NCBI GenBank assembly: GCA_027858855.1
Contig: JAQIBV010000054.1
Location: 1-64,000, forward strand
Reading direction: 5' to 3'
From: Spirochaetota bacterium
GTDB lineage: Bacteria > Spirochaetota > UBA4802 > JAFGJZ01
Length of the DNA: 64,000 nt
Under the pieces are notes generated by a model. It saw nothing but the letters and a program-made list of their open reading frames with translations, ran no database searches and had not been told where the DNA came from. The stretch's first letter is position 1. Each line of letters opens with the position of its first letter. This document shows, in pieces, positions 1-64,000 of the stretch. Both the position numbers and the translations under genes were made by a program.

Positions 1-219
1 AAACTTCTTTAATACAACAATTCGGGTTCAAAATAGGGCGGGATTAATAGCTGCTTACACTTCATATTTGTGTTAAAAAAGCGCGGGAATTGAAATTAGA
101 TTAAAGTGGGAATTAACAACACCACCGTCCCCTTTTCTCCATTTCTTCTGCAATACCTCCGTCCCCTTTTTTCCGCAAATATTTCTTGACTATATCACAG
201 TGAGGATAAAAGTGATCAT
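1..219. other. Left-edge intergenic region
   Basis: I see no credible gene in this stretch. It is AT-rich and holds two CCGTCCCC-type repeat copies (listed separately). A TTGACT at 186-191 could be the -35 element of the GH3 promoter, but no convincing -10 lies at the usual distance. Confidence 0.5.
116..175 (+). repeat. Two copies of the CCGTCCCC interspersed repeat
   Basis: The core CCGTCCCC occurs at 125-132 and 159-166, each preceded by an A/C-rich run ending in ACC or CCT and followed by TTTT. The same pattern returns near 2743, 10609 and 32015-32188, always outside genes, so this looks like a degraded short interspersed repeat family. Confidence 0.55.
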
Positions 220-233
220 TGTTAGCGCTAACA
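220..233. promoter_or_regulatory. LacI-family operator (site 1, GH3 gene)
   Basis: TGTTAGCGCTAACA is a perfect 14-base palindrome with the central CG typical of LacI/GalR operators. It ends 23 bases before the GH3 start codon. The same 14-mer recurs before the lacI-type gene and before the lipoprotein GH30 gene, with a one-mismatch copy before the sugar-binding protein gene. It is most likely bound by the regulator encoded at 2842-3798. Confidence 0.85.
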
Positions 234-256
234 TTTAAATTAAGTAAAGGTGATTT

Positions 257-2518
257 ATGAAAGAATATCGGGGTAGAGCCGCATCGATTGTACAGAAAAT
301 GACCCTTAAAGAGAAGTCTTCGTTGTGTTCGGGACTTGATGAGTGGAGTACGCAACCGGTTAGGCGACTAAATGTGCCTGGTATATGGCTTTCAGACGGA
401 CCGCATGGTTTACGCAGGGCGCCTGAGACTCATCTTCCCGGCTATGGAGACCAGTTGCCGGCTACCTGCTATCCGACTGCTTCGGCTCTAGCTGCCAGCT
501 GGGATCTCGAGCTTGTAGAAAACTACGGAAGAGTTCTTGGCGCTGAATCGAACGAACAGAGTATCGGTGTGCTTTTGGGTCCCGGAGTTAATATTAAACG
601 CTCTGCACTTGCGGGGCGTAATTTTGAGTTTTTCTCTGAAGATCCGCTGCTTTCCGGTAATATTGGGGCAGCCTATATTGAGGGCGTGCAGAGTCAGGGG
701 GTTGGTACCAGCCTAAAACACTATGCCGCGAACAATGTTGAAACAAAACGGATGTGGAATAATTCTGATGTTGATATGCGTACCTTTCATGAAATATATC
801 TGAAACCGTTCGAAATTGCCGTAAAAAAAGCACAACCATGGACGATTATGGCGTGCTATAATCGTGTTATGGGAGAATACGGTTCCCAGAACGAATATAT
901 TTTGAAAAAGGTTCTTAATGAGTGGGGTTTCGAGGGTATTGTTATATCTGACTGGATCTCAGTTATAGATCGTGTGAAAGCACTTGGAGCCGGGCTTAAT
1001 ATCGAAATGCCTAACAAAGGGTCGTTTAATGATAAGACAATAGAAGAGGCTGTTGAAAACGGCACGCTTGATGAAGAGGTGGTTACAAAAAATGCTGAGG
1101 CCGTTGTTGCATTTGCTCTTATGGCTACAGACAAAGGCCGGAAGAAACTTAAAGTTGACTATGCTGCGCACCATGTAAAAGCCCGTGAAATTGCAGCGGA
1201 GTGTATTACTCTGTTAAAGAACGATGATAGGCTACTTCCGTTTGATAGTGAGCGTTTTACTACGATTGCCGTACTGGGTGAATTCGCACAGTGCCCCCGG
1301 TATCAGGGCAATGGGAGTTCTGAGGTAAAGCCGACTCAGCTTGATACTATTTGGGACGTTTTGAGCCAGGAGTATGGAACTCAATATTCTTTTACCTATG
1401 CTCAAGGGTACAGTCTTGAGAATGATGATGAACTGGGACTGATTGATGAGGCCGTTGCTGCCGCCAGGAATGCGGATGCAGTTATTATATGTGCCGGACT
1501 TCCGTTGAGTTATGAATCAGAGGGTATTGACCGTACTCACCTTGATATGCCAGTTTCGCAAAACAGGCTTATTGAAAAGGTTTGTGAGGTACAGAAGAAC
1601 GTCACCGTAGTGTTGACAAATGGTAGTGCCGTTTGCATGCCATGGATCGAAAGAGTAACTGCTGTGCTTGAATGCTGGCTTATTGGGCAAGCCGGTGCAG
1701 GAGCTATTGTGGATGCGGTGTTTGGTAATGCTAATCCTTCGGGTAAACTTGCTGAGACCTTTCCGCTGCGTCTTGAAGATACTCCGGCGTTTTTTAATTT
1801 TCCGGGAGAGTTTGGTGAAGTGCTGTATGGAGAGCGCTTTTATGTAGGGTATCGTTATTATGATGCACGAAAACTTGATGTACTTTTCCCGTTTGGACAT
1901 GGTCTATCATATACCAGTTTTGATTACCAGGAGCTATCTGTTGACAGGTTGACCGTGAATGTGCGTGTGCGTAACAGTGGTGAATGTTTTGGCAAAGAGG
2001 TTGTGCAGTTATATCTTGGTGCTTCTAATTCGAAGGTATCGCGGTCTGTACGTGAATTGAAGGCTTTTCGAAAGATTGCACTTAATGCCGGTGAGTCTGC
2101 GATTGTATCTTTTACTTTGACTAAAGATGATTTTTCGTACTTTGATCCGCTTAAGATGTTGTGGATAGCTGAAAGTGGTATATATAACGTATATATCGGT
2201 TCATCGTCTCGGGACATACGTCTTGAAACGGAACTCGAGTTTATATCGAGCCAGAAAGTACCACTTATGTTTAATGAGTATACGTTTCTGCGTGAGTTTT
2301 GGGAGAACGATCAGACAAAGGGGTATATCATGGAGATGATGCCTAAATGGCTTTCTGGCTGGAAGAAAGATAATGAAGATATTTCGAAAGTGGAAATTCA
2401 GGACTTTTTCCTTGATCATCCTATTGTTAAATTTGCGTATATTGACAGTTCCGAGATTACTTATGATGATATTGATGCTTTGCTTTCCAAGTGTGAAGGT
2501 CTTACCTATGATGCGTAA
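257..2518 (+). CDS. Glycoside hydrolase family 3 beta-glucosidase (cytoplasmic)
   Basis: A 753-residue GH3 enzyme that would remove terminal beta-linked glucose (or a related sugar) from short oligosaccharides. The N-terminal barrel domain (about residues 5-290) opens with the family sequence MTLKEK and has LSDGPHGLR and VISDW, whose Asp is the expected nucleophile. The GH3 C-domain follows (about 310-540), with GQAGAGAIVDAVFG and PFGHGLSYTSF. A fibronectin-III-like domain (about 575-660) ends the usual architecture, and about 80 extra residues follow. There is no signal peptide, so it acts inside the cell on imported sugars. AAGGTGA precedes the ATG. An operator just upstream places it in the local LacI regulon. 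Exact sugar and linkage are not readable; beta-glucosidase is the default for this layout. Confidence 0.9.
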   Translation: MKEYRGRAASIVQKMTLKEKSSLCSGLDEWSTQPVRRLNVPGIWLSDGPHGLRRAPETHLPGYGDQLPATCYPTASALAASWDLELVENYGRVLGAESNEQSIGVLLGPGVNIKRSALAGRNFEFFSEDPLLSGNIGAAYIEGVQSQGVGTSLKHYAANNVETKRMWNNSDVDMRTFHEIYLKPFEIAVKKAQPWTIMACYNRVMGEYGSQNEYILKKVLNEWGFEGIVISDWISVIDRVKALGAGLNIEMPNKGSFNDKTIEEAVENGTLDEEVVTKNAEAVVAFALMATDKGRKKLKVDYAAHHVKAREIAAECITLLKNDDRLLPFDSERFTTIAVLGEFAQCPRYQGNGSSEVKPTQLDTIWDVLSQEYGTQYSFTYAQGYSLENDDELGLIDEAVAAARNADAVIICAGLPLSYESEGIDRTHLDMPVSQNRLIEKVCEVQKNVTVVLTNGSAVCMPWIERVTAVLECWLIGQAGAGAIVDAVFGNANPSGKLAETFPLRLEDTPAFFNFPGEFGEVLYGERFYVGYRYYDARKLDVLFPFGHGLSYTSFDYQELSVDRLTVNVRVRNSGECFGKEVVQLYLGASNSKVSRSVRELKAFRKIALNAGESAIVSFTLTKDDFSYFDPLKMLWIAESGIYNVYIGSSSRDIRLETELEFISSQKVPLMFNEYTFLREFWENDQTKGYIMEMMPKWLSGWKKDNEDISKVEIQDFFLDHPIVKFAYIDSSEITYDDIDALLSKCEGLTYDA

Positions 2519-2593
2519 TGGTATATAGGAGGCTGTCGTAATAATATGTATCAGTCATTGGGAAACACCGGATTCAAGGGGCATATTTGTCAA

Positions 2594-2637
2594 CACCATC
2601 AGTTTAGGTAAATAAAGTTTCTACCCTGGTGATTTTT
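2594..2637 (+). terminator. Possible terminator after the GH3 gene
   Basis: CACCA at 2594-2598 pairs with TGGTG at 2627-2631, with a nested GGTA/TACC pairing, followed by ATTTTTAG. The stem is short and the loop large, so this is a weak call. The rest of 2519-2740 shows no gene. Confidence 0.3.
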
Positions 2638-2734
2638 AGTTTTATCACATTACAGAGTTGGCTTTGATAACTTCTGTGAAGTATTCGTGCTGATCTGTGA
2701 TATAAGTTTTGATTATGTCGCATATAGCGTGGGA

Positions 2735-2755
2735 TAACAACTCCGTCCCCATTTT
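2735..2755 (+). repeat. CCGTCCCC interspersed repeat copy
   Basis: AACAACTCCGTCCCCATTTT lies between the GH3 gene and the regulator's promoter. It matches the left-edge copies in core (2743-2750) and flanks. Confidence 0.55.
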
Positions 2756-2786
2756 AACAAATTTTCTACCTTTTTATGATTAATAT

Positions 2787-2825
2787 TTGACAAAATGCAA
2801 ACGGTTGTTACTGTTAGCGCTAACA
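2787..2825 (+). promoter_or_regulatory. Promoter and LacI operator (site 2, regulator gene)
   Basis: TTGACA at 2787-2792 is a consensus -35. The perfect palindrome TGTTAGCGCTAACA at 2812-2825 begins 19 bases later and covers the expected -10 and start region, so bound repressor would block RNA polymerase. It ends 16 bases before the regulator's ATG, which points to autoregulation. Confidence 0.75.
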
Positions 2826-2841
2826 TGAGGGATAGAAATAT

Positions 2842-3798
2842 ATGACGCGATTAAAAGATATTGCTGATAAAATGGGTATTTCGGTTATGACCGTCTCACG
2901 TGCCTTAAATACCCCCGAGTTAGTGAAACCGGAGTTGCTCGCAAGAATAAAAAAAGTGGCACAGGATCTTAATTATGTACCACATCATGGTGCGCGTTCT
3001 TTGGCAACAAATAAAACCGGTATTATTCAGATATTTACTGGTTTGGATTTTACTGACCATTACTTTATGCTGCTGCAGGCTGGAATCATTGAATGTCTGA
3101 GTAAAAATGGTTATGCACTTATGGTTAGCACTGGATCGAAAGTAACATTTCGCTGTGACGGAATTATTGCTATGAGTCTTGCGGCCGGTGAATCTGAGCA
3201 CTATTTCGATAATATAAATGTCCCTTCTGTGCTTTTCGGCCAGACTGAAGCCCCGGTAGATTATGTTGATACAGACAATCAGGGAGGCATTCGACTTGCG
3301 GTAGAGCACCTGTTGGATTTGGGACACCGAGAGATTGCCTTTATGGGACTTTCTACTCCCGAACCTTTCGGCAGGTGGCGGTATGAAGCATTTATTGAAA
3401 CTATGGAGGTACATGGTATTGCTGTGAATCCCGAAAATGTTCTGTGGACTCCAAACAACAGGAAAGATATTCTTAAAGAATGCCCTAAAATATTTGAGAA
3501 TATAAATTACACAGCCATTGTTTGCTCTAACGATGAACAGGCACACGCATTTATTGAAATAGCGCGAGAATATGGAGTAAAAATACCTGATGATTTATCT
3601 GTGGTAGGATTTGATGGCATTCAACTGCATGAACTTACTACGCCCAGACTGACGACCATCGTTCAGCCAGTCATTAAAATAGGTCATAAGCTGGCAGAAT
3701 TATTACTGAAAAGAATCAAGGATCCGAACAGAAATTTGGAGCGTATTCTCTTTGAGAATACGTTAGAGCCATCAATGTCAAGCAGGGCAATTGAATGA
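2842..3798 (+). CDS. LacI-family transcriptional regulator of the glucan locus
   Basis: A 318-residue LacI/GalR repressor. Residues 2-50 form the DNA-binding headpiece (LKDIADKMGISVMTVSRALN, then the hinge helix ending in ARSLA). The rest is a periplasmic-binding-protein-like effector domain with the conserved GHREIAFMG and VVGFDG. GAGGGA lies before the ATG. The matching palindrome in front of its own gene, the GH3 gene and the lipoprotein GH30 gene makes it the obvious local repressor. Oddity: between GYALMVSTGS and CDGII about 12 residues are missing compared with usual LacI proteins, just where a helix near the effector site normally lies; the DNA there has a small inverted repeat (CGAAA-N6-TTTCG, 3137-3152). 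Effector response may therefore be altered. Confidence 0.9.
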   Translation: MTRLKDIADKMGISVMTVSRALNTPELVKPELLARIKKVAQDLNYVPHHGARSLATNKTGIIQIFTGLDFTDHYFMLLQAGIIECLSKNGYALMVSTGSKVTFRCDGIIAMSLAAGESEHYFDNINVPSVLFGQTEAPVDYVDTDNQGGIRLAVEHLLDLGHREIAFMGLSTPEPFGRWRYEAFIETMEVHGIAVNPENVLWTPNNRKDILKECPKIFENINYTAIVCSNDEQAHAFIEIAREYGVKIPDDLSVVGFDGIQLHELTTPRLTTIVQPVIKIGHKLAELLLKRIKDPNRNLERILFENTLEPSMSSRAIE

Positions 3799-3820
3799 GC
3801 TGCTTTTTTTTTAAATAAAA

Positions 3821-3834
3821 TGTTAGCGCTATCA
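3821..3834. promoter_or_regulatory. LacI-family operator (site 3, transporter operon)
   Basis: TGTTAGCGCTATCA differs by one base from the perfect palindrome found at the three other sites. It lies 80 bases before the ATG of the sugar-binding protein. A possible promoter is TTGAAT at 3791-3796 with an A/T-rich -10 around 3812-3819, putting the operator at the transcription start. Confidence 0.7.
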
Positions 3835-3914
3835 TAGAGCAAAAGGAGGGTCTTTCAGAAAAGAAAAGTTCATTTATGACGCATAAGAAAAAATTTAATT
3901 TAAGGAGTAAAATA

Positions 3915-5160
3915 ATGAAAAAAATTGTGTTAGTGTTTGTGGCTATGCTCTTTGTGGCAAGCCTTGTATCGTGCAAGAAGGGCGGTTCAGCAGACAAAAA
4001 TGCTGAGCTCAAAATTTTTGTTTCTCAACCGCGACTCAACGATATTTATCAGAAGTATGCGCAGATGTTCGTTGAGAAATACAATACGGATAATAATACA
4101 AGTATTTCAATACTTGTATTATTATCCTTCTGATCAGTATGGGCAGATCATAAAGTCTAAGCTAGCTGCCGAAGATGTTTTTGACCTGTTTCAGCTTCAC
4201 GCAAGCAATGAACTGCCGGAATTTGTCGAAGGCGGATTTATTGAACCGTTAAACGAAACTACGCTGATTGACGTACTTTATGATGGCTCTAAAGCCAGTG
4301 TAACGTTTGACGGCAATCTTTACGGTCTTCCACTTGAAAGTATGAACTGGGCAATGTTGTATAACAAGCAGCTTTTTGATGAGCTTGGTATCAAACCCGC
4401 TGATACGCTTTCTGAATTGAAAGAAGTCAGCCAAAAAATCAAGGATGCGGGAAAGACCCCCTTTCTTATTTCGTACCAGGAGTCATGGATACCACAGCTG
4501 TTTCTTCCGCTTATCGTAGGCTCAGTAGATAGTAAAAACGGCTTTATTGACAAGATGAATGCAGGTAAGTCTTCTTTCAGTGATATCAAAAACGATTTTT
4601 TTGGCGTTATCGATATTGTTCATGCTAATGGTAATGTCAAAGCCTTTGAGTTTGGTGGAACAAGCGGTTGTGCAGAGTTTGCTACAGGAAACTATGGTAT
4701 GTGGATAATGGGGCCATGGTTTGCCGAAACAATTCTTGATGTCAATAAAGACATGAAGTTTGGTGTTGCCGCGATCCCGGTTAACGAAAACAAAGAACTT
4801 ACCCAAATCATGCAGGCTATTACAACTACACTCGTTATTTCCAAAAAAAGTGAAAACAAAGCTCTTGCAAAAGCATTCCTTGAGTACCTGATATCTGCAG
4901 AAGTTGCTAATCAATTCTATGAAGAGCTTAAGTTCAATCCTGTTGCAAAGACTCAAAACTTCGATGTATATCCATGGGTTGAAGACTCTATAAAATATAT
5001 AGAAGAAAGACGCTCTTATACAGAAAAGAAAATCCCGCAAAGTGTAAAAGACGAATCTGGTATACTTCTGCAGGAGTACTATTCAAAAAAGAAAACAAAA
5101 GATGAAGTTCTTTCCGCTCTCGATAAGGAGTGGGAGACATACAACAAGGTTAACAGGTAA
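3915..5160 (+). pseudogene. ABC transporter sugar-binding lipoprotein, frameshifted
   Basis: The solute-binding protein of a carbohydrate ABC transporter. AAGGAG precedes the ATG at 3915. The first residues give a lipoprotein signal (MKKIVLVFVAMLFVASLVSC, Cys about residue 20). The reading frame runs into TGA at 4131-4133, while the body of the protein (YYPSDQYGQ onward, to the stop at 5160) continues in the +1 frame with good family features such as EFATGNYGMWIMGPWF. The break lies on a perfect 19-base inverted repeat at 4088-4127. Removing one base at the hairpin tip would restore one frame of about 415 residues. It could be a true loss of function, a mutation templated by the hairpin, or a sequence error. 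It is the only binding protein in this operon and would deliver beta-glucan fragments. Confidence 0.8.
4088..4127. repeat. Perfect 19-bp inverted repeat at the frameshift
   Basis: The left arm 4088-4106 is GGATAATAATACAAGTATT, the right arm 4109-4127 is its exact reverse complement, and only TC separates them. It sits inside coding sequence exactly where the frame of the sugar-binding protein changes. Confidence 0.9.
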
Positions 5161-5209
5161 AATTTATTAAGGTGTCATACCCGGGTGTATATTAACTGAT
5201 GAGATTATT

Positions 5210-5248
5210 ATCCCTGTATATTCCATTTGCGCAGGCATATACAGGGAT
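5210..5248 (+). terminator. Stem-loop between binding protein and permease genes
   Basis: ATCCCTGTATAT (5210-5221) pairs perfectly with ATATACAGGGAT (5237-5248); a mixed T-rich stretch follows. It lies in the 196-base gap between the binding-protein and permease genes. Such hairpins in ABC operons often stabilise the upstream message or partly stop transcription, giving more binding protein than permease. No separate promoter is obvious after it. Confidence 0.6.
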
Positions 5249-5356
5249 GCGGGTTTCATTTTAGCTAAATAAACTTATGCGTATAAACTGCCAATTACAA
5301 GCAGATACTCAGGAATGATACATGACACACGAAAACAGCAACAAAACAGGTAACAG

Positions 5357-6205
5357 ATGAAACTACATAAAACAAAAACTCTTGTTCTATTTTCTCTCCC
5401 GGCATTTATACTGTATTTTGTCTTTATGGTTCTACCGGCAATCAGCGCGTTTATCTACAGTTTTACTGACTGGAATGCTTTGTACAAAGATTTCTCTTTT
5501 GTTGGATTTGACAATTATGTTGAGGCATTTTTTGATAGAAATTTTATCGGTACATTAAGTCTGTCATTTCGTTATGTAATTACTATGGTATTGATTCAAA
5601 ATGCTTTGGGGCTTACTATTGCAGTCCTTATTGACAGCATGAAAAGACAATCAATTTGGAGAACTCTTGTATTTATACCTAACATGATAAGCCTTATCAC
5701 CAGCGCGTTTATATGGAAGTTTATTTACACAAAAGTTTTTCCAGAAATTTCTGCAATAACAGGTATCGGCATATTTGGTGAAAGCTGGCTTGGTGACGCA
5801 ACGCTGGCATTCTGGGCGGTAACAATAGTGTCAGTGTGGGTAGGAGTCGGATATACTATGATAATATATCTTGCGGCTCTGCAAAATGTTCCGGTAGTTT
5901 TAAAAGAAGCTGCAATAATTGATGGAGCGAGCAACTTGCAGACCTTTATAAACATTACATATGCTATTACGATTAATGTGTTTCTTACACTAAATGGATC
6001 TTTTAAGGCATTCGACCAGTTTCTTGGGCTTACGGGCGGAGGACCGGGACGATCGACACAGGTTATTACGCTCAATATTTACAATGAAGCATTTGCTGGA
6101 AATTTCCGGTTCGGTTATGGAAATGCAAAAGCTGTAATACTCTTTTTAATTGTACTTATAATCACACTTATACAATTCCGCGTTATGCGCACGGAGAACA
6201 GTTAA
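5357..6205 (+). CDS. ABC sugar transporter permease, MalF type
   Basis: A 282-residue inner-membrane permease of the carbohydrate-uptake class, with about six membrane segments starting at LFSLPAFILYFVFMVLPA. The EAA loop that docks the ATPase is seen as KEAAIIDGAS, and FDQFLGLTGGGP is typical of MalF/UgpA proteins. It pairs with the next gene, which starts one base after its stop. Oddity: between IDGASNLQTFINIT and INVFLTLNGS about five residues are missing relative to the family, including the usual Pro-Leu-Leu after IT; the DNA at 5951-5982 has a near inverted repeat (ACATTA/TAATGT). This could weaken coupling to the ATPase. No ATPase gene lies nearby, as is common for this class. Confidence 0.88.
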   Translation: MKLHKTKTLVLFSLPAFILYFVFMVLPAISAFIYSFTDWNALYKDFSFVGFDNYVEAFFDRNFIGTLSLSFRYVITMVLIQNALGLTIAVLIDSMKRQSIWRTLVFIPNMISLITSAFIWKFIYTKVFPEISAITGIGIFGESWLGDATLAFWAVTIVSVWVGVGYTMIIYLAALQNVPVVLKEAAIIDGASNLQTFINITYAITINVFLTLNGSFKAFDQFLGLTGGGPGRSTQVITLNIYNEAFAGNFRFGYGNAKAVILFLIVLIITLIQFRVMRTENS

Positions 6206-6206
6206 A

Positions 6207-7028
6207 ATGAAAAGCAAGACAAATATATTTGTATTAATGCTGCTTGCGGTAATAACATGTATCATTCTGTTTCCGGTTTATACCGTATTACTTAATTCGT
6301 TTAAAACCCGTTCAGAAATGCTTGTGTCGTTTCTTGCATTTCCCAAAGAGTTTACATTCGATAATTATATAATTACGATTCAAAAGCTTAAATATGTTTC
6401 AAGATTTTTCAATACACTTATTGTAACTGTTCTCTCTGTAACTGGTATTGTTTTCTTTAGTGCGCTTGCGGGATATAAAATAGCAAGAACACAGTCAAGA
6501 CTCAGTAAAGTGCTCTACCTTTTGTTTACACTCTCGATGCTGATTCCTTTTCACTCAATTATGATTTCATTGACACAAATTTCAAAAATTGTTGGTGTTC
6601 GTAATTCATTGTGGGGGCTTTCAATTATTAATATTGGACTGGGAGTAAATCTGGCGATATTCCTTTTTACAGGATTCTCAAAATCAATCCCAAAAGAATT
6701 GGAAGAAGCGGCCGCCATCGATGGATGTAATGAGTTTCAGGTGTTTCGTTACATTGCAATGCCGCTTCTTAAACCGATAGCTGCCACTGTCGCGATTATT
6801 GACGTACTGTGGATATGGAATGATCTGCTGTTGCCACTGCTTATGCTAACCAGTTCAAAAGACTTTACATTAGTTCTGGGTATTAATCAGTTTTTCGGAT
6901 TATATAATTCGGATTGGACATTAGCGCTTGCCGGATTGATACTCACTTCAATTCCTGCAATTATGTTCTATTTAGTATTTCAGAAATATATTATTAAGGG
7001 TATTGCCAGTGGCGCTGTTAAGGAATAA
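6207..7028 (+). CDS. ABC sugar transporter permease, MalG type
   Basis: A 273-residue partner permease with a first membrane segment at FVLMLLAVITCIILFPVY, the family NSFKTRSEM just after it, and a complete EAA loop (KELEEAAAIDGCNEFQVFRYIAMPLLKP). It ends AVKE, usual for MalG homologues. It starts one base after the MalF-type gene and ends 13 bases before the GH30 start, so all belong to one operon under the site-3 operator. It would form the heterodimeric channel for the imported oligosaccharide. Confidence 0.92.
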   Translation: MKSKTNIFVLMLLAVITCIILFPVYTVLLNSFKTRSEMLVSFLAFPKEFTFDNYIITIQKLKYVSRFFNTLIVTVLSVTGIVFFSALAGYKIARTQSRLSKVLYLLFTLSMLIPFHSIMISLTQISKIVGVRNSLWGLSIINIGLGVNLAIFLFTGFSKSIPKELEEAAAIDGCNEFQVFRYIAMPLLKPIAATVAIIDVLWIWNDLLLPLLMLTSSKDFTLVLGINQFFGLYNSDWTLALAGLILTSIPAIMFYLVFQKYIIKGIASGAVKE

Positions 7029-7041
7029 GCAGGTAGATAGT

Positions 7042-8436
7042 ATGAATTACAACAAAAAGTCAGGAAATGCAATGAAACATAAAATAATTATATCAGCAAA
7101 AGAAAGTGGCAAACGCTTATATCAAGAAACAGCAAATACATTCAACAGCAGTATCACGGGATCTCTTGTTGAAATTGACATATTAAAAACTTATCAGAAG
7201 ATTATAGGTTTTGGAGGTTCTTTTACTGAAGCAGGATCAACAAGTTTAGACAAACTTACTCCTGAAGTACGGCAGGAGGCTATTGATGCTTACTTTCACC
7301 CTCAGAAAGGAATCAATTATACCTTCTGTCGAACTCATATTCAAAGTTGCGATTTTTCATTGGGAAACTATAGTTATGTTGAAGATCCAGAAGATATAGA
7401 GTTGAAAACTTTTACCATAGAACGGGATACAAAGTCTCTTATACCACTTATCAGGGACGCCCTTAAAACGTCTCATAACAATATCAGGATTTTCGCATCA
7501 CCATGGTCTCCACCTCCTTTTATGAAGACGAACGGTCAGATGAACAGGGGGGGCAGTCTGAAGCCTGAATATTATGAGCGTTGGGCAATGTGTTTTGTGA
7601 AATATCTTGAGGAGTATCAGAAGGAAGGTATTAGTATCTGGGGGGTATCGATACAAAATGAGCCTCAGGCTGTTACCCCATGGGATAACTGTGTATATTC
7701 GCCCGAAGAAGAGCGTGATTTTGTGAAGGTACTGGGGCCGCTTCTGCAGAGGGAGGGGCTTGGCAAAAAAAAGATTATTGTTTGGGATCACAACAAAGAT
7801 ATCATGAAAGATCGCGTTGATGTTATGTTTGCTGATCCTGAAGCCATTAAATGGGTATGGGGAGTTGGATTTCACTGGTACAGCCATAGCGATCAGGACA
7901 ACGTTTTGGATAACTCAATACTTGATTATACACATAATAATTATGGCACCAACCTTGTTTTTACCGAAGGTTGTAATCCGCTTGGCAACAAAGATAAGCC
8001 CTTTTTGGGTGAATGGTGGACAGGTGAAAAGTACGGACTTAACATCATCAATGACTTAAACCATTGGACCTGTGCCTGGTGTGACTGGAATATGTATTTG
8101 AACGAGCATGGTGGACCAAACCATGTAAATAACTTCTGTGACGTATCAATTATTGTTGATACAAAACAGAACAAAATTCACTACAATTCATCTTATTATT
8201 ATCTTGCACATTTTAGCAGATTTATTTTTCCAGGTGCAGTGAGGATTTACAGTTCTTGCTCTGATGATAAACTTCTAACAATAGCGTTTCGTAATACTGA
8301 TGATTCACTCGTTATTGTTGTGATGAATACTACTGAAGATGAAAAAGAATTCACTCTCAGTATAGGGTCTTATATGGTATCGCTGGTTATAGAAAAAAGA
8401 TCTATCCAGACACATATTCTTGAGGACAGCTTTTAA
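7042..8436 (+). CDS. Glycoside hydrolase family 30, cytoplasmic
   Basis: A GH30 enzyme of the glucosylceramidase / beta-1,6-glucanase type. The signature SIQNEP holds the acid/base Glu (about residue 207) and VFTEGC the nucleophile (about 309). FGGSFTEAGS near the N-terminus and ASPWSPPPFMKTNGQM are further family blocks. It has no signal peptide, so it works on sugars brought in by the adjacent transporter. The ATG at 7042 was chosen because it lies after the permease stop; ATG 7072 has AGGA at better distance and is an equally good start. An upstream in-frame ATG at 7003 overlaps the permease and is less likely. Last gene of the transporter operon. Beta-1,6-glucan or gentio-oligosaccharide use is an inference. 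Confidence 0.88.
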   Translation: MNYNKKSGNAMKHKIIISAKESGKRLYQETANTFNSSITGSLVEIDILKTYQKIIGFGGSFTEAGSTSLDKLTPEVRQEAIDAYFHPQKGINYTFCRTHIQSCDFSLGNYSYVEDPEDIELKTFTIERDTKSLIPLIRDALKTSHNNIRIFASPWSPPPFMKTNGQMNRGGSLKPEYYERWAMCFVKYLEEYQKEGISIWGVSIQNEPQAVTPWDNCVYSPEEERDFVKVLGPLLQREGLGKKKIIVWDHNKDIMKDRVDVMFADPEAIKWVWGVGFHWYSHSDQDNVLDNSILDYTHNNYGTNLVFTEGCNPLGNKDKPFLGEWWTGEKYGLNIINDLNHWTCAWCDWNMYLNEHGGPNHVNNFCDVSIIVDTKQNKIHYNSSYYYLAHFSRFIFPGAVRIYSSCSDDKLLTIAFRNTDDSLVIVVMNTTEDEKEFTLSIGSYMVSLVIEKRSIQTHILEDSF

Positions 8437-8473
8437 GTCGCCTCCTATTTCCTCGTTCATATGTGTTTTTAAT

Positions 8474-8503
8474 ATAGGCCGTCTGAAATTTCAGACGGCC
8501 TAT
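8474..8503. terminator. Perfect palindrome between convergent GH30 genes
   Basis: ATAGGCCGTCTGAAA (8474-8488) is followed directly by its reverse complement (8489-8503). It sits between two converging genes and probably ends transcription from both sides, though no good T-run follows on either strand. Confidence 0.6.
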
Positions 8504-8518
8504 CATGTGGAGTACTTC

Positions 8519-8564
8519 TTCCGTTTACATTGATTTGCGAAGTGCTTTTCCGTTTACATTGATT
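8519..8564 (+). repeat. Direct repeat, 17 bases twice
   Basis: TTCCGTTTACATTGATT occurs at 8519-8535 and again at 8548-8564, 29 bases apart, with partly similar flanks. It is a short local duplication in the convergent intergenic region; no function is evident. Confidence 0.7.
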
Positions 8565-8601
8565 AGTGTTTGAAAGCATCATTTTAATAATAAGTAACCA
8601 A

Positions 8602-10536
8602 TTATTCAAACAAAAAGTAGTCTATATTGGCAATGCCGTCTCCACCAGCACCCTTTATGTAAAGAGTATGGATTCCCTTTAAATCTGTACCGTTAATAGA
8701 TGAACTTTGTTCAGAGTAGTTAAACCATCCCCCGGTAGATTGAACTGTATGCGTTCCCAGAAGTTTACCATTTTCACCATCAAGGTGAATTTCAATTTTT
8801 TTACCTGCATAGCTAGTATCAACCGCAAGGTAAAAACGGATTGCCGAATAACCTCCGTCCCCAAAGTTCACTTTCGAATAGGCAATCCAGTCGCCTCCAT
8901 CAAAGTAGCCTATACCATTTCCCTCGATCTGGACCCCTTTCATTTTATCGAACTCTTCCGCTTCTATAATTGCAGATGCAAGAACAGGTCCTTTTTGTAA
9001 TGTCTCATAGAAAGGAGGGTTCATAACTTCTAATCCACTCTTTTTTATAGTTGAGTCCCAAACATAGGTTGCGACTGTCTTTTCGGGAATTGCTGCTGCT
9101 ATCTGGTAATCATGGCATTGAATAGTAAATTCCTGTACTTCGCGTCCCTGATTTACTGCGATAAGAACTAAAGTATTGTCAGGATTACGGAAAGCAACGG
9201 TAGTTACAGTCCGTAAATTTCCGTAGCTACTGTATATTCTCTTCGCACCTGGCTTCACATGACGGCTAAACTGTCCTAGCAGGTAATAGTCGGCAGTCTT
9301 TATCCATTCCTTGGAGTTGCCTTTTTTTTGTATGAGATAGGTTGGAGTGAATTTCCCTAGCACATTGTACGGTCCTTGATTGTGCTCATCAAGCTCTTGT
9401 GTGCTCATCGTTACCCATGCAACATAACTGGAGGAATAATTGCGAAAGAGTATTGCAATCTCATCAGCACCTTTAGTTCCCCACTTCGATCCCTCAGAGA
9501 AATGTATGTTCATAGCGGGAAAGATTTCTTTTAGTTTGCTCAAGTTCGATACGCTACCTGCATAGTGATGAAAGGCGACTCCATCAACAACCTTTTTTTG
9601 ACCCATTTCGTCAAGAGACCATAAAATGTCGCGAGCCTTTCCCCAGGTGTCATAATTGTGGTCATTAATCCAGATCTTTGTTTTTAAATTGTTTTTTACA
9701 AGTTCATCCTTTAAAGCTGCAGCAACATCACGCTCTTGTTCCATTGAAAGCAACATGCCGGGATAGTTGTTGGGAAGGAAATTAGGTTCATTTTGAACTG
9801 TTAGTGCATAAATGGGAATGCCTTCTGCCTCATAGGCCTTTATAAATTTCACAAGATAACGGGCAAGTTCATCTTCATAGCCCTCTTTTAATGTGCCACC
9901 AATAAGAGCATTAGAAGTTTTCATCCATGCTGGAGGGCTCCAGGCTGATGCAAAAATGGTCAGTTCATTTCCGCTCTCCCTGCCTACTTCACGAGCCATT
10001 TTCACTACTTTCAGGATGCCTAGTTCTCTGTCGTTCTCGATAGAGAATTCACTGTTCATATCATCCTGATATGAATAAAAGCCTTTAGGATGAGGAGCAA
10101 CACTGCGTCCATCAGAAAAATCGGAGGTACCTATTGTTACACGCCATAGATTCAGTCCCAATCCGGATTTAGGGTCAATAAGAGAACGCAGCACATCTTT
10201 AGCCTCCTCGTTACTTTTATTTTTGAGAATGGCGTGCACTGTTGTGTCTTCGAGTGAAGAACCAAAACCCAGTACGTCCTGATATTCATTTTCTGGCTTC
10301 ACCTGTATAATCGGCTTGGTAGCTTTTCCCTGCTTAGTCATAAGGAGTACATCCTGACTGCTCCATTTGTAGCGTATTTCGGATTCATCCCAGGGATCCA
10401 GCCACCATTGAATACTTTTTGGTGAAAGTTCTGATGAAAATGTAACTGAAACCTGGAAATCCTCCTCAGGGCGAGTGCAATTGCACAAAATAAATACAAC
10501 AAGCATTATGATTGCTGTCTGGATCCATCTATACAT
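8602..10536 (-). CDS. GH30 lipoprotein with C-terminal CBM6
   Basis: About 644 residues. The N-terminus is a lipoprotein signal (MYRWIQTAIIMLVVFILCNC), so the enzyme sits on the cell envelope and probably faces outside. The GH30 catalytic domain (about 70-500) shows ASAWSPPAWMKTS, TVQNEP (acid/base Glu about 250) and HFSEGS (nucleophile about 348). The last 125 residues form a CBM6-type beta-sandwich (IEAEEFDKMKGVQIEG, GDWIAYSKVNFG, HTLYIKGAGGDGIANIDYFLF) for glycan binding. GGAGG lies before the ATG at 10536; a TTG twelve bases upstream is less likely. A perfect operator sits 15 bases upstream, tying it to the same regulon as the transporter. It likely performs the first cut of an external beta-glucan. 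Confidence 0.9.
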   Translation of the reverse strand: MYRWIQTAIIMLVVFILCNCTRPEEDFQVSVTFSSELSPKSIQWWLDPWDESEIRYKWSSQDVLLMTKQGKATKPIIQVKPENEYQDVLGFGSSLEDTTVHAILKNKSNEEAKDVLRSLIDPKSGLGLNLWRVTIGTSDFSDGRSVAPHPKGFYSYQDDMNSEFSIENDRELGILKVVKMAREVGRESGNELTIFASAWSPPAWMKTSNALIGGTLKEGYEDELARYLVKFIKAYEAEGIPIYALTVQNEPNFLPNNYPGMLLSMEQERDVAAALKDELVKNNLKTKIWINDHNYDTWGKARDILWSLDEMGQKKVVDGVAFHHYAGSVSNLSKLKEIFPAMNIHFSEGSKWGTKGADEIAILFRNYSSSYVAWVTMSTQELDEHNQGPYNVLGKFTPTYLIQKKGNSKEWIKTADYYLLGQFSRHVKPGAKRIYSSYGNLRTVTTVAFRNPDNTLVLIAVNQGREVQEFTIQCHDYQIAAAIPEKTVATYVWDSTIKKSGLEVMNPPFYETLQKGPVLASAIIEAEEFDKMKGVQIEGNGIGYFDGGDWIAYSKVNFGDGGYSAIRFYLAVDTSYAGKKIEIHLDGENGKLLGTHTVQSTGGWFNYSEQSSSINGTDLKGIHTLYIKGAGGDGIANIDYFLFE

Positions 10537-10551
10537 ATTAACCTCCAATAA

Positions 10552-10595
10552 TGTTAGCGCTAACAGAATATTCTAAAGTTCCTGAATCATGTCAA
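10552..10595 (-). promoter_or_regulatory. Promoter and LacI operator (site 4, lipoprotein GH30)
   Basis: Read on the minus strand, TTGACA (10595-10590) is followed at about 17 bases by the weak -10 AATATT, and then by the perfect palindrome TGTTAGCGCTAACA at 10552-10565, just before the ribosome site. Same operator as sites 1 and 2. Confidence 0.8.
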
Positions 10596-10601
10596 TAAAG
10601 A

Positions 10602-10620
10602 AACAACACCGTCTCCATTT
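10602..10620 (+). repeat. CCGTCCCC-type repeat copy (degenerate)
   Basis: AACAACACCGTCTCCATTT matches the repeat family with one change in the core. It lies just upstream of the GH30 lipoprotein promoter; two other copies also lie upstream of operator-bearing promoters. The remaining stretch to 10954 shows no other feature. Confidence 0.45.
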
Positions 10621-10954
10621 AAATAAAAAAAAGGATCACCGAAGGCAAAAGGAAACAATAAATTACCTCTACGCTATTTTATATTAACTTTTAGCTGGAG
10701 CTGGCTTATCGTATTTGAAATAATTCTCGGAATACGTATTTTGGTTGTTTTTTGCTTCGTAATAGGAATGTCATTTTATCCCTGGAATAAATTGTTACAT
10801 TTGTTTAAAGATAATTAAATTAAGTTCCTTATGATAAGCTAGATTCATAAATATGGGGTGGATTGACTAAATGATCCTGTCTTATAATATGATAATTGAA
10901 AAAATTTTTACAATTTCTTGGTTTTTTTCGTTCTCATTTATAGAGGTGTTGATG

Positions 10955-11380
10955 ATGAGAACTTCTGTAAATTTTAGAGAAACGGATTTAGAACGAATTG
11001 AAGCCATGTCGGGTGAGAGAGGATTAAGTAGGTCAGAATTTATTTGTATCTGTTTGAAAAATCTTTTCGCATCCAATTGCAAGAGATTACAAAAAATTGA
11101 AGCAACTCAATTAGTGGAATATCAGCCTGATGGTGAAGGGTATTGTCAAAAAAATGTTGTATTTGAAAATGATGTGTATCGCCTGGCTTTGAATTTCAGG
11201 GATTTTTGTCGTATTTCTGTTTCTTTTATTGTTTCGCTTGCTCTGGATCTATTCTTTGAACAAATAGGCGACAAAAAGGAAATAGTACATAACTATGCAA
11301 AATTCTATTATAATTTGGATCATATTCTACTCGAAAATGGTCAGATTTGGCATGTTAAGTACAAAAACCCCCCGTCATAG
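10955..11380 (+). CDS. Ribbon-helix-helix domain protein
   Basis: About 141 residues. The first 45 match a ribbon-helix-helix DNA-binding fold: a beta strand RTSVNFRETDLERI followed by helices with GLSRSEFICICLKNLF. The remainder (about 46-141) is not recognised; it contains a hydrophobic segment FCRISVSFIVSLALDLFF that looks more like a packed helix than a membrane anchor. GAGGTG six bases upstream favours the ATG at 10955 over 10952. No antitoxin/toxin partner lies next to it; flanking genes point elsewhere. Its DNA targets are unknown. Confidence 0.6.
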   Translation: MRTSVNFRETDLERIEAMSGERGLSRSEFICICLKNLFASNCKRLQKIEATQLVEYQPDGEGYCQKNVVFENDVYRLALNFRDFCRISVSFIVSLALDLFFEQIGDKKEIVHNYAKFYYNLDHILLENGQIWHVKYKNPPS

Positions 11381-11430
11381 AAAAACAGACTTAAAACAAG
11401 AAAAACAATAGAGCAGTACAAAGAATAGAA

Positions 11431-11468
11431 GGGAAAAGTGCGTTCACTTATGTTAGAAGTGAACGCAC
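11431..11468 (-). terminator. Terminator of the aminotransferase gene
   Basis: GTGCGTTCACTT (11438-11449) pairs perfectly with AAGTGAACGCAC (11457-11468). Read on the minus strand, the stem is followed by TTTTCCCTTC. It starts 9 bases past the aminotransferase stop. Confidence 0.85.
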
Positions 11469-11476
11469 AACTGAAA

Positions 11477-12721
11477 TTATTTCTCCAAATATTCAGCACT
11501 TGCAAGTTTAATACATGTACAAAGAACTTTCATGGCTTTTTTAACTTCATCTACTGATGGGCGAGTCGGGGCGATTCTAATGTTAGAATTATTCGGATCC
11601 TCTCCTTTTGGAAATGTAGCTCCAGCCGGAGTAAGTGCAACACCGGCACCTTTCGCAAGTTCAACAACTCTTTTTGCAACAGGATATTTGGTATCAAGAC
11701 TGATAAAGTAGCCGCCATTGGGATTTGTCCATTCAGCGATGTCCTCTCCCTTAAGCTCTTCATTGAGTATCATCTGAGCAGAATCAAATTTCGGCTGTAA
11801 AATTTCGGCATGTTTCTGCATTAGGCCCTCAACGCCGCCTGGAAATTCAGAGAAGAATTTATAATGGCGATATTGTTCAATCTTATTCGGGCCAATAGAT
11901 TGTGTTCCAAAGAGTTTACTGATATATTTAATATTGGAAGCACTGGAACCCATAAAGCCGATACCGCCCCCACTGAAGGTGATTTTACTTGTTGAACCAA
12001 AAATATATGCTCTGTCGGGGTTGCCGGCTTCTTCACACGCACAGATAATATTTTTAGCTTCATCATAATTATCGGTTAAATGGTGAACTGTGTATGCATC
12101 ATCGGCGAAGATGGTAAAATCTTCTGCTGCTGTTTTCATGGAAGCAAGAGCCATCATTTTATCATCAGAGATTGTTTCTCCAGTCGGGTTGCTGTAGGTA
12201 GGAACAAAAATAAGACCTTTAATAGTCGGATCAGATTCCACTAAATCTTTTATTTTTGAAAATGAAGGGCCGTCTCCTTCCATTGGTACAGAAATCATTT
12301 CGATTCCCATTGCCTCAAGCAGTGTAAAATGTCGGTCATAACCGGGAACAGTAATTATAATTTTTGGTTTTTGGTGAACCCATGGCTTAGAGTTGCCGTT
12401 CATACCTTTTAGCAAAGCCCACATTAATGTGTTAACCAAAAGAGCAAGACTGGAATTATTGCCAACTATAGTCTCTTCGGGTTTGATTCCAAGAAGTGTA
12501 CTGCATAACTCTCTGATTTCCGGTAGGCCTGCAGGTCCGCCAGGATAATTTCTAATTGAAATACCGGAAGGAGTGATAACATCTTTTTCTGTGACAATTG
12601 TTAGCATGGGGTTGGAAACATCAAAGTTTTCGTCAGCGGGTTGGCCGCGCTCAATATTCAGGTTAAGACTTTCTGATTGCAGATTTTCGTACATCTTTTT
12701 TAATGCAGAAAGGTTTTCCAT
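11477..12721 (-). CDS. Class I aminotransferase, AspT/MocR-like
   Basis: A 414-residue PLP-dependent aminotransferase of fold type I. NNSSLALLVNTLMWAL, VPTYSNPTGETIS, FADDAYTVHHL and STSKITFSGGGIGF (the Lys binds PLP) are visible, and NIRIAPTRPS near the end holds the substrate-carboxylate Arg. The sequence resembles the atypical aspartate-aminotransferase group typified by AspT of corynebacteria rather than classical AspC. It lacks the DNA-binding domain of MocR regulators. GGAGGA lies six bases before the ATG. It is a stand-alone unit with a clean terminator. Aspartate transamination is the likely reaction but specificity cannot be read. Confidence 0.85.
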   Translation of the reverse strand: MENLSALKKMYENLQSESLNLNIERGQPADENFDVSNPMLTIVTEKDVITPSGISIRNYPGGPAGLPEIRELCSTLLGIKPEETIVGNNSSLALLVNTLMWALLKGMNGNSKPWVHQKPKIIITVPGYDRHFTLLEAMGIEMISVPMEGDGPSFSKIKDLVESDPTIKGLIFVPTYSNPTGETISDDKMMALASMKTAAEDFTIFADDAYTVHHLTDNYDEAKNIICACEEAGNPDRAYIFGSTSKITFSGGGIGFMGSSASNIKYISKLFGTQSIGPNKIEQYRHYKFFSEFPGGVEGLMQKHAEILQPKFDSAQMILNEELKGEDIAEWTNPNGGYFISLDTKYPVAKRVVELAKGAGVALTPAGATFPKGEDPNNSNIRIAPTRPSVDEVKKAMKVLCTCIKLASAEYLEK

Positions 12722-12787
12722 GGAGTTCCTCCAAAAGTTGATTTTGATTCTGAAGTCAATGTGAAAAAAAACATGTTAATTGCAATC

Positions 12788-12831
12788 AAAAATACTATAA
12801 AATCACAGGTTATGTGATTTTATAGTATTTT
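12788..12831 (-). terminator. Long AT-rich terminator hairpin
   Basis: AAAATACTATAAAATCACA (12789-12807) pairs with its reverse complement at 12813-12831, a 19-base stem with a 5-base loop. On the minus strand it ends in a T-run about 110 bases after the receiver/GGDEF gene. It also lies upstream of the aminotransferase gene and separates the two units. Confidence 0.75.
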
Positions 12832-12942
12832 ATACAAAAAAACATATTCAGTAATTTAAAAACTAGTAAAAAAATTTTCAAAATATGTGTGAATCTTAAA
12901 TAATTGTATTTGAGGTTGTGAATTGATGGAAAAAGCTCTGGT

Positions 12943-13896
12943 TTAAGGCTTTTCTCTTCTATCAAAAAAAATACAACTATATCCTTCCTGCTTAGCCCGT
13001 TCACATATTGCAAAGCAGCTCTTATAAGCAAGTAGATGTTGATTCTCTTCAAATCTTTCAAGATCAACTCCGGCAATGGTGATTGTCATTAGAGGGGATT
13101 CTTTCATGTCTCCTTCTCTGTTCATTGCGGTAACTTTTGATTCCATAATGTCATCTTTAGAGTAATGCTCCAGTATTCCTTCATCAAAACGTGTAATAAT
13201 ATAATCAGCAACGGTAACGGCTTTTTTGCTATTAGTAATTATAATGAATATATCTTTGTATGCGTGTCCAATAAAGCTTTCGAACGCATCTGCACTCAAC
13301 GTGCTGTTTTTAAGCAGTTTTGATGTGAATTGTAAAATTTTGTCTCCTGCGGAATATCCGTAGGTTGTATTGTATTCTTGAAAATTATTAATATTGCAGT
13401 AGAGCATGGTGTCATTTCCAGAGTTTTGTAAAGATGTCTTCACATGGTGCATAATACTGTTATTTCCAGGTAATCCGGTAATGGCATTTATATCCGGACT
13501 TGCTTTTAACAGGTTTGCTATCTGAATTTTATAATTATAGAGGATTAAATAATTCTTAACACGGTTCTTTAAAATAGCGTTATTTATCGGTAATTGAATA
13601 AAATCAATGTATCTGTTTGAAGAATTAAGATGAGCATATATATTATCCTTCTCCTCAATGATGATTATTACTGGAGTGTTTCTAAATTTCATATTTTGCT
13701 GGAGTGTCTCCATAATGTCGGGACTGGTTTCCACTAAGAATTTGGTATCAATGAGTATTAGGTCTGCTGCCGTTTTAATAAGATCAGAAGGTGAAACGCA
13801 ATTTAATAGAGAGTAGCTCTCTTCAAGAATTGTAAGGATTTGATTATGCTGTTTTTCGTTTGCTACGGCAATCAGGATTTTGTTCTTATGTCCCAT
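12943..13896 (-). CDS. Receiver domain fused to degenerate GGDEF domain
   Basis: About 317 residues. Residues 5-125 look like a response-regulator receiver (KILIAVANEK, LILIDTKF with the acceptor-type Asp, then VIIIIEEKDN). The second half resembles a GGDEF diguanylate-cyclase fold (TGLPGNNSIMHHV, YCNINNFQEYNTTYGYSAGDKILQ), but the catalytic GGDEF position reads AYKDI (IGHAYKDIFIII), so no cyclase activity is expected. It may bind GTP or c-di-GMP or act as a protein partner. GGGGA lies before the ATG at 13896; an upstream TTG at 13977 would add a hydrophobic segment but has no ribosome site. It is transcribed away from the hybrid kinase at 14093, a likely functional partner. Confidence 0.75.
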   Translation of the reverse strand: MGHKNKILIAVANEKQHNQILTILEESYSLLNCVSPSDLIKTAADLILIDTKFLVETSPDIMETLQQNMKFRNTPVIIIIEEKDNIYAHLNSSNRYIDFIQLPINNAILKNRVKNYLILYNYKIQIANLLKASPDINAITGLPGNNSIMHHVKTSLQNSGNDTMLYCNINNFQEYNTTYGYSAGDKILQFTSKLLKNSTLSADAFESFIGHAYKDIFIIITNSKKAVTVADYIITRFDEGILEHYSKDDIMESKVTAMNREGDMKESPLMTITIAGVDLERFEENQHLLAYKSCFAICERAKQEGYSCIFFDRREKP

Positions 13897-14092
13897 TTTA
13901 TTCCCCGTTTGTGATTTGATGACACAGATTATGAGAAATAGCCCTGTTAATGTAATTCCTATTATAGGTAATGTCAACTTATTGGTTTATTAACATTCAA
14001 TTATCTGTTGCAATAATATTGAATACTATTATCTTTTGTAAAATAGTATTCAACCCTGTTCTTAGAATTAATGTTTCAGCTGAGAGGTTTAT

Positions 14093-17000
14093 GTGGTATT
14101 TCGCTATAAGAGACATTTAATGCTGATCTGGTTTTTCTTGCTTGGCTTCTGTCTGTTTAACTCTGCGATGGCAGCTGAAACTAAAAAAGTATTTATTCTT
14201 CACTCCTATCATCCATCTTATGTCTGGACAGAGGGGGTACAAAAAGGAATTCAGTCGGTTTTTCCATTAACTTCATCCGGAGTAGCTTTTACAATTGAGT
14301 ATCTGGACACCAAGCGATATCCACTTTCACAGATGACCCCGCTTTTCATTTCCTATTTCGAACAAAAATACAGTGATATTGAATATGACCTCGTTATTAT
14401 TTCAGACAACAATGCCCTGACTCTTTTCCATCAGCTCAGGGAACGCTTTTTTAAAGGAGTTCCCGCCGTTTTCTGTGGAATAAATAACTATTCTCCTGCA
14501 CTGTTGAAAGAGGATCCGCTGTTAACGGGTATTGCCGAGAATACTAACATCCATGGTACTCTTGAATTAATGCGCTCCCTTTTTCCGGAAAGAGATAATA
14601 TTATAGTAATTGTTGATTCTACTGCAACCGGTGAAGCCGAGTTACTCCGGTTCGAAAATGAAATAGTTAAGAATTCTGATCTAAAGTTTTCGATTTGGAA
14701 AGATATGTCGTATGATGAAATCAGAAATCGTGTTATATTGCTCGATGATAATTCGATGGTGCTATCAATTATTTACATGCAGGGTGAAGAGGGTGAATAT
14801 ATAGACTTTAATGACTTTCTTAAAATGCTTAATGAAGAGACCTTGGTGCCGGTTTTTGCACTGTGGGATTTCTATTTTCAAGCGCAATACTCTGTTTTCG
14901 GAGGAGATGTTGTCAGTTCATTAGAACAGGGGCGCTTGGCGGCACAGTTAAGTAAAAAACTATTATCAGGGGTAAGAATTGCCGAGTTGCCGGTTATTAC
15001 CGAAAATAGTTCAATACCGGTAATTGATTACCGGCAATTGCGTAGGTTTGGACTCCCTGAGAGCAGTGCTTCTGAAAAAACCACTTTTCTGTTTCGTAAA
15101 AAGAAACAACTTGGAGACTATGCATTTCAGATTATTCAGACATCGATAATTATTGTTGTGTTATTCATCATCTGTATACTTTTCTTCATTAATCTTAAGT
15201 CTCGCCGACAGGCAGAACAGTCTCTCGTTGAGGTACAGAATTCTTTAACAGCACTTTTTTTCAATATTCCCGGAATGGTCTACCGCAGTAGGGTAGAACC
15301 CGGATTCCCCTTCGAGTTTGTTAGTAATGGCGCTGAACATATTACCGGTTACAGTGCCGATAAAGTAAGTAAAACTTCTTTACTTGCCAATATTGCATAC
15401 AATGATCCCATGAGATGCAGTATAATCGAAAGTGAAATCAGACGTGCTATTTCAGAAAAAAAACCGTTCGAGCTTGAGTACAAAATAGGCAGAAAAGACG
15501 GCTCAGTTATTTCAGTGTGGAATCATGGTGTTGCGGTAAATGACGGAAAGTATATTGAAGGTTTGATTCTTGATGTAAGTGAGAGAGTTGCAGCGAATGC
15601 TGCGAAGCGTGAAAGTGAAGGATGGTTTCAGCGTATACTTAATAGTCATAATGATGGTATTGTGATCCATGACTGTGAAACTCTGAATATCCTGGACGTT
15701 AATGATAGCGCATTTTCAATGTTCGGTTATAATCGTAAAGAGTTTAAGAGTATGCAGCTATATGAAATGGTGAGTGGTAATCCGCCCCATACCGAAGAGA
15801 GTATTATTTATCGTTATGAAAAAGCAAAGAAAGAGGGGATGCAGCGTTTCGAGTCCGAATTGATGAATAAAAATGAAGTATTGTTTTGGTGTGAAATACT
15901 AATTAAAAAAGTCAAGATAAGTGAAAACAGTTATATACTTTCGTTTATACACGACATCACTGAACGAAAAAAATCTCAGGTTCAACTTAAAGAAAAGGAG
16001 GAGCAGCTTCGCCATGCGCAGAAGATGGATGCGATTGGCCAGCTTGCTGGAGGAATTGCTCACGATTTTAACAATATGCTGGGAGGAATTCTTGGAGCAG
16101 CCGAACTAATGCAGCTTGAACCAGGTAACAGGGAATTGGTTGCTGAATACACCAGATTGATAATTGATACTACAACTCATGCTTCTGATTTAACTGAAAA
16201 GCTTCTTGCTTTTAGCCGTAAAGGTAAGGTTCTCTCGTCTCCGATTAATTGCCATAAAATCATTGAAGACACTATTGAAATTTTAAAACGAAGTATTGAT
16301 AGACGTATCGTCCTTCAGAAAAATCTAAGTGCGACCAGTTTCTCTATAGCAGGAGACCCTGGGCAAATACAGAATTTAATTTTGAATCTTGGTATTAACG
16401 CCAGAGACGCTATGCCTGGTGGCGGACATCTGACCATAGCTACCTCCAATATAACTTTAAACAAAGAGGAGTGTTCAAAGATCGGGTTTTCTATTACATC
16501 TGGAGATTATATTTCAATTGCAGTCTCTGATACCGGTGTGGGAATTGATGATTCTGTTATTGATAAGATCTTTGAACCGTTTTTTACCACCAAAAATATT
16601 GGTACCGGTACTGGTCTTGGATTGGCTGCAGCGTATGGAATTGTAACAGAACACAAGGGGGCGATTACAGTCAGCAGTTCTAAAAGAGCTGGGTCTGTGT
16701 TTACAATTCTTTTACCTCTTTCAGAAACTGCTGCGCAGGTTTGTGATGATAACGGTCCTGACAGTCCGTCAGGTAAGGGAACAATTTTATTGGCCGATGA
16801 CGAATCGTTTGTTCGAAATACAGCTGTTCATATTCTTGAAGATCTTGGCTATTCAGTCATTGTTGCAGAAAATGGCAAAGAGGCTCTTGAATTATATAAG
16901 GAATATAGTCAGGATGTGGATCTGGTTTTACTTGATATGATCATGCCGGAATTAAACGGAGAAGAGTGTTTCAATCTCATTCGCCAGATTAATCCTGCGA

Positions 17001-17152
17001 TGCCGGTTATCCTGAGTTCTGGGTTTGCACATGAAAGTGATGTATCAAGAATGATGGATTCCGGGCTTAGCGGATTTTTATTGAAGCCATATCGTCGTTT
17101 CGAGATAGCACAAATAGTTTATAAGGTTCTGAATGATAAAGATTGTGTATAA
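14093..17152 (+). CDS. Hybrid sensor histidine kinase with periplasmic binding-protein-like sensor
   Basis: About 1019 residues. Order: signal sequence (1-27); a periplasmic domain of the ABC-substrate-binding type (about 30-330, beginning KKVFILHSYHPSYVWT); a membrane segment (about 345-368); two PAS domains (about 375-630); HisKA with AHDFNNML (His about 657); HATPase with GINARDAMPGG, DTGVGI and GTGLGLA; and a receiver ending the protein (LLDMIMPE, Asp about 948). It would sense a small molecule outside and pass phosphate from His to its own receiver, then to an unknown partner. The start is GTG with GAGAGG five bases upstream; an in-frame ATG at 14120 is an alternative. It is divergent from the receiver/GGDEF gene. 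Confidence 0.88.
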   Translation: MVFRYKRHLMLIWFFLLGFCLFNSAMAAETKKVFILHSYHPSYVWTEGVQKGIQSVFPLTSSGVAFTIEYLDTKRYPLSQMTPLFISYFEQKYSDIEYDLVIISDNNALTLFHQLRERFFKGVPAVFCGINNYSPALLKEDPLLTGIAENTNIHGTLELMRSLFPERDNIIVIVDSTATGEAELLRFENEIVKNSDLKFSIWKDMSYDEIRNRVILLDDNSMVLSIIYMQGEEGEYIDFNDFLKMLNEETLVPVFALWDFYFQAQYSVFGGDVVSSLEQGRLAAQLSKKLLSGVRIAELPVITENSSIPVIDYRQLRRFGLPESSASEKTTFLFRKKKQLGDYAFQIIQTSIIIVVLFIICILFFINLKSRRQAEQSLVEVQNSLTALFFNIPGMVYRSRVEPGFPFEFVSNGAEHITGYSADKVSKTSLLANIAYNDPMRCSIIESEIRRAISEKKPFELEYKIGRKDGSVISVWNHGVAVNDGKYIEGLILDVSERVAANAAKRESEGWFQRILNSHNDGIVIHDCETLNILDVNDSAFSMFGYNRKEFKSMQLYEMVSGNPPHTEESIIYRYEKAKKEGMQRFESELMNKNEVLFWCEILIKKVKISENSYILSFIHDITERKKSQVQLKEKEEQLRHAQKMDAIGQLAGGIAHDFNNMLGGILGAAELMQLEPGNRELVAEYTRLIIDTTTHASDLTEKLLAFSRKGKVLSSPINCHKIIEDTIEILKRSIDRRIVLQKNLSATSFSIAGDPGQIQNLILNLGINARDAMPGGGHLTIATSNITLNKEECSKIGFSITSGDYISIAVSDTGVGIDDSVIDKIFEPFFTTKNIGTGTGLGLAAAYGIVTEHKGAITVSSSKRAGSVFTILLPLSETAAQVCDDNGPDSPSGKGTILLADDESFVRNTAVHILEDLGYSVIVAENGKEALELYKEYSQDVDLVLLDMIMPELNGEECFNLIRQINPAMPVILSSGFAHESDVSRMMDSGLSGFLLKPYRRFEIAQIVYKVLNDKDCV

Positions 17153-17270
17153 CTATGTTCGAGATAGATAAAAATGTTCTTGAAACTTTCAAACCCTGTA
17201 CAACTATTCTTTTAGTGGGAAAATGATATATGTTGCAAAAATATCAGAAAGAGTCTGCGGGTGGAAAAAG

Positions 17271-17690
17271 ATGAATATATTTGTTTTATCTGTTCAATTT
17301 GAAGGCGAAGATGCTCTGGAGGCATTCGGTGATATCACGGCTACACTTCGCTCTCAGCTAAAAAAAATGCAAAGCAGAGCTTATACCGATGAGATAACTA
17401 AACTTAAAATATATCTGGGCGTTGGCGGCAGTCTGGGCGATTTTGTCGAATCAAATGGCTGCCATTCCGTCTCTTTTTACGGAGACACCTGTATTGTTGA
17501 CGTTGTTATGCACAAAGAGATATGGGAAAAAGGAGAGCTTTCAATAGTCAATTTTTTAGGTAATCAGGTGCGGCAGGCCTTTGTAAAGATAGTGAATACG
17601 ATGAAAGCTCGTAAAATGCATGTGAATGGAAAAAAATTAATAGACGACATTACTTCTGTAATTGATCAATGGCAGGGTAACTACAGCTGA
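17271..17690 (+). CDS. Hypothetical protein, 139 residues
   Basis: I do not recognise the family. The sequence is soluble, mixed alpha/beta, begins MNIFVLSVQFEGEDALEAFGD and contains GVGGSLGDFVESNGCHSVSFYGD. GGTGGA five bases before ATG 17271 supports this start; an in-frame ATG at 17223 has its purine run only two bases away. It sits between the hybrid kinase and the protease gene, 22 bases before the latter, so it is probably cotranscribed with the protease. Confidence 0.65.
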   Translation: MNIFVLSVQFEGEDALEAFGDITATLRSQLKKMQSRAYTDEITKLKIYLGVGGSLGDFVESNGCHSVSFYGDTCIVDVVMHKEIWEKGELSIVNFLGNQVRQAFVKIVNTMKARKMHVNGKKLIDDITSVIDQWQGNYS

Positions 17691-17712
17691 AAATTCACAA
17701 AAGGATGAACTT

Positions 17713-19050
17713 ATGAAAAAACTATCAATAATAATGATTATAATATTTATCTTTTTTGCAAGTACCATGTTAAGCGCTTCAGTCACCTCTTCAACAGGGC
17801 CACTTCTGGCAATCGAACCACGCTTCATTTTCTTTGTCGTTGTTGCTTTTCTTGTCTTTGATTTCTTGTTAGAACAACTTCTTGACTATCTTAACTATAG
17901 GAATATGAAGCCTGATCTTCCAGAAGAATTGCAATCCGTTTATGATGAAGAGAAGTACAAACAGTCCCAGCAGTATGAAAAGAGCCGTTCAAAACTTGGT
18001 TTTATAAAGAGTACATTTAGTTTCGTTTTGATTATGGCTGTTCTGTTCCTCGATGGTTTTGCGATTATTGATAATATTGGCCGTTCGTATACAGCTCATC
18101 CGGTTCTAGTCGCACTTATCTTTTTTGGTATCATCTATGTTGTTTCTGATATATTATCTATTCCCTTTCAAATCTATTCAATATTTGTAATAGAAGAGAA
18201 GTTTGGTTTTAATAAAATGGATGCAAAGCTCTTCGTTTGGGATAAAATTAAAGGTTACATTCTGACTGCCCTTATCGGGGGAGGGCTGCTTTCTCTTATT
18301 ATTTATATCTACATGCTAACGGCTGGTAATTTCTGGATATATGCCTGGATACTGGTTACCGTTTTCTCTGTATTTATTACAATGTTTTATTCAACTCTGA
18401 TAGTTCCTATATTTAATAAGCAGACTCCGCTACCTGATGGAGAGTTGCGACAGGCTATTGAGCAATACAGTGCAAAGGCTGGTTTCAAACTTGATAATAT
18501 TTTCGAAATTGATGGTTCACGCCGTTCAACAAAGGCGAATGCCTATTTTTCCGGGTTTGGAATCAAAAAACGGATAGTACTTTTTGATACGCTAATCAAG
18601 GAGATGAGTGTCGATGAGATCGTTGCGGTGCTTGCTCATGAAATAGGGCATTATCGAAAAAAACATGTTCTTGTATCGCTTCTTATCGGCATTGTTCAAA
18701 CGGGGCTTATCTTCTATATCTTTTCAGTTTTTGCTCAAAGTCCACAGCTTTCAGAAGCCCTGGGAGTGTCGCATCACAGTTTTCATATAGCCCTGATAAC
18801 CTTTGGCATTCTGTTTACACCAATAAATCTTGTGCTTGGTATTGGAATGAATATCTTTTCACGGAAGAATGAATATCAGGCTGATTATTTTGCGGGCAGC
18901 ACCTACAGTACTGAGGCTTTGGCTTCAGCGTTAAAAAAACTTTCAGTAAAAAATCTTAGCAACTTAACGCCTCATCCGTTATATGTATTCTTTCATTATT
19001 CACATCCTCCGGTTTTGAAACGTTTACAAGCGTTGAATTCAATTAAATAA
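17713..19050 (+). CDS. M48 family zinc protease, Ste24/HtpX type
   Basis: About 445 residues with several membrane segments. The zinc site is HEIGH (His about 309, Glu 310, His 313), and EYQADYFA supplies the third ligand. The N-terminal multi-span region with FVIEEKFGFNKM before the catalytic part matches CAAX prenyl protease 1 (Ste24), the bacterial version of which acts in membrane-protein quality control rather than prenylation. AAAGGA precedes the ATG at 17713. It follows the 139-residue hypothetical gene closely. A terminator sits right after the stop. Confidence 0.88.
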   Translation: MKKLSIIMIIIFIFFASTMLSASVTSSTGPLLAIEPRFIFFVVVAFLVFDFLLEQLLDYLNYRNMKPDLPEELQSVYDEEKYKQSQQYEKSRSKLGFIKSTFSFVLIMAVLFLDGFAIIDNIGRSYTAHPVLVALIFFGIIYVVSDILSIPFQIYSIFVIEEKFGFNKMDAKLFVWDKIKGYILTALIGGGLLSLIIYIYMLTAGNFWIYAWILVTVFSVFITMFYSTLIVPIFNKQTPLPDGELRQAIEQYSAKAGFKLDNIFEIDGSRRSTKANAYFSGFGIKKRIVLFDTLIKEMSVDEIVAVLAHEIGHYRKKHVLVSLLIGIVQTGLIFYIFSVFAQSPQLSEALGVSHHSFHIALITFGILFTPINLVLGIGMNIFSRKNEYQADYFAGSTYSTEALASALKKLSVKNLSNLTPHPLYVFFHYSHPPVLKRLQALNSIK

Positions 19051-19065
19051 GAGTAGGCTTGAAGT

Positions 19066-19106
19066 GCAATTGGCTTATTAGTAATAATCAGCCAATTGCT
19101 GTTTTT
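19066..19106 (+). terminator. Terminator of the M48 protease gene
   Basis: GCAATTGGCT (19066-19075) pairs with AGCCAATTGC (19090-19099), with further inner pairing, and TGTTTTT follows. It overlaps the 3' end of the converging LacI gene. Confidence 0.8.
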
Positions 19107-20112
19107 AAGCAGTTTCGCGGATAATCAGCTCTACAGGGGTGATGGAGTTGTTTATCTCTCCGGTTTTTAGATAGTGGTCAAGGTTTTCCACCATCTGTTC
19201 GCCTGCTTTCCAGATATCCTGTTTGATGGTTGTAATGGCCGGTGAAACCATCTGTGCAACTGGATAGTCCCCAAAGCCGACGACCGAGACCTCTTCGGGG
19301 ACACTTCGACCGCTGTCTGACAGGGCTTCAACGGCTCCAAGAGCCAAAAGGTCGCTACAACATACTACTCCGTCAATATCGGGTTCCTGTTCAAGGATTA
19401 TTTTCATGTTGTCATAGCCTGAAGATTGCAGGTCTGAACCATAGGTAATACATGAAGAGCTAATATTAAGGTTGTGCTTTTGTGCGGCATGATCACAACC
19501 AAGAAAGCGCATTATCGTTTCAAAGTTTTTCTCTTCTGTTCCAATAAAACCTATTTTTTTACGTCCGGTTTTAATCAGATGCTCGGTAGCAATCAAGCCG
19601 CCATCCAGGTTATTGCTGTTAACTGTGCAATATCCGTTATTTTCAGGAATGCCCCATGTAACAAATTTGATTCCATGTTCTACCAGCTCAATAATTGTGC
19701 TGTCGTGCGGATCTGGAGAGATTATGATAAGGCCGTCCGCCTGTTTAGAGTTAACATATTTATGTGAATCTTTCCACGACTCGAAGTTTGATTCGCTTAA
19801 AAGCAGATTATAACCATACTTACTTGTCGCAAAGATAATTCCCCTCAACAGTTCCATGGGGAAAGGCTGTTTTGTATAGTGGTCGGTTCCTTCATAGTGA
19901 GGAAAGAGAAATGCAAGAGTGTCTGTTTTTTGGCGACTCAGGTTGCGGGCAGCTGTGTTAAACTCGAAGTCATGGTTTTTCGCAATTTCGTGGATATTTT
20001 CTTTAACTTTGTCACTGATAAGAGGGCTATCGTTAAGCGCTCTTGAAACGGTGGATTTCGAAACACCGGCAATCTGGGCGATATCCGATATTGTAACAGT
20101 TTTTTCGCCCAT
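19105..20112 (-). CDS. LacI-family transcriptional regulator (second)
   Basis: About 335 residues, normal length for the family. The headpiece is VTISDIAQIAGVSKSTVSRALNDSPLIS with hinge AARNLSRQ; the effector domain has ADGLIIISP, GRKKIGFIG and VSVVGFGDYP. AGGAG precedes the ATG at 20112. Its target is not apparent: no sugar genes are adjacent, and no copy of the 14-base palindrome of the first regulon is nearby. A small inverted repeat ACATTA-N5-TAATGT at 20152-20168, upstream of the gene, is a weak candidate for an own site. Confidence 0.88.
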   Translation of the reverse strand: MGEKTVTISDIAQIAGVSKSTVSRALNDSPLISDKVKENIHEIAKNHDFEFNTAARNLSRQKTDTLAFLFPHYEGTDHYTKQPFPMELLRGIIFATSKYGYNLLLSESNFESWKDSHKYVNSKQADGLIIISPDPHDSTIIELVEHGIKFVTWGIPENNGYCTVNSNNLDGGLIATEHLIKTGRKKIGFIGTEEKNFETIMRFLGCDHAAQKHNLNISSSCITYGSDLQSSGYDNMKIILEQEPDIDGVVCCSDLLALGAVEALSDSGRSVPEEVSVVGFGDYPVAQMVSPAITTIKQDIWKAGEQMVENLDHYLKTGEINNSITPVELIIRETA

Positions 20113-20212
20113 AATAAGCTCCTTGTAATACAAAATAACTATTAGAACTTAACATTAAACTCTAATGTAATATAAAAAATCAAGAATATTTTCCTGTTTA
20201 CAGAAACAGCAC

Positions 20213-22054
20213 CTAGTCCTGGAAAAAGTCTTCGTAGCTGATTAATGTGGTGCCGTTTTTTTCTGCTTTTTTCAGCTTAGAGCTCGATCCCTGTGGATCT
20301 TCGCACAGAAGAATATCGGTCTGTGCTGTAATTGTGTCAGAAAACTCATAACCCATATTTTCAATCCTGGTAATAAGTTCTTTACGGGGAAGAGGGCCTT
20401 TGCCGGTCATACAGACTTTTTTCCGATTTAAGACATTTTCTTCGTCTTCTATGTCAAGAGCTTCACGCAGTTCATTAAACAAAAGCATGTTGGCCGCATC
20501 CTGTTTCCAGGATATAATGTTATTGCCAATAATATAGGTCGTGTCTTCAAACGAAAGAAAGTCTTCTATAAAGAAAATTTGTAATTTGGCCAGAGCCTTT
20601 TTTTGAACAAGGGGTATTCCCAGTTTCGCAATGAAATCACGGGCTGTCATTCTGCGTGATGCTGATACCTCTTTTAAGAAAGAGCTAATTTTTTTTGTAG
20701 CAAAACCCTCTACTCCGATAAGATCTTTTTCTGTTATAGAATAGAGATCCTGTATGGACGAGACTATTCCCTTTGAATACAGTGTGCGGACAGTTGCTTC
20801 AGCAATCTGTTCCATTCCGCTCTCTTTGACCCAGAAGAGGATTTTTTGAATTGTTGTTTCAGGACAGTCTGTATTCTCGCAGCGCAGGTGTACTCCCTTT
20901 TCAACAAGTTCAGTTTCACATGAGGGGCAAGTTTTTATCGTGACGGTATTTCGCGAAGGGCTACCGGCACTGAGGTTTTTTCGCACATATGGAATTACAT
21001 CGTTAGCCCGTTCTATTAGCAGCGTATCTCCGATACAGATATTCATCCGTTTAATTGCTTCATAGTTCGCGAGAGATGCCCGTTCAATTCGGGCACCACC
21101 GAGAAATACAGGTGCAAATACAGCAACCGGTATTGCGTTACCTTGTCGGCTTATTTGCCACTCCACACGCGTAAGGCTGGTCTCTTTTGCCTCGGCAGGT
21201 GGTTTTAAAGCGATAGCATAATGGTGGTGATGGTCAACTACCCAGCGTGAATCAATTTCGGCAAAGAGTGAGCGGTCATTAACACAGATCACAAGTCCAT
21301 CAGTCTCGTATTTCCATTTAGAGCGTAACTCGTTCAGGTAGTGATTAAAGTAGGTCTCTATCTTCTCTGGGTCGACAGCTTTTTCAGTGGAAACGGTGTG
21401 GAATCCGTTTGCTGTTAGAAGTTCTATTGCGGCAGTTTCGGTTGCTATTAGTTCGTCGCCGTTTATTTGAAATGCGGCAAAACGAACATGGTGCAGGTTA
21501 TCGCGGTTCTCTTTGCGATTTATTAAACCGACACAGTTATTACGCAGAGGGCGTCCGCCTGTGTCATATTCGGTATCTTTCGGCAGGTACAGCTCTCCTC
21601 TGACTTCAATTCGTCTGGTTGTAAATTTAACGCTTTCTAAAATATCCGGTATATAAGAGGCAACGTGTGTAATATCCTGTCCGGTTATTCCGTCGCCGCG
21701 TGTGGCAACATAGAGCAGCTTGCCATTTTCGTAGCAACAGGTAGCCGAAAGGCCGTCAATCTTCGGCTGAATACAAAAAGAGTTACTATCCGGCAAAGAA
21801 AGGCGAGTGATCCATTTAACTACCTCTTCAATTGATTTTGCCTTCTGCATTGATAGCATTGGTACTGTATGGGTAATTTTAGAGCTGCTTGAAGCAGAAG
21901 TTCCGACAACGGTAAAATAGGGGTTGGCCGGGTCAAGCTCCCGTAGTTTATTCTCTAATGCGTCAAATTCCGCATCACTCATAATTGGAGAATCGCTGCT
22001 GTAATAAGCCTCTTTTGCGACAATCAATTTTTCAGTTATTTCTGCACTTGTCAT
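20213..22054 (-). CDS. ligA: NAD-dependent DNA ligase, short form
   Basis: A 613-residue LigA, about 55 residues shorter than the usual 670. Domain Ia is present (YYSSDSPIMSDAEFDAL), as is the nucleotidyltransferase core with the adenylated Lys in PKIDG (Lys98) and IALKPPAE. The OB fold includes PVAVFAPVFLGGARIERASL. A four-Cys zinc finger (CPSC then CENTDC) follows, then a diverged helix-hairpin-helix region and a C-terminal BRCT (KVCMTGKG). The missing length falls in the HhH region. It follows the helicase gene by 6 bases on the same strand, suggesting a replication/repair operon. It seals nicks during replication and repair, unless a second canonical copy exists elsewhere. Confidence 0.88.
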   Translation of the reverse strand: MTSAEITEKLIVAKEAYYSSDSPIMSDAEFDALENKLRELDPANPYFTVVGTSASSSSKITHTVPMLSMQKAKSIEEVVKWITRLSLPDSNSFCIQPKIDGLSATCCYENGKLLYVATRGDGITGQDITHVASYIPDILESVKFTTRRIEVRGELYLPKDTEYDTGGRPLRNNCVGLINRKENRDNLHHVRFAAFQINGDELIATETAAIELLTANGFHTVSTEKAVDPEKIETYFNHYLNELRSKWKYETDGLVICVNDRSLFAEIDSRWVVDHHHHYAIALKPPAEAKETSLTRVEWQISRQGNAIPVAVFAPVFLGGARIERASLANYEAIKRMNICIGDTLLIERANDVIPYVRKNLSAGSPSRNTVTIKTCPSCETELVEKGVHLRCENTDCPETTIQKILFWVKESGMEQIAEATVRTLYSKGIVSSIQDLYSITEKDLIGVEGFATKKISSFLKEVSASRRMTARDFIAKLGIPLVQKKALAKLQIFFIEDFLSFEDTTYIIGNNIISWKQDAANMLLFNELREALDIEDEENVLNRKKVCMTGKGPLPRKELITRIENMGYEFSDTITAQTDILLCEDPQGSSSKLKKAEKNGTTLISYEDFFQD

Positions 22055-22060
22055 TTTTGC

Positions 22061-24343
22061 CTACACTGTTTCAAGTGGGGTATACTTTTCTAAGAAAGAT
22101 TTTAGCCCGACACTGGAAAAATTTATAGTCAGTTTAACATTGTCACCGCTGCCAGTAATTGCAATGATTGTGCCTTCGCCAAACTTGGGGTGACGTACTC
22201 GTTGTCGTTGAGAAAAGGCACTTGATGATGACTGTGTCGAAAGTGACTGGTCAGCTAACTTGTTGTTTCTGTAATTGTCAATTTTTGATCGAGCAGAAGG
22301 TGACGCAGGCTTTTTGTATGATGAAAAATCGGTTTTGCCCGAAGAGAATGATTTAGTGCTGTTTTGACGGTACATGGCCGAACCGTTTTCTGTGTACTCT
22401 TTTGTTAACAGCAGATGAGCCGGTATCTCATCCAAAAAGCGGGAACTTTCTTTATATGAAAGCTCCCCTGAATAGCTGCGGCGAAACTGGGCAGCCGTTA
22501 AAAAAATCTGGTCCATGGCTCGAGTAATACCTACATAGGCTAGTCGGCGTTCCTCTTCGACTCCCTCTTCGGTTTCAGATGAGTTCCAGTGCGGGAAAAT
22601 TCCCTCTTCAAGACCGGTAAGAAATACAACCGGAAATTCCAGACCTTTTGCATTGTGAACAGTCATCATGGTGATACAGTTGTCAGGGTCCAAGGATTCG
22701 TCTGCCAGGGGGTTTTCCTCAGAAGTTAAAAGTGAGACTTCTTGTAAAAACTCTTCCAGAGAGGGGATCTCGGCTCGCTGTTCATAGTCATATACCGAGT
22801 TAACGAATTCCTTGATGTTCTCAATTCGCATTTTGTTTTCAGGAGTATCGTTGGTTTCAAGCGATGCAAGGTAGCCGCTGTCCTCAATTGCACAGTGAGC
22901 AAGGTCAGACAGCTTTGCCTTCCTCTCTTTGATTTTTTCTTTCAATGATAACAGTTTCCGCATCAGTTTTTGAAACTGTAAAATTCCTTTTGGCTGTTTT
23001 TTCCCAAGAGGAATATCCTTGTCAATAGTTTCCCACTCACTCATCCGGTTAAGATAGGCGGTGTTACGTAAAAGTTCTATGGTCTTGGCACCTAGACCGC
23101 GTGCCGGTGTATTTATTATCCTTAATAATGAGACTGTGTCTAGTGTATTGGCCGTAAAACGCAGATATGACATTACGTCCTTGATCTCTTTTCGTTCGTA
23201 AAACTTTTGACCCCCAACTAGGCGATAGGGCAGGTTAGATCGTCGTAAGAAGTCTTCAAAGATACGGGATTGAGCATTTGTCCGGTAAAAAATAGCGAAG
23301 TCCCTATTTCTGAAGTTCTCCTGGCTCTTTAATGTGGAGATAGTGTTTATAACAAATTCAGCTTCTCCGTACTCGTTGTTTACGGTGCAAAAAACAGGCA
23401 GTTCGCCATCACCCCGAATGGATGTCAGTTTCTTGTCTTTTCGTTCAGAGTTATTGAGTATTACCTCGTGTGCGGCTTCAAGAATTGGAGAGGTCGAGCG
23501 GTAGTTCTCGTTAAGTGTAATCAGTACTGCTTCCGGATAGTCGTCCTCGAATGAAAGAATGTTGCGGATGTCAGCACCACGCCAGGAGTAAATAGACTGG
23601 TCATCGTCACCAACTACACAAATATTGCGCGAACGAGCGGCCAGTAGCTTGGCTATCAGGTATTGTGCTCGATTGGTATCCTGATACTCGTCGACCATGA
23701 AGTAGCGCCATTTATTTTGAAGGTGTTCCAGAGTTTCGGGGCTGTCCTTTAAAAGACGGTAGGTCATAATAAGAAGGTCGTTAAAGTCCAGGGCGTTACG
23801 GGCTCGTAGTTCGGCCTGGTATTCATCATAAAGTTCATGGAAATTGAACTGGGCATGATCAGGTAATATTTTAGAGATATCGGTTCCTTCAAGCAGTTCG
23901 GCCTTGTCTTTCACACCTGATATCTGGTTGGCGATGAAAGAGGGTTTGATTTTTTTTGGATCGACGTTCCGTTTTTTTAGTAATTCCTTAATTACCGACT
24001 CCTGGTCAGACGAGTCATAGATCGAAAAGGAGGAGGGGATGTTGATGGCATTTCCCCATCTGCGTAAAATGTACACAGCAGCCGAGTGAAAAGTTTTAAC
24101 AAAAACCTGGTCTCCACTGGGGCCTATCAGTTCGGCAACGCGCTCTTTCATTTCGGCTGCCGCCTTGTTGGTAAAGGTAACTGCAAAGATTGAATAGGGC
24201 GCGACTCCCTTTTCCCGAATAAGATGAGCAATACGGCAGGTTATTACCCGGGTCTTTCCCGAACCTGCTCCCGCGAGTATCAGAAGAGGGCCTTCGGTAG
24301 TTTTTACGGCATTTTGTTGGTTCGAATTTAAATTGCTGGTCAT
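22061..24343 (-). CDS. pcrA: UvrD/PcrA superfamily 1 DNA helicase
   Basis: A 760-residue helicase. Walker A is AGAGSGKT, motif Ia AVTFTNKAAAEM, Walker B VDEYQDTN, motif III GDDDQSIYSWRGAD, motif IV LNENYRS, motif V TVHNAKGLEF and motif VI RLAYVGITRA. The C-terminal RVRHPKFGEGTII is the PcrA/UvrD Tudor-like end that binds RNA polymerase. It unwinds 3'-5' in mismatch and nucleotide-excision repair and in replication restart. AGGAG is 14 bases upstream of the ATG, further than usual, but a stop codon blocks an earlier start. First gene of a helicase-ligase operon. Confidence 0.93.
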   Translation of the reverse strand: MTSNLNSNQQNAVKTTEGPLLILAGAGSGKTRVITCRIAHLIREKGVAPYSIFAVTFTNKAAAEMKERVAELIGPSGDQVFVKTFHSAAVYILRRWGNAINIPSSFSIYDSSDQESVIKELLKKRNVDPKKIKPSFIANQISGVKDKAELLEGTDISKILPDHAQFNFHELYDEYQAELRARNALDFNDLLIMTYRLLKDSPETLEHLQNKWRYFMVDEYQDTNRAQYLIAKLLAARSRNICVVGDDDQSIYSWRGADIRNILSFEDDYPEAVLITLNENYRSTSPILEAAHEVILNNSERKDKKLTSIRGDGELPVFCTVNNEYGEAEFVINTISTLKSQENFRNRDFAIFYRTNAQSRIFEDFLRRSNLPYRLVGGQKFYERKEIKDVMSYLRFTANTLDTVSLLRIINTPARGLGAKTIELLRNTAYLNRMSEWETIDKDIPLGKKQPKGILQFQKLMRKLLSLKEKIKERKAKLSDLAHCAIEDSGYLASLETNDTPENKMRIENIKEFVNSVYDYEQRAEIPSLEEFLQEVSLLTSEENPLADESLDPDNCITMMTVHNAKGLEFPVVFLTGLEEGIFPHWNSSETEEGVEEERRLAYVGITRAMDQIFLTAAQFRRSYSGELSYKESSRFLDEIPAHLLLTKEYTENGSAMYRQNSTKSFSSGKTDFSSYKKPASPSARSKIDNYRNNKLADQSLSTQSSSSAFSQRQRVRHPKFGEGTIIAITGSGDNVKLTINFSSVGLKSFLEKYTPLETV

Positions 24344-24850
24344 TGCGTACTATGTTGCTCCTTTGAAATTTCACCAGTAAAAGTTAAAAAATTACAGGTT
24401 TTCAACTTATTAATGGTGGTCGCCATATAAAAACGGTCGGTAGTACCTGCTTTATGTTTGTAAGCTGCAGAGTTGCCTGTAGGTTACCGGGGCTGCCGGT
24501 AAGAGTGTTAAACCTATTTTATATGACTCTAAACTGTCAAATTTATTAATTTGGTCTTACCTAAAAACAGAGTTTTCAGGTAGTTTTATCATTGGTATCA
24601 GAATAAGCCGGTTTCATCGAAAAGCTTTCGCCTCTTTTCTATTATAACCTGTTTTTTACAAAAAAAGGCGAATTTTTTTCTATTTTTTTAAGTTTAACTT
24701 TTTGAGGGCTGTTTTCAAGGTAGAGTCTTCCAAGTACTCCTTTTCATAAAGGTGTAATGGGTTTTAAGATGTAAAATAGAAACATGACTAAAATTAGAGT
24801 GTGATCACAATAGGGTTGAATATAATGTAGAAGAAATTGAAAAGGCAAAA
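24344..24850. other. Long intergenic region with orphan stem-loops
   Basis: No convincing protein gene. A perfect 7-base stem (TTACCGG/CCGGTAA) lies at 24484-24502. The region serves as the promoter area of the helicase operon and may hold a small RNA (see the terminator-like element at 24627). Confidence 0.4.
24627..24679 (+). terminator. Orphan plus-strand terminator-like element
   Basis: TTCGCCT (24627-24633) pairs with AGGCGAA (24666-24672), with an inner T6/A7 pairing, and seven T residues follow directly. No plus-strand gene lies upstream of it, so a short transcript starting between about 24400 and 24600 is possible. Confidence 0.5.
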
Positions 24851-24881
24851 AAAGAGCACCGGTGTTGAACCAGCGCTCTTT
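24851..24881 (-). terminator. Terminator of the small lipoprotein gene
   Basis: AAAGAGC (24851-24857) pairs with GCTCTTT (24875-24881); on the minus strand the stem is followed by a long T-run. It lies about 115 bases past the lipoprotein stop. Confidence 0.75.
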
Positions 24882-24994
24882 GTAAGTTATTTTACATCTG
24901 TAGCTTAAATTTTAGTTCGATAAACTCTGACGATAATGAGACTGTTCAGCAATCAAATCTGAGACCAGAGTTTTACGGATAAATTACTAATTAT

Positions 24995-25483
24995 TTACTC
25001 AGTTGGTTTTTCTACTAACATTGCAAATTCAGCCTTGTCGTATAATGGGTTCTCTGTACATGCTTTTTCAAGAAGACCAACAACATCGTCATAATCACCA
25101 AGACCCAATTCGCCATCTTTAAATCCAAAGTATTTTACAAATTTTACACCACTTTCGGCAGTTACTGTACATGTTGCTACTGCATTGTCCATAACTTCGT
25201 CTGAGCATCCTACTCCATCGGTGTACTCTGTGTCGGTAACTGATGATGAACAATCTTTTTCAGCAGAAACTGCTGTTTCAACCGTGTAATCGTCACAGAA
25301 AGATATACCATAACCCCCTAATGTAATATCACCTTCACATTTTGCCGTAATATCTTTTGATGTAAGTTCTTTTGCTTTGTCAGCAGTTTCTTCGATAAAG
25401 TCGCATGATGAAATAAAGAGAGCAACACCAGCAGTAAATAGTACTAAGATAATAGTACTCGGTTTTTTAATAAATTGTTTCAT
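24995..25483 (-). CDS. Small acidic Cys-containing lipoprotein
   Basis: About 162 residues. The start at 25483 has AAGGAG and gives a clear lipoprotein signal: a charged KQFIKKPS run, a hydrophobic core and LFISSC. The mature part is acidic and has several spaced cysteines (AKCEGD, FCDDY, KDCSSS, GCSDE, ATCTV, ACTEN), suggesting disulphides in the periplasm or at the surface. I do not recognise the family. It is divergent from the VWA-domain gene, the two starts being 284 bases apart. Confidence 0.7.
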   Translation of the reverse strand: MKQFIKKPSTIILVLFTAGVALFISSCDFIEETADKAKELTSKDITAKCEGDITLGGYGISFCDDYTVETAVSAEKDCSSSVTDTEYTDGVGCSDEVMDNAVATCTVTAESGVKFVKYFGFKDGELGLGDYDDVVGLLEKACTENPLYDKAEFAMLVEKPTE

Positions 25484-25767
25484 TGTAATCTCCTTTTTTT
25501 TGAGACATAATAGTAAAAACTGATTAAACCAGTGAATAGATAATACGGTAGTATCACAATTTAATATTTTTACAATAATTAATTTACCGTCCATTCGGAT
25601 TAATCACTTGCAATTTCGTTTAATCGATGTGACAATGATGAATCTTTCATCTTCGGAAATCATATTGTCTTATATGTCTGAGTTCCCCTATTGTATCACC
25701 TGTATACAGATAAAGTTACTGAAGATTCCGAATAATTACATATTACATATTGCAAGTGGAGAGTATT

Positions 25768-26502
25768 ATGAGCAAAGTTTTTTATGGATTTCTTGTCACC
25801 TTTATTCTGCTGGTATCTTTACCGCTTGGAGCCAAAGGTGGGGTCGACTTTGTTGTTGTGGTCGATCAGAGTCGCAGTATCAAAAAAAATCTTCCTGCGA
25901 TTAAGGATTTCATAGCAAAACGAATTTTTGACCGGATAGCTCAGCCTCAGGATACAGTCTATCTTCTTTCGTTTGACGGGCAGTTTTATGAAAAAAAGCG
26001 GTTATCTGGTAACGCAGATATTTTTGATGTCGGTTATGCCTTGGACTCTATACAGGCTGTGGGTGAATATACTGATATCACCAACGCGGTAGTGCAGATG
26101 AGTAACTTTATAACTACACAGACTGATCCCCAAAGAAGGAAAATAATATTTTTCATGACCGATGGACTAAATGAGCCTCCCGCATACAGCTTGTACCCTG
26201 TCGGTTTAGATTCAGATCTCTTTTCAGAGGCCGTAAGACATAAAAAAGAGGGTGGATGGGATCTTTTCATTACCGGTATTGGAGAAAAAACCAGCGCTCC
26301 CGAACTGGCCGAAATTCTTGATAGTAAATATATGATAATTAGTGAAAATCCGACGCTCGTGGAATTTGATAAAGAGATAACAGAACAACTGAATATGGTT
26401 CGCGAGGGTAAATCACACTCTAAAATGGCCGCTCTGGTTTTGTTTTCGGTAGTTCTATGTGGTGGAGGAGCCTTTTTTGCTGTAAAAAAGGTTTTATTGT
26501 AA
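25768..26502 (+). CDS. VWA-domain protein, membrane anchored
   Basis: About 244 residues. A signal sequence (MSKVFYGFLVTFILLVSLPLGA) is followed by a von Willebrand A domain (about 26-205) with the metal-ion site DQSRS, the Thr in YTDITNA and the Asp in FFMTDG. A C-terminal membrane helix (MAALVLFSVVLCGGGAFFAV) anchors it, so the VWA domain faces the periplasm. GGAG precedes the ATG at 25768. The family binds protein partners through the metal site. Unlike BatA/BatB clusters there are no MoxR or DUF58 genes nearby, so the partner is unknown. Confidence 0.8.
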   Translation: MSKVFYGFLVTFILLVSLPLGAKGGVDFVVVVDQSRSIKKNLPAIKDFIAKRIFDRIAQPQDTVYLLSFDGQFYEKKRLSGNADIFDVGYALDSIQAVGEYTDITNAVVQMSNFITTQTDPQRRKIIFFMTDGLNEPPAYSLYPVGLDSDLFSEAVRHKKEGGWDLFITGIGEKTSAPELAEILDSKYMIISENPTLVEFDKEITEQLNMVREGKSHSKMAALVLFSVVLCGGGAFFAVKKVLL

Positions 26503-26647
26503 ACGGTTATTGGTTACTGTGGATTTTACAAGGTTTTACCTTTTGATCGCGGGTGTTTGGGAACTACAGTTATAGCCTGTATGTTATGAGGGTTTTCCGA
26601 AAGAAACCTGACGTTTTGCTTCGAAGTGCCTAAAGAGAGATTATCTT

Positions 26648-28273
26648 ATGACAGAACCGTTGGTTGCGTATAATGAACAAATTACCGGCATGGAGAGTGC
26701 CAGAGTTCTTGTTGTCGATGATGAGAGGTCGGTGCGCTTTACACTTGTGAAATTTTTATCATTAAAAGGCTTTCATGTTCTTGAAGCCTCAAATGGTCAG
26801 GAGGCCTTCGACATACTGCACCGTTTCCCATTCGATCTTGTCATCACCGATTTACAGATGCCTGTTGCAGACGGCCGTTTTCTGTTAAAAAAGATGGCGG
26901 AATCGTTTCCGAATATTCCTCGAATGATATTAACCGCCCATGAGCAGGATGACGACGTTTTGCTGGCTTTAAAAACCGGAGCCTACGATTTCTTAAGAAA
27001 ACCAATTTCTGACTTTTCCATGCTCCTTCATTCTGTTAATCGTGCTTTAGAGCGTAAAAAACTTCATGACGACCGAACCAACACTATCTTAAAAATGGAA
27101 CACATTAATGAAGTTGTTTCCATGCTAAACAAAGGTAAGGGTATTGATGAGATTTTTCAGATGCTTACGGTTTCGCTACGTCACATTATAGAATTCAACC
27201 GTATAACTCTTTTTGACCTTCATGATGACAAAGGTGTAATCTCTGTGCGTTTGTCTGATTCAGATCGTCCTGAGAACCTTTGTGTCGGCGACGAGATAGT
27301 TCTTTCAGAAGATGTTCTGGATAATATAAAAAAGAACCGAGAAGTAATTATTTTGGCTGATCTCCACTCCTTTTTTGCAGGTAAGGATTATCCGGCCGAT
27401 TTTTATAAAGTTTTGCCGGAAGGCTTTACCTCTGCAATCATTACCCCCTTAATAACTGATGACCTTGTTCACGGTTTTTTGGTACTCGCCTCAATAAATC
27501 AGAATTTTTATACGGTCGAGGATTCCCGGTTTTTGACAGCAATTGCAGGTCAGATATCATTCAGCATTGAGCGGGGTAGGCTGCTTAGTGAGCTTTCAAT
27601 TCACAGTCGTCATCTTGAGAAGATGGTAAAAATCCGAACCTCCGAGATAATGAAAACGCAGAAAACTACCATCTTTGCTTTAAGCAAGCTTGCCGAAACA
27701 AGAGATAATGAAACCGGAGAACATTTAGAGCGCATGCGTAACTACTCTCTTCTGCTTTCACAGCTTTTAAAGTATACAGGCGGATATCCGGAAATTAATA
27801 ATGAGTTTTTAAAGAACATCTACGACTCCTCTATTCTTCATGATGTTGGCAAGGTAGGTATTCCAGATGCAATTCTGCTTAAGCCTGCACCATTAACGAC
27901 TGAAGAATTTGAGATGATGAAGACACATACCAGCATTGGTTATAGTGCCCTGAATGAAGCCTCACGTGGTCTGGGAGGCGATTCATACCTGAATATGTCC
28001 AAAGATGTTGCCCTGTATCACCATGAGCGTTGGGATGGAAAGGGCTACCCTTCTGGAAAAAGTGGGGAGGATATTCCTTTGTCGGCGCGAATTGTTACCA
28101 TAGGAGATATCTATGATGCTCTGACAACTAAACGTCCATACAAGGGTGAGTATTCTCACTCCCAGGCGGTTACTATAATGCAGGAGGAGTTTTTCAGGTT
28201 TGATCCTAATATCTTTGATGTTTTTGTGAAAAATTCTTCTGAATTTGAACGCATACAGAAGCAGTTTTCATGA
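26648..28273 (+). CDS. Response regulator with GAF and HD-GYP domains
   Basis: A 541-residue protein: receiver (about 18-135, acceptor Asp68 in ITDLQMP, Lys in FLRKPI), GAF-like domain (about 150-310), a linker helix and HD-GYP (about 335-525). The HD-GYP catalytic parts are intact: ETGEHLERM, LHDVGKVGIPD, HHERWDGKGYP and GDIYDALTTKRPYK. It should hydrolyse c-di-GMP when phosphorylated or when its GAF domain binds a ligand. No kinase gene adjoins it; hybrid kinases at 14093 and 36140 are candidate partners only by presence. Confidence 0.9.
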   Translation: MTEPLVAYNEQITGMESARVLVVDDERSVRFTLVKFLSLKGFHVLEASNGQEAFDILHRFPFDLVITDLQMPVADGRFLLKKMAESFPNIPRMILTAHEQDDDVLLALKTGAYDFLRKPISDFSMLLHSVNRALERKKLHDDRTNTILKMEHINEVVSMLNKGKGIDEIFQMLTVSLRHIIEFNRITLFDLHDDKGVISVRLSDSDRPENLCVGDEIVLSEDVLDNIKKNREVIILADLHSFFAGKDYPADFYKVLPEGFTSAIITPLITDDLVHGFLVLASINQNFYTVEDSRFLTAIAGQISFSIERGRLLSELSIHSRHLEKMVKIRTSEIMKTQKTTIFALSKLAETRDNETGEHLERMRNYSLLLSQLLKYTGGYPEINNEFLKNIYDSSILHDVGKVGIPDAILLKPAPLTTEEFEMMKTHTSIGYSALNEASRGLGGDSYLNMSKDVALYHHERWDGKGYPSGKSGEDIPLSARIVTIGDIYDALTTKRPYKGEYSHSQAVTIMQEEFFRFDPNIFDVFVKNSSEFERIQKQFS

Positions 28274-28441
28274 GTTTATTCATTTTTTTTGAAACAAAAA
28301 AGGTTGATGTTATCCGAAATTTTTATCCAATGGATAAAATAGTAAAAATGAGTAAAATTTAATAAGTATCTTATAAACTTTGAATCTTAAATGAGGGCTT
28401 TTTAAGCGCTTGGTTGTTTATAATGGTGTATAAAGGTAACT

Positions 28442-29338
28442 ATGTATCAAAAAAGAGTCGGATTCAGTCTTGGCGGGCCCATAACTCCTCAGGTAAAGCT
28501 GTTGCTGATTATAATGGGTTCTATATTTCTGCTTCAGCTTGCCATGGGGTTCATATCAGCTGATTTAGTCAGTTGGTTTAATAGTCTTTTTGGAATCAGT
28601 CATGCTGGTGTGTTTGGTAAGTTTTATATCTGGCAACCTCTTACCTATATGTTCCTTCACGGCGGATTCCTGCATATTTTATTTAATGGCCTTGCCCTCT
28701 GGATGTTCGGTTCAGAGCTGGAACGTTTGTGGGGGGAAAAACGTTTTATTCGCTATTTTATACTTTCTGGTGTAGGCGCTGGTATCTGTATCGCGATAGT
28801 CAATTACCTGCTTTATGCAAAGAATGGCAATCCGTTTGTTGTTACGCTGGGTGCTTCGGGTGCCATATACGCTCTTCTTCTTGCTTATGGAATGATCTGG
28901 CCTGAACGGCAGATATATATTTGGGGTATTATTCCTATAAAAATGAAGTATTTTGTTCTTATTTTCGGTTTGATGGAGTTTTTTGGAACAATTAACTCTA
29001 TTCGCGGTGTTGGTGGAAGGATCAGTCATATTGCCCATTTTGGAGGACTGGTTGTCGGTTTCCTGCTTATGCGCTTCGGTTCCCAGGTTTCAAACCCGGC
29101 TCCATTTTCGTCACGGCAGCCACACAGAATAAATGCGGTTTCAGAATTTTTTAAAAAGAAAAGAGTTGAAAAAAAACGGGATGAGATTGACAAGCGTATT
29201 CGCGCCAAGGCGATTATTGATCGTATGCTTGAAAAAATAGCGCAGTCGGGTTTAGAGTCGCTTACCGCTGAAGAGCGTCGTGATCTTGAGTGGGCTCGTA
29301 AAAACTATTTTCCCGGTGGTTCAGATACTATTCATTAA
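28442..29338 (+). CDS. Rhomboid family intramembrane serine protease
   Basis: A 298-residue membrane protein. The rhomboid core has YMFLHGGFLHILFNGLALW, the catalytic Ser in GASGA (about Ser139) and the catalytic His in HIAHFGG (about His199), with about six membrane helices. A charged cytoplasmic C-terminal tail (about 225-298) ends with a helix containing LTAEERRDLEWARKNYF, as in many bacterial rhomboids. It cleaves membrane helices of unknown targets. It stands alone before the tRNA genes. Confidence 0.92.
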   Translation: MYQKRVGFSLGGPITPQVKLLLIIMGSIFLLQLAMGFISADLVSWFNSLFGISHAGVFGKFYIWQPLTYMFLHGGFLHILFNGLALWMFGSELERLWGEKRFIRYFILSGVGAGICIAIVNYLLYAKNGNPFVVTLGASGAIYALLLAYGMIWPERQIYIWGIIPIKMKYFVLIFGLMEFFGTINSIRGVGGRISHIAHFGGLVVGFLLMRFGSQVSNPAPFSSRQPHRINAVSEFFKKKRVEKKRDEIDKRIRAKAIIDRMLEKIAQSGLESLTAEERRDLEWARKNYFPGGSDTIH

Positions 29339-29453
29339 GTGTATCGCTCCCGAGTATCTGTGGTTTTTTGAGCAATCAGAATGCAGAATGGTTGCTTATC
29401 ATGCGAAAGTTTTCACAAAAAAGTAAAAAACAATTTTATTAAATGAAAATTAT

Positions 29454-29482
29454 TTGACACAAATATGCTCTCTTAGTAAATG
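29454..29482 (+). promoter_or_regulatory. Promoter of the tRNA operon
   Basis: TTGACA at 29454-29459 and TAAATG at 29477-29482, 17 bases apart, with the first tRNA starting 12 bases later. Confidence 0.65.
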
Positions 29483-29493
29483 GTACAGACGTT

Positions 29494-29566
29494 GAGGCGC
29501 TAGCTCAGTCGGTAGAGCAACTGCCTTTTAAGCAGTGGGTCCGGGGTTCGATCCCCCGGCGCCTCA
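29494..29566 (+). tRNA. tRNA-Lys(TTT)
   Basis: A 73-base cloverleaf: acceptor GAGGCGC/GCGCCTC, D stem GCTC/GAGC, anticodon stem ACTGC/GCAGT with loop CTTTTAA giving anticodon TTT, and T loop GGTTCGATCC. Discriminator A; CCA is not encoded. Confidence 0.96.
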
Positions 29567-29589
29567 AATCCCGAAAGGGTATTTGCAAT

Positions 29590-29662
29590 GTCCCCGTCGT
29601 TTAGTGGTCTAGGACACCGGGTTTTCATCTCGGCAACAGGGGTTCGAACCCCCTCGGGGATG
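29590..29662 (+). tRNA. tRNA-Glu(TTC)
   Basis: A 73-base cloverleaf: acceptor GTCCCCG/CGGGGAT, anticodon stem CCGGG/CTCGG with loop TTTTCAT giving anticodon TTC, and T loop GGTTCGAACC. Discriminator G; CCA is not encoded. It lies 23 bases after tRNA-Lys in the same transcript. Confidence 0.96.
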
Positions 29663-29665
29663 CAT

Positions 29666-29693
29666 AAAGAGCTGCCAGTATTGGCGGCTCTTT
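29666..29693 (+). terminator. Terminator of the tRNA operon
   Basis: AAAGAGC (29666-29672) pairs with GCTCTTT (29687-29693) with inner GCC/GGC pairing, three bases after the tRNA-Glu end. Confidence 0.8.
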
Positions 29694-29889
29694 ACTGTTT
29701 CATAACAGCTTTTATATCTTCGTTTGTGTATTCGCTTTTCTGAATCAATCAGACGGCTTTGGCCGAGCTCTGTCCGCGATACTGTTTTTTTCTTGACAAT
29801 CTACCCCTATCCTTTCGTTTAAGATAAAGCCACGAACATTAATATAACCGGAACGGTGGTTTTAAAAATACCCTATACAGGAGTAAAAT

Positions 29890-31830
29890 ATGTTAGAACT
29901 GAAGAAAGGAGTCGATATTATCTCGGCAGTTGGCGGGATTAAATCGATGGATGAAGCGAATGCACTATTTAAAAAGAAGATGGATGATGCAAACTTTGCA
30001 AAAATCAGCAAAATAAAGACTGAAGAAGCGGTTATTCGTATTGCAAATGCAGTCTCCATGTGTGATCCCGATTCTGTTTTCATTATCAGTGACTCGAAAG
30101 AAGATTATCTTCATGTAAAAAAGCGCAGTATCGAGACTGGTGAAGAATCTCCTCTTGCTATTAAAGACCATACAATTCACTTTGATCTTCCGCAGGATCA
30201 GGGACGTCTTGTGAAACAGACATTTTACATCGTTAATGAAGGCGAAAAGACAAGTTCAATTGCTAAAACCGAGCTTCGTGCTGAGTCTCATAAATATATT
30301 GAGCAGAATATGACTGGTATAATGAAAGGACTTACAATGTATGTTGCTTTTATTAACCGTGGTCCGGTTGGCGCGTCGGCAACTATTCCTGCGATAATGA
30401 TTACATCTTCGACTTATGTTCAGACATCGTGTGAACTTTTGTATCGAAACGGATTCTCTGATTTTGATGCTGAAGTCAAGCGTGCAGGAGTATTCTTTAC
30501 AAACTGTCACTCACAGGGAACTAACCGTCCTGAAGATGTTCCTAATGCACGAATTTATATGGACCGAAGCTGGCAGACAACTTACTCCACTTTCTGTACT
30601 TATGCCGGTAATACCCTGCTTCTTAAAAAGGGTAATCACCGTTTTGCCAGTGACTGGGCAGTATATAAGAAACTCGGCAAAGAGCTTTCAGAGCATATGT
30701 TCATTACAGGACTTACCGGACCAAACGGACGTAAAACCTATTTTGCAGGTGCAGCACCATCCGGTTGTGGAAAAACTACAACTGCAATGGTAGGTACCGA
30801 TTTTATTGGTGATGACCTTGCTCAGATGTGGATCGATAACAAGGGTACCATTCGTGCGGTAAACCCTGAAAAAGGTATTTTTGGTATTGTTGCGGATGTA
30901 AATTACGAGGGTGATCCTTATCTTATGAAGCGTCTTCGTGAAGAAGGTACTGAAGTTATCTTCTCGAATGTACTGGTAGATGAGAACAAGAAGCCTCGTT
31001 GGGTTGGTGATGGAGATCCTATTCCTGCAAAGGGTGTTAACTTTCAAGGAGAGTGGACTCCGGACATGAAAGATGTTCCTATGTCTCATCCAAACTCAAG
31101 ATGTACCCTTAAGAATACCGCAATTGACAACTATAATGAAAAAGATGCTGAAGATCCAAATGGTGTTCACGTTAAAGTTGTAACCTACTCTGGTCGTGAT
31201 TCTGATACCATGCCTCCGGTTTGGGTTGCTAAATCGATGGATGAGGGTGTAGCTATCGGTGCCTCTATCGTTTCTGCTGCTACTGCTACTGAGGTTGGTG
31301 CTACAGGTGTTAACCGTCAGCCATGGGCAAATGCTCCTTTTATTCCTGGTGCACTTGGCGATTACATGGATGCTCAGTTTAAGTTTTTTAACAACAGCGA
31401 GCTTTCTGAAAAACCTATTATGGCTGGTTTGAACTATTTCTTGACCGAAGGTTCACGTGGTGGAGAAGGCAAGAAGCTTCTTGGTGAGAAAAAAGATGTT
31501 AAGGTATGGCTTGGATGGTTAGAGCTTTGTGCGAATGGAGATGTTAAGACTATCGAAACTCCAATTGGCCAGATTCCGCTTTATGAAGATCTAAAGAAGC
31601 TGTTTGCCGGTATTGACAAACCATATTCAGAAGAACTTTATGTTAAGCATTTCTCTTTCTATGTTGATAACATGCTTGCTCGTCTTGACCTGCAGAAAGA
31701 CGCCTGGGCAAAAGAGGAAAAAGTTCCGTCAAGAATTTTCGAGATCTATGAAGATCAGAAAAAAGGTTTACTTGCTCTTAAAGAAAAATTCGGTGCAATC
31801 GTTACACCAGAGCAGCTTGCACAGGCTTAA
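29890..31830 (+). CDS. pckG: Phosphoenolpyruvate carboxykinase (GTP type)
   Basis: A 646-residue enzyme interconverting oxaloacetate plus GTP with phosphoenolpyruvate, CO2 and GDP. The nucleotide loop APSGCGKTT (about residues 290-298) carries the Cys characteristic of GTP-type enzymes; FIGDDLAQM follows as the metal-binding segment, and FVNP-like and NSRCTLKN blocks are visible. It is slightly longer than classical PckG and reads GCGKTT rather than ACGKTN, so it belongs to a diverged branch. In a fermentative spirochaete it may run in either direction (gluconeogenesis, or CO2 fixation to oxaloacetate). TTGACA at 29793-29798 may be its -35. It is a single-gene unit with a strong terminator. 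Confidence 0.93.
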   Translation: MLELKKGVDIISAVGGIKSMDEANALFKKKMDDANFAKISKIKTEEAVIRIANAVSMCDPDSVFIISDSKEDYLHVKKRSIETGEESPLAIKDHTIHFDLPQDQGRLVKQTFYIVNEGEKTSSIAKTELRAESHKYIEQNMTGIMKGLTMYVAFINRGPVGASATIPAIMITSSTYVQTSCELLYRNGFSDFDAEVKRAGVFFTNCHSQGTNRPEDVPNARIYMDRSWQTTYSTFCTYAGNTLLLKKGNHRFASDWAVYKKLGKELSEHMFITGLTGPNGRKTYFAGAAPSGCGKTTTAMVGTDFIGDDLAQMWIDNKGTIRAVNPEKGIFGIVADVNYEGDPYLMKRLREEGTEVIFSNVLVDENKKPRWVGDGDPIPAKGVNFQGEWTPDMKDVPMSHPNSRCTLKNTAIDNYNEKDAEDPNGVHVKVVTYSGRDSDTMPPVWVAKSMDEGVAIGASIVSAATATEVGATGVNRQPWANAPFIPGALGDYMDAQFKFFNNSELSEKPIMAGLNYFLTEGSRGGEGKKLLGEKKDVKVWLGWLELCANGDVKTIETPIGQIPLYEDLKKLFAGIDKPYSEELYVKHFSFYVDNMLARLDLQKDAWAKEEKVPSRIFEIYEDQKKGLLALKEKFGAIVTPEQLAQA

Positions 31831-31856
31831 TAAAGCAGTTTAATTCGTTAATATAC

Positions 31857-31882
31857 AAAAGGGCCGAAAGGCCCTTTTTTTT
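31857..31882 (+). terminator. Strong terminator after pckG
   Basis: AAAAGGGCC (31857-31865), loop GAAA, GGCCCTTTT (31870-31878) and then further T residues to 31882. A textbook intrinsic terminator. Confidence 0.95.
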
Positions 31883-32007
31883 GTTTGCCCAGCGAAGCTA
31901 GCAAACCCGGCCTTTTGGAATGAGAAGGCTTCGCTCTGATCAGGGGGAAGATAATCCGAATTGCAAGGGCTGGTCATCCGGGCAATTCTATATGTCAACA
32001 TAGTTGA

Positions 32008-32195
32008 ACAATCACCGTCTCTATTGCTTCGAAAACATCCTCCGTCCCCAATAAAGCCCACAAAAACGTCAACGTCCCCATTTTATCCCTCTTTTTGCTC
32101 ACAAATCACCGAAAACGTCACCGTCCCCCTTTCTCAATTATTTGCTATTACTTATTACCTGTTTGTTGTCTTTAACGTCACCGTCCCTATTACTT
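32008..32195 (+). repeat. Cluster of five degenerate CCGTCCCC repeats
   Basis: Cores at 32015-32022 (CCGTCTCT), 32042-32049 (CCGTCCCC), 32072-32079 (ACGTCCCC), 32121-32128 (CCGTCCCC) and 32181-32188 (CCGTCCCT). Three are preceded by AACGTCA, and all are followed by A/T-rich sequence. Spacing is 27-60 bases and irregular. All lie in the same orientation between pckG and the chemoreceptor gene. There is no protein gene in 31883-32409. Confidence 0.6.
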
Positions 32196-32380
32196 CGCAT
32201 CTGATTTCTTGTAAAAAGTTGAAATCCCCATTTTTTATGGGTATTAATAATATGCGGGTGAATTTGTCATCCGGTCCGTCTTTGAAACGGGTTTCTCTGT
32301 TCTTTCTACAGTATCAGAACTCTATTGTCATATCTGCCTGCTATTTAGTATAACTGGATAATACCAGGTTTGTTTTGGTG

Positions 32381-32394
32381 CGCAAAATTTTGCG
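32381..32394. promoter_or_regulatory. Palindrome just upstream of the chemoreceptor ribosome site
   Basis: CGCAAAATTTTGCG is a perfect 14-base palindrome ending four bases before TAGGAG and 15 bases before the start codon. It could be a protein-binding site or a small hairpin affecting translation. Confidence 0.4.
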
Positions 32395-32409
32395 TTTTAG
32401 GAGTGTTAT

Positions 32410-34614
32410 ATGTTTAAAAAGATGAAATTAGGAACCAAGCTGATTACAATTACCGGTGCTATTATTGTTGGAACGGCGCTGGTAATAACCGTAGCTGCTG
32501 TGATTCAGGCTTCAAATGCTTTGTCAAATGAGGCCTTTAACAAATTAGAGGCAATTCATGGTGAAAAGAATAATGAGTTAAAAAAGTATTTTGTCGGGAT
32601 GAAGAATCAGACCCAGGTAATTTCGCAGAGTCGGGATGTTGCCGAATCCATTTTTGCACTTGTACGTTATCATAAGGAAATGAATATTCAGGGGGATCAG
32701 GATTTCGATATGTCCAGTACAGGAGCGGGTTTAACACGGTCATATGATGATATTTACCGCGAAATTGATGCTCAGTTGGCTAAATATGTAGATATTTTTG
32801 GGTACTACGATGTCTACATTGTCTGTTATCCACATGGCCACGTTATGTATAGTCATGAAAAAAACAGCGACCTTGGTACCAATCTAAAACACGGAGAATA
32901 TAAAGATTCGTATCTATCGCGGGTATGGGATCTTGCCCGAAACAGTAATGAGTCCGTAGTTGTTGATATGTCGCCTTACGCTCCCCGGGGAGGAAAGCCG
33001 ACGATGTTCAGCGGTGCACCGATAATTGCGAATGGCGAGAGGGTAGGAGTTATTGTTCTTCAGGTCAACAATGAAGAGATAAATCACCTTGTTGGCGAAG
33101 CGCAAGGAATGGGTAAAACCGGCGAGGTTTACTGTGTGGGGCACGACAACCTGATGAGGAGTGACTCCAAACTTGACCCGGAAGATACTGTGCTTAAACG
33201 TGAAGTAAAAACGGTAGCAACTGAAAAGGCTCTTAAAAATCAGAGTGGAAAGGAACGCATTGTCGATTACCGTGGAATGGATGTGTACAGTGTGTATGGT
33301 CCGGTGGGTATTAATGATATTTTCGCCTCTGACTTTGACTGGGCGATTATTGCTGAAGTTGATGAGACGGAAATTCTGGAACCGGTTAATAATCTGATTA
33401 TTATTATTTCCATTATTTCGGTAATTGTTGTAATCGGTGCCGTGTTGATTACAATTCTGTTTTCCCGTTCGATATCAAAACCTCTTAAATACGGTGTGAA
33501 TTTTGCTGAAATTGTATCAAAGGGTAATTTGACACAGCAGATGGACAAGAGCTATTTACGGCGCGGTGATGAAATAGGTGATCTTGCCCGTGCGATGGGT
33601 GCGATGTCGGAAGACCTTGAGAGTACGATAAGCAACATTATTGTCGCTGCGCAGAATCTTGTTCAGGCAGTTCAGGAGATATCTGCCGGAAATGAAAACC
33701 TGTCGCAGCGCACGTCTGAACAGGCCTCTTCTTTAGAAGAGATAGCATCCACAATCGAGCAGTCGACCGCTACCATAGTACAGAATGCCGATAATTCGCG
33801 TAATGCCAATAAACAGACACAAGAGACTTCGGTTCTTGCTGAAAATGGCGGGGATGTTATAGGTAAAGCCGTTGAGGCAATAAATGAAGTTAATGAATCG
33901 AGCAAACGAATCGAGGAAATTATTTCAGTGATAGATGAGATCGCATTTCAGACAAACCTGCTGGCTCTGAATGCGGCGGTCGAGGCCGCGCGCGCCGGTG
34001 AACAGGGACGGGGTTTTGCCGTTGTTGCAGGTGAGGTTCGTAATCTTGCACAGCGTTCCGGTAATGCCGCAAAAGAGATAAGTGTATTGATAAAAGAGAC
34101 GGTGGGTAAGGTAGACGCAGGAACTTCATTAGCTAACAGGAGTGGTGATATAATCGGTGAGATTATCGGTTCTATTGCTTTGGTTACTAAAACAGTCTCC
34201 GAGATTGCGGCTGCTTCAGACGAGCAGAAACAGGGAATCAGTCAGATAAATGTCGCTGTAACCGAGTTGGATAATATGACACAGCAGAATGCAGGGCTAG
34301 TCGAAGAGACGGCATCTGCGTCTGAAGAGATGGCCAGCCAGGCACAGGAACTTCTGATAATGATGGGCAGGTTTAAGATTAAGGATGAGGTAAAAACCAG
34401 CAGTTACGAGCGCAACCACCGCGAAATTCATTTAAGCCAGGGCGGCGGTCGTGCTGGCGGATTAAGGCAAAACAGCTCGCAAAAACCGGTTCAGAATTCA
34501 TCAAATCAGCAAAACAGTTCAGGGCGGAATAATAGTTCAGGCCAACAAAGCGGGAAAGCCGGTGATGGTAGCATAGAGGATATCCTCTCTGAAGAGGGTT
34601 TTGAGCAGTTTTAG
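32410..34614 (+). CDS. Methyl-accepting chemotaxis protein
   Basis: A 734-residue chemoreceptor. The first membrane helix (about 12-33) and second (about 322-348) enclose a periplasmic Cache-type sensor (about 40-310; [35 protein letters not shown]). A HAMP domain follows, then the signalling hairpin with the invariant tip [21 protein letters not shown] and methylation helices on both sides. A flexible Asn/Ser/Gln/Gly-rich tail (about 665-720) ends in GFEQF, which fits the aromatic-x-x-aromatic pentapeptide that tethers CheR/CheB in other bacteria. TAGGAG precedes the ATG. It links sensing of an external ligand to periplasmic flagella. Confidence 0.95.
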
Positions 34615-34727
34615 TTTAAAGAAGCTATTTAACTCGGAATAACGACAGTACGGCTTGCAATTATCAGGGAATTATACAGTTCCCTAATATTAAACACTGG
34701 TTTTCAGAAATTATTACTTAAAAAAAG

Positions 34728-34753
34728 AAAAAGCCGCTAAACAGCGGCTTTTT
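34728..34753. terminator. Bidirectional terminator
   Basis: AAAAAGCCGCT (34728-34738), loop AAAC, AGCGGCTTTTT (34743-34753). It gives a T-run on both strands and lies between the converging chemoreceptor and lipoprotein genes. Confidence 0.93.
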
Positions 34754-34783
34754 CAGGTTAAAAGTACATTTTATAAATTGAAG

Positions 34784-35728
34784 TTATTTCTCACTAATTT
34801 CGTAAGTTATGTATTCGCTGCTGTCTTTGTCTATGCTTAACAGAATACCCTGGTCATATGTGTAATCATAGGTTACTGATGTACTTTCTTTGTTATCTTT
34901 GTATACAACTTTATCAAGAAAGCCGTTTTCACTCCAGGTATACTCTTCTGTCTGGTCAAGGTCGGTGCCACTTAGAGTTGCCTTGGATACATAGCCTTCG
35001 TCATTGTATTCATACTCGATTGTGCTGGTTCCAGTTTCTTCGGTAATTGTGCATTTAATAGGTCTTTTTTCTACACGTGCAAAATCATATACTCTTTCTT
35101 CTTTAACATTAGTACCATCAGCATCAATGTTAGTTTGTTTGTATTCCTTTAAAAAGCCATCTTGATAGCTATATTCGTATGTATACTCATCTGAGTCACT
35201 ACCGAATGTTCTTTTTTGAACTTGTTTGGTAATTCTGTTTTTGTCATCATATGTATAATTATTGGTTATATCTTCATCATACTCTGTATCCTCAAAGTTT
35301 AATGCGGTTAGCATGAAATTCTCATTATAGCTTCCAGTACCACCACTAGAGATTTCAAATGCAAAACTGTCACTGAAGGTGAAAGTGGTCTCTTGCCTAT
35401 CTGCTTTGCGTTTACTGAGTAGACCATCACTGTTGTATGTATATGTGATATCATCTTGACCGGTCTCTGATTTAACTATTGAAGAAACGCTGCGATAGGT
35501 ACTCGTGGAAATAGCCGGATTATCAAAAGTTTTTACTGAAATGTAAGAATAGCGATCTGATTTATTTTTTACAGGTGAAGAAAATTTGTTTGCGAAAATG
35601 GGTGACTGATAGTCAATAAAATAGTTAAAAGGGTCGGTGCCGCGGCTTGGTGCTTCTTCATCCTCTTCGCATGCTGTGAATGTTAGCAGCAATGAAGATG
35701 CCAATAATAAAAGTAGTAGTTTTTTCAT
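34784..35728 (-). CDS. Lipoprotein with YD/RHS-like repeats
   Basis: A 314-residue lipoprotein: signal MKKLLLLLLASSLLLTFTAC, then a Tyr/Asp/Thr-rich body with recurring blocks such as TYTYNSDGLLSKR, NYTYDDKNRITKQ, EYEYNDEGYVSKA and YTWSENGFLDKV. Each is a strand-turn pattern similar to single YD repeats of RHS proteins, but far shorter than a true RHS shell and without a toxin end. It is most likely a surface or periplasmic beta-rich protein of unknown role. The lipoprotein at 57788 has the same character. Confidence 0.75.
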   Translation of the reverse strand: MKKLLLLLLASSLLLTFTACEEDEEAPSRGTDPFNYFIDYQSPIFANKFSSPVKNKSDRYSYISVKTFDNPAISTSTYRSVSSIVKSETGQDDITYTYNSDGLLSKRKADRQETTFTFSDSFAFEISSGGTGSYNENFMLTALNFEDTEYDEDITNNYTYDDKNRITKQVQKRTFGSDSDEYTYEYSYQDGFLKEYKQTNIDADGTNVKEERVYDFARVEKRPIKCTITEETGTSTIEYEYNDEGYVSKATLSGTDLDQTEEYTWSENGFLDKVVYKDNKESTSVTYDYTYDQGILLSIDKDSSEYITYEISEK

Positions 35729-36139
35729 TTTTGTGTCTCCTTGATTTAATGTTGATTACGGTGCTTCAAAAAATCTCTGTTTTTTTGATTTGTAAAATCC
35801 CTCATAAAGGTTCTAAAGAGATATATAAAGAAAACGAAATAATTCAACTCTTTTTTTTACTCCTGACAGGGCAGTGCCAAAAACGTAATAAAGACCGATT
35901 AAAAATCAGATCATTATAAGAAGTTCATCCAGAATGTTAAAAGATCATAGGATTTGAGTAGTTCGCCGGATGATTGTTACAGACAGTCCGTTTGAGAAAA
36001 ACGGAATAAGTTAAGTTTTCGGGTATAAGCATGTTCGTTAGGAGGTTTATATTGCTGATAAGTAATAAGTAAAGTGCAATCGATCGCAATAGTCTCCGCT
36101 TTTCTCTTTATTGGGCTTTCTTAAGTTTTATTGAAAGTT
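35729..36139. other. Intergenic region without evident gene
   Basis: About 410 bases, AT-rich. It must hold the promoter of the YD-like lipoprotein (minus strand) and the end of the converging-side kinase transcript. I see no clear hairpin terminator, repeat or RNA gene. Confidence 0.4.
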
Positions 36140-37684
36140 TTAGCTTTTTTCTGTAAAAAGATCCGAGATTGCATGGTTAAGATCATTAATATTAACCGGT
36201 TTTGAAAGATGACTGGCAAAAAGGTTTTTGCTGTTCTCATTGTACAGTTCTTCGGTAATAAAGGCGCTGACGGCTATTATTGGTGTTTTTATGCCGCGTT
36301 TTTTCAGTTCGCGTGCTGTATCTATTCCGCTAAGGCCACGCATTCGAATGTCCATAAGAATTAAGGAGATATTAGATGCTCTGTTTGTGTCAAAAAGACC
36401 CAGGCACTCATAACCGTCACAAACAGAAATTACCTCTTGATCCATTTTTTCGAAATACTTAATCAGAAAGTCGCGGTTGCCGTTATTGTCTTCAACAATA
36501 AGAATGTTTCCATCTACCGGAACAAAGGGGTATTCGCTTTTAACGTTGATCTCCTCAGTTTTAGTGGGGCTTTTATCGTGAAGGGCTGCCAGTACTACCC
36601 TGAAAAGCGATCCTTTGCCAGGTTCGCTCTCAAGCTCGATCATTCCACCGTGGGTTTCGACCAGAATACGTGTAATGGCCAGACCCAAACCGCTACCTAC
36701 CGAGTCACAGGATGAGTCCAGTGAGATCTGCTCGAAGGTCTCGAAGATCAGTTGCTGCTCGTTTTTAGCGATGCCCGATCCGTTGTCCTGCACTTCTAAA
36801 TAGCAGTGGCCCTTTTTTTCTAACAGACGAATATCTACCTTTCCTCCGGGTGGCGTGAATTTGACTGCGTTTGATAACAGATTTAGCAGTATCTGTTTAA
36901 ATCTCATTTTATCGGCAAAGATTGTTATCGGGAAGTCGGGCAGTTCACAGGATACCGTAATGCCGTTTTCGTTTGCACAATGCTCTACCAGTTTTACACA
37001 ATCGGCAACAATCGGTTCGGGGTTCATATGTACCAGGTTAAATTTAATTTTACCGGCGTGAATCTTCATATAGTCAAGTATCTCATTAATCAGAGAAAGC
37101 AGGTGTTCTCCGCTCGAAACTATGTGTTTCAACTGATTGTCATACTCCTCTGGGTCGTACCCCATTTTCATCAGTTTTGCGAATCCTAAAATAGAGTTCA
37201 GAGGTGTGCGCAGTTCATGGCTCATATTGGCTAAAAATTTCGATTTAGAGTAGTTTGCCTTCTCAGCAGCATTTTTCAGGTTTATCAGTGCCTGGTTCTC
37301 CTGTTCAATGCTGTGCCGATACAGTGCAGAGTCAATGTTGGATTGAAGCACACGTATATCCAGCGGCTTTACCATGTAGCCATAGGGGCGTGTTGTGCGC
37401 GCACGATGCTTTATCTCCTCATCTGAGAAAGAGGTCAGAAAAATAACAGGTATGTTAAACTGATCAGCGATATAACCTGCAGTTTCAATGCCATCGGTGT
37501 TGCCCTTAAGCTGGATATCCATTATAATGATGTCGGGATCAAAATCTTTGACGTAGGATACAGCTGAGAGCGAACTATTAGCGATAGCAATAACTCCATA
37601 ACCGAGCTTTTGCAGTTTGCTTTGTAGGTCTGCGGCAGTTAGTGCGTCATCTTCAACAATTAGTATTGTAATGTTACTTTTCAT
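36140..37684 (-). CDS. Hybrid histidine kinase REC-HisKA-HATPase-REC
   Basis: A 514-residue cytoplasmic protein with no membrane segment. The first receiver has ILIVEDD and acceptor Asp56 in IIMDIQL; a HisKA domain follows with MSHELRTPLNSILG (His156). The HATPase shows NLLSNAVKFTPPGG, VQDNGSGI and GSGLGLAI. A second receiver (about 390-510) has ILIVEDNNGN and LILMDIRM. The N-terminal receiver suggests it is itself controlled by another kinase and then passes phosphate to its own C-terminal receiver, as in branched phosphorelays. The neighbouring genes do not reveal the output. Confidence 0.9.
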   Translation of the reverse strand: MKSNITILIVEDDALTAADLQSKLQKLGYGVIAIANSSLSAVSYVKDFDPDIIIMDIQLKGNTDGIETAGYIADQFNIPVIFLTSFSDEEIKHRARTTRPYGYMVKPLDIRVLQSNIDSALYRHSIEQENQALINLKNAAEKANYSKSKFLANMSHELRTPLNSILGFAKLMKMGYDPEEYDNQLKHIVSSGEHLLSLINEILDYMKIHAGKIKFNLVHMNPEPIVADCVKLVEHCANENGITVSCELPDFPITIFADKMRFKQILLNLLSNAVKFTPPGGKVDIRLLEKKGHCYLEVQDNGSGIAKNEQQLIFETFEQISLDSSCDSVGSGLGLAITRILVETHGGMIELESEPGKGSLFRVVLAALHDKSPTKTEEINVKSEYPFVPVDGNILIVEDNNGNRDFLIKYFEKMDQEVISVCDGYECLGLFDTNRASNISLILMDIRMRGLSGIDTARELKKRGIKTPIIAVSAFITEELYNENSKNLFASHLSKPVNINDLNHAISDLFTEKS

Positions 37685-37975
37685 TAATAATATTAAGCCT
37701 CTATAGTTATAATTAGGAATAAACCAGTTTATATGTATGGGTGTATCTTATAACCGAGGGTTTGCTACGAACCGTTTACGTTCCCTTGATTCATGTAAGT
37801 ATACCCATATTTGTTGCTTTGGGCAAGTAAATGGGAGTGGTTGTTGTGAAAGAAAAAAGTATTGTATCCTGCGTTGCCTTTGTGTTATGTGTTCGAATAG
37901 ACTCAGGCAGACATACTGCTTTTCTATGGTTATCAGGCAGTTCCCTGCTAAAATTATTAATTCGATGGATGTTCC

Positions 37976-39478
37976 ATGTATCTGTTTACAGGCGGTTTAC
38001 ACCAATTTCGTATCTTGTCACTGGCGATGATCATTTTTCTATTTCCGGCAGCGGGCATGGCTTCGCCACTAATTGTGTCTACCGGTCTTCACTCCGACAG
38101 TGCGCGTTCTTCTCTTCTTGTATCGCTCTTCGAGACTCATTTTACTAATCTGGTGCGTATCGGTGGGGATTTTGATCCTGTCAAGCCTGAATCTTTAATG
38201 CCTCAGCTAAGAGATAACAATCTTCTGGAAGATTCGGCTCTAATGCGTTTTGCCCGCACAAGTGGCATTGACATTGTGGTTCGAGGGTCGGTTCTTGATC
38301 GGGGCGATTCCGTAATAGTTGATCTTTATGCGCTCAGCTATGATGTTCCGTTTAACGGAAACGTTGTAGCCCGTTATACAGTTACAATATCGTTTAAAAA
38401 TGTAGAATATTCGGCCAGAGAGCTCAGTTATTGCATGGAAGAGCACACTGGTCGCTTTTTAGCGGAGTTATACAGTGAATACTCATTTCCTGTTCGGGTG
38501 AAGATCAGAAATGGGGTTCTTGAGTATGATGATTTCCCGTTAAAGGAAAAAAGGTATGATCTTTACCATATAAAAGATGAAAGCCGTGCTACCGTCCGTT
38601 TTTCGCGAGAGAGTTCGCTGGCGGTGAAAAATAGAACTCTTGTTCCTGATGGCTTTGTGCAGGATGGCAATTATTTTGTATTACGGACATTCAAAGACGA
38701 GGCTGCCTTTCTTGAAGAGTTCTATTATGGAAGAAAAAAGGAGATTGTATTCCGCCCTGTAACTTTAGAAGAGACACTATTTACCGCACTTGCCACACCT
38801 TTAATAGGGATACTCTCTCCCATTGCGGCACCGGCGACCTACTACTCCTCTTCAGACTACGAGGGTCTTGGCCTATGGGCTCTTAACAATGCTCCCTATA
38901 TGTATATCGGGATTCAGGGGCTGCTTAATCGGCCAACGGTTCTTCGTGAAGATAAAAAAAACATCAGTAAATTTCAGAAGAGTTCGTTTTACTTCGGGCT
39001 CTACTATTTTTTGGGTGCTGGGGCATCCATGTACGCCGACTCGGCAGGCGCGCGTGCCGCACAGAGCGCGGCTGCCTATAATACTGTGGATCCCTACATG
39101 GGAAGTGACTACAGCGCACTCTACTTTTCCATTCTTGGAAGCGGGGGCGGCCATTTTTACAAGGGATACCGCGGATGGGGGTATCTCTTCTTTCATCTTG
39201 ATAATACCCTGCTTTTTACTTCGCTCTATTATCTTTTAGACGAAGAGCGTTATGACGGTTCTTCGTATTCTCGCTCGTCATCCGATAAAACCTATGGATA
39301 CATTGCGGCAGGTGCCGCGCTTCTGGTTAGGGCCTTCGAGGTTTACCACTGCAGCACTCTTAAGTTTAACATACAGAATGGAACCCTTTCAGATAGCAGC
39401 GTTTCGCTGGTTCCCATCGTATCGACCGACCCTAATGGCTCTTTGATAGCGGGTTTTGGTTTTGAGAGGAAGCTATGA
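37976..39478 (+). CDS. Exported envelope protein A of a coupled paralogous pair
   Basis: About 500 residues, family not recognised. A signal segment (about 1-30) is followed by an alpha/beta domain (about 31-165) whose strand pattern (DIVVRGSVLDRGDSVIVDLYALS) resembles CsgG/TolB-N-like periplasmic domains. A middle part could be a small PEGA-like module, and the C-terminal half is hydrophobic with several likely membrane helices and the block SGGGHFYKGYRGWGYLFF. The stop overlaps the next gene's start (ATGA), so the two are translated together. The ATG at 37976 has only a weak ribosome site; an internal ATG near 38027 is possible. Confidence 0.65.
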   Translation: MYLFTGGLHQFRILSLAMIIFLFPAAGMASPLIVSTGLHSDSARSSLLVSLFETHFTNLVRIGGDFDPVKPESLMPQLRDNNLLEDSALMRFARTSGIDIVVRGSVLDRGDSVIVDLYALSYDVPFNGNVVARYTVTISFKNVEYSARELSYCMEEHTGRFLAELYSEYSFPVRVKIRNGVLEYDDFPLKEKRYDLYHIKDESRATVRFSRESSLAVKNRTLVPDGFVQDGNYFVLRTFKDEAAFLEEFYYGRKKEIVFRPVTLEETLFTALATPLIGILSPIAAPATYYSSSDYEGLGLWALNNAPYMYIGIQGLLNRPTVLREDKKNISKFQKSSFYFGLYYFLGAGASMYADSAGARAAQSAAAYNTVDPYMGSDYSALYFSILGSGGGHFYKGYRGWGYLFFHLDNTLLFTSLYYLLDEERYDGSSYSRSSSDKTYGYIAAGAALLVRAFEVYHCSTLKFNIQNGTLSDSSVSLVPIVSTDPNGSLIAGFGFERKL

Positions 39479-40917
39479 AACTTCGGATATTTATTACAGC
39501 AACTATTATGCTGATCTCCTTTTCTCAGTTATGGGCCGTTCCTTCAGTTGCCCTTTTTTCTGTTCAATCACGTTCAGACTCCATCAACTCCCTTATAATA
39601 GAGTCTGAAAGAATTATTAGAACTACAGTTAAAAGCTTCGGGCGTCTAGAGCTTGTAGAAACTAATACATTGATCAGGGCCGGATCATCAATCACCTTGA
39701 GTGATGTTGTTCCCGATCGCTATTTTTCCATCTCGCAGCAGGCCGGTGCCGATGCTACAATTCTCTTTTCGATTCATCAGGCTGGGGTTGTATCGTATGG
39801 AGAGTTGATTATAGAGCCTCACAATCAGCTGCTTTCTGGGTATGCTCGTCGAATAAGGGTAGAGAGCAAGATTTTACGAAACATTCCCTATCTGCTTCAA
39901 CGCGAATTGATTAAGCTTCATAAAGAGATGCCCATTTTTTATAAACAGATAGAAATTGGTGATAACTGGTCTGTAATAAATGCTGGAACCTACAGTGGAC
40001 TTCAAACCGGCAGTGAGTATCGTACCGGTAACGGCTCGCGCATCATGGTCGAGACCGCCGGCCGTTATGAGTCGTATGTCGTTATTCGTAATGCGATAGA
40101 TCAACAGGACAGTATAACTCTGTATGCAAATACTGATGAGCCGTTGAAACAGTGCAATAAAATAATAAAGGCGAATATTAAAAGAAGGTACGGCGCTGCT
40201 GAAAACTATTCCAAACGTCGTGAGCCGGTTAAGCAGTATCTTGAATCACTGATTATTGTGAATCCTCTTGGCAATGTTCTTTTGCCCGGTTATGGCTCGT
40301 ATATCAATACCCGTTACATGGGTTTCGAGAGCCCGCATCCTTCATCTGTAAATATGATTTATACCGCATCGTTGTATCTGACAGCACTGTTGTATGTGCC
40401 CGTGAAGACCCGTTTTGATGGAAACTTTTTTCCGTGGGTACAGGATTCAGACAAGTCTGACAAAGTGCTTCGTCGACAGCAGTTTTTATGGACGATGATC
40501 CCATTAACCTTTACCGTCTCGTATCTTGACCACCTGGCAATACAGTATCGCAAAGACTCTGTTCTTCCGCCTGGTTTTTTCCATGCCGCGACTCCCTATG
40601 TACATTCACTTTTCATTCCGGGAGGAGGTCATTTCTATCGAGGTGATAGAGTTTCTGGCTGGAGCTATTATGCAGCCGAATCTGCGGCATTCTATTTTGC
40701 CTTTACTGCTGAATCTGACAAAGAGCGGTCAATGGCTCTCTATTCTTTGGGTGGGCTGAAGGTGCTTGAATTTGCTCATCTGCTTTTTACAAAGAGTTCG
40801 TTTGATTTCTATCACAAGGAGTTCGACAGCAGTTCGACAACATCTTTTATCAGTTCGCTTGGAGCAGATGTGAACGGTGGCCCTATGATAATGGCGGGTG
40901 CGCAGTTAAAATTCTGA
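39475..40917 (+). CDS. Exported envelope protein B of a coupled paralogous pair
   Basis: A 480-residue protein with a signal peptide (MKLRIFITATIMLISFSQLWA). Its layout matches the preceding protein: an N-terminal alpha/beta domain (VALFSVQSR, LELVETNTLIRAG, GADATILFSIHQAG), a central part, then membrane helices around PGGGHFYRGDRVSGWSYYAAE and KVLEFAHLLFTKSSFDFYH, which mirrors RAFEVYHCSTLKFNI in protein A. The shared GGGHFY(K/R)G suggests gene duplication. It starts within the stop codon of gene A. No characterised family was recognised; a membrane complex of the two is an inference. Confidence 0.68.
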   Translation: MKLRIFITATIMLISFSQLWAVPSVALFSVQSRSDSINSLIIESERIIRTTVKSFGRLELVETNTLIRAGSSITLSDVVPDRYFSISQQAGADATILFSIHQAGVVSYGELIIEPHNQLLSGYARRIRVESKILRNIPYLLQRELIKLHKEMPIFYKQIEIGDNWSVINAGTYSGLQTGSEYRTGNGSRIMVETAGRYESYVVIRNAIDQQDSITLYANTDEPLKQCNKIIKANIKRRYGAAENYSKRREPVKQYLESLIIVNPLGNVLLPGYGSYINTRYMGFESPHPSSVNMIYTASLYLTALLYVPVKTRFDGNFFPWVQDSDKSDKVLRRQQFLWTMIPLTFTVSYLDHLAIQYRKDSVLPPGFFHAATPYVHSLFIPGGGHFYRGDRVSGWSYYAAESAAFYFAFTAESDKERSMALYSLGGLKVLEFAHLLFTKSSFDFYHKEFDSSSTTSFISSLGADVNGGPMIMAGAQLKF

Positions 40918-40978
40918 TTTAAATCCTATTCATTAATACAAAACTACAACAACCGGTTTGTTATTGCAAATAAAAAAG

Positions 40979-41008
40979 GTGCGGACATTAAGTCGGCGCT
41001 CAATTTTT
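40979..41008 (+). terminator. Probable terminator after the paralogous pair
   Basis: GTGC-G-GAC (40979-40986) can pair with GTC-G-GCGC (40992-40999), and CAATTTTT follows. The stem has one internal mismatch and a wobble pair. Confidence 0.5.
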
Positions 41009-41146
41009 AGCAATGTTAGTGATCGATTATTAGCCGTAACGGACTTTTTATTAGACCTGCTTTGGGCAACTTGTGGCTAATATTTGTAGATAATTGAATT
41101 TGCTTGTAGAAGATCTTATATTCAAAAAGGAAGTTGTAATTTATTC

Positions 41147-41174
41147 TTGACTATTCCCTGTTTTGGCTTATTAT
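41147..41174 (+). promoter_or_regulatory. Promoter-like sequence before the Cys-rich gene
   Basis: TTGACT (41147-41152), 16 bases, TATTAT (41169-41174). If used, it gives a leader of about 165 bases before the Cys-rich protein start; no gene lies in 41009-41340. Confidence 0.5.
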
Positions 41175-41348
41175 TTTGAATTTGATTCATTTTTCAGGTG
41201 AAAGCTTTTTAATTAATAACTAGTGGTCCTGATAAAACTGTTGCAAAAGCAGGTTTGGCTATTAGTTTTGGTTGTAATATGATCAAATTGGTGATATTAG
41301 TGGCCAATATTCATTTTAGAATTATTTGTGCCAAGAAGGAGAAAAGAT

Positions 41349-41552
41349 ATGTCATGTTGTAGTGAAACAGGAAAAACAAGTGGAGAGTGCTGTGGTGGCA
41401 CAAAGGAGCATCATGCCGGTGGTTGTTGCTCTGATAACAGTTCAATACTGAGCCCTGAAGAGCAGCTTTCAGAACTATTCGTTTATAAGGAAGTTCTTGA
41501 AAAGGAGCTGTCTAAGGTCAATTCATTGATAGAAAAAATTAGTAACGAGTAG
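41349..41552 (+). CDS. Small Cys/His-rich protein with coiled-coil tail
   Basis: About 67 residues. AAGGAG six bases before the ATG at 41349 fixes the start. The first 32 residues hold three CC pairs and two histidines (SCC, ECCGG, EHHAGGCC), a likely metal-binding module. The rest is an amphipathic helix (SPEEQLSELFVYKEVLEKELSKVNSLIEKI) of coiled-coil type. It resembles small metal-binding proteins of the DUF5320-like kind, which occur in anaerobes. Metal and partner are unknown. Confidence 0.7.
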   Translation: MSCCSETGKTSGECCGGTKEHHAGGCCSDNSSILSPEEQLSELFVYKEVLEKELSKVNSLIEKISNE

Positions 41553-41709
41553 TGCTATTTTGAGTTTAAGTTATGAATTTCGGTATACACTCCTGTAGAT
41601 TTTTTTTATGTTGTCCGGTAATTAATTAGTATTTGTAATTCTTGTATTTGGTCTTTGCGTTATTCTTAATAGGCACTTAAACGATGTTCCCTTCTAGAAG
41701 ATCGCATCT

Positions 41710-41732
41710 GCTACGAAGGGAGTAGCGTTTTT
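41710..41732 (+). terminator. Possible terminator after the Cys-rich gene
   Basis: GCTAC (41710-41714) and GTAGC (41722-41726) form a small stem followed by GTTTTT. An alternative longer-range pairing TCCCTTC/GAAGGGA overlaps it. Confidence 0.4.
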
Positions 41733-41774
41733 GGGCTTGTTCCACATTTTTTTTAATTCCTGGCATTTGCCTTT

Positions 41775-42605
41775 TTAGGGATTAAGAAAAACGACAGATG
41801 CAAGCGGAACGATTTCTGTAATTCCTAAATGGGAGTTAGCAGCTTTCAGAAAATTATCTATTACCGCGTGCCCCTGAGAGGGGTTGTTTGCTGGTAGTTC
41901 GGGGTGAAACTGAACACCGTAAACAGGTAGCCGAACATGCTTTATCGCATACACCTTCACCAGGCTGTGTGTCGCAATTACGATAAAATCTTCCGGCATT
42001 TGCTTTATCTCTTCGCAGTGTGATACATAAAATTTTGTTTTCAGAGGATACCCTTTGAAAAGATCAGAGTCTGTTTCGGTAATAGTAACTGGTACAAATC
42101 CCTTTAGCTTAAAGCAGCCGGAATACCCTTCCGACTTATTACAACTTTCTACATTAATCAGATCAACCGATCCTCCCCATAATAATGCAAAAAGCTGGTG
42201 ACCTCCGCAAATTCCTAAGGCGGGGACTTTCTTGTTTTCAAGGTACTCTTTTATATAGTAGAAATCAGAGATTTCGTATTCTTCCCAGGGAGTAGACTGG
42301 CCTGTAATAATTACTATATCAGGGCTGAACAGAATAAAACCGTCGCGGTCGCTGTAATGGAAAACTTTCGTGCTAATTTTATCAGTTTTGGGCAGAAGCG
42401 CTAAAACCGGTGTAACCATAGAAATTTTGGATGAATCTTTCGCGGGATTGATTACCGCAATTTTGACACTAGTCTTAATTGTAGTTTTAGGCTGAGACTT
42501 AATTGCAGTTGTCTCTTCAGTCGGTTGTTGAGGTGGGGGCTGAGCAGTGCAGGAAAACAGGATTATCATTGCTACGGCCAAAACTCTTTTCAAGATTCTC
42601 TCCAT
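41775..42605 (-). CDS. Lipoprotein with class I glutamine amidotransferase-like domain
   Basis: A 276-residue protein. The N-terminus (MERILKRVLAVAMIILFSC) is a lipoprotein signal with Cys19, followed by a Pro/Thr-rich spacer to about residue 46. The remaining 230 residues are a class I glutamine amidotransferase-like fold: nucleophile elbow GICGGHQ (Cys133) and GVQFHPE (His234, Glu236), so the triad is complete. Such domains normally work in the cytoplasm with a synthase partner; here it should sit in the periplasm or on the surface. A gamma-glutamyl hydrolase or peptidase role is possible. It is a single gene, so no partner is shown. Confidence 0.8.
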   Translation of the reverse strand: MERILKRVLAVAMIILFSCTAQPPPQQPTEETTAIKSQPKTTIKTSVKIAVINPAKDSSKISMVTPVLALLPKTDKISTKVFHYSDRDGFILFSPDIVIITGQSTPWEEYEISDFYYIKEYLENKKVPALGICGGHQLFALLWGGSVDLINVESCNKSEGYSGCFKLKGFVPVTITETDSDLFKGYPLKTKFYVSHCEEIKQMPEDFIVIATHSLVKVYAIKHVRLPVYGVQFHPELPANNPSQGHAVIDNFLKAANSHLGITEIVPLASVVFLNP

Positions 42606-42858
42606 TCCGGTGTTTGTACGCCAGAATTACAATTTTTAAAATTATAGGGAAGTTTTGCAGATTGTTTGTGCTGGTTGATAGTTTATCGATCAGATCATAC
42701 CGGTGGTCAAGTTTTTTAAAGACCCAAATTACTTTTTTGAGAATAAGCCGTGATGAGCTCAAAAAATTAACTTTTCAATCAGATTGTGAACAATCCGGTA
42801 TTATATAGTTTTTTCAAAGTGATGCTGGGCGATCAGAAAAAGAGTTTAAATGATGTTG

Positions 42859-42907
42859 ACTGATGAACTTTGAATTATTATTTGCTAATTGTTCAAAGCT
42901 CATCAGT
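42859..42907. repeat. Large inverted repeat of unknown function
   Basis: ACTGATGA-A-CTTTGAA (42859-42874) is complementary to TTCAAAG-C-TCATCAGT (42892-42907) with one mismatch. No T-run follows on either strand and no gene lies in 42606-42957. Confidence 0.65.
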
Positions 42908-42957
42908 ACCTGGTTTTCAAAATTCTTTGGTAATTTTTCGAAGTTCCCTATAATAAG

Positions 42958-42991
42958 TTTAAGGGAGACACTATAGTGCGCCTCCCTTAAA
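42958..42991 (-). terminator. Terminator of the GH3 lipoprotein gene
   Basis: TTTAAGGGAG (42958-42967) is the exact complement of CTCCCTTAAA (42982-42991), with an inner CACTATAGTG palindrome. It lies right after the GH3 stop. Confidence 0.7.
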
Positions 42992-42994
42992 ATA

Positions 42995-44887
42995 TTAATT
43001 GCTGTTCATCTGAAGCCCGTATCCACGAGGATACAAACCCTTTGTGTTTTTTTTAACCGGAACATCCTTCATACTGCGCGGCCATGTAAATGAAAGTTTT
43101 CCTGTAAAGTCGTGATCACCGTAAAGAACATCGGTAATACCGGGACCAGCCATCGAGCCCGGTAGCCACGCTGCCACTATGGCGTCGCAATAGGGTGCGA
43201 TCTCGTCAATTATAAGCGGGCGTCCGCTTATAATCACTGCGATAACCTGTGTTCCCTTGCTGCTTGCATTTTTCACGCGAGCAACATCCTCTTCGGATAC
43301 ACGAAGATCATTGCTGTCCCCCATGAATTCAACATACGGAACTTCACCGATTACAACGATCGATTTCTTTGCCACACCTGTGTCTTCGCCATTATCGGAA
43401 TAGCTGATCTTGCTTTCTCCCAGTCGTGCGGTTAACGCTTCAAGAATGGTTGTGCCTTTAACAAACATCTGTTGTGATTTAATTCTTTGAGAATTGTTTT
43501 CCAGTCCTCCAGCTAATTCCTCATAGATGCTGTAACCACCCCAATAAATAGTCCATCCTCCGCACATAACACCCATGTCTTTGGACTTGGTTCCAACAAT
43601 TGCAACCGGGTCCTCGGTGGATAGAGGGAGTGCCGCTTTCTCATTTTTAAGTAGTACAAGGCTTTTGCGGACGGCCTCACGGGCGGTCTCCATGGAAGCA
43701 TCTGTTCCAACAGATGACAATAGTGAGTCGTCAGCAAGTGGATTTTCGAAAAGACCCATCTCAAACTTCAGTTTAAGTATTCGTCGTACAGAGGTGTTAA
43801 TGCGTTCTTCACTGATTATTCCATCTTTAACGTTTTGACTTACCTCTGAAATAAAGGATTCATAGGTGTCCGGGATCATTATCATGTCTATTCCGGCATT
43901 GATGCTCTGTGCTAAAAGGTTGGTGCCTTTCAGCTGTTTGTGCCCGGCCCAGTCGGAAACAATAAGACCGTCAAAACCAAGTTCTTTCCGTAGTACATCA
44001 ATCCACTTTTTGCTTCCATGCATCTCCTCACCGCGAATTCCGGAAAACGAGATCATGATTGTTGCCGGGTTCTCTTTGACGGCCTCTATATAGGGTGCCA
44101 GATGTATCGATCTCAGCTCTTCATCTGTAGCCGTGGAGTCACCCTGGTCGATTCCGCCTAACATTCCTGTTCCCCATTCGGCGGCTCCATCTCCAAAGTA
44201 GTGCTTCACACAGGCCGCAACAGAGTCGCGACTGTTAAGCCCTCCAGCTTGCAACCCCTTTACGTAGGCAGCTCCTAAAGGCGACACAATGTCCGGTGTT
44301 TCACCGAAGCTCTCGTAGGTCCGTCCCCAGCGAATGTCGCGAGCTACAGCCACACAGGGAGAGAAATTCCAGTGAATTCCGGATGCAGCCATTTCGGTTG
44401 CGGTTATTCGACCGATTTTTTCCATAAGAGCCGTGTCATTTGCGGCGCCCAGACCAATGTTGTGAGGAAAAACCGTTGCACCTATAGCCTTTGCATGTCC
44501 GTGTACGGCGTCGATTCCATACAGGATAGGAATTCCCAGACGTGATTCGAGTGCAGCTTTCTGATAGTCGTTGCAGAATTCCAGCCAGTTTTCCGGTTTG
44601 GACCCGGAAAGTGGTCCGTCGCTGCCTCCGCTTAGAATTGATCCCAAAGAATAGTTGGTCACGTCCATCGGAGAGGCCGCATAATTTGCCGCCTGTGCCA
44701 TCTGTGCAACCTTCTCTTCGAGTGTCATGTAGCTTAGCAGGTCGTCTATACGCTCTTCAATTGGTAAATCCGCGTTTCTGTATTTTGCTCTTGAAGAGAT
44801 ATTTTGTTGTTCCTGTTTTGCTTTGCATCCAGTGAAAATCAGTAAAAAAGAGAATAACGCTAATAAAATGAATCTGGTTTTTTTCAT
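42995..44887 (-). CDS. Glycoside hydrolase family 3 lipoprotein (exo-beta-glucanase type)
   Basis: A 630-residue GH3 enzyme with a lipoprotein signal ending LIFTGC, so it acts outside the cytoplasm. It shows the exo-glucanase (ExoI/BglX) features YGIDAVHGH, FSPCVAVARDIRWGRTYES, CVKHYFGDG and VSDWAG (nucleophile Asp), and a C-domain with SLVLLKNE, VIISGRPL and AWLPGS. It ends after the C-domain without a fibronectin-III-like part. AGGAGAG precedes the ATG. It has no copy of the 14-base LacI operator, so it appears to be controlled differently from the glucan locus at 0-10 kb, although it may feed the same pool of glucosides. Confidence 0.92.
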   Translation of the reverse strand: MKKTRFILLALFSFLLIFTGCKAKQEQQNISSRAKYRNADLPIEERIDDLLSYMTLEEKVAQMAQAANYAASPMDVTNYSLGSILSGGSDGPLSGSKPENWLEFCNDYQKAALESRLGIPILYGIDAVHGHAKAIGATVFPHNIGLGAANDTALMEKIGRITATEMAASGIHWNFSPCVAVARDIRWGRTYESFGETPDIVSPLGAAYVKGLQAGGLNSRDSVAACVKHYFGDGAAEWGTGMLGGIDQGDSTATDEELRSIHLAPYIEAVKENPATIMISFSGIRGEEMHGSKKWIDVLRKELGFDGLIVSDWAGHKQLKGTNLLAQSINAGIDMIMIPDTYESFISEVSQNVKDGIISEERINTSVRRILKLKFEMGLFENPLADDSLLSSVGTDASMETAREAVRKSLVLLKNEKAALPLSTEDPVAIVGTKSKDMGVMCGGWTIYWGGYSIYEELAGGLENNSQRIKSQQMFVKGTTILEALTARLGESKISYSDNGEDTGVAKKSIVVIGEVPYVEFMGDSNDLRVSEEDVARVKNASSKGTQVIAVIISGRPLIIDEIAPYCDAIVAAWLPGSMAGPGITDVLYGDHDFTGKLSFTWPRSMKDVPVKKNTKGLYPRGYGLQMNSN

Positions 44888-44929
44888 GAGTCGCTCTCCT
44901 GTTTTATGGTAATAGATTTAAAGTTTTTT

Positions 44930-44973
44930 AAAAAGCATCCTGCTCGCTGATATTTAGCAGTGACATGCTTTTT
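44930..44973. promoter_or_regulatory. Terminator-like hairpin in the GH3 lipoprotein leader
   Basis: AAAAAGCAT (44930-44938) pairs with ATGCTTTTT (44965-44973), with a nested CTGCT/AGCAG stem. Minus-strand transcripts would meet this hairpin and its T-run about 43 bases before the GH3 start codon, so it may be an attenuator; on the plus strand it would be an orphan terminator. No gene lies in 44974-45227. Confidence 0.5.
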
Positions 44974-45227
44974 AATATATGTCGCGAGTGTGTAAAGGAA
45001 AGCGATTTTATGCGTATCCGGTCGGTTTAGAGGAGATTAGAGTAAAACTTTAGTACGAGAGAGGACTCCTGAAGTCTTATTTAGGGACTTTAAAATTAAT
45101 AAATCCACTTTTAATATGGGGTTTTGATCAGTACACCTTTATAAAAGACGTACTAGCTGAACGGATATTTTTTTTTGCTATGGATCTTTTTTATTGACGA
45201 ATTAAGAAGTAGGAAACTAGTGGACAT

Positions 45228-45596
45228 ATGAACAAATTTTTTAACAAGTTACGAATTATACTTTTTTCTCTTATAATTCTATCTATAGCTTCTGAAACTA
45301 TTAACCTAGAAGCACTCTTTGACTATCAAACAAAGAATAAGTTTGTATTGCATAAATGCGTTCAAAGACCTGTTCCGTTTGAATTGTTCGAGGTGTTTAA
45401 TGAGTTCACGCAGGATGAAGAAGAACATCCTTTTTTATTAAGACTTCAAAAAAACCAGACAACTGCTCTTTATAACTCATCCCCTGTACTTACAATTACT
45501 ATACAACTTCAAGACTTTCACTCGAGATGTTGTATTCAAAATATTGAATTACTGGTTTTAGCTAGTAATAATCATCGGGCTCCTCCTCAAGGATAA
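45228..45596 (+). CDS. Small hypothetical protein with N-terminal signal/membrane segment
   Basis: 122 residues, not recognised. Residues 1-24 (FFNKLRIILFSLIILSIASETI) form a signal peptide or membrane anchor; the rest is short, with two adjacent cysteines near the end (RCCIQN) and a terminal HRAPPQG. The ribosome site is poor. It lies about 100 bases before the CBS/transporter operon, in the same direction, and might be its first gene. Confidence 0.45.
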   Translation: MNKFFNKLRIILFSLIILSIASETINLEALFDYQTKNKFVLHKCVQRPVPFELFEVFNEFTQDEEEHPFLLRLQKNQTTALYNSSPVLTITIQLQDFHSRCCIQNIELLVLASNNHRAPPQG

Positions 45597-45693
45597 TACC
45601 TCCAAATCAACACCATTTTCTCATTATAATAATCTATTTTTTAATTAAAACGTCAGTTTTATAATATTAAATAATACAAATATGGAGATATTT

Positions 45694-46131
45694 ATGCGGT
45701 TATATATGGAATCCACCTTCACAGCAACAAAAGATAAAATAAAAGATACTTTAACAATAAAAGAGAATCAGTCTATACAAGAGCTTATTACACTTTTCAC
45801 CGAAAACCGATTAATTCAACAAGTGTATGTGATTAACAATGAAGGATCGTTAATTGGGAAGATTGAAGCCTCAGCTGTCACAGAAATGATTTACTTCTAT
45901 TCAAACCTAAATAACATTAAAGCTATTAGATCAAAGCAACTAAAACTGAAAAACAGGAACGTTTCATATTTTGTTAAACAGGTTGAGAGCGCTTCAATTA
46001 ATGACGATTTACTTGACGTCTATTATCGTATGAATAACAAAAAAACTTCATTTATGCCTGTTGTCGATAGTAAAAATCGGCCTCAAGGCATTATTGCAAT
46101 CAACGATATTTTGAAATACATGAATAAATAG
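45694..46131 (+). CDS. CBS-domain protein
   Basis: About 145 residues forming one CBS pair (Bateman module): first unit ending QVYVINNEGSLIGKIEASAVTEM, second with ASINDDLLDVYYRMNNKKTSFMPVVDSKNRPQGIIAINDIL. GGAG precedes the ATG at 45694. CBS pairs bind adenine nucleotides and regulate enzymes or transporters. The gene is followed after 15 bases by an EIIA-CBS gene and then a transporter, so it probably senses energy state for that transporter. Confidence 0.85.
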   Translation: MRLYMESTFTATKDKIKDTLTIKENQSIQELITLFTENRLIQQVYVINNEGSLIGKIEASAVTEMIYFYSNLNNIKAIRSKQLKLKNRNVSYFVKQVESASINDDLLDVYYRMNNKKTSFMPVVDSKNRPQGIIAINDILKYMNK

Positions 46132-46146
46132 TCTAAGGAGCATACA

Positions 46147-47049
46147 ATGCATATTGATTCTTTCTTTAGTGAACATTTAACATCTTTTGACAAGAGCTTT
46201 GATAATCAGGATCAACTTTTTAGATTCCTGTCAAAAATTTTTTCATTCGAGATGAAGTGCGATGAAGAGAAGATTTATACAGGTCTCACCCAGAGAGAGG
46301 CTATATCAAGTACTTATCTTGGACATGGTATAGCTTTACCTCATTGCCGTGTTGAAGATGTTTCTCTACTTAAGATAGCATTTATTAAATTGCAAAAACC
46401 TCTGACAATAAAAAATGATGAGCAGGATGTTGACATTAATTATGTTTTTTCGGTAATCACAAACATAACACATGAAGAATTCTATGTAGCTGTATTAGCG
46501 CGGTTAACACGATTTCTTGCTTCTCATAAATCTATTTTACCAGAAATTAATACCTATGAGCAATTAAGTGAAAAATTACACTCATTTTCAGAATCGCTTT
46601 CAGGTCACCTAAATGCATATGAGATATCTACTATTATTCCGGCGGTAGATGAAAATCAAACTGTTAAAGATGCCGTTGATGTAATGAAAAAAAATCGACT
46701 GGCGACTCTTCCCGTTATTGACAGCAAAAACATGGTGAAGGGTATTATCCGTATTACGGACTTGTTCAGGGCATCTTTGCCGGATTATGTTTTTTACCTT
46801 CAGGATTTTTCATTTATTACCGAGTTCAGTCCACTTGAAAATTTTTGGGAAAACGAAAGCCAGATGATTATTAAGAATTACATGAAGTCGTCTACTGAAT
46901 TTTTTATTCAAGATAATGTCTCTTACCTTGAAGTACTATTTCTAATTTCAAAACATAAACGGGAACAGCTAATTGTTATTGATAAAGATGGACTTTATAA
47001 AGGAGTCATCACGCCGGCAACAATACTAAATACAATGCTGCGACCATAA
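46147..47049 (+). CDS. PTS EIIA-like domain fused to CBS pair
   Basis: A 300-residue protein. Residues 1-148 match the EIIA of the fructose/nitrogen PTS class, with the phosphorylatable His in GIALPHCRV (His66). Residues 155-300 hold a CBS pair (VKDAVDVMKKNRLATLPVIDSKNMVKGIIRITDLF, then YLEVLFLISKHKREQLIVIDKDGLYKGVI). There is no EIIB/EIIC nearby, so the EIIA part is likely regulatory and not sugar-transporting, as in PtsN. Position directly before the ion transporter gene (20 bases) suggests it controls that protein according to PTS phosphorylation and nucleotide level. Confidence 0.85.
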   Translation: MHIDSFFSEHLTSFDKSFDNQDQLFRFLSKIFSFEMKCDEEKIYTGLTQREAISSTYLGHGIALPHCRVEDVSLLKIAFIKLQKPLTIKNDEQDVDINYVFSVITNITHEEFYVAVLARLTRFLASHKSILPEINTYEQLSEKLHSFSESLSGHLNAYEISTIIPAVDENQTVKDAVDVMKKNRLATLPVIDSKNMVKGIIRITDLFRASLPDYVFYLQDFSFITEFSPLENFWENESQMIIKNYMKSSTEFFIQDNVSYLEVLFLISKHKREQLIVIDKDGLYKGVITPATILNTMLRP

Positions 47050-47069
47050 ATAATATAAAGGACTTGATT

Positions 47070-48344
47070 ATGACAAATCATATGCTTATTGCAATAACGA
47101 TTTTTCTCTTGGTTTATGTGGCAATTTTAAGTGAAAAAATAAATAAAACTGTACTGGTCCTTTTAGGATCAGCTTTAATGTTAACCTTGAGTATCATTCC
47201 ATTTGAAAAAGCCATTCGCCATATTGATATGAATGTAATTTTGTTATTGATTGGTATGATGCTGATTGTCAAGATTGCTGAAAAAAGTGGTGTTTTTGAG
47301 TGGATTACTGTTTTTTCCGCAAAAAAAGCAAAAGCTAATCCAATTGTTATAATGGTTATCCTCTTTTTCATTACAGCTATATTTTCAGCATTTTTGGATA
47401 ATGTAACTACTATATTATTAATTTCTCCTATCTCCCTTCTATTAACAGCCCAGCTTGGAATCTCTCCAATACCATATTTGATAGTCGAAATAATTGCCTC
47501 AAATGTTGGAGGTACTGCAACCTTAATTGGCGACCCACCAAATATAATGATTGGATCAGCTGCTTCACTCACATTTTTGGATTTTCTGCAAAATCTAGCA
47601 CCCATTATTATCATTCAACTCTTTGTGCTTGTTTTTTTCTTCGTGCTAATATTCAGAAAAAAACTGATTGTAGAAGAGAGTGCAAAAAAACGATTAATGG
47701 CAATGTCTGAAAAAAAACTAATTCGGGACAAGCCATTATTAATCAAATCTCTGATAGTGCTTGGGCTGGTTATTTGTGGTTTTATGTTTCATGGATTATT
47801 GCATGTTGAAGCTTCGGCGGTAGCACTTTTAGGAGCGTCAGTTTTAATACTTTGGACCAAAACTGATGCAGATGAACTGATAACCCACGTTGAATGGACA
47901 ACTATTTTATTCTTTATTGGTCTATTTATAATGGTGGGAGCACTTGATTATACCGGCGTTATTAAAAAAATTGCTCAATACATTCTTGTTAAAACAGGTG
48001 GTGATATTAAATATACTAGTATTACTTTACTCTTTTTTACCGGTATAACTTCGGGAATTCTCGATAATATTCCTCTTGTTGCAACTTTTATTCCAACTGT
48101 GAAGTATATTGGCACTCAGGTTGGTGCAGATGCAATTACTCCTATGTGGTGGAGTCTTGCCTTAGGTTCCTGTCTGGGCGGAAATGGCACTCTGGTTGGA
48201 GCAAGTGCTAATGTAATCATGATGAACTTTGCAAAACGTAATAAGATCAACCTCAGTTTTGGACGTTACATGATATATGGAATTCCTTTTACGTTATTAA
48301 CTCTTATTATGGCCTATTTCTATATCATACTCAGATATTTTTAA
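47070..48344 (+). CDS. ArsB/NhaD-type ion transporter
   Basis: About 424 residues with 11-12 membrane helices. Family marks of the ion-transporter superfamily are LDNVTTILLISPI, NVGGTATLIGDPPNIMIG, its second-half counterpart LDNIPLVATFIP and GGNGTLVGASANVIMM. AAAGGA precedes the ATG at 47070. Substrate could be Na+/H+ (NhaD-like), arsenite or a dicarboxylate; no arsenic genes are near. It ends the operon with the CBS and EIIA-CBS genes, which probably regulate it. Confidence 0.85.
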   Translation: MTNHMLIAITIFLLVYVAILSEKINKTVLVLLGSALMLTLSIIPFEKAIRHIDMNVILLLIGMMLIVKIAEKSGVFEWITVFSAKKAKANPIVIMVILFFITAIFSAFLDNVTTILLISPISLLLTAQLGISPIPYLIVEIIASNVGGTATLIGDPPNIMIGSAASLTFLDFLQNLAPIIIIQLFVLVFFFVLIFRKKLIVEESAKKRLMAMSEKKLIRDKPLLIKSLIVLGLVICGFMFHGLLHVEASAVALLGASVLILWTKTDADELITHVEWTTILFFIGLFIMVGALDYTGVIKKIAQYILVKTGGDIKYTSITLLFFTGITSGILDNIPLVATFIPTVKYIGTQVGADAITPMWWSLALGSCLGGNGTLVGASANVIMMNFAKRNKINLSFGRYMIYGIPFTLLTLIMAYFYIILRYF

Positions 48345-48390
48345 AAACAGGAAACGGGTAATGTTGTGTTACATTATCCGTTTCCTGTTT
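48345..48390 (+). terminator. Long terminator hairpin after the transporter gene
   Basis: A 20-base stem, AAACAGGAAACGGGTAATGT (48345-48364) with its complement at 48371-48390 containing one G-T wobble, starts right at the stop codon. The descending arm ends in TTT. Confidence 0.8.
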
Positions 48391-48622
48391 GTCAAAACTT
48401 TACATCTCAGATTTTTTTAATCAGGTGTATCTCTTGAATTTCGAACTTTTTAAAGTTCTCTATTAATTGTATTGTTGTTACTCCATTATTCATTCCTGCA
48501 GGCGATAAGAAAGGCAAGACTTACCGGATTGATGCTAAAAGCTTGCCGCCTACCGCACTGGTATCAAAGGAAAATTCCTCTAGTTTATTGATTCTCTTTT
48601 TGGTTTTTAAGACAGGCTTTTC
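48391..48622. other. Intergenic region before the tandem HD-GYP gene
   Basis: No gene is supported. A short inverted pairing GGCAAG (48513-48518) / CTTGCC (48542-48547) is present. I looked for a c-di-GMP riboswitch, since an HD-GYP gene follows, but found no matching core. Confidence 0.35.
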
Positions 48623-48685
48623 TTGACATACATAAATATCCTGCTATGTTGTGGCAATAGGTACTTTAAGACCGTAAGGAACGGT
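48623..48685 (+). promoter_or_regulatory. Promoter and leader hairpin of the tandem HD-GYP gene
   Basis: TTGACA (48623-48628), 16 bases, TATGTT (48645-48650). Downstream, ACCGT (48671-48675) and ACGGT (48681-48685) flank AAGGA, placing the only good ribosome site in a hairpin loop 13 bases before the start codon. Confidence 0.6.
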
Positions 48686-48693
48686 AAACCCCG

Positions 48694-50001
48694 ATGAGTG
48701 ATGGTTATGACAACTCCCTGCTTTTAAATGAAATTCTTGAGTCAATGGGGACAATCATTGAATTCGATCTTGAGGATTATGAAACTCACCAGCATGCCGT
48801 TCGTGTTGCGGAGGGTGCTGTTTTTGTTGGTGAAAAGATGGGGATGGATGCCGATACGCTGCAAAAACTCTATTTTGCAGCTTTGTTGCATGATATTGGC
48901 AAAATAACCGTTTCTGTGGATCTTTTGAATAAACGAGAGTCTTTAACACAGGTTGAATATGACCAGGTCAAAAATCATTCAGTAACAGGTAGTCGCATAA
49001 TTGCCTCCCTGCCAGGCATGACTTCGCTTGCGTCATGGATTCGTTGGCACCATGAGTGGTGGGACGGTAGCGGATATCCTGATGGCCTTAAAGCCGAAGA
49101 GATTCCTCTTCCGGTTCAGATCCTGAGTGTGCTTGATATGTTCGATTCCATACAGACTCCCCGTGCTGATCGTGATCCTCGCAAAAAAACCGAGGCAGTT
49201 CGCATTATTACCGAACAACGTGGTACCCATTTTAATCCAGAAATAGTTGATGTCGTCCTCGAATTAATAGAAAATTCCAGAGTCAGTGCTTCTGAAAAAC
49301 CGCACAAAGCCTTTGCTCCTCTTAAAAAAAAGTATGTAGATGTCCCTTTTCGCGATAGAGATATCAATTTCTGGCAGTCCTCTAATATGGAAAGCCTCTA
49401 TTATATTCTGAAACTTTTTGCCGATGTCATTGATTCTAAAAACGAGTATACTCGCGGCCACTCTACCCGGGTTTCGGTGCTGGCCAAGGTTTTATGCGAG
49501 AAGATGAACATGTCTCATGAAGATCTGTTAAAGGTTGAAATAGCTGGCCTTCTGCACGATGCCGGTAAGGTGACTATTCCTATTGAAATTCTGAACAAAC
49601 AGGACTCTCTTACCGAAGAGGAGTGGAGAATTATTCGCGCACATAGCGCTAAAACCTTTGAGATAATAGGTTATTCGGCCGCCCTCCGTGAAATTGCCTT
49701 TATTGCGGCCTGTCATCATGAGCGCTATGATGGTAATGGATACCCAATGCAGCTTGCAAAGGACGAGATTCCCTTTCTGTCTCATGTTATTGCAGTTGCT
49801 GATACCTATGATGCCGTTACTTCTGCCCGCGCCTATCATCCGCAACGAACCGCTGAGTATGCTTATAATATTATTCGTGATGTTTCCGGCCGTCAATTAC
49901 ATCCGCAGGTTGTAGATGTTCTGCTTTCGTTTCCTCCGAAACATATAGAGGGTATAGTTGACATGCATATTTCACCCTACATAAGCGGAGAGAAGCTGTA
50001 G
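48694..50001 (+). CDS. Tandem HD-GYP domain protein
   Basis: A 435-residue cytoplasmic protein made of two HD-GYP domains. Domain 1 (about 20-200): ETHQHAVRV, LHDIGKITV, HHEWWDGSGYP and LDMFDSIQTP. Domain 2 (about 225-420): YTRGHSTRV, LHDAGKVTIP, HHERYDGNGYP and ADTYDAVTSARAY. Both keep the HD and GYP residues, so both could hydrolyse c-di-GMP, domain 2 looking more canonical. There is no receiver, GAF or membrane domain. pabB follows 24 bases later, in the same direction, so the genes may share a transcript. Confidence 0.9.
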   Translation: MSDGYDNSLLLNEILESMGTIIEFDLEDYETHQHAVRVAEGAVFVGEKMGMDADTLQKLYFAALLHDIGKITVSVDLLNKRESLTQVEYDQVKNHSVTGSRIIASLPGMTSLASWIRWHHEWWDGSGYPDGLKAEEIPLPVQILSVLDMFDSIQTPRADRDPRKKTEAVRIITEQRGTHFNPEIVDVVLELIENSRVSASEKPHKAFAPLKKKYVDVPFRDRDINFWQSSNMESLYYILKLFADVIDSKNEYTRGHSTRVSVLAKVLCEKMNMSHEDLLKVEIAGLLHDAGKVTIPIEILNKQDSLTEEEWRIIRAHSAKTFEIIGYSAALREIAFIAACHHERYDGNGYPMQLAKDEIPFLSHVIAVADTYDAVTSARAYHPQRTAEYAYNIIRDVSGRQLHPQVVDVLLSFPPKHIEGIVDMHISPYISGEKL

Positions 50002-50025
50002 CCAATTTCGCCTTGCTGTGAGCCT

Positions 50026-51030
50026 ATGAACAGATCTGCAAACTTTTATTATCCGGACGTCGCTGCTCTTGCAGAGGCAATGAATGGTTATGGTAAAGCC
50101 CGTACACCCTTTTTCTGTCTTGTATCAGCTTTTGCTGAATACGGATATCTTTTTCCATTGAATGGCAAGGCCTTTTGTCCGGTACTGTTCAGTTTTCGTG
50201 AATTGGGGAGGGAACCTCTGAGAGTCTCTCCAATAAGACCCAGTGTTCTTTCGAAAAAACTTGTTACCTTTGAACGATATCTCTCTGCTTTTAATAGTGT
50301 GCAGAGTGAACAGTATCAGGGGTGCAGCTATCTGCTTAATCTGACCTTCCCGACAGAAATAACATGTGATAGCACACTATCTGATATTTATTATAACGCT
50401 ACATCCCCATATCGAATCCTGTTTCCGGATAAATTTGTCTGTTTCTCACCGGAAACTTTTGTGCGAATCTATAATAATCGAATTATGACCTGTCCCATGA
50501 AAGGAACGATTGATGCTAGTAATAGTTATAGTGTTGATGATGCAGAGGTAAAAATTCTAAATGATCCGAAGGAGAGTGCAGAACACCTCACAATAGTTGA
50601 TCTTTTACGGAATGACCTCTCCCGAGTTGCGGAGGGTGTCGGTGTGGATCGATATCGCTATGTGGATCATATTCAAGCAGCTTCACGTGAACTTTTACAG
50701 GTCAGTTCTCAGATCAGTGGTACTCTTCAGGATGACTGGCATGAAAAAATAGGCACTTTGTTATTCGAATTGTTGCCGGCTGGCTCGGTTACGGGTGCAC
50801 CTAAAAGAAAGACAGTCGAAATAATTAAGCAGGTTGAAGGCTATGATCGTGGTTTTTATACAGGGATAGCGGGTTTTTATAATGGCCAATCATTTGATTC
50901 TACAGTATTGATACGCTTTGTAGAACAAAAAGCAGAAGGCTTTATCTATAAAAGCGGTGGTGGAATTACGGTTTACAGTGATGCCGCAAAAGAGTATCGT
51001 GAACTTGTTGAAAAGATCTATCTAAATTAA
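50026..51030 (+). CDS. pabB: Aminodeoxychorismate synthase component I
   Basis: A 334-residue chorismate-binding enzyme making 4-amino-4-deoxychorismate for folate synthesis. Visible blocks are PMKGTID (the PabB Lys that forms an adduct), DLLRNDLSRVAEGVGV, LLPAGSVTGAPKRKTVEII and GFYTGIAGF. The N-terminal part is shorter than in E. coli PabB (about 450 residues), as in many compact bacterial forms. The ammonia-donating PabA subunit is not encoded here. The next gene is PabC-like. Confidence 0.88.
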   Translation: MNRSANFYYPDVAALAEAMNGYGKARTPFFCLVSAFAEYGYLFPLNGKAFCPVLFSFRELGREPLRVSPIRPSVLSKKLVTFERYLSAFNSVQSEQYQGCSYLLNLTFPTEITCDSTLSDIYYNATSPYRILFPDKFVCFSPETFVRIYNNRIMTCPMKGTIDASNSYSVDDAEVKILNDPKESAEHLTIVDLLRNDLSRVAEGVGVDRYRYVDHIQAASRELLQVSSQISGTLQDDWHEKIGTLLFELLPAGSVTGAPKRKTVEIIKQVEGYDRGFYTGIAGFYNGQSFDSTVLIRFVEQKAEGFIYKSGGGITVYSDAAKEYRELVEKIYLN

Positions 51031-51053
51031 TTTGCGGGGAAGGGTGCAGTAAT

Positions 51054-51665
51054 ATGTCTGTTTGCAGATTGTCCGAGGCCATTAAGTTGAAGGATGGTGT
51101 TCTGTTCAACATGCATTACCATAACCAGCGGTGTAACATGGCCCGGTTTGAACTCTTTGGAGCTCAGAATGGTTTGAATCTGGAAGATTATATTACTCTT
51201 TCCCCCGGGTTTTGCCAAGGACTATATAAGGTGCGAATAACTTATACCTCAGAGGTCGAATCTGTAGAGATTGAACCCTACGAACACAAACCGGTAAGAT
51301 CGCTGAAAATTGTCGAATGTGCTCACATCTCATACCGTTATAAATATCGGGACCGAACCTTGATAAATGAGCTTTTCGCACAAAGAGGGGATTGTGATGA
51401 TATCATGATCATTGTGAACGGAATAATAAGTGATGCTTCATCATCAAATTTAGTTTTTAATGAATTTGGAAGTCGTTTAATTATTCCCGAAACCGCCATG
51501 CTACGGGGCACAAAGACCTCTTTTTTACTTGAACAGGGGCTGGCAATTGAAGAGAAGCTGACACCGGCCGATTTGAAGAGGTTTTCAGAGGTTCACTTGG
51601 TCAACGCAATGGTCGATCTTTATGAAAAAGTTGTTCCAATTGAAAATGTTTTAGATCCGGAGTGA
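51054..51665 (+). CDS. pabC: Aminodeoxychorismate lyase (class IV aminotransferase fold)
   Basis: A 203-residue fold type IV PLP enzyme. The PLP Lys is in the YRYKYRDR segment, with the downstream VNGIISDASSSNLVF and ETAMLRGTKTSFLLEQ blocks typical of PabC/BCAT proteins. It is shorter than usual PabC (about 270) at the N-terminus. Directly after pabB, with GGGGAAGGG before the ATG, it most likely releases pyruvate from aminodeoxychorismate to give p-aminobenzoate. Confidence 0.8.
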   Translation: MSVCRLSEAIKLKDGVLFNMHYHNQRCNMARFELFGAQNGLNLEDYITLSPGFCQGLYKVRITYTSEVESVEIEPYEHKPVRSLKIVECAHISYRYKYRDRTLINELFAQRGDCDDIMIIVNGIISDASSSNLVFNEFGSRLIIPETAMLRGTKTSFLLEQGLAIEEKLTPADLKRFSEVHLVNAMVDLYEKVVPIENVLDPE

Positions 51666-51675
51666 CGAAGGTTTT

Positions 51676-52179
51676 CTACTGGCGTTGTTTGTCGGTGTGG
51701 ACGCGTGAGTTTATAATTTTTAATTGATGGTTTATAGAAAGTCCGCATCCAATTGAAATAACAAGCAGAACAATTAATGTAATAGCCATTTCGTAAAAAA
51801 ACGATCCGTCTGAAAAGACAGGGTGATTATTAGTAGGGTCAGCAGGGAGGAAAAGAATTTCAACCTTTCCGCTCTCTTTCGCACTTTCCCACTGCTGCTT
51901 AGGTAAAGAGGCCCAATTTTCATCATCATTATCTTCATTATCATCGGTAGGGAGAGGGTATTTCTGGTCGTCAATAAAAAATGCGTATTGTAGCTCATAG
52001 ATAATTTTCTCGGCTGTTATCGGGCGAATACGTGTAGCTATGACCTCGGCAGTGGTGATTTTCCCAAACAGATTCAGCTTTATCTCTGAGCGAATGCTGG
52101 TAAATGTTATATATGATGTTATAAGAGCCGGTATCAGTATGACGAGCGATAGGACTATGGATATAATGTTTCTTTTCAT
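51676..52179 (-). CDS. DUF3592-like membrane protein
   Basis: 167 residues: an N-terminal membrane helix (ISIVLSLVILIPALITSYI), an extracytoplasmic beta-rich part with TAEVIATRI and EILFLPADPTNNHP, and a C-terminal helix (AITLIVLLVISIGCGLSI). This topology and the VEI(L)F-PxxP pattern match DUF3592 proteins, function unknown. An acidic insert (DDNEDNDDENW) lies in the loop. It converges on pabC with only ten bases between. Confidence 0.7.
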   Translation of the reverse strand: MKRNIISIVLSLVILIPALITSYITFTSIRSEIKLNLFGKITTAEVIATRIRPITAEKIIYELQYAFFIDDQKYPLPTDDNEDNDDENWASLPKQQWESAKESGKVEILFLPADPTNNHPVFSDGSFFYEMAITLIVLLVISIGCGLSINHQLKIINSRVHTDKQRQ

Positions 52180-52459
52180 CTGTTATTCTTTCTGATTTTC
52201 AGGATAAGTTAGCATAAGTGAACATTTTTAAAATATTGCTTCAGGTGTCAACCGGTAAATTAAGGTCTGAAGTTTTCAATAAATCGGAACCCAGGATATT
52301 TTGTGAGCTGATTGGATTCCGTTGATGATTTAATAAAGATTTTAGATGTGTATGCGGATTTGATTCTCTTAAGACAGAAAGCGTTTGTGGAAGAAAGATA
52401 GTGGTTGACAAAAAAAATTTTTTCGATGTTGTGATATGATTATTCGGGAGGATAGCTCA

Positions 52460-53293
52460 ATGCAGGTACGCCAGGTCTGTTTCACTCTCTTTTTAACAAT
52501 TTTTATGTTTTTGTATACGGTATCCCTCGCGGCTGAAATTGAGCGTGGTGTTTTTGCTATGGGAACATATAGTCCTGTCGGCTTTTCTATAATGGGTCGG
52601 GTTCCATACAATTACGAGCCAAAAGGCAGTGCCGACACAAAACCGGATCCTGATGCTAAAATTAGTTCGCTTTCCGATTATTCTCTCGGAGCCGGTTATT
52701 TCCGAGGTCCCCTTATGGCCGATTTTCAATTCTATTCTACTTCAGTAGAAGATCAGAAAATAGATTTCGAAGAATACTTTCGTAATGAGTCTATTGAGTA
52801 TACTCTACGAACATTTGATATCAGATCGGGGTTACGTTTGTCTGATTACGGTAATCCGTCGTTTACATATATTCATCTTGGTTATCGCTATCTCTCATAT
52901 TCCAGCGATTATCTGAAAACCGAGTTGAGTGGACACGGCTTTACCGTCGGTTTAACAAAATTCCACACTTTTTTTCCCCGTTTTGATTTCGAGCCGGCTC
53001 TCTATTTTAATGCCTATCTTGGAAATTACCGAATTACCGGTTTTGAGTCTGACATGTCTTCTGGTGATTATGAACGGGAAAAATCTGTAACAGCCGGAGG
53101 TACCCTGGGTATTGGGGTTCACTTTGAGCCTTATAATCTGGCGGTTCTTGCTATAGTGCGTGGAGCAATTGATCAGATATCACATAATGTGCGAATAGAT
53201 GATGGATGGGTAGACTGCGGAGTACGTCACACCGGTTTTTATGCCGGGATCGCGGTAATGTATCAGCGTTATAATTTTAAGCATAACCGCTAA
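52460..53293 (+). CDS. Outer-membrane beta-barrel protein
   Basis: About 277 residues. GGGAGG before ATG 52460 and a signal peptide (VRQVCFTLFLTIFMFLYTVSLAA) set the start. The mature part alternates amphipathic strands with Tyr/Phe-rich ends (YFRGPLMADFQFYSTS, FTYIHLGYRYLSYS, FEPALYFNAYLGNY) and ends GFYAGIAVMYQRYNFKHNR, as in 8-12 strand barrels. First of four genes in an envelope operon with a TonB-domain lipoprotein, a TonB-dependent receptor and an OmpA protein. Exact role unknown. Confidence 0.72.
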   Translation: MQVRQVCFTLFLTIFMFLYTVSLAAEIERGVFAMGTYSPVGFSIMGRVPYNYEPKGSADTKPDPDAKISSLSDYSLGAGYFRGPLMADFQFYSTSVEDQKIDFEEYFRNESIEYTLRTFDIRSGLRLSDYGNPSFTYIHLGYRYLSYSSDYLKTELSGHGFTVGLTKFHTFFPRFDFEPALYFNAYLGNYRITGFESDMSSGDYEREKSVTAGGTLGIGVHFEPYNLAVLAIVRGAIDQISHNVRIDDGWVDCGVRHTGFYAGIAVMYQRYNFKHNR

Positions 53294-53308
53294 CAGGAGC
53301 AGATTGTA

Positions 53309-53749
53309 ATGAGAAAGCTGTTGGTCTTGATGTGTACCTTTTCTGTGTTTGCTGCGTCCTGCAGTTCCCGGCAGTATCAGACGCGGGATACTGTTGCCGG
53401 TGATAGTGAGCTGTTGAATTATGAATACAGTAACCACTTCTATTCGCACGAATTACGGAAAGAGCATTTTTTCCTGAATATTGAATTAAATCAGCCTGCA
53501 GTCATCGAATTTGCAGAAATAGATTTCGGCATGGTCGAAATTCATGCACCAATAACGGGAAGCTCTCTGGTTCGCATAACGGTTGATAGGAGTGGCCGGG
53601 TTATTCGATATAATGTTTTAAAATATGCAGGCGCAGGTCTTGATGACTATCTGGAAAAAGTGGCACGTGCGTCCCGGTTTCGGCCCGTAGAGCATCGTGA
53701 AGAACCACAGGAGTGTGATTTTATATTGAAAGTAGTTTTTAGGGAATGA
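53309..53749 (+). CDS. Lipoprotein with TonB C-terminal-like domain
   Basis: 146 residues. The signal MRKLLVLMCTFSVFAASC ends at a lipobox Cys. The last 75 residues look like a TonB C-terminal domain (SLVRITVDRSGRVIRYNVLKYAGAGLDDYLEKVARASRFRPVEH). Unlike normal TonB there is no membrane-spanning anchor coupled to ExbB and no Pro-rich linker. It lies directly before a TonB-dependent receptor gene with overlapping stop and possible start, so the two likely work together. Confidence 0.75.
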   Translation: MRKLLVLMCTFSVFAASCSSRQYQTRDTVAGDSELLNYEYSNHFYSHELRKEHFFLNIELNQPAVIEFAEIDFGMVEIHAPITGSSLVRITVDRSGRVIRYNVLKYAGAGLDDYLEKVARASRFRPVEHREEPQECDFILKVVFRE

Positions 53750-53754
53750 CCGCT

Positions 53755-55983
53755 ATGCGATATCTTTTAACTGTTTTTTTTCTTTTTGTATTTTTTCCAA
53801 TGGCTGCCGGTACAGTTTCCGGGCGTGTGACTGATATGTCAGGGCGACCCGTTTCTGGTCTTGTTGTCGGGCTTGAGGATAACTACTATACGTCCGAGAC
53901 CTCTTCTGATGGTAGTTTTCGTTTTGAGAATGTAGACCCAGGGGATTACACTCTTCATTTTTCAAATGGAACCTGGGGGCATCACCGTTACGGTATTCGT
54001 GTTAAGACAGATTTTCATGTTACACTAAAAATTGACAGAAAAATGAATACAAGCGAACCGCTGGTTTATCGCGAAACTGATGAGCCTTATAACACTCGAC
54101 AGGGTATAACACAGAATCAGATCATCACTTATCCCATGCGCGGTGTGGGTGACAGCCTGCATCTGCTACAGACTCTTCCGGGGGTAGGTGGTGGTTCTTC
54201 GGTATCAACAATTCCGATTATACGAAGTACTAACCCTCTCTTGAATAAGTATTATATAGATGGAATTCCAATCAACAATCCTTACCATTTTGCTGTCGGT
54301 TTTGTTCCTGTTATTTCGGCAATCAGCGATCCGGTAATAGATCATGTTATTTTGCACAAGGGGGATGCCCCTGTTAGCATGGGCGATCACGCCGGAAATG
54401 TAATTGATATACGAACTGTCGAACCTACACACACCGGTTTGCGTGGTTCGGTAATTCTTGATGGTTTTGTTCCTCTGCTACCAACAATGGCGGTTTCCGG
54501 CGTTGTTGATCCACGATGGTCTTTAGTTGCTGTGGGCAGGCGAAGCACTACAGATATTCTTCTTGATATCGCAGACAATAACTACATGCTTCAGGACTTT
54601 TATTTCAAGACAACCTATGTTCTTAACAGGTCTCATCGCTTTCGTCTTATTGCTAACGGTGCGAGTGAGACATTTAAGTGGGATGATTTTATTTCAGAAA
54701 GTGGATATAATCTTTTCGCTTTTCAGTGGGATTATCGTATAGCGCGAAATCTTTTTCTGACTACATCCATATCACGATATCAGGTCGCCAGGGATCTGAA
54801 CAATGACAAAGAAGATGGTGCATCCGTAATTTTCGATCCGGTCGAGTATAGACTGTATCAGGCCTTAACGGCGGGAATTGGTCGTTTTGCAGTAACCGGA
54901 GGTTATGAGTATACTTCATATATGAATGGCGCTAAAAGCAATATTTCGTTCAGTGGACTCGCAACACCGGACATTCTCTCGGCAGAGGCTGAAACACAGA
55001 CAACCGAATTTGCCATCGAGGGCAATGGTGTGCGACTTTTCGCCGATGTCTCAGGCCAATTTGACCGCTTCTGGTTTACTGTTGGAGCAAACTTTGATTA
55101 TTTCGGTGTTCAGGATAGCACGAATTACGGATATCAGAGTGAGGCCGGTGTTGTTCTGAGGAAAACTACGGCCATTTATGCAAAAGCGGGGCGTTTTATA
55201 GCACATCCTGATATGCTCTATTATCTGGGTGCTGTTGATTCAGATTCTGAAAACAGCGAATTGCTCACCCCGACTCATCTAGAAGATACAATTACAGATA
55301 CATATGCAGTTGGGCTTCAGAGCTCAGATTTTCTGCAGGTGAAGATGAGGGGTGAACTGTTTTACAGCATCTATCAAAATCTGTATCCTGGCGGAACGCT
55401 TGTAACTGTTAATGACGATTCGTTCAGAAAGGCGGCGCAACTGCATAAGTTTGCTCTTGAAGACGATGGGGACACAATGGGATTCGAGCTGAGCCTGTCC
55501 CGGAAATTTTTACGCAGATATAACTCTTCGCTTGCCTATACCTTTCAGACAACAACACGTAACAGAGATGATAATCTGTTTGTTGACCTTCTGGGTGACA
55601 ATGCAAAGGAGATCGAATCGGAGTATAGCCAAACACATATTTTAAGAATAATGGCGGCCGCACGTTTTGGGCCATGGGTTCCGGCTTTGCTCTTTAATGC
55701 CTACAGTTCGCTTCCATATACTGAAGTCAGTGGAACTCGCGAGATAGAGGGGCTGGGTACACAAACTCTGTATGGAAAAGAAAATGGTGCCCGATATCCA
55801 ATGCATCACCGGCTCGATTTTAAGGTCAACTATTATGCTTCAGAGTCGCTGAGGTTCTATGCTGAAATGTGGAATGTTTATTTGAACAGAGAAAATCAGG
55901 TTGCGGATTATAAAAATCGGTCACACCGAGAGGTGAATGACATACCTCTGTTTTTCTGGATGGGGATGGAACTATGTTTTTAA
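53755..55983 (+). CDS. TonB-dependent outer-membrane receptor
   Basis: About 742 residues. After the signal peptide comes a carboxypeptidase-regulatory-like domain (about 20-100; TVSGRVTDMSGRPVSGLVV, GSFRFENVDPGDYTLHF). A plug follows (about 120-230; LLQTLPGVGGGSSVSTIPIIRSTNPLLNKYYIDGIPI), then a 22-strand-type barrel to the end (LDFKVNYYASESLRFYAEMWNVYLN, final FFWMGMELCF). ATG 53755 has AGGGA nine bases upstream; an ATG at 53746 overlaps the previous stop but leaves no room for a ribosome site. There is no SusD partner. It would import a ligand using the proton motive force; the ligand is unknown. Confidence 0.88.
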   Translation: MRYLLTVFFLFVFFPMAAGTVSGRVTDMSGRPVSGLVVGLEDNYYTSETSSDGSFRFENVDPGDYTLHFSNGTWGHHRYGIRVKTDFHVTLKIDRKMNTSEPLVYRETDEPYNTRQGITQNQIITYPMRGVGDSLHLLQTLPGVGGGSSVSTIPIIRSTNPLLNKYYIDGIPINNPYHFAVGFVPVISAISDPVIDHVILHKGDAPVSMGDHAGNVIDIRTVEPTHTGLRGSVILDGFVPLLPTMAVSGVVDPRWSLVAVGRRSTTDILLDIADNNYMLQDFYFKTTYVLNRSHRFRLIANGASETFKWDDFISESGYNLFAFQWDYRIARNLFLTTSISRYQVARDLNNDKEDGASVIFDPVEYRLYQALTAGIGRFAVTGGYEYTSYMNGAKSNISFSGLATPDILSAEAETQTTEFAIEGNGVRLFADVSGQFDRFWFTVGANFDYFGVQDSTNYGYQSEAGVVLRKTTAIYAKAGRFIAHPDMLYYLGAVDSDSENSELLTPTHLEDTITDTYAVGLQSSDFLQVKMRGELFYSIYQNLYPGGTLVTVNDDSFRKAAQLHKFALEDDGDTMGFELSLSRKFLRRYNSSLAYTFQTTTRNRDDNLFVDLLGDNAKEIESEYSQTHILRIMAAARFGPWVPALLFNAYSSLPYTEVSGTREIEGLGTQTLYGKENGARYPMHHRLDFKVNYYASESLRFYAEMWNVYLNRENQVADYKNRSHREVNDIPLFFWMGMELCF

Positions 55984-57548
55984 AAATAATCGCATTGCTA
56001 ATTGTGTTTAACCTGACAATTTTGAGTGCAGGTGTATACGAAGTCCCCGGTCATTCTGAAGAGTCGTATCTGGCCGATGCAACAATACTTCGGTTAAAAA
56101 TGGCTAAGGAACCCGAGAATCCTGAGCATCATCGGTTGCTCATCATGTTTTTAATGTCTGTTGAGGAGTTTGAGTCTGCCGCACGTGAATGTTCCATATA
56201 TCTTGCGACTGGGCATGGTAGCAAAAAGGAGAATAGAGAGATAGAATATACCCGAATAATTGCTCTGGCCTCCTCTTCTCGGTATAAAGAGGCAATAGAA
56301 AGAACAGCTCTATATTTAAAAAAATACAAACATAGCGATGAAGACAGAGAATTCTTAAATCGTAAACGACGCCTCTACAGTCGAGCCCTTAAAACAAAAG
56401 GTGCTGTTTCGGGTTTGAAAATCATTGCAGAAAATGAGAGTGCCCTTGGCGTGGATGCCTCAAACGGAACTGTTATTACCTATAACCGGCTTTTAAATAA
56501 GATCGGTTTCCGTTATCTGGCCGATGGAAAAGTTGCTCTACCTGTTTTGCTTCCTCCTGACACTGACTCCGAATCTCTGATCAGCATAACAATCAGTAAA
56601 AACGGGAAAAGAGCTTTGGCCTCGTTTCGCGATGGTGACGGTGCAGTTATTGCAGAGAGCAGGTATGACTCAGGCTGGAGTGAGTGGAGTTTTGACAGCG
56701 AATTAAACCGTGGTTCTGTTAATGCCTATCCCTGTTTTATTCAGGGAGTAACAACACTTTTTTTTGTTACTAATCGTGTTGAGGGTAATGGTCTTGATAT
56801 CTATTATTCAGAATACTCACGTGATGGCTGGCAGAAGGCCCGCCCCGTAGAGGGTGTTAACAGTTCTGGCGATGAGGCTTCGGTATATGTACCTCTGGAT
56901 GGGAATCAACTCTTTTTCTCCAGTAATGGACGCCCGGGTCTTGGAGGGATTGATATCTATACCGGAAAACTAGAGCTCAAACCTGTCCCGACCGTTACGG
57001 TTGAACGCAATGTCGTTTCGGTTAATACTTTTCGCAATGAAATTACACCCCCCTATTTTACCACGGAGCTGCCGTTTTATACTGTAACACATGTTAATGC
57101 TGATAGAAGTTATCTTTATGGTGCTGATTCCCTTTGGACAGAAACCGGGAAGACCGTTGTTAAAAAAGTTGAAAAGCCAGCGGTAAAAATACCTGAGAGC
57201 GGCACCCTTGTTGCGCATGATCTTCAGTTTGATACCGGTTCGGCCTACATAAGACCTTCATCGTACAGGTTTCTTGAACAGCTTGCTTTATACATGAAGA
57301 ATAATCCCAGTAAGGGTATTATTATTAATGGTCATACAGACAGTGTCGGAACTGAAGAGGTGAACAGACGGCTTTCACTGAATCGTGCCCGTGCAGTTGC
57401 TCGCTACCTTATCCGTAATGGCATAGCCGCCGACCGTATACGTACTAACGGTCTTGGCACATCTGAAAATATAGAGAGTAATGATACAGAAGAGGGGCGT
57501 CAAAAAAACCGGCGTGTAGAGATCTCGTTTTTTGATCTGGGTGCTTAG
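55974..57548 (+). CDS. PD40 beta-propeller / OmpA-domain protein
   Basis: A 524-residue exported protein. An N-terminal signal is followed by a helical TPR-like region (about 25-150), a PD40-type beta-propeller part (about 190-340; SISKNGKRALASFRDGDG, DEASVYVPLDGNQLFFSSNGRPGLGGIDIY), and a C-terminal OmpA domain (about 405-520; LQFDTGSAYIRPSS, GHTDSVGTEEVNRRLSLNRARAVARYL, ENRRVEI-like KNRRVEISFF) that binds peptidoglycan. The start overlaps the receptor gene by 10 bases. It likely anchors the operon's outer-membrane complex to the cell wall. Confidence 0.85.
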   Translation: MFLKIIALLIVFNLTILSAGVYEVPGHSEESYLADATILRLKMAKEPENPEHHRLLIMFLMSVEEFESAARECSIYLATGHGSKKENREIEYTRIIALASSSRYKEAIERTALYLKKYKHSDEDREFLNRKRRLYSRALKTKGAVSGLKIIAENESALGVDASNGTVITYNRLLNKIGFRYLADGKVALPVLLPPDTDSESLISITISKNGKRALASFRDGDGAVIAESRYDSGWSEWSFDSELNRGSVNAYPCFIQGVTTLFFVTNRVEGNGLDIYYSEYSRDGWQKARPVEGVNSSGDEASVYVPLDGNQLFFSSNGRPGLGGIDIYTGKLELKPVPTVTVERNVVSVNTFRNEITPPYFTTELPFYTVTHVNADRSYLYGADSLWTETGKTVVKKVEKPAVKIPESGTLVAHDLQFDTGSAYIRPSSYRFLEQLALYMKNNPSKGIIINGHTDSVGTEEVNRRLSLNRARAVARYLIRNGIAADRIRTNGLGTSENIESNDTEEGRQKNRRVEISFFDLGA

Positions 57549-57582
57549 ATAAAATAGGTGAGCTGGAATTCCTCATATATTA

Positions 57583-57623
57583 CTAAAGATTAATCTTTAG
57601 CCCGTACGTGCGGGTTAAAGATT
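57583..57623 (+). promoter_or_regulatory. Mutually exclusive hairpins after the envelope operon
   Basis: CTAAAGATT (57583-57591) is followed by AATCTTTAG (57592-57600), which can instead pair with TTAAAGATT (57615-57623) together with a CCCG/CGGG stem at 57601-57614. One middle segment thus has two possible partners. No T-run follows. Confidence 0.5.
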
Positions 57624-57661
57624 GAATATGTAAAAATAGTTTAAATCTAATTCAAATAGTG

Positions 57662-57692
57662 TTGACAAAGCATCTAAAATTGGTAATATAAT
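57662..57692 (+). promoter_or_regulatory. Promoter of the acidic lipoprotein gene
   Basis: TTGACA at 57662-57667 with TAATAT (57684-57689, 16 bases) or TATAAT (57687-57692, 19 bases). Confidence 0.7.
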
Positions 57693-57787
57693 GATCTTTA
57701 AGATGTTTATAATCGGTAAGGAATCAGGATATAAAAAATTTTACTCAAAACAGTTAAATGCCTGTTTTGAGTAAATGCGGAGGTTTT

Positions 57788-59872
57788 ATGAGTAAATATG
57801 TAAAGTATATTCTTCTAGTTATTATTGGCTTTGGAATGCTGGTCGGATGCGATGGCTGTTATGACGATGAGACAACAGATAAGGTTGATGCCCCGAATTT
57901 CACCCTTTTGCGTGGCACAAACTACGATGTTGTACTCTCATCACATACTAAAGGAGCGACCATTCTTTATACTATAGATGGTACTGATCCAAAGACAAGT
58001 AATACGGCTGTTGACGGAACTGAGTTAACAATCGATTTTTTTACTCAGATTCGAGCCTATGCCTATAAGAAGGGGAAGCGTGATTCTTTGACAGTCAGCT
58101 TCTCTTTGCCAAAATTCGGAGCTAAAAGAAAGGTCTTTTATAATGCTGATTATACTGTAAAATCATATATTAGCTCTTCTAAAGACTGTAACAATAAAAG
58201 AAAACTGGAAGTATTCCGCTCTGCTAAAGGGAGTGATGAACAGTGGTTCACATGGGACGATTCAATTGATTATTATAAACTGTATATCTACGATCAGGAT
58301 ACCTTGACAACCTGTGTGAAATATAATGGCTCAGGTTCTGATGGTGACTGGTTTACTGAAGACGATGACGAAGATGTATCGTATAATGTAACTATTGCTG
58401 ATAATGATTACAGCTATGATGGGGAATATACTGAATCATTTGATGATAAAATGAATCTTTTAGAAACTAATGAATATTCGGATGGCCCTTACCAGTATAC
58501 CTATTCAGGACGTAATCCGGTTGATTTTAAAGACGGAGCAGGAAACACACTCCTCTATCAGCTTGAAGGAAATCAGGAGTACTACTATCTTTATGAAAAC
58601 AACAGTGCTGGAAAACCAGATCGCAAAGTGAAATATCGTGGTTATGGAACAGATACTGACTTTGGTTATACTGATAACAGCTATGATGCTGATGGAAATC
58701 TTATCACATCAACCTATTATTGGGACAATGCCGGTAAATATCCGCGCGCGCACTATGTATATGAATATGATCAGGGTAAACTGGTTATTGAATCTAAGTA
58801 TAAACATACCGATTTAGCTAAATTGAGACTTCGCCGTGAATTCGAATACGATGCTGAAGGTCGTCTGTTCAGGGTGGATTTTTTTGACAAGGAAAGCAAC
58901 CGGGAGATGTATGAGGAGTATACCTATAACGGTGACTCTACTGCATCCATGACCCGCTATTTAAGGCCGGCTGTCGCTTCCAAGAACCTTGTGTTCGAGT
59001 TTACCGTTACTGCAAACGTAGTGGATGGTGGTTATTTTGTTTATGCCGGTGGAAAGTTTGATCATGAAGGTGATCCTATTAAGGATATTGTCGATCTTGG
59101 TGAGGATGAAAAAGAGTTTATTGCGAATATGACAGAGAAAGTTCGTGATATTATTAAAAACGTTAAGCTTTCAAGTGCATCTGTAACCTTGAATGGAGCT
59201 TTTGGCGGTGATGCAAAGATACTGGTTGCTACCTATGATAATACAATAAATATAGTTTTTGAGTTTAATAATTATAACGATGGTGATATAATCATAAACG
59301 GTACAATCGATAAAGAGCTTACTGGAACGATTGATGTTTCCGGAGAGCTGAGCGGAGGCGAGGCTGCTGGAAACGGTTTTGTTTATGGTGAACTTATGAT
59401 TGCCGATGCTAATCCGGATATTACGGATGAGGACTATATTGTTTCAGCTTATACCTCTATCGATCTGGATGCTAATGATAATCCGGTTAAAGAGACAGAG
59501 TATTATACTCCGGGAGCAGACGGGGCGTGGGATACTATCGGTGATAATAGTGTGAAGTATGTGACCAACTACCAATACACTGATACTATTCTTACAGAGA
59601 AGGTTCGATATAATAAAACTGTGGCCGATTCAAATCTAAATTACAGAATAGTCTACGAACTTAATGGAGATATTGTCGAAAAAGAGACTGTTACGCGAAA
59701 TTATGGTGCATACGGAATTCAGGATGCTGGCAGTACTAACGAGACACTCGAGCATTATCGTTGCTGGAGCGATCTTTGGGATATTCAGCAGAGATGGGAA
59801 ATCGACTGGGACGATGAGTACTGGAACGAAGACGTCGATAAAAAAGACAGGGTTGAGTGGTCTGTAGAGTAG
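57788..59872 (+). CDS. Large acidic lipoprotein with chitobiase-like and YD-like repeats
   Basis: About 694 residues. GGAGG precedes ATG 57788; the signal ends LVGC. The first 90 mature residues resemble the chitobiase C-terminal-like beta-sandwich (HTKGATILYTIDGTDPKTSNTA, QIRAYAYKKGKRDS). The rest is rich in Asp, Tyr and Thr with loose repeats of the form G-x-D-x-x-W-x-T-x-D-D followed by Tyr-rich strands (GSDGDWFTEDDDED, GSDEQWFTWDDSID, GADGAWDTIGDNS). It is probably an outer-surface protein; the repeats could bind calcium. It is similar in style to the lipoprotein at 34784-35728. No function can be named. Confidence 0.72.
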   Translation: MSKYVKYILLVIIGFGMLVGCDGCYDDETTDKVDAPNFTLLRGTNYDVVLSSHTKGATILYTIDGTDPKTSNTAVDGTELTIDFFTQIRAYAYKKGKRDSLTVSFSLPKFGAKRKVFYNADYTVKSYISSSKDCNNKRKLEVFRSAKGSDEQWFTWDDSIDYYKLYIYDQDTLTTCVKYNGSGSDGDWFTEDDDEDVSYNVTIADNDYSYDGEYTESFDDKMNLLETNEYSDGPYQYTYSGRNPVDFKDGAGNTLLYQLEGNQEYYYLYENNSAGKPDRKVKYRGYGTDTDFGYTDNSYDADGNLITSTYYWDNAGKYPRAHYVYEYDQGKLVIESKYKHTDLAKLRLRREFEYDAEGRLFRVDFFDKESNREMYEEYTYNGDSTASMTRYLRPAVASKNLVFEFTVTANVVDGGYFVYAGGKFDHEGDPIKDIVDLGEDEKEFIANMTEKVRDIIKNVKLSSASVTLNGAFGGDAKILVATYDNTINIVFEFNNYNDGDIIINGTIDKELTGTIDVSGELSGGEAAGNGFVYGELMIADANPDITDEDYIVSAYTSIDLDANDNPVKETEYYTPGADGAWDTIGDNSVKYVTNYQYTDTILTEKVRYNKTVADSNLNYRIVYELNGDIVEKETVTRNYGAYGIQDAGSTNETLEHYRCWSDLWDIQQRWEIDWDDEYWNEDVDKKDRVEWSVE

Positions 59873-59899
59873 CGACTTTTAATTGCTTTAGGAAATTAT

Positions 59900-59927
59900 A
59901 GAGAGGGGTTTCGGCTCCTCTCTTTTT
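59900..59927 (+). terminator. Terminator of the acidic lipoprotein gene
   Basis: AGAGAGG (59900-59906) pairs with CCTCTCT (59917-59923), and a T-run follows. Confidence 0.88.
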
Positions 59928-60056
59928 GGTTGTCCACTTGAGCTGGCAAACCGGTTTTTCCTATGAAAGAGTTGTTTTCAGGGGTAAAAAATGAATGCAT
60001 ATCGCAGAATAATTTTTTGTATTCTCAAATAATTGGCTTATCAATCAGGTTGCATA

Positions 60057-60890
60057 TTAATCGTTAAAAAAAAGTTGAACATAGGCAAGCAGGGCATCGG
60101 TAAAATCGAGTTTAATTTCAGTTTCGACTGCCCACGATGATTTTGGAAAACTTTTCAGAGTTTGAATAAATATCAGTTTGGCGTTCATTGCGTTTTCGAC
60201 ACATTCAGCTTGAAAAAATTTGCTTCGGTTATGCCGGTTATAGAACAGCTCTATTTCTGCTTCATGAAGGTATTTATCACCAATATGATACTGGTTATAG
60301 GCCTCCACCTCCAGAACGTTTTTATACGAGTCCAGAATATTTAAACACTCCGAAGATTTATAAAAATTAAATATCATTTTATTAAAAACAGAGAAGTGGT
60401 GAAGTAACTCCTCGTCTTTGGTGCTTTTACTTAATGATTGAACAGTGTGATACGATTTTTTTATTCGGTTTACAACGTCTTTAAATGTGGAGCGGTTCAT
60501 GATATTGTCGCGACGGGCGATGTTATACAGTTGATACTGGTAGTAGCGATAAATGTGTTCTTTAGTCTCTTCGCGTACGGTTACAAATGATTTAATAAGC
60601 TGTTCGCGAACAATTTTATCCGCAAAGTAATCGGTGGGTTTTTCTGGTCGTCGTGGTTTTGGTTGCTTAGCCGTCAAAGGCTCTTCGGTTGCAGTAAAGC
60701 GTGAGCTCATGATAAAGTTGTAGGCGCTGTTAATGCCCGACATTTTCTCATTAGCCCACTGGTCGTTGTCTCGATTACGGTCGGGATGATACAACATAGC
60801 CATTTTTTTAAATGCAGAAGCTATCTGCTCGTCAGTGGCACCCGGTTTAATTTGAAGAAGACTGTAAGCCTCAGAGAGATTTTTAATCAT
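60057..60890 (-). CDS. J-domain (DnaJ-like) protein
   Basis: About 277 residues. The first 65 form a J domain: LSEAYSLLQIKPGATDEQIASAFKKMAMLYHPDRN, with the essential HPD. The remaining 200 are helical and not recognised; there is no Gly/Phe region or zinc finger, so it is a dedicated co-chaperone and not DnaJ itself. AGGAT lies before ATG 60890; a longer reading from 61010 has no ribosome site. It should stimulate an Hsp70 on a specific client. It is divergent from lexA. Confidence 0.82.
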   Translation of the reverse strand: MIKNLSEAYSLLQIKPGATDEQIASAFKKMAMLYHPDRNRDNDQWANEKMSGINSAYNFIMSSRFTATEEPLTAKQPKPRRPEKPTDYFADKIVREQLIKSFVTVREETKEHIYRYYQYQLYNIARRDNIMNRSTFKDVVNRIKKSYHTVQSLSKSTKDEELLHHFSVFNKMIFNFYKSSECLNILDSYKNVLEVEAYNQYHIGDKYLHEAEIELFYNRHNRSKFFQAECVENAMNAKLIFIQTLKSFPKSSWAVETEIKLDFTDALLAYVQLFFND

Positions 60891-61052
60891 CAGGCATCCT
60901 GAATTATATCTTGTTTTTAAAAAAATAGACGCCAGCCTTGGAGCTTCAGTAGCTGGTGAATCAAAGGTTCTAGTGGCATAAAGAGTGTTAAAAAAGTATT
61001 TGTAAAGCATTATATGGGAGTGAGCAAGTCAGGTGAAACAGCTCTTTTTCAC

Positions 61053-61099
61053 TTGACATCTATACCGATGTTTGCTATACGAATGTAGGTTGTAATTCG
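61053..61099 (+). promoter_or_regulatory. lexA promoter with candidate operators
   Basis: TTGACA (61053-61058), 17 bases, TATACG (61076-61081). Two inverted repeats overlap it: ACATC-N6-GATGT at 61056-61071 and CGAAT-N10-ATTCG at 61080-61099. Either could be the LexA box of this organism. Confidence 0.65.
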
Positions 61100-61107
61100 G
61101 AGGTTTT

Positions 61108-61725
61108 ATGGGTAAAGAGTTAACTTCACGTCAGCGTGAAATATTTGATTTCATAAAGAATGAGATTGGCAGGTCGGGTTTCCCACCCACAATCAGAGAA
61201 ATAGGCAATCGCTTCGAAATTACAGTTAAGGGCGCCTATGATCACCTGAAAGCTATCGAAAAGAAGGGGTATCTTCGTTGTACTCAGAATAAGTCGCGTG
61301 CAATAGAACTTTTGACTGAGTGTCATGAATCCACTGATGATAATATAATTAAGGTTCCGCTTTTAGGAACAATTGCCGCCGGTGCACCTCTGCTTGCTGA
61401 AGAAAACATTGAAGAGTACCTGAGTCTACCAGGACCGGCATTCTCTTCAGGGCAATACTTCGGTTTACGTGTCCGTGGAGACAGTATGATCGATGAAGGA
61501 ATATTCGATGGAGATATCGCGGTTATGCGAAAGCAGAACACAGCCATGCATGGAGAAATTATTGCTGCTTTGATCGGTGATGAGGCAACCCTTAAAACTC
61601 TGCATCGTAAAGATGGTACAATTATGCTTCTTCCAGCAAATGAGAACTATCAGCCTATCATACCGGAAGAGTTGACAGTACTGGGTATACTTGCGGGTCT
61701 CTTTCGTATATATAAGAATCGGTAG
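61108..61725 (+). CDS. lexA: LexA repressor
   Basis: A 205-residue SOS repressor. The winged-helix N-domain starts ELTSRQREIFDFIKNEI and has GFPPTIREIGNRF; the C-domain shows the self-cleavage site AAG (Ala91-Gly92) and the Ser126 (RGDSM) / Lys163 (EATLK) pair. Length and motifs are normal. The recognition helix reads TVKGAYDHLKAIEKKGYL, where Escherichia-type proteins have SPNAAEEHLKALARKG, so its operator is expected to differ. GGAGG precedes the ATG. Confidence 0.95.
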   Translation: MGKELTSRQREIFDFIKNEIGRSGFPPTIREIGNRFEITVKGAYDHLKAIEKKGYLRCTQNKSRAIELLTECHESTDDNIIKVPLLGTIAAGAPLLAEENIEEYLSLPGPAFSSGQYFGLRVRGDSMIDEGIFDGDIAVMRKQNTAMHGEIIAALIGDEATLKTLHRKDGTIMLLPANENYQPIIPEELTVLGILAGLFRIYKNR

Positions 61726-61963
61726 TGTATATAAAAGAAAAATACAAAAAATACTTTAATAATCGCAAGTAAACTGAAAAAAACTTTACATCTGCATAAT
61801 ACCCTGTTATTTTTTTAGATATGGTTAAATTTCAAAATCATTATATAATTCTATCTGATGCCTTTGTCGATAAAGGGATTTATGAGTTACCGATAAGCCT
61901 GTCGTCAGCTATGGTATACTTGATTTTGAAGAGCCAAAAATAAAACAGTAAGGGGAGAGTGCA

Positions 61964-62563
61964 ATGGAATTAACTGTCAGTTCTCTGGTTCAAAACAGTA
62001 TTAAAAAGGGAGTCAAGTATGTTGGCCCGCTTTTAGTTAATGTATTTTTATGGGGTCTTACTATATGGATTCCTTATCTGAATGTTGGGACTACAATTGG
62101 TCTATTTTTTGGGTTACCAACAAAAATGTCGCGCGATGAAGAAATCTCGTTTACTGAAATTTTTGATGCCAAGTTTCGCAAGAATATGGGCGAGGTTTTT
62201 CTTTCAATGGGTTTTGTTAACCTTGGCGTAATGATCGGATTTCTGTTTTTTATAATTCCAGGATATGTTATTTTTATTGCCTGGTCTTTGGCGACTCTTC
62301 TTGTTGCCGATAAAAATTACAATCCGATTGATGCAATAAAAAAGAGTAATGATCTTACATATGGTAAGAAGTGGACAATTTTCTTTGGTGCAGTTGTCCT
62401 TTATATTATTGTAATGGTGGCATTGATTCTTCTTGTCACTATATTTGGAAAAATTCATGGCGCTTTGGCTGCAATAGTTGGACTTTTGGGTACTCTGTTC
62501 TCTATGAGCATAATGCTTGGGTTTGTTGGAGAACTTTACGGATCACTTGCTAAAGACGCATAA
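61964..62563 (+). CDS. Multi-span membrane protein, unknown function
   Basis: 199 residues with about four to five membrane helices (LLVNVFLWGLTIWIPYL, LGVMIGFLFFIIPGYVIFIAWSLATLLVAD, IFFGAVVLYIIVMVALILLVTIF, MSIMLGFVGELYGSL). The segment NPIDAIKKSNDLTYGKKW after the third helix resembles DUF975/YciC-like proteins. GGGGAG precedes the ATG. Single gene with its own terminator. Confidence 0.75.
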   Translation: MELTVSSLVQNSIKKGVKYVGPLLVNVFLWGLTIWIPYLNVGTTIGLFFGLPTKMSRDEEISFTEIFDAKFRKNMGEVFLSMGFVNLGVMIGFLFFIIPGYVIFIAWSLATLLVADKNYNPIDAIKKSNDLTYGKKWTIFFGAVVLYIIVMVALILLVTIFGKIHGALAAIVGLLGTLFSMSIMLGFVGELYGSLAKDA

Positions 62564-62592
62564 TAACCTGTTTTAACAGTTTTTGTATTATA

Positions 62593-62624
62593 AACAGAGA
62601 GGCTTTTGGGTCTCTCTGTTTTAT
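62593..62624 (+). terminator. Terminator of the membrane protein gene
   Basis: AAACAGAGAG (62593-62602) pairs perfectly with CTCTCTGTTT (62613-62622), ending in a T-run. Confidence 0.9.
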
Positions 62625-62812
62625 TGGAAATAAAGGACAAATGCAGAGCTAGCAATTGCTTATTAATGATTATATTGTATTATGTCGCATATCTTCGTCT
62701 ATTTTCTGTCTTGAATAAATGCTGTGTATTGCTTCTGTATTCCAAAATCTGAAACAAACAGAAAATCCTGTTTAATAAAATCAGACAGTTGGCTTGCTTT
62801 AGGGATTAATAC

Positions 62813-62840
62813 TTGACATTAAGCCCGTCCGTGATATATT
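62813..62840 (+). promoter_or_regulatory. flaA promoter (sigma-70 type)
   Basis: TTGACA (62813-62818), 16 bases, TATATT (62835-62840). A vegetative-type promoter fits FlaA, which in studied spirochaetes is often not under the flagellar sigma factor. The leader is about 150 bases. Confidence 0.7.
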
Positions 62841-62993
62841 TTTTTATTGAAGCGTCTTAACCATGGAAATATTTCAATTTTGAGTTTATTTTTCGTGTCA
62901 GATTGCCGATTATAAACATAGATAACTATAAAGCTTTGCTGTTATCTTCTGATTATGTTAGTTCAAATCATATTGTTCAAAGGAGTTGATGGG

Positions 62994-63758
62994 ATGAAAA
63001 GGGAGGTAAAAACATTATTGTTAACTATCCTCGCAGGTTTTCTGATAGTCCTAGTCGGGGATTTTAATATAGGTCTGATTGCGCAGGACGCCCCGGCGGA
63101 TGACATTCCGGCACCGGCAGCACGTGGCGCTGAGAAAAAGAGACTAGATGGCCTTGTAGTAGATTGGATGAATGACTTCGAAGATAGCGAAGATTGGCGT
63201 GCGATGTCAACATGTCCTCTTGGCGATACGAAGATTAGAAAAATGCCTGGTAAACCCAATGAAGTAAAAGAAGACGGTACAGTCGAAGATGTTAAAGTAG
63301 AGCTTACCGACGAAAATGGTGTTACCCATAAGGATGAATATGTACTTGGTGTAAAAACATACTTCGCGGATAGAGGTTTTGACCGTGTTGAAGTTTTCCC
63401 GCCAAATGAATATATTGTACGTGGAAAAGCTAAAGAGGTTCGGGTTTGGGTTCTTGGACGTAAATTCCGTCATACTCTCTATATAAAATTACGTGATTAC
63501 AGAGGAAAAATTCATAAATTAAAAGTTGGTCGCCTTGATTTCTGGGGATGGAAAGAGATGAGTGTTATTGTTCCCGGATGGTTGCCTCAGTCGGCCAAGT
63601 ATGCCATGATGGATAAAAATCTTCATTTTGTCTCCTTCTTTGTTGAAAGTGATAAGTTTGAAGTTCCTGGAACATTTTACTTTTACATGGATAACTTCCG
63701 TATAGTAACTGATCTTTCAGAGTTTACTGGAGATCCTGATATTAAAGACAACTGGTAA
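62994..63758 (+). CDS. flaA: Flagellar filament outer-layer protein FlaA
   Basis: About 254 residues. AGGAG precedes ATG 62994, and a signal peptide (TLLLTILAGFLIVLVG) exports it to the periplasm. It shows FlaA blocks: WMNDFEDSEDWRAM, ADRGFDRVEVFPPNE, AKEVRVWVLGRKFRHTLYIKLRDYRG, LDFWGWKEMSV and FYFYMDNFRIVTDL. FlaA forms or lines the sheath around the FlaB core of spirochaete periplasmic flagella. A second flaA gene follows after a hairpin. Confidence 0.9.
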   Translation: MKREVKTLLLTILAGFLIVLVGDFNIGLIAQDAPADDIPAPAARGAEKKRLDGLVVDWMNDFEDSEDWRAMSTCPLGDTKIRKMPGKPNEVKEDGTVEDVKVELTDENGVTHKDEYVLGVKTYFADRGFDRVEVFPPNEYIVRGKAKEVRVWVLGRKFRHTLYIKLRDYRGKIHKLKVGRLDFWGWKEMSVIVPGWLPQSAKYAMMDKNLHFVSFFVESDKFEVPGTFYFYMDNFRIVTDLSEFTGDPDIKDNW

Positions 63759-63761
63759 GAT

Positions 63762-63786
63762 AGAGGGCTAAACGCCCTTTCTCTTT
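63762..63786 (+). terminator. Hairpin between the two flaA genes
   Basis: AGGGC (63764-63768) pairs with GCCCT (63774-63778) and is followed by TTCTCTTT. It may partly stop transcription, so the first gene is expressed more strongly than the second. Confidence 0.65.
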
Positions 63787-63831
63787 AAAATGAATTATTG
63801 ATTTTGCCTTGCAGTGACAAATGGAGGAAAA

Positions 63832-64000
63832 ATGAAACGGCTTTATTTTAAAATTTTAATAATAATATCTTCCCTCTTTCTTTGTGGACTTTGTATAACA
63901 ACTGTCTATTCTCAGTTGATAACAAATGTTCCACCAGATATTTCAGTGGATGAGATTAAGGCTCTTGTTGTGGAGGATTTTGAAAGTTCTCCAGAATGGA
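63832..64000 (+). CDS. flaA: Second FlaA-type protein (partial, cut by window end)
   Basis: Only the first 56 codons are seen. GGAGG precedes ATG 63832; a signal peptide (KRLYFKILIIISSLFLCGLCITTVYS) is followed by the FlaA-like start KALVVEDFESSPEW, parallel to DFEDSEDW of the preceding protein. Spirochaetes often carry two or more flaA genes. Confidence 0.8.
   Translation, partial: MKRLYFKILIIISSLFLCGLCITTVYSQLITNVPPDISVDEIKALVVEDFESSPEW

Follow-up and report, generated by a model that had tools for sequence, protein, structure and literature searches.

The stretch of DNA analysed here (the window) comprises 64,000 nucleotides of a Spirochaetota bacterium (assembly GCA_027858855.1, contig JAQIBV010000054.1, positions 1 to 64,000), and corresponds to contig C44 of a genome of 3.35 Mb in 63 contigs. 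Open reading frame calls bore out an operon of four tightly packed genes at positions 52460-57548:

52460..53293, + strand: gene 1, secreted protein of 277 residues, a probable small outer-membrane beta-barrel
53309..53749, + strand: gene 2, lipoprotein of 146 residues with a TonB C-terminal domain
53746..55983, + strand: gene 3, TonB-dependent-transporter-like protein with Pfam CarboxypepD_reg and Plug matches
55974..57548, + strand: gene 4, secreted PorE-like protein with TPR-like, PD40 and OmpA parts

The coupling of the four genes claimed in the first-pass annotation of this DNA was confirmed: an ATGA is common to genes 2 and 3, and genes 3 and 4 overlap by 10 bp. A comparable overlap of a few bases occurs between genes 3 and 4 in those fetched orthologous loci that have both. 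The ORF tool placed the start of gene 1 at 52436, and the ATG at 52460, which follows a GGGAGG, looks like the true start; gene 3 has an alternative start at the ATG at 53755. Scans of the DNA gave 12 promoter-like sites (12.5 expected) and seven terminator-like sites (4.7 expected), none of which was used. A separate downstream gene at 57758-59872 encodes a putative lipoprotein of 704 residues with chitobiase C-terminal and Fn3-associated domains; among the neighbourhoods printed, its orthologue was noticed adjoining the operon only in the same genus (L018:2724-4808).

The gene order, whose conservation in relatives had been proposed as a check, is kept in 13 Spirochaetota genomes from two taxonomic orders. 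All four genes were found in 11 of these, counting genome G121, whose receptor is split into two frames. The operon of G137 is cut by a contig end after the receptor, and the contig of G202 ends inside the lipoprotein, of which only a 33-residue fragment matches. In the window's own taxonomic order the arrangement was read in eight further loci (L018-L022 and L058-L060), and the other order contributes four genomes (G137, G121, G054 and G202), with all four genes present in G121 and G054. The two receptor frames of G121 overlap (L178:2974-5243) and the G054 copy is whole, such that the split represents either decay or an assembly error. Wherever gene 2 is complete it encodes a short lipoprotein (12 of 12 loci). 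A first lipoprotein profile searched against 392 Spirochaetota genomes produced nine clear full-length matches and one in G137 at E 9e-5, the remaining rows of the 40 matching genomes being mostly partial matches in longer frames. Within the taxonomic order of G137, a lipoprotein match was present in four of 18 genomes.

The gene 2 product has two features beyond its lipid anchor:

53414..53425, + strand: conserved LNYE motif within the linker that joins the lipid anchor to the TonB domain
53492..53746, + strand: TonB C-terminal domain, residues 62-146, without YP motif (VIA-align and alignment)

Its N-terminus is a short signal peptide with the lipobox FAASC, in which the cysteine is Cys18. 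This cysteine is invariant in all 12 orthologues and is preceded by serine in seven, glycine in three, and asparagine and tyrosine in one each. The signal peptide ends at the lipobox cysteine in each of the 12, and none has a membrane helix for ExbB-ExbD, so the earlier description of a lipobox in place of the usual helix held throughout. None of the 12 has an aspartate directly after the cysteine. In E. coli, lipoproteins without an aspartate at that position are sorted to the outer membrane, and by this rule the gene 2 product, a putative lipoprotein, is predicted to reside there.

Several analyses bear on the identity of the C-terminal domain. The Pfam TonB_C family (PF03544) matched gene 2 weakly, at 25.0 bits for a cut-off of 24.6, and matched nine of 10 orthologues at E 0.1 or better. 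Profile-profile comparison (hhalign) of the 12 lipoproteins with 42 Spirochaetota TonB C-termini, a set that includes two spurious rows (L225 and L228, both frames on the opposite strand), gave a probability of 96.6 and E 5e-10. An earlier set of C-terminal domains, in which at least three of 16 rows were mis-framed, was replaced, with its profile still used to collect the TonBs. The AlphaFold model of gene 2 had a mean pLDDT of 66.5, with about 80 over most of the domain and less than 50 over linker residues 18-51. The best Foldseek match of the model was 9dc4_T (E 0.0077), and VIA-align gave middling Z scores of 7.5 to 9dc4_T, 7.1 to 6i97_D and 6.6 to 2gsk_B; the top 19 rows were TonB, TonB-like or TolA, and unrelated rows had Z scores of 2.5 or less. 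A domain that does not fold like TonB had been named as the outcome that would count against the annotation; this did not occur, the best PDB matches all being TonB C-terminal domains. Together, profile comparison and structure prediction indicate that the C-terminal domain of gene 2 is a TonB C-terminal fold, as first described. PDB searches by sequence were of no help: a single lipoprotein as query returned nothing, and the lipoprotein alignment returned T4 lysozyme (E 0.05) as well as TonB (E 0.075), a result unusable alone.

The lipoproteins lack other features of a full TonB. None of the 12 domains opens with a YP-type motif, which is present in 31 of the 42 Spirochaetota TonB rows (two of the 42 being spurious), and the 60 residues from the cysteine contain only one to four prolines in the 12 proteins, which is not a proline-rich periplasmic spacer. 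The nearest full-length TonB by phmmer was L235 (a 250-residue frame on contig C19 of G202) for six of the 12, with E values down to 2.7e-10. The C-terminal domain is common to such Spirochaetota TonBs and the lipoprotein, but the latter has a lipobox in place of the helix, spacer and YP motif. In the linker, L36 and Y38 of the LNYE motif are nearly invariant in the 12-row alignment, and the motif is a candidate docking peptide.

The lipoprotein also matches positions 2-84 of the NCBIfam model for MxcH-type receptors (NF038079, E 8.7e-9), in which TonB_C is followed by the receptor in one protein. Unlike the MxcH type, there are two genes here at all loci with a complete gene 2. We considered TonB_C-receptor fusions as a Rosetta stone and rejected them, as the long spanning frames carry stop codons and are adjacent genes; no fused TonB_C-receptor without inner stops was among the matches listed in the MxcH search of the 392 Spirochaetota genomes. 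The match of the lipoprotein to the MxcH model therefore says TonB_C only.

Three segments were distinguished in the N-terminal part of the receptor:

53812..54027, + strand: N-terminal extension, CarboxypepD_reg (PF13620) by Pfam
54052..54093, + strand: segment matching the place of the TonB box in paralogues, box not recognisable (alignment and profile)
54100..54393, + strand: plug domain with the conserved motif PMRGxGDSxHLLQTLPG (Pfam and alignment)

The CarboxypepD_reg match scored 46 bits, and the Plug match 20.2 bits in one scan (cut-off 23.9) and 23.9 bits, marked as over the cut-off, in another. The structural model of the receptor is of low confidence (pLDDT 57.8); its DSSP line contains about 22 barrel strands, and it matches the TonB-dependent transporters PirA, Cir and BtuB at E values of 4e-16 to 9e-16 (PirA 4e-16). 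The Plug matches and the fold match of this low-confidence model point to a plug inside a 22-strand barrel, in agreement with the earlier assignment of gene 3 as a TonB-dependent receptor with a carboxypeptidase-regulatory-like domain. The penultimate residue of the receptor (window 55972-55980) is a cysteine in seven of 10 aligned receptors (ELCF, ELCI, EICF), which is unusual for the last strand of a barrel.

In Spirochaetota paralogues of gene 3, a TonB box (e.g., LTITGERD) lies about 27 residues ahead of the plug motif, and a box is also recognisable in many Bacteroidota relatives. Mean pairwise identity over the box window (positions -28 to -15 relative to the plug proline) was 0.14 in nine operon receptors versus 0.45 in 15 paralogues; over the plug motif it was 0.77 versus 0.72. 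With a profile of the paralogue box, no operon receptor out of 12 outscored the highest of 300 shuffles (best receptor 7.9, null maximum 11.0), and the same profile detected 13 of the 15 paralogues in leave-one-out tests and five of five further paralogues. The two box-bearing paralogues that failed the leave-one-out test, L192 and L025, have a box visible by eye. The plug motif is degenerate in the operon receptors of G054, G137 and G202, which, having no plug anchor, were left out of the identity comparison and kept in the profile test and the tree described below; none of the three analyses includes the broken receptor of G121 (L178). The box-bearing receptors L191 and L196-L199, also without the anchor motif, were scored separately with the profile and are not in the identity comparison. 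A crude box pattern for Bacteroidota receptors, which matched 37 of 75, was too strict, as some of the misses have a visible box, and was not used.

The nearest receptors beyond the operon clade belong to the same phylum in profile searches, followed by those of Bacteroidota. In a tree of 41 receptors with the box columns removed, a tree in which long branches meet (a warning was given) and only nine Bacteroidota receptors were used, the 12 operon receptors grouped together with an SH-aLRT of 76. Loss of the box on the operon-receptor branch would be the simplest reading of these data, with the root and the weak support leaving room for error.

The lack of a recognisable box, which the first-pass annotation did not note, alters the interpretation of the operon. 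A box that is undetectable in 12 of 12 receptors may persist in cryptic form. A 2024 review states that local secondary structure matters more than side chains for the activity of the TonB box (PMC11658791), and decay of the sequence thus does not prove loss of function. Under such a scheme, gene 3 would encode an ordinary TonB-dependent transporter driven by a full TonB, with the lipoprotein merely regulating it. For example, the lipoprotein might cover the receptor N-terminus until substrate binds, by analogy with the signalling domain of FecA, which according to the same review blocks the box of that receptor. Such a transporter would accord with the conservation of plug and barrel in nine of the 12 operon receptors. 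However, the low identity of the segment holds even inside the operon clade, and the boxes of the paralogues are conserved, and we therefore regard this alternative as unlikely.

Gene 1 is conserved in 13 loci, and its product is aromatic-rich and amphipathic, with no hydrophobic helix past the signal peptide. These properties favor the barrel label that gene 1 had been given, but OMP_b-brl (PF13505) matched just one of 10 orthologues (E 1.5e-4), and the label is only moderately supported. The assignment of gene 4 as a PD40/OmpA protein was upheld, with the PD40 match being weak in the window protein:

56859..56960, + strand: PD40 (WD40-like) repeat, E 0.019 in the window protein, matched in eight of nine orthologues
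57228..57512, + strand: OmpA peptidoglycan-binding domain, 84 bits, present in eight of 11 orthologues scanned

In the other three gene 4 orthologues, all of one family, the C-terminus is different. The idea that the OmpA protein ties the system to the cell wall consequently does not stand as a general rule, since the link is not universal. In these three (L058:9364-11277, L059:9414-11345 and L060:3777-5690) a domain of about 150 residues replaces the OmpA end, and that of L058, scanned alone, had no Pfam match.

The architecture of gene 4, with a TPR-like start, a PD40 propeller, an extra domain and an OmpA end, is like that of PorE of Bacteroidota. According to a 2025 paper (PMC12204202), PorE is a CpoB-TolB-carboxypeptidase-Pal fusion, and a TolA/TonB-like protein may set it in motion. 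Gene 4 matched the NCBIfam model T9SS_PorE (NF052230) at E 1.4e-28, but with 99.6 bits it is far below the cut-off of 600. It also differs from PorE in that the window protein has no lipobox and the OmpA end is not found in every orthologue.

The neighborhoods of the paralogues show what occupies the place of gene 2 elsewhere. A TonB-domain gene lies directly upstream of 11 of 20 box-bearing Spirochaetota receptors, and 10 of these 11 TonBs have a clear N-terminal hydrophobic helix, the L193 frame as called starting late. One more box-bearing receptor has a TonB-domain gene downstream (L219), and for some of the remaining receptors the flank was only 1.5 kb. From these neighborhoods, the same place holds a lipoprotein here and a full TonB in many paralogues. 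A full TonB with membrane helix at this place in relatives had been named as evidence against the proposal; it was seen in paralogous operons only, and in none of the 12 orthologous loci in which gene 2 is complete.

These surveys produced two further observations. On contig C150 of G002 (L213:4847-5515), a secreted protein of 222 residues, with no membrane helix past the signal peptide, lies between a full TonB and its receptor; it is a chimera in which the CarboxypepD_reg extension of that receptor is joined to a TonB C-terminal domain. It is a second TonB domain cut loose from its motor and probably arose by tandem duplication. In addition, box-bearing receptors in this phylum often have as neighbors paired short putative lipoproteins, each of about 115-170 residues, that look mutually related (L216, L217, L219 and L220).

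Among the closest known counterparts is Oar of Myxococcus xanthus, which, as described in PMC6434023, likewise has a CarboxypepD_reg extension, a plug and a 22-strand barrel. In that account the TonB box of Oar is important for secretion and its TonB is membrane-anchored. The paralogous operons of the Spirochaetota, such as that on contig C49 of the window genome, where a box-bearing receptor shares an operon with TonB, ExbB and two ExbD, resemble Oar and its Ton system. By contrast, the operon receptor has no recognisable box and its TonB is a short lipoprotein. In the literature searched, we found no account of a lipoprotein with a TonB domain that is paired with a receptor lacking the box.

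At none of the 13 loci was a motor gene (ExbB, ExbD or TonB) seen beside the receptor in the operon. The search for exbB/exbD and a classical tonB elsewhere in the genome, another of the checks proposed, found them in the C49 operon, and the cell therefore does possess TonB. ExbD and other TonB_C matches were present in all 13 operon genomes, and we consequently rejected the missing motor as proof of independence. In 12 of the 13, a TonB_C match exceeds the cut-off, covers the start of the domain and lies in a frame of at least 200 residues, the only listed match of G003 being partial. Because of these matches, powered coupling by another TonB, acting through the lipoprotein or gene 4, is possible. 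In such an arrangement the lipoprotein would relay to the receptor the pull of an inner-membrane TonB or TolA that grips either the lipoprotein itself or gene 4, making a box on the receptor needless. The conserved LNYE motif could serve as a docking strand, and the CpoB/TolB/Pal-like parts of gene 4 would fit with the proposed movement of PorE. As the operon itself has no motor gene, we consider an adaptor of this kind improbable.

It is very doubtful that the operon is a decayed relic that is losing transport and conserves only a structural tether between outer membrane and cell wall, since, despite the degenerate plug motifs, the G121 receptor in two frames and the retention of OmpA in most gene 4 orthologues, the plug in nine of 12 receptors is as conserved as in box-bearing paralogues, and one lineage keeps the plug and the lipoprotein yet has no OmpA domain.

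The explanation we propose instead, and to which we assign an even chance, is that the four genes specify an outer-membrane complex, with the TonB domain as its resident accessory subunit and with a receptor that no longer uses ordinary coupling through the TonB box. Such a complex would have been assembled from rearranged Ton and Tol-Pal parts. Its receptor would descend from receptors of the Oar kind, with a CarboxypepD_reg extension, TonB box, plug and barrel, encoded behind a membrane-anchored TonB. In the operon lineage, the TonB partner gene would have been reduced to encoding a C-terminal domain that is secreted and lipid-anchored, with the TonB box of the receptor having decayed. The TonB domain would then most likely sit permanently beneath the receptor, beside the N-terminal extension and plug, stabilising or gating it, and the pull of ExbB-ExbD-TonB via the TonB box would not operate on this receptor. 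The TPR/PD40 protein encoded by gene 4 may arrange the complex from the periplasm and tie it to the cell wall where OmpA is kept. We hold more tentatively, as something rather short of an even chance, the fuller picture of a Ton module that has moved off the inner membrane, with a lipoprotein subunit, a box-less receptor without the ExbB-ExbD-TonB pull and possibly a role as a tether or export channel with a TolB/Pal-like partner.

We conclude that the operon is a real, conserved variant of the Ton system, and that the odds on the mechanism proposed for it are about even. These data suggest that a well-known import machine exists here in a detached and possibly unpowered form. The 2024 review describes the TonB box as present in all TonB-dependent transporters (PMC11658791). 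A conserved lineage with an unrecognisable box and a lipoprotein TonB domain would represent a case in which grip domain and motor have been separated naturally, and the interest of the operon lies in the joint occurrence of box loss and a TonB domain on a lipid anchor. If the proposal is true, the effect of a TonB domain on the plug would be directly testable without energy. The joining of Ton and Tol-Pal parts in one operon also bears on the evolution of both systems.
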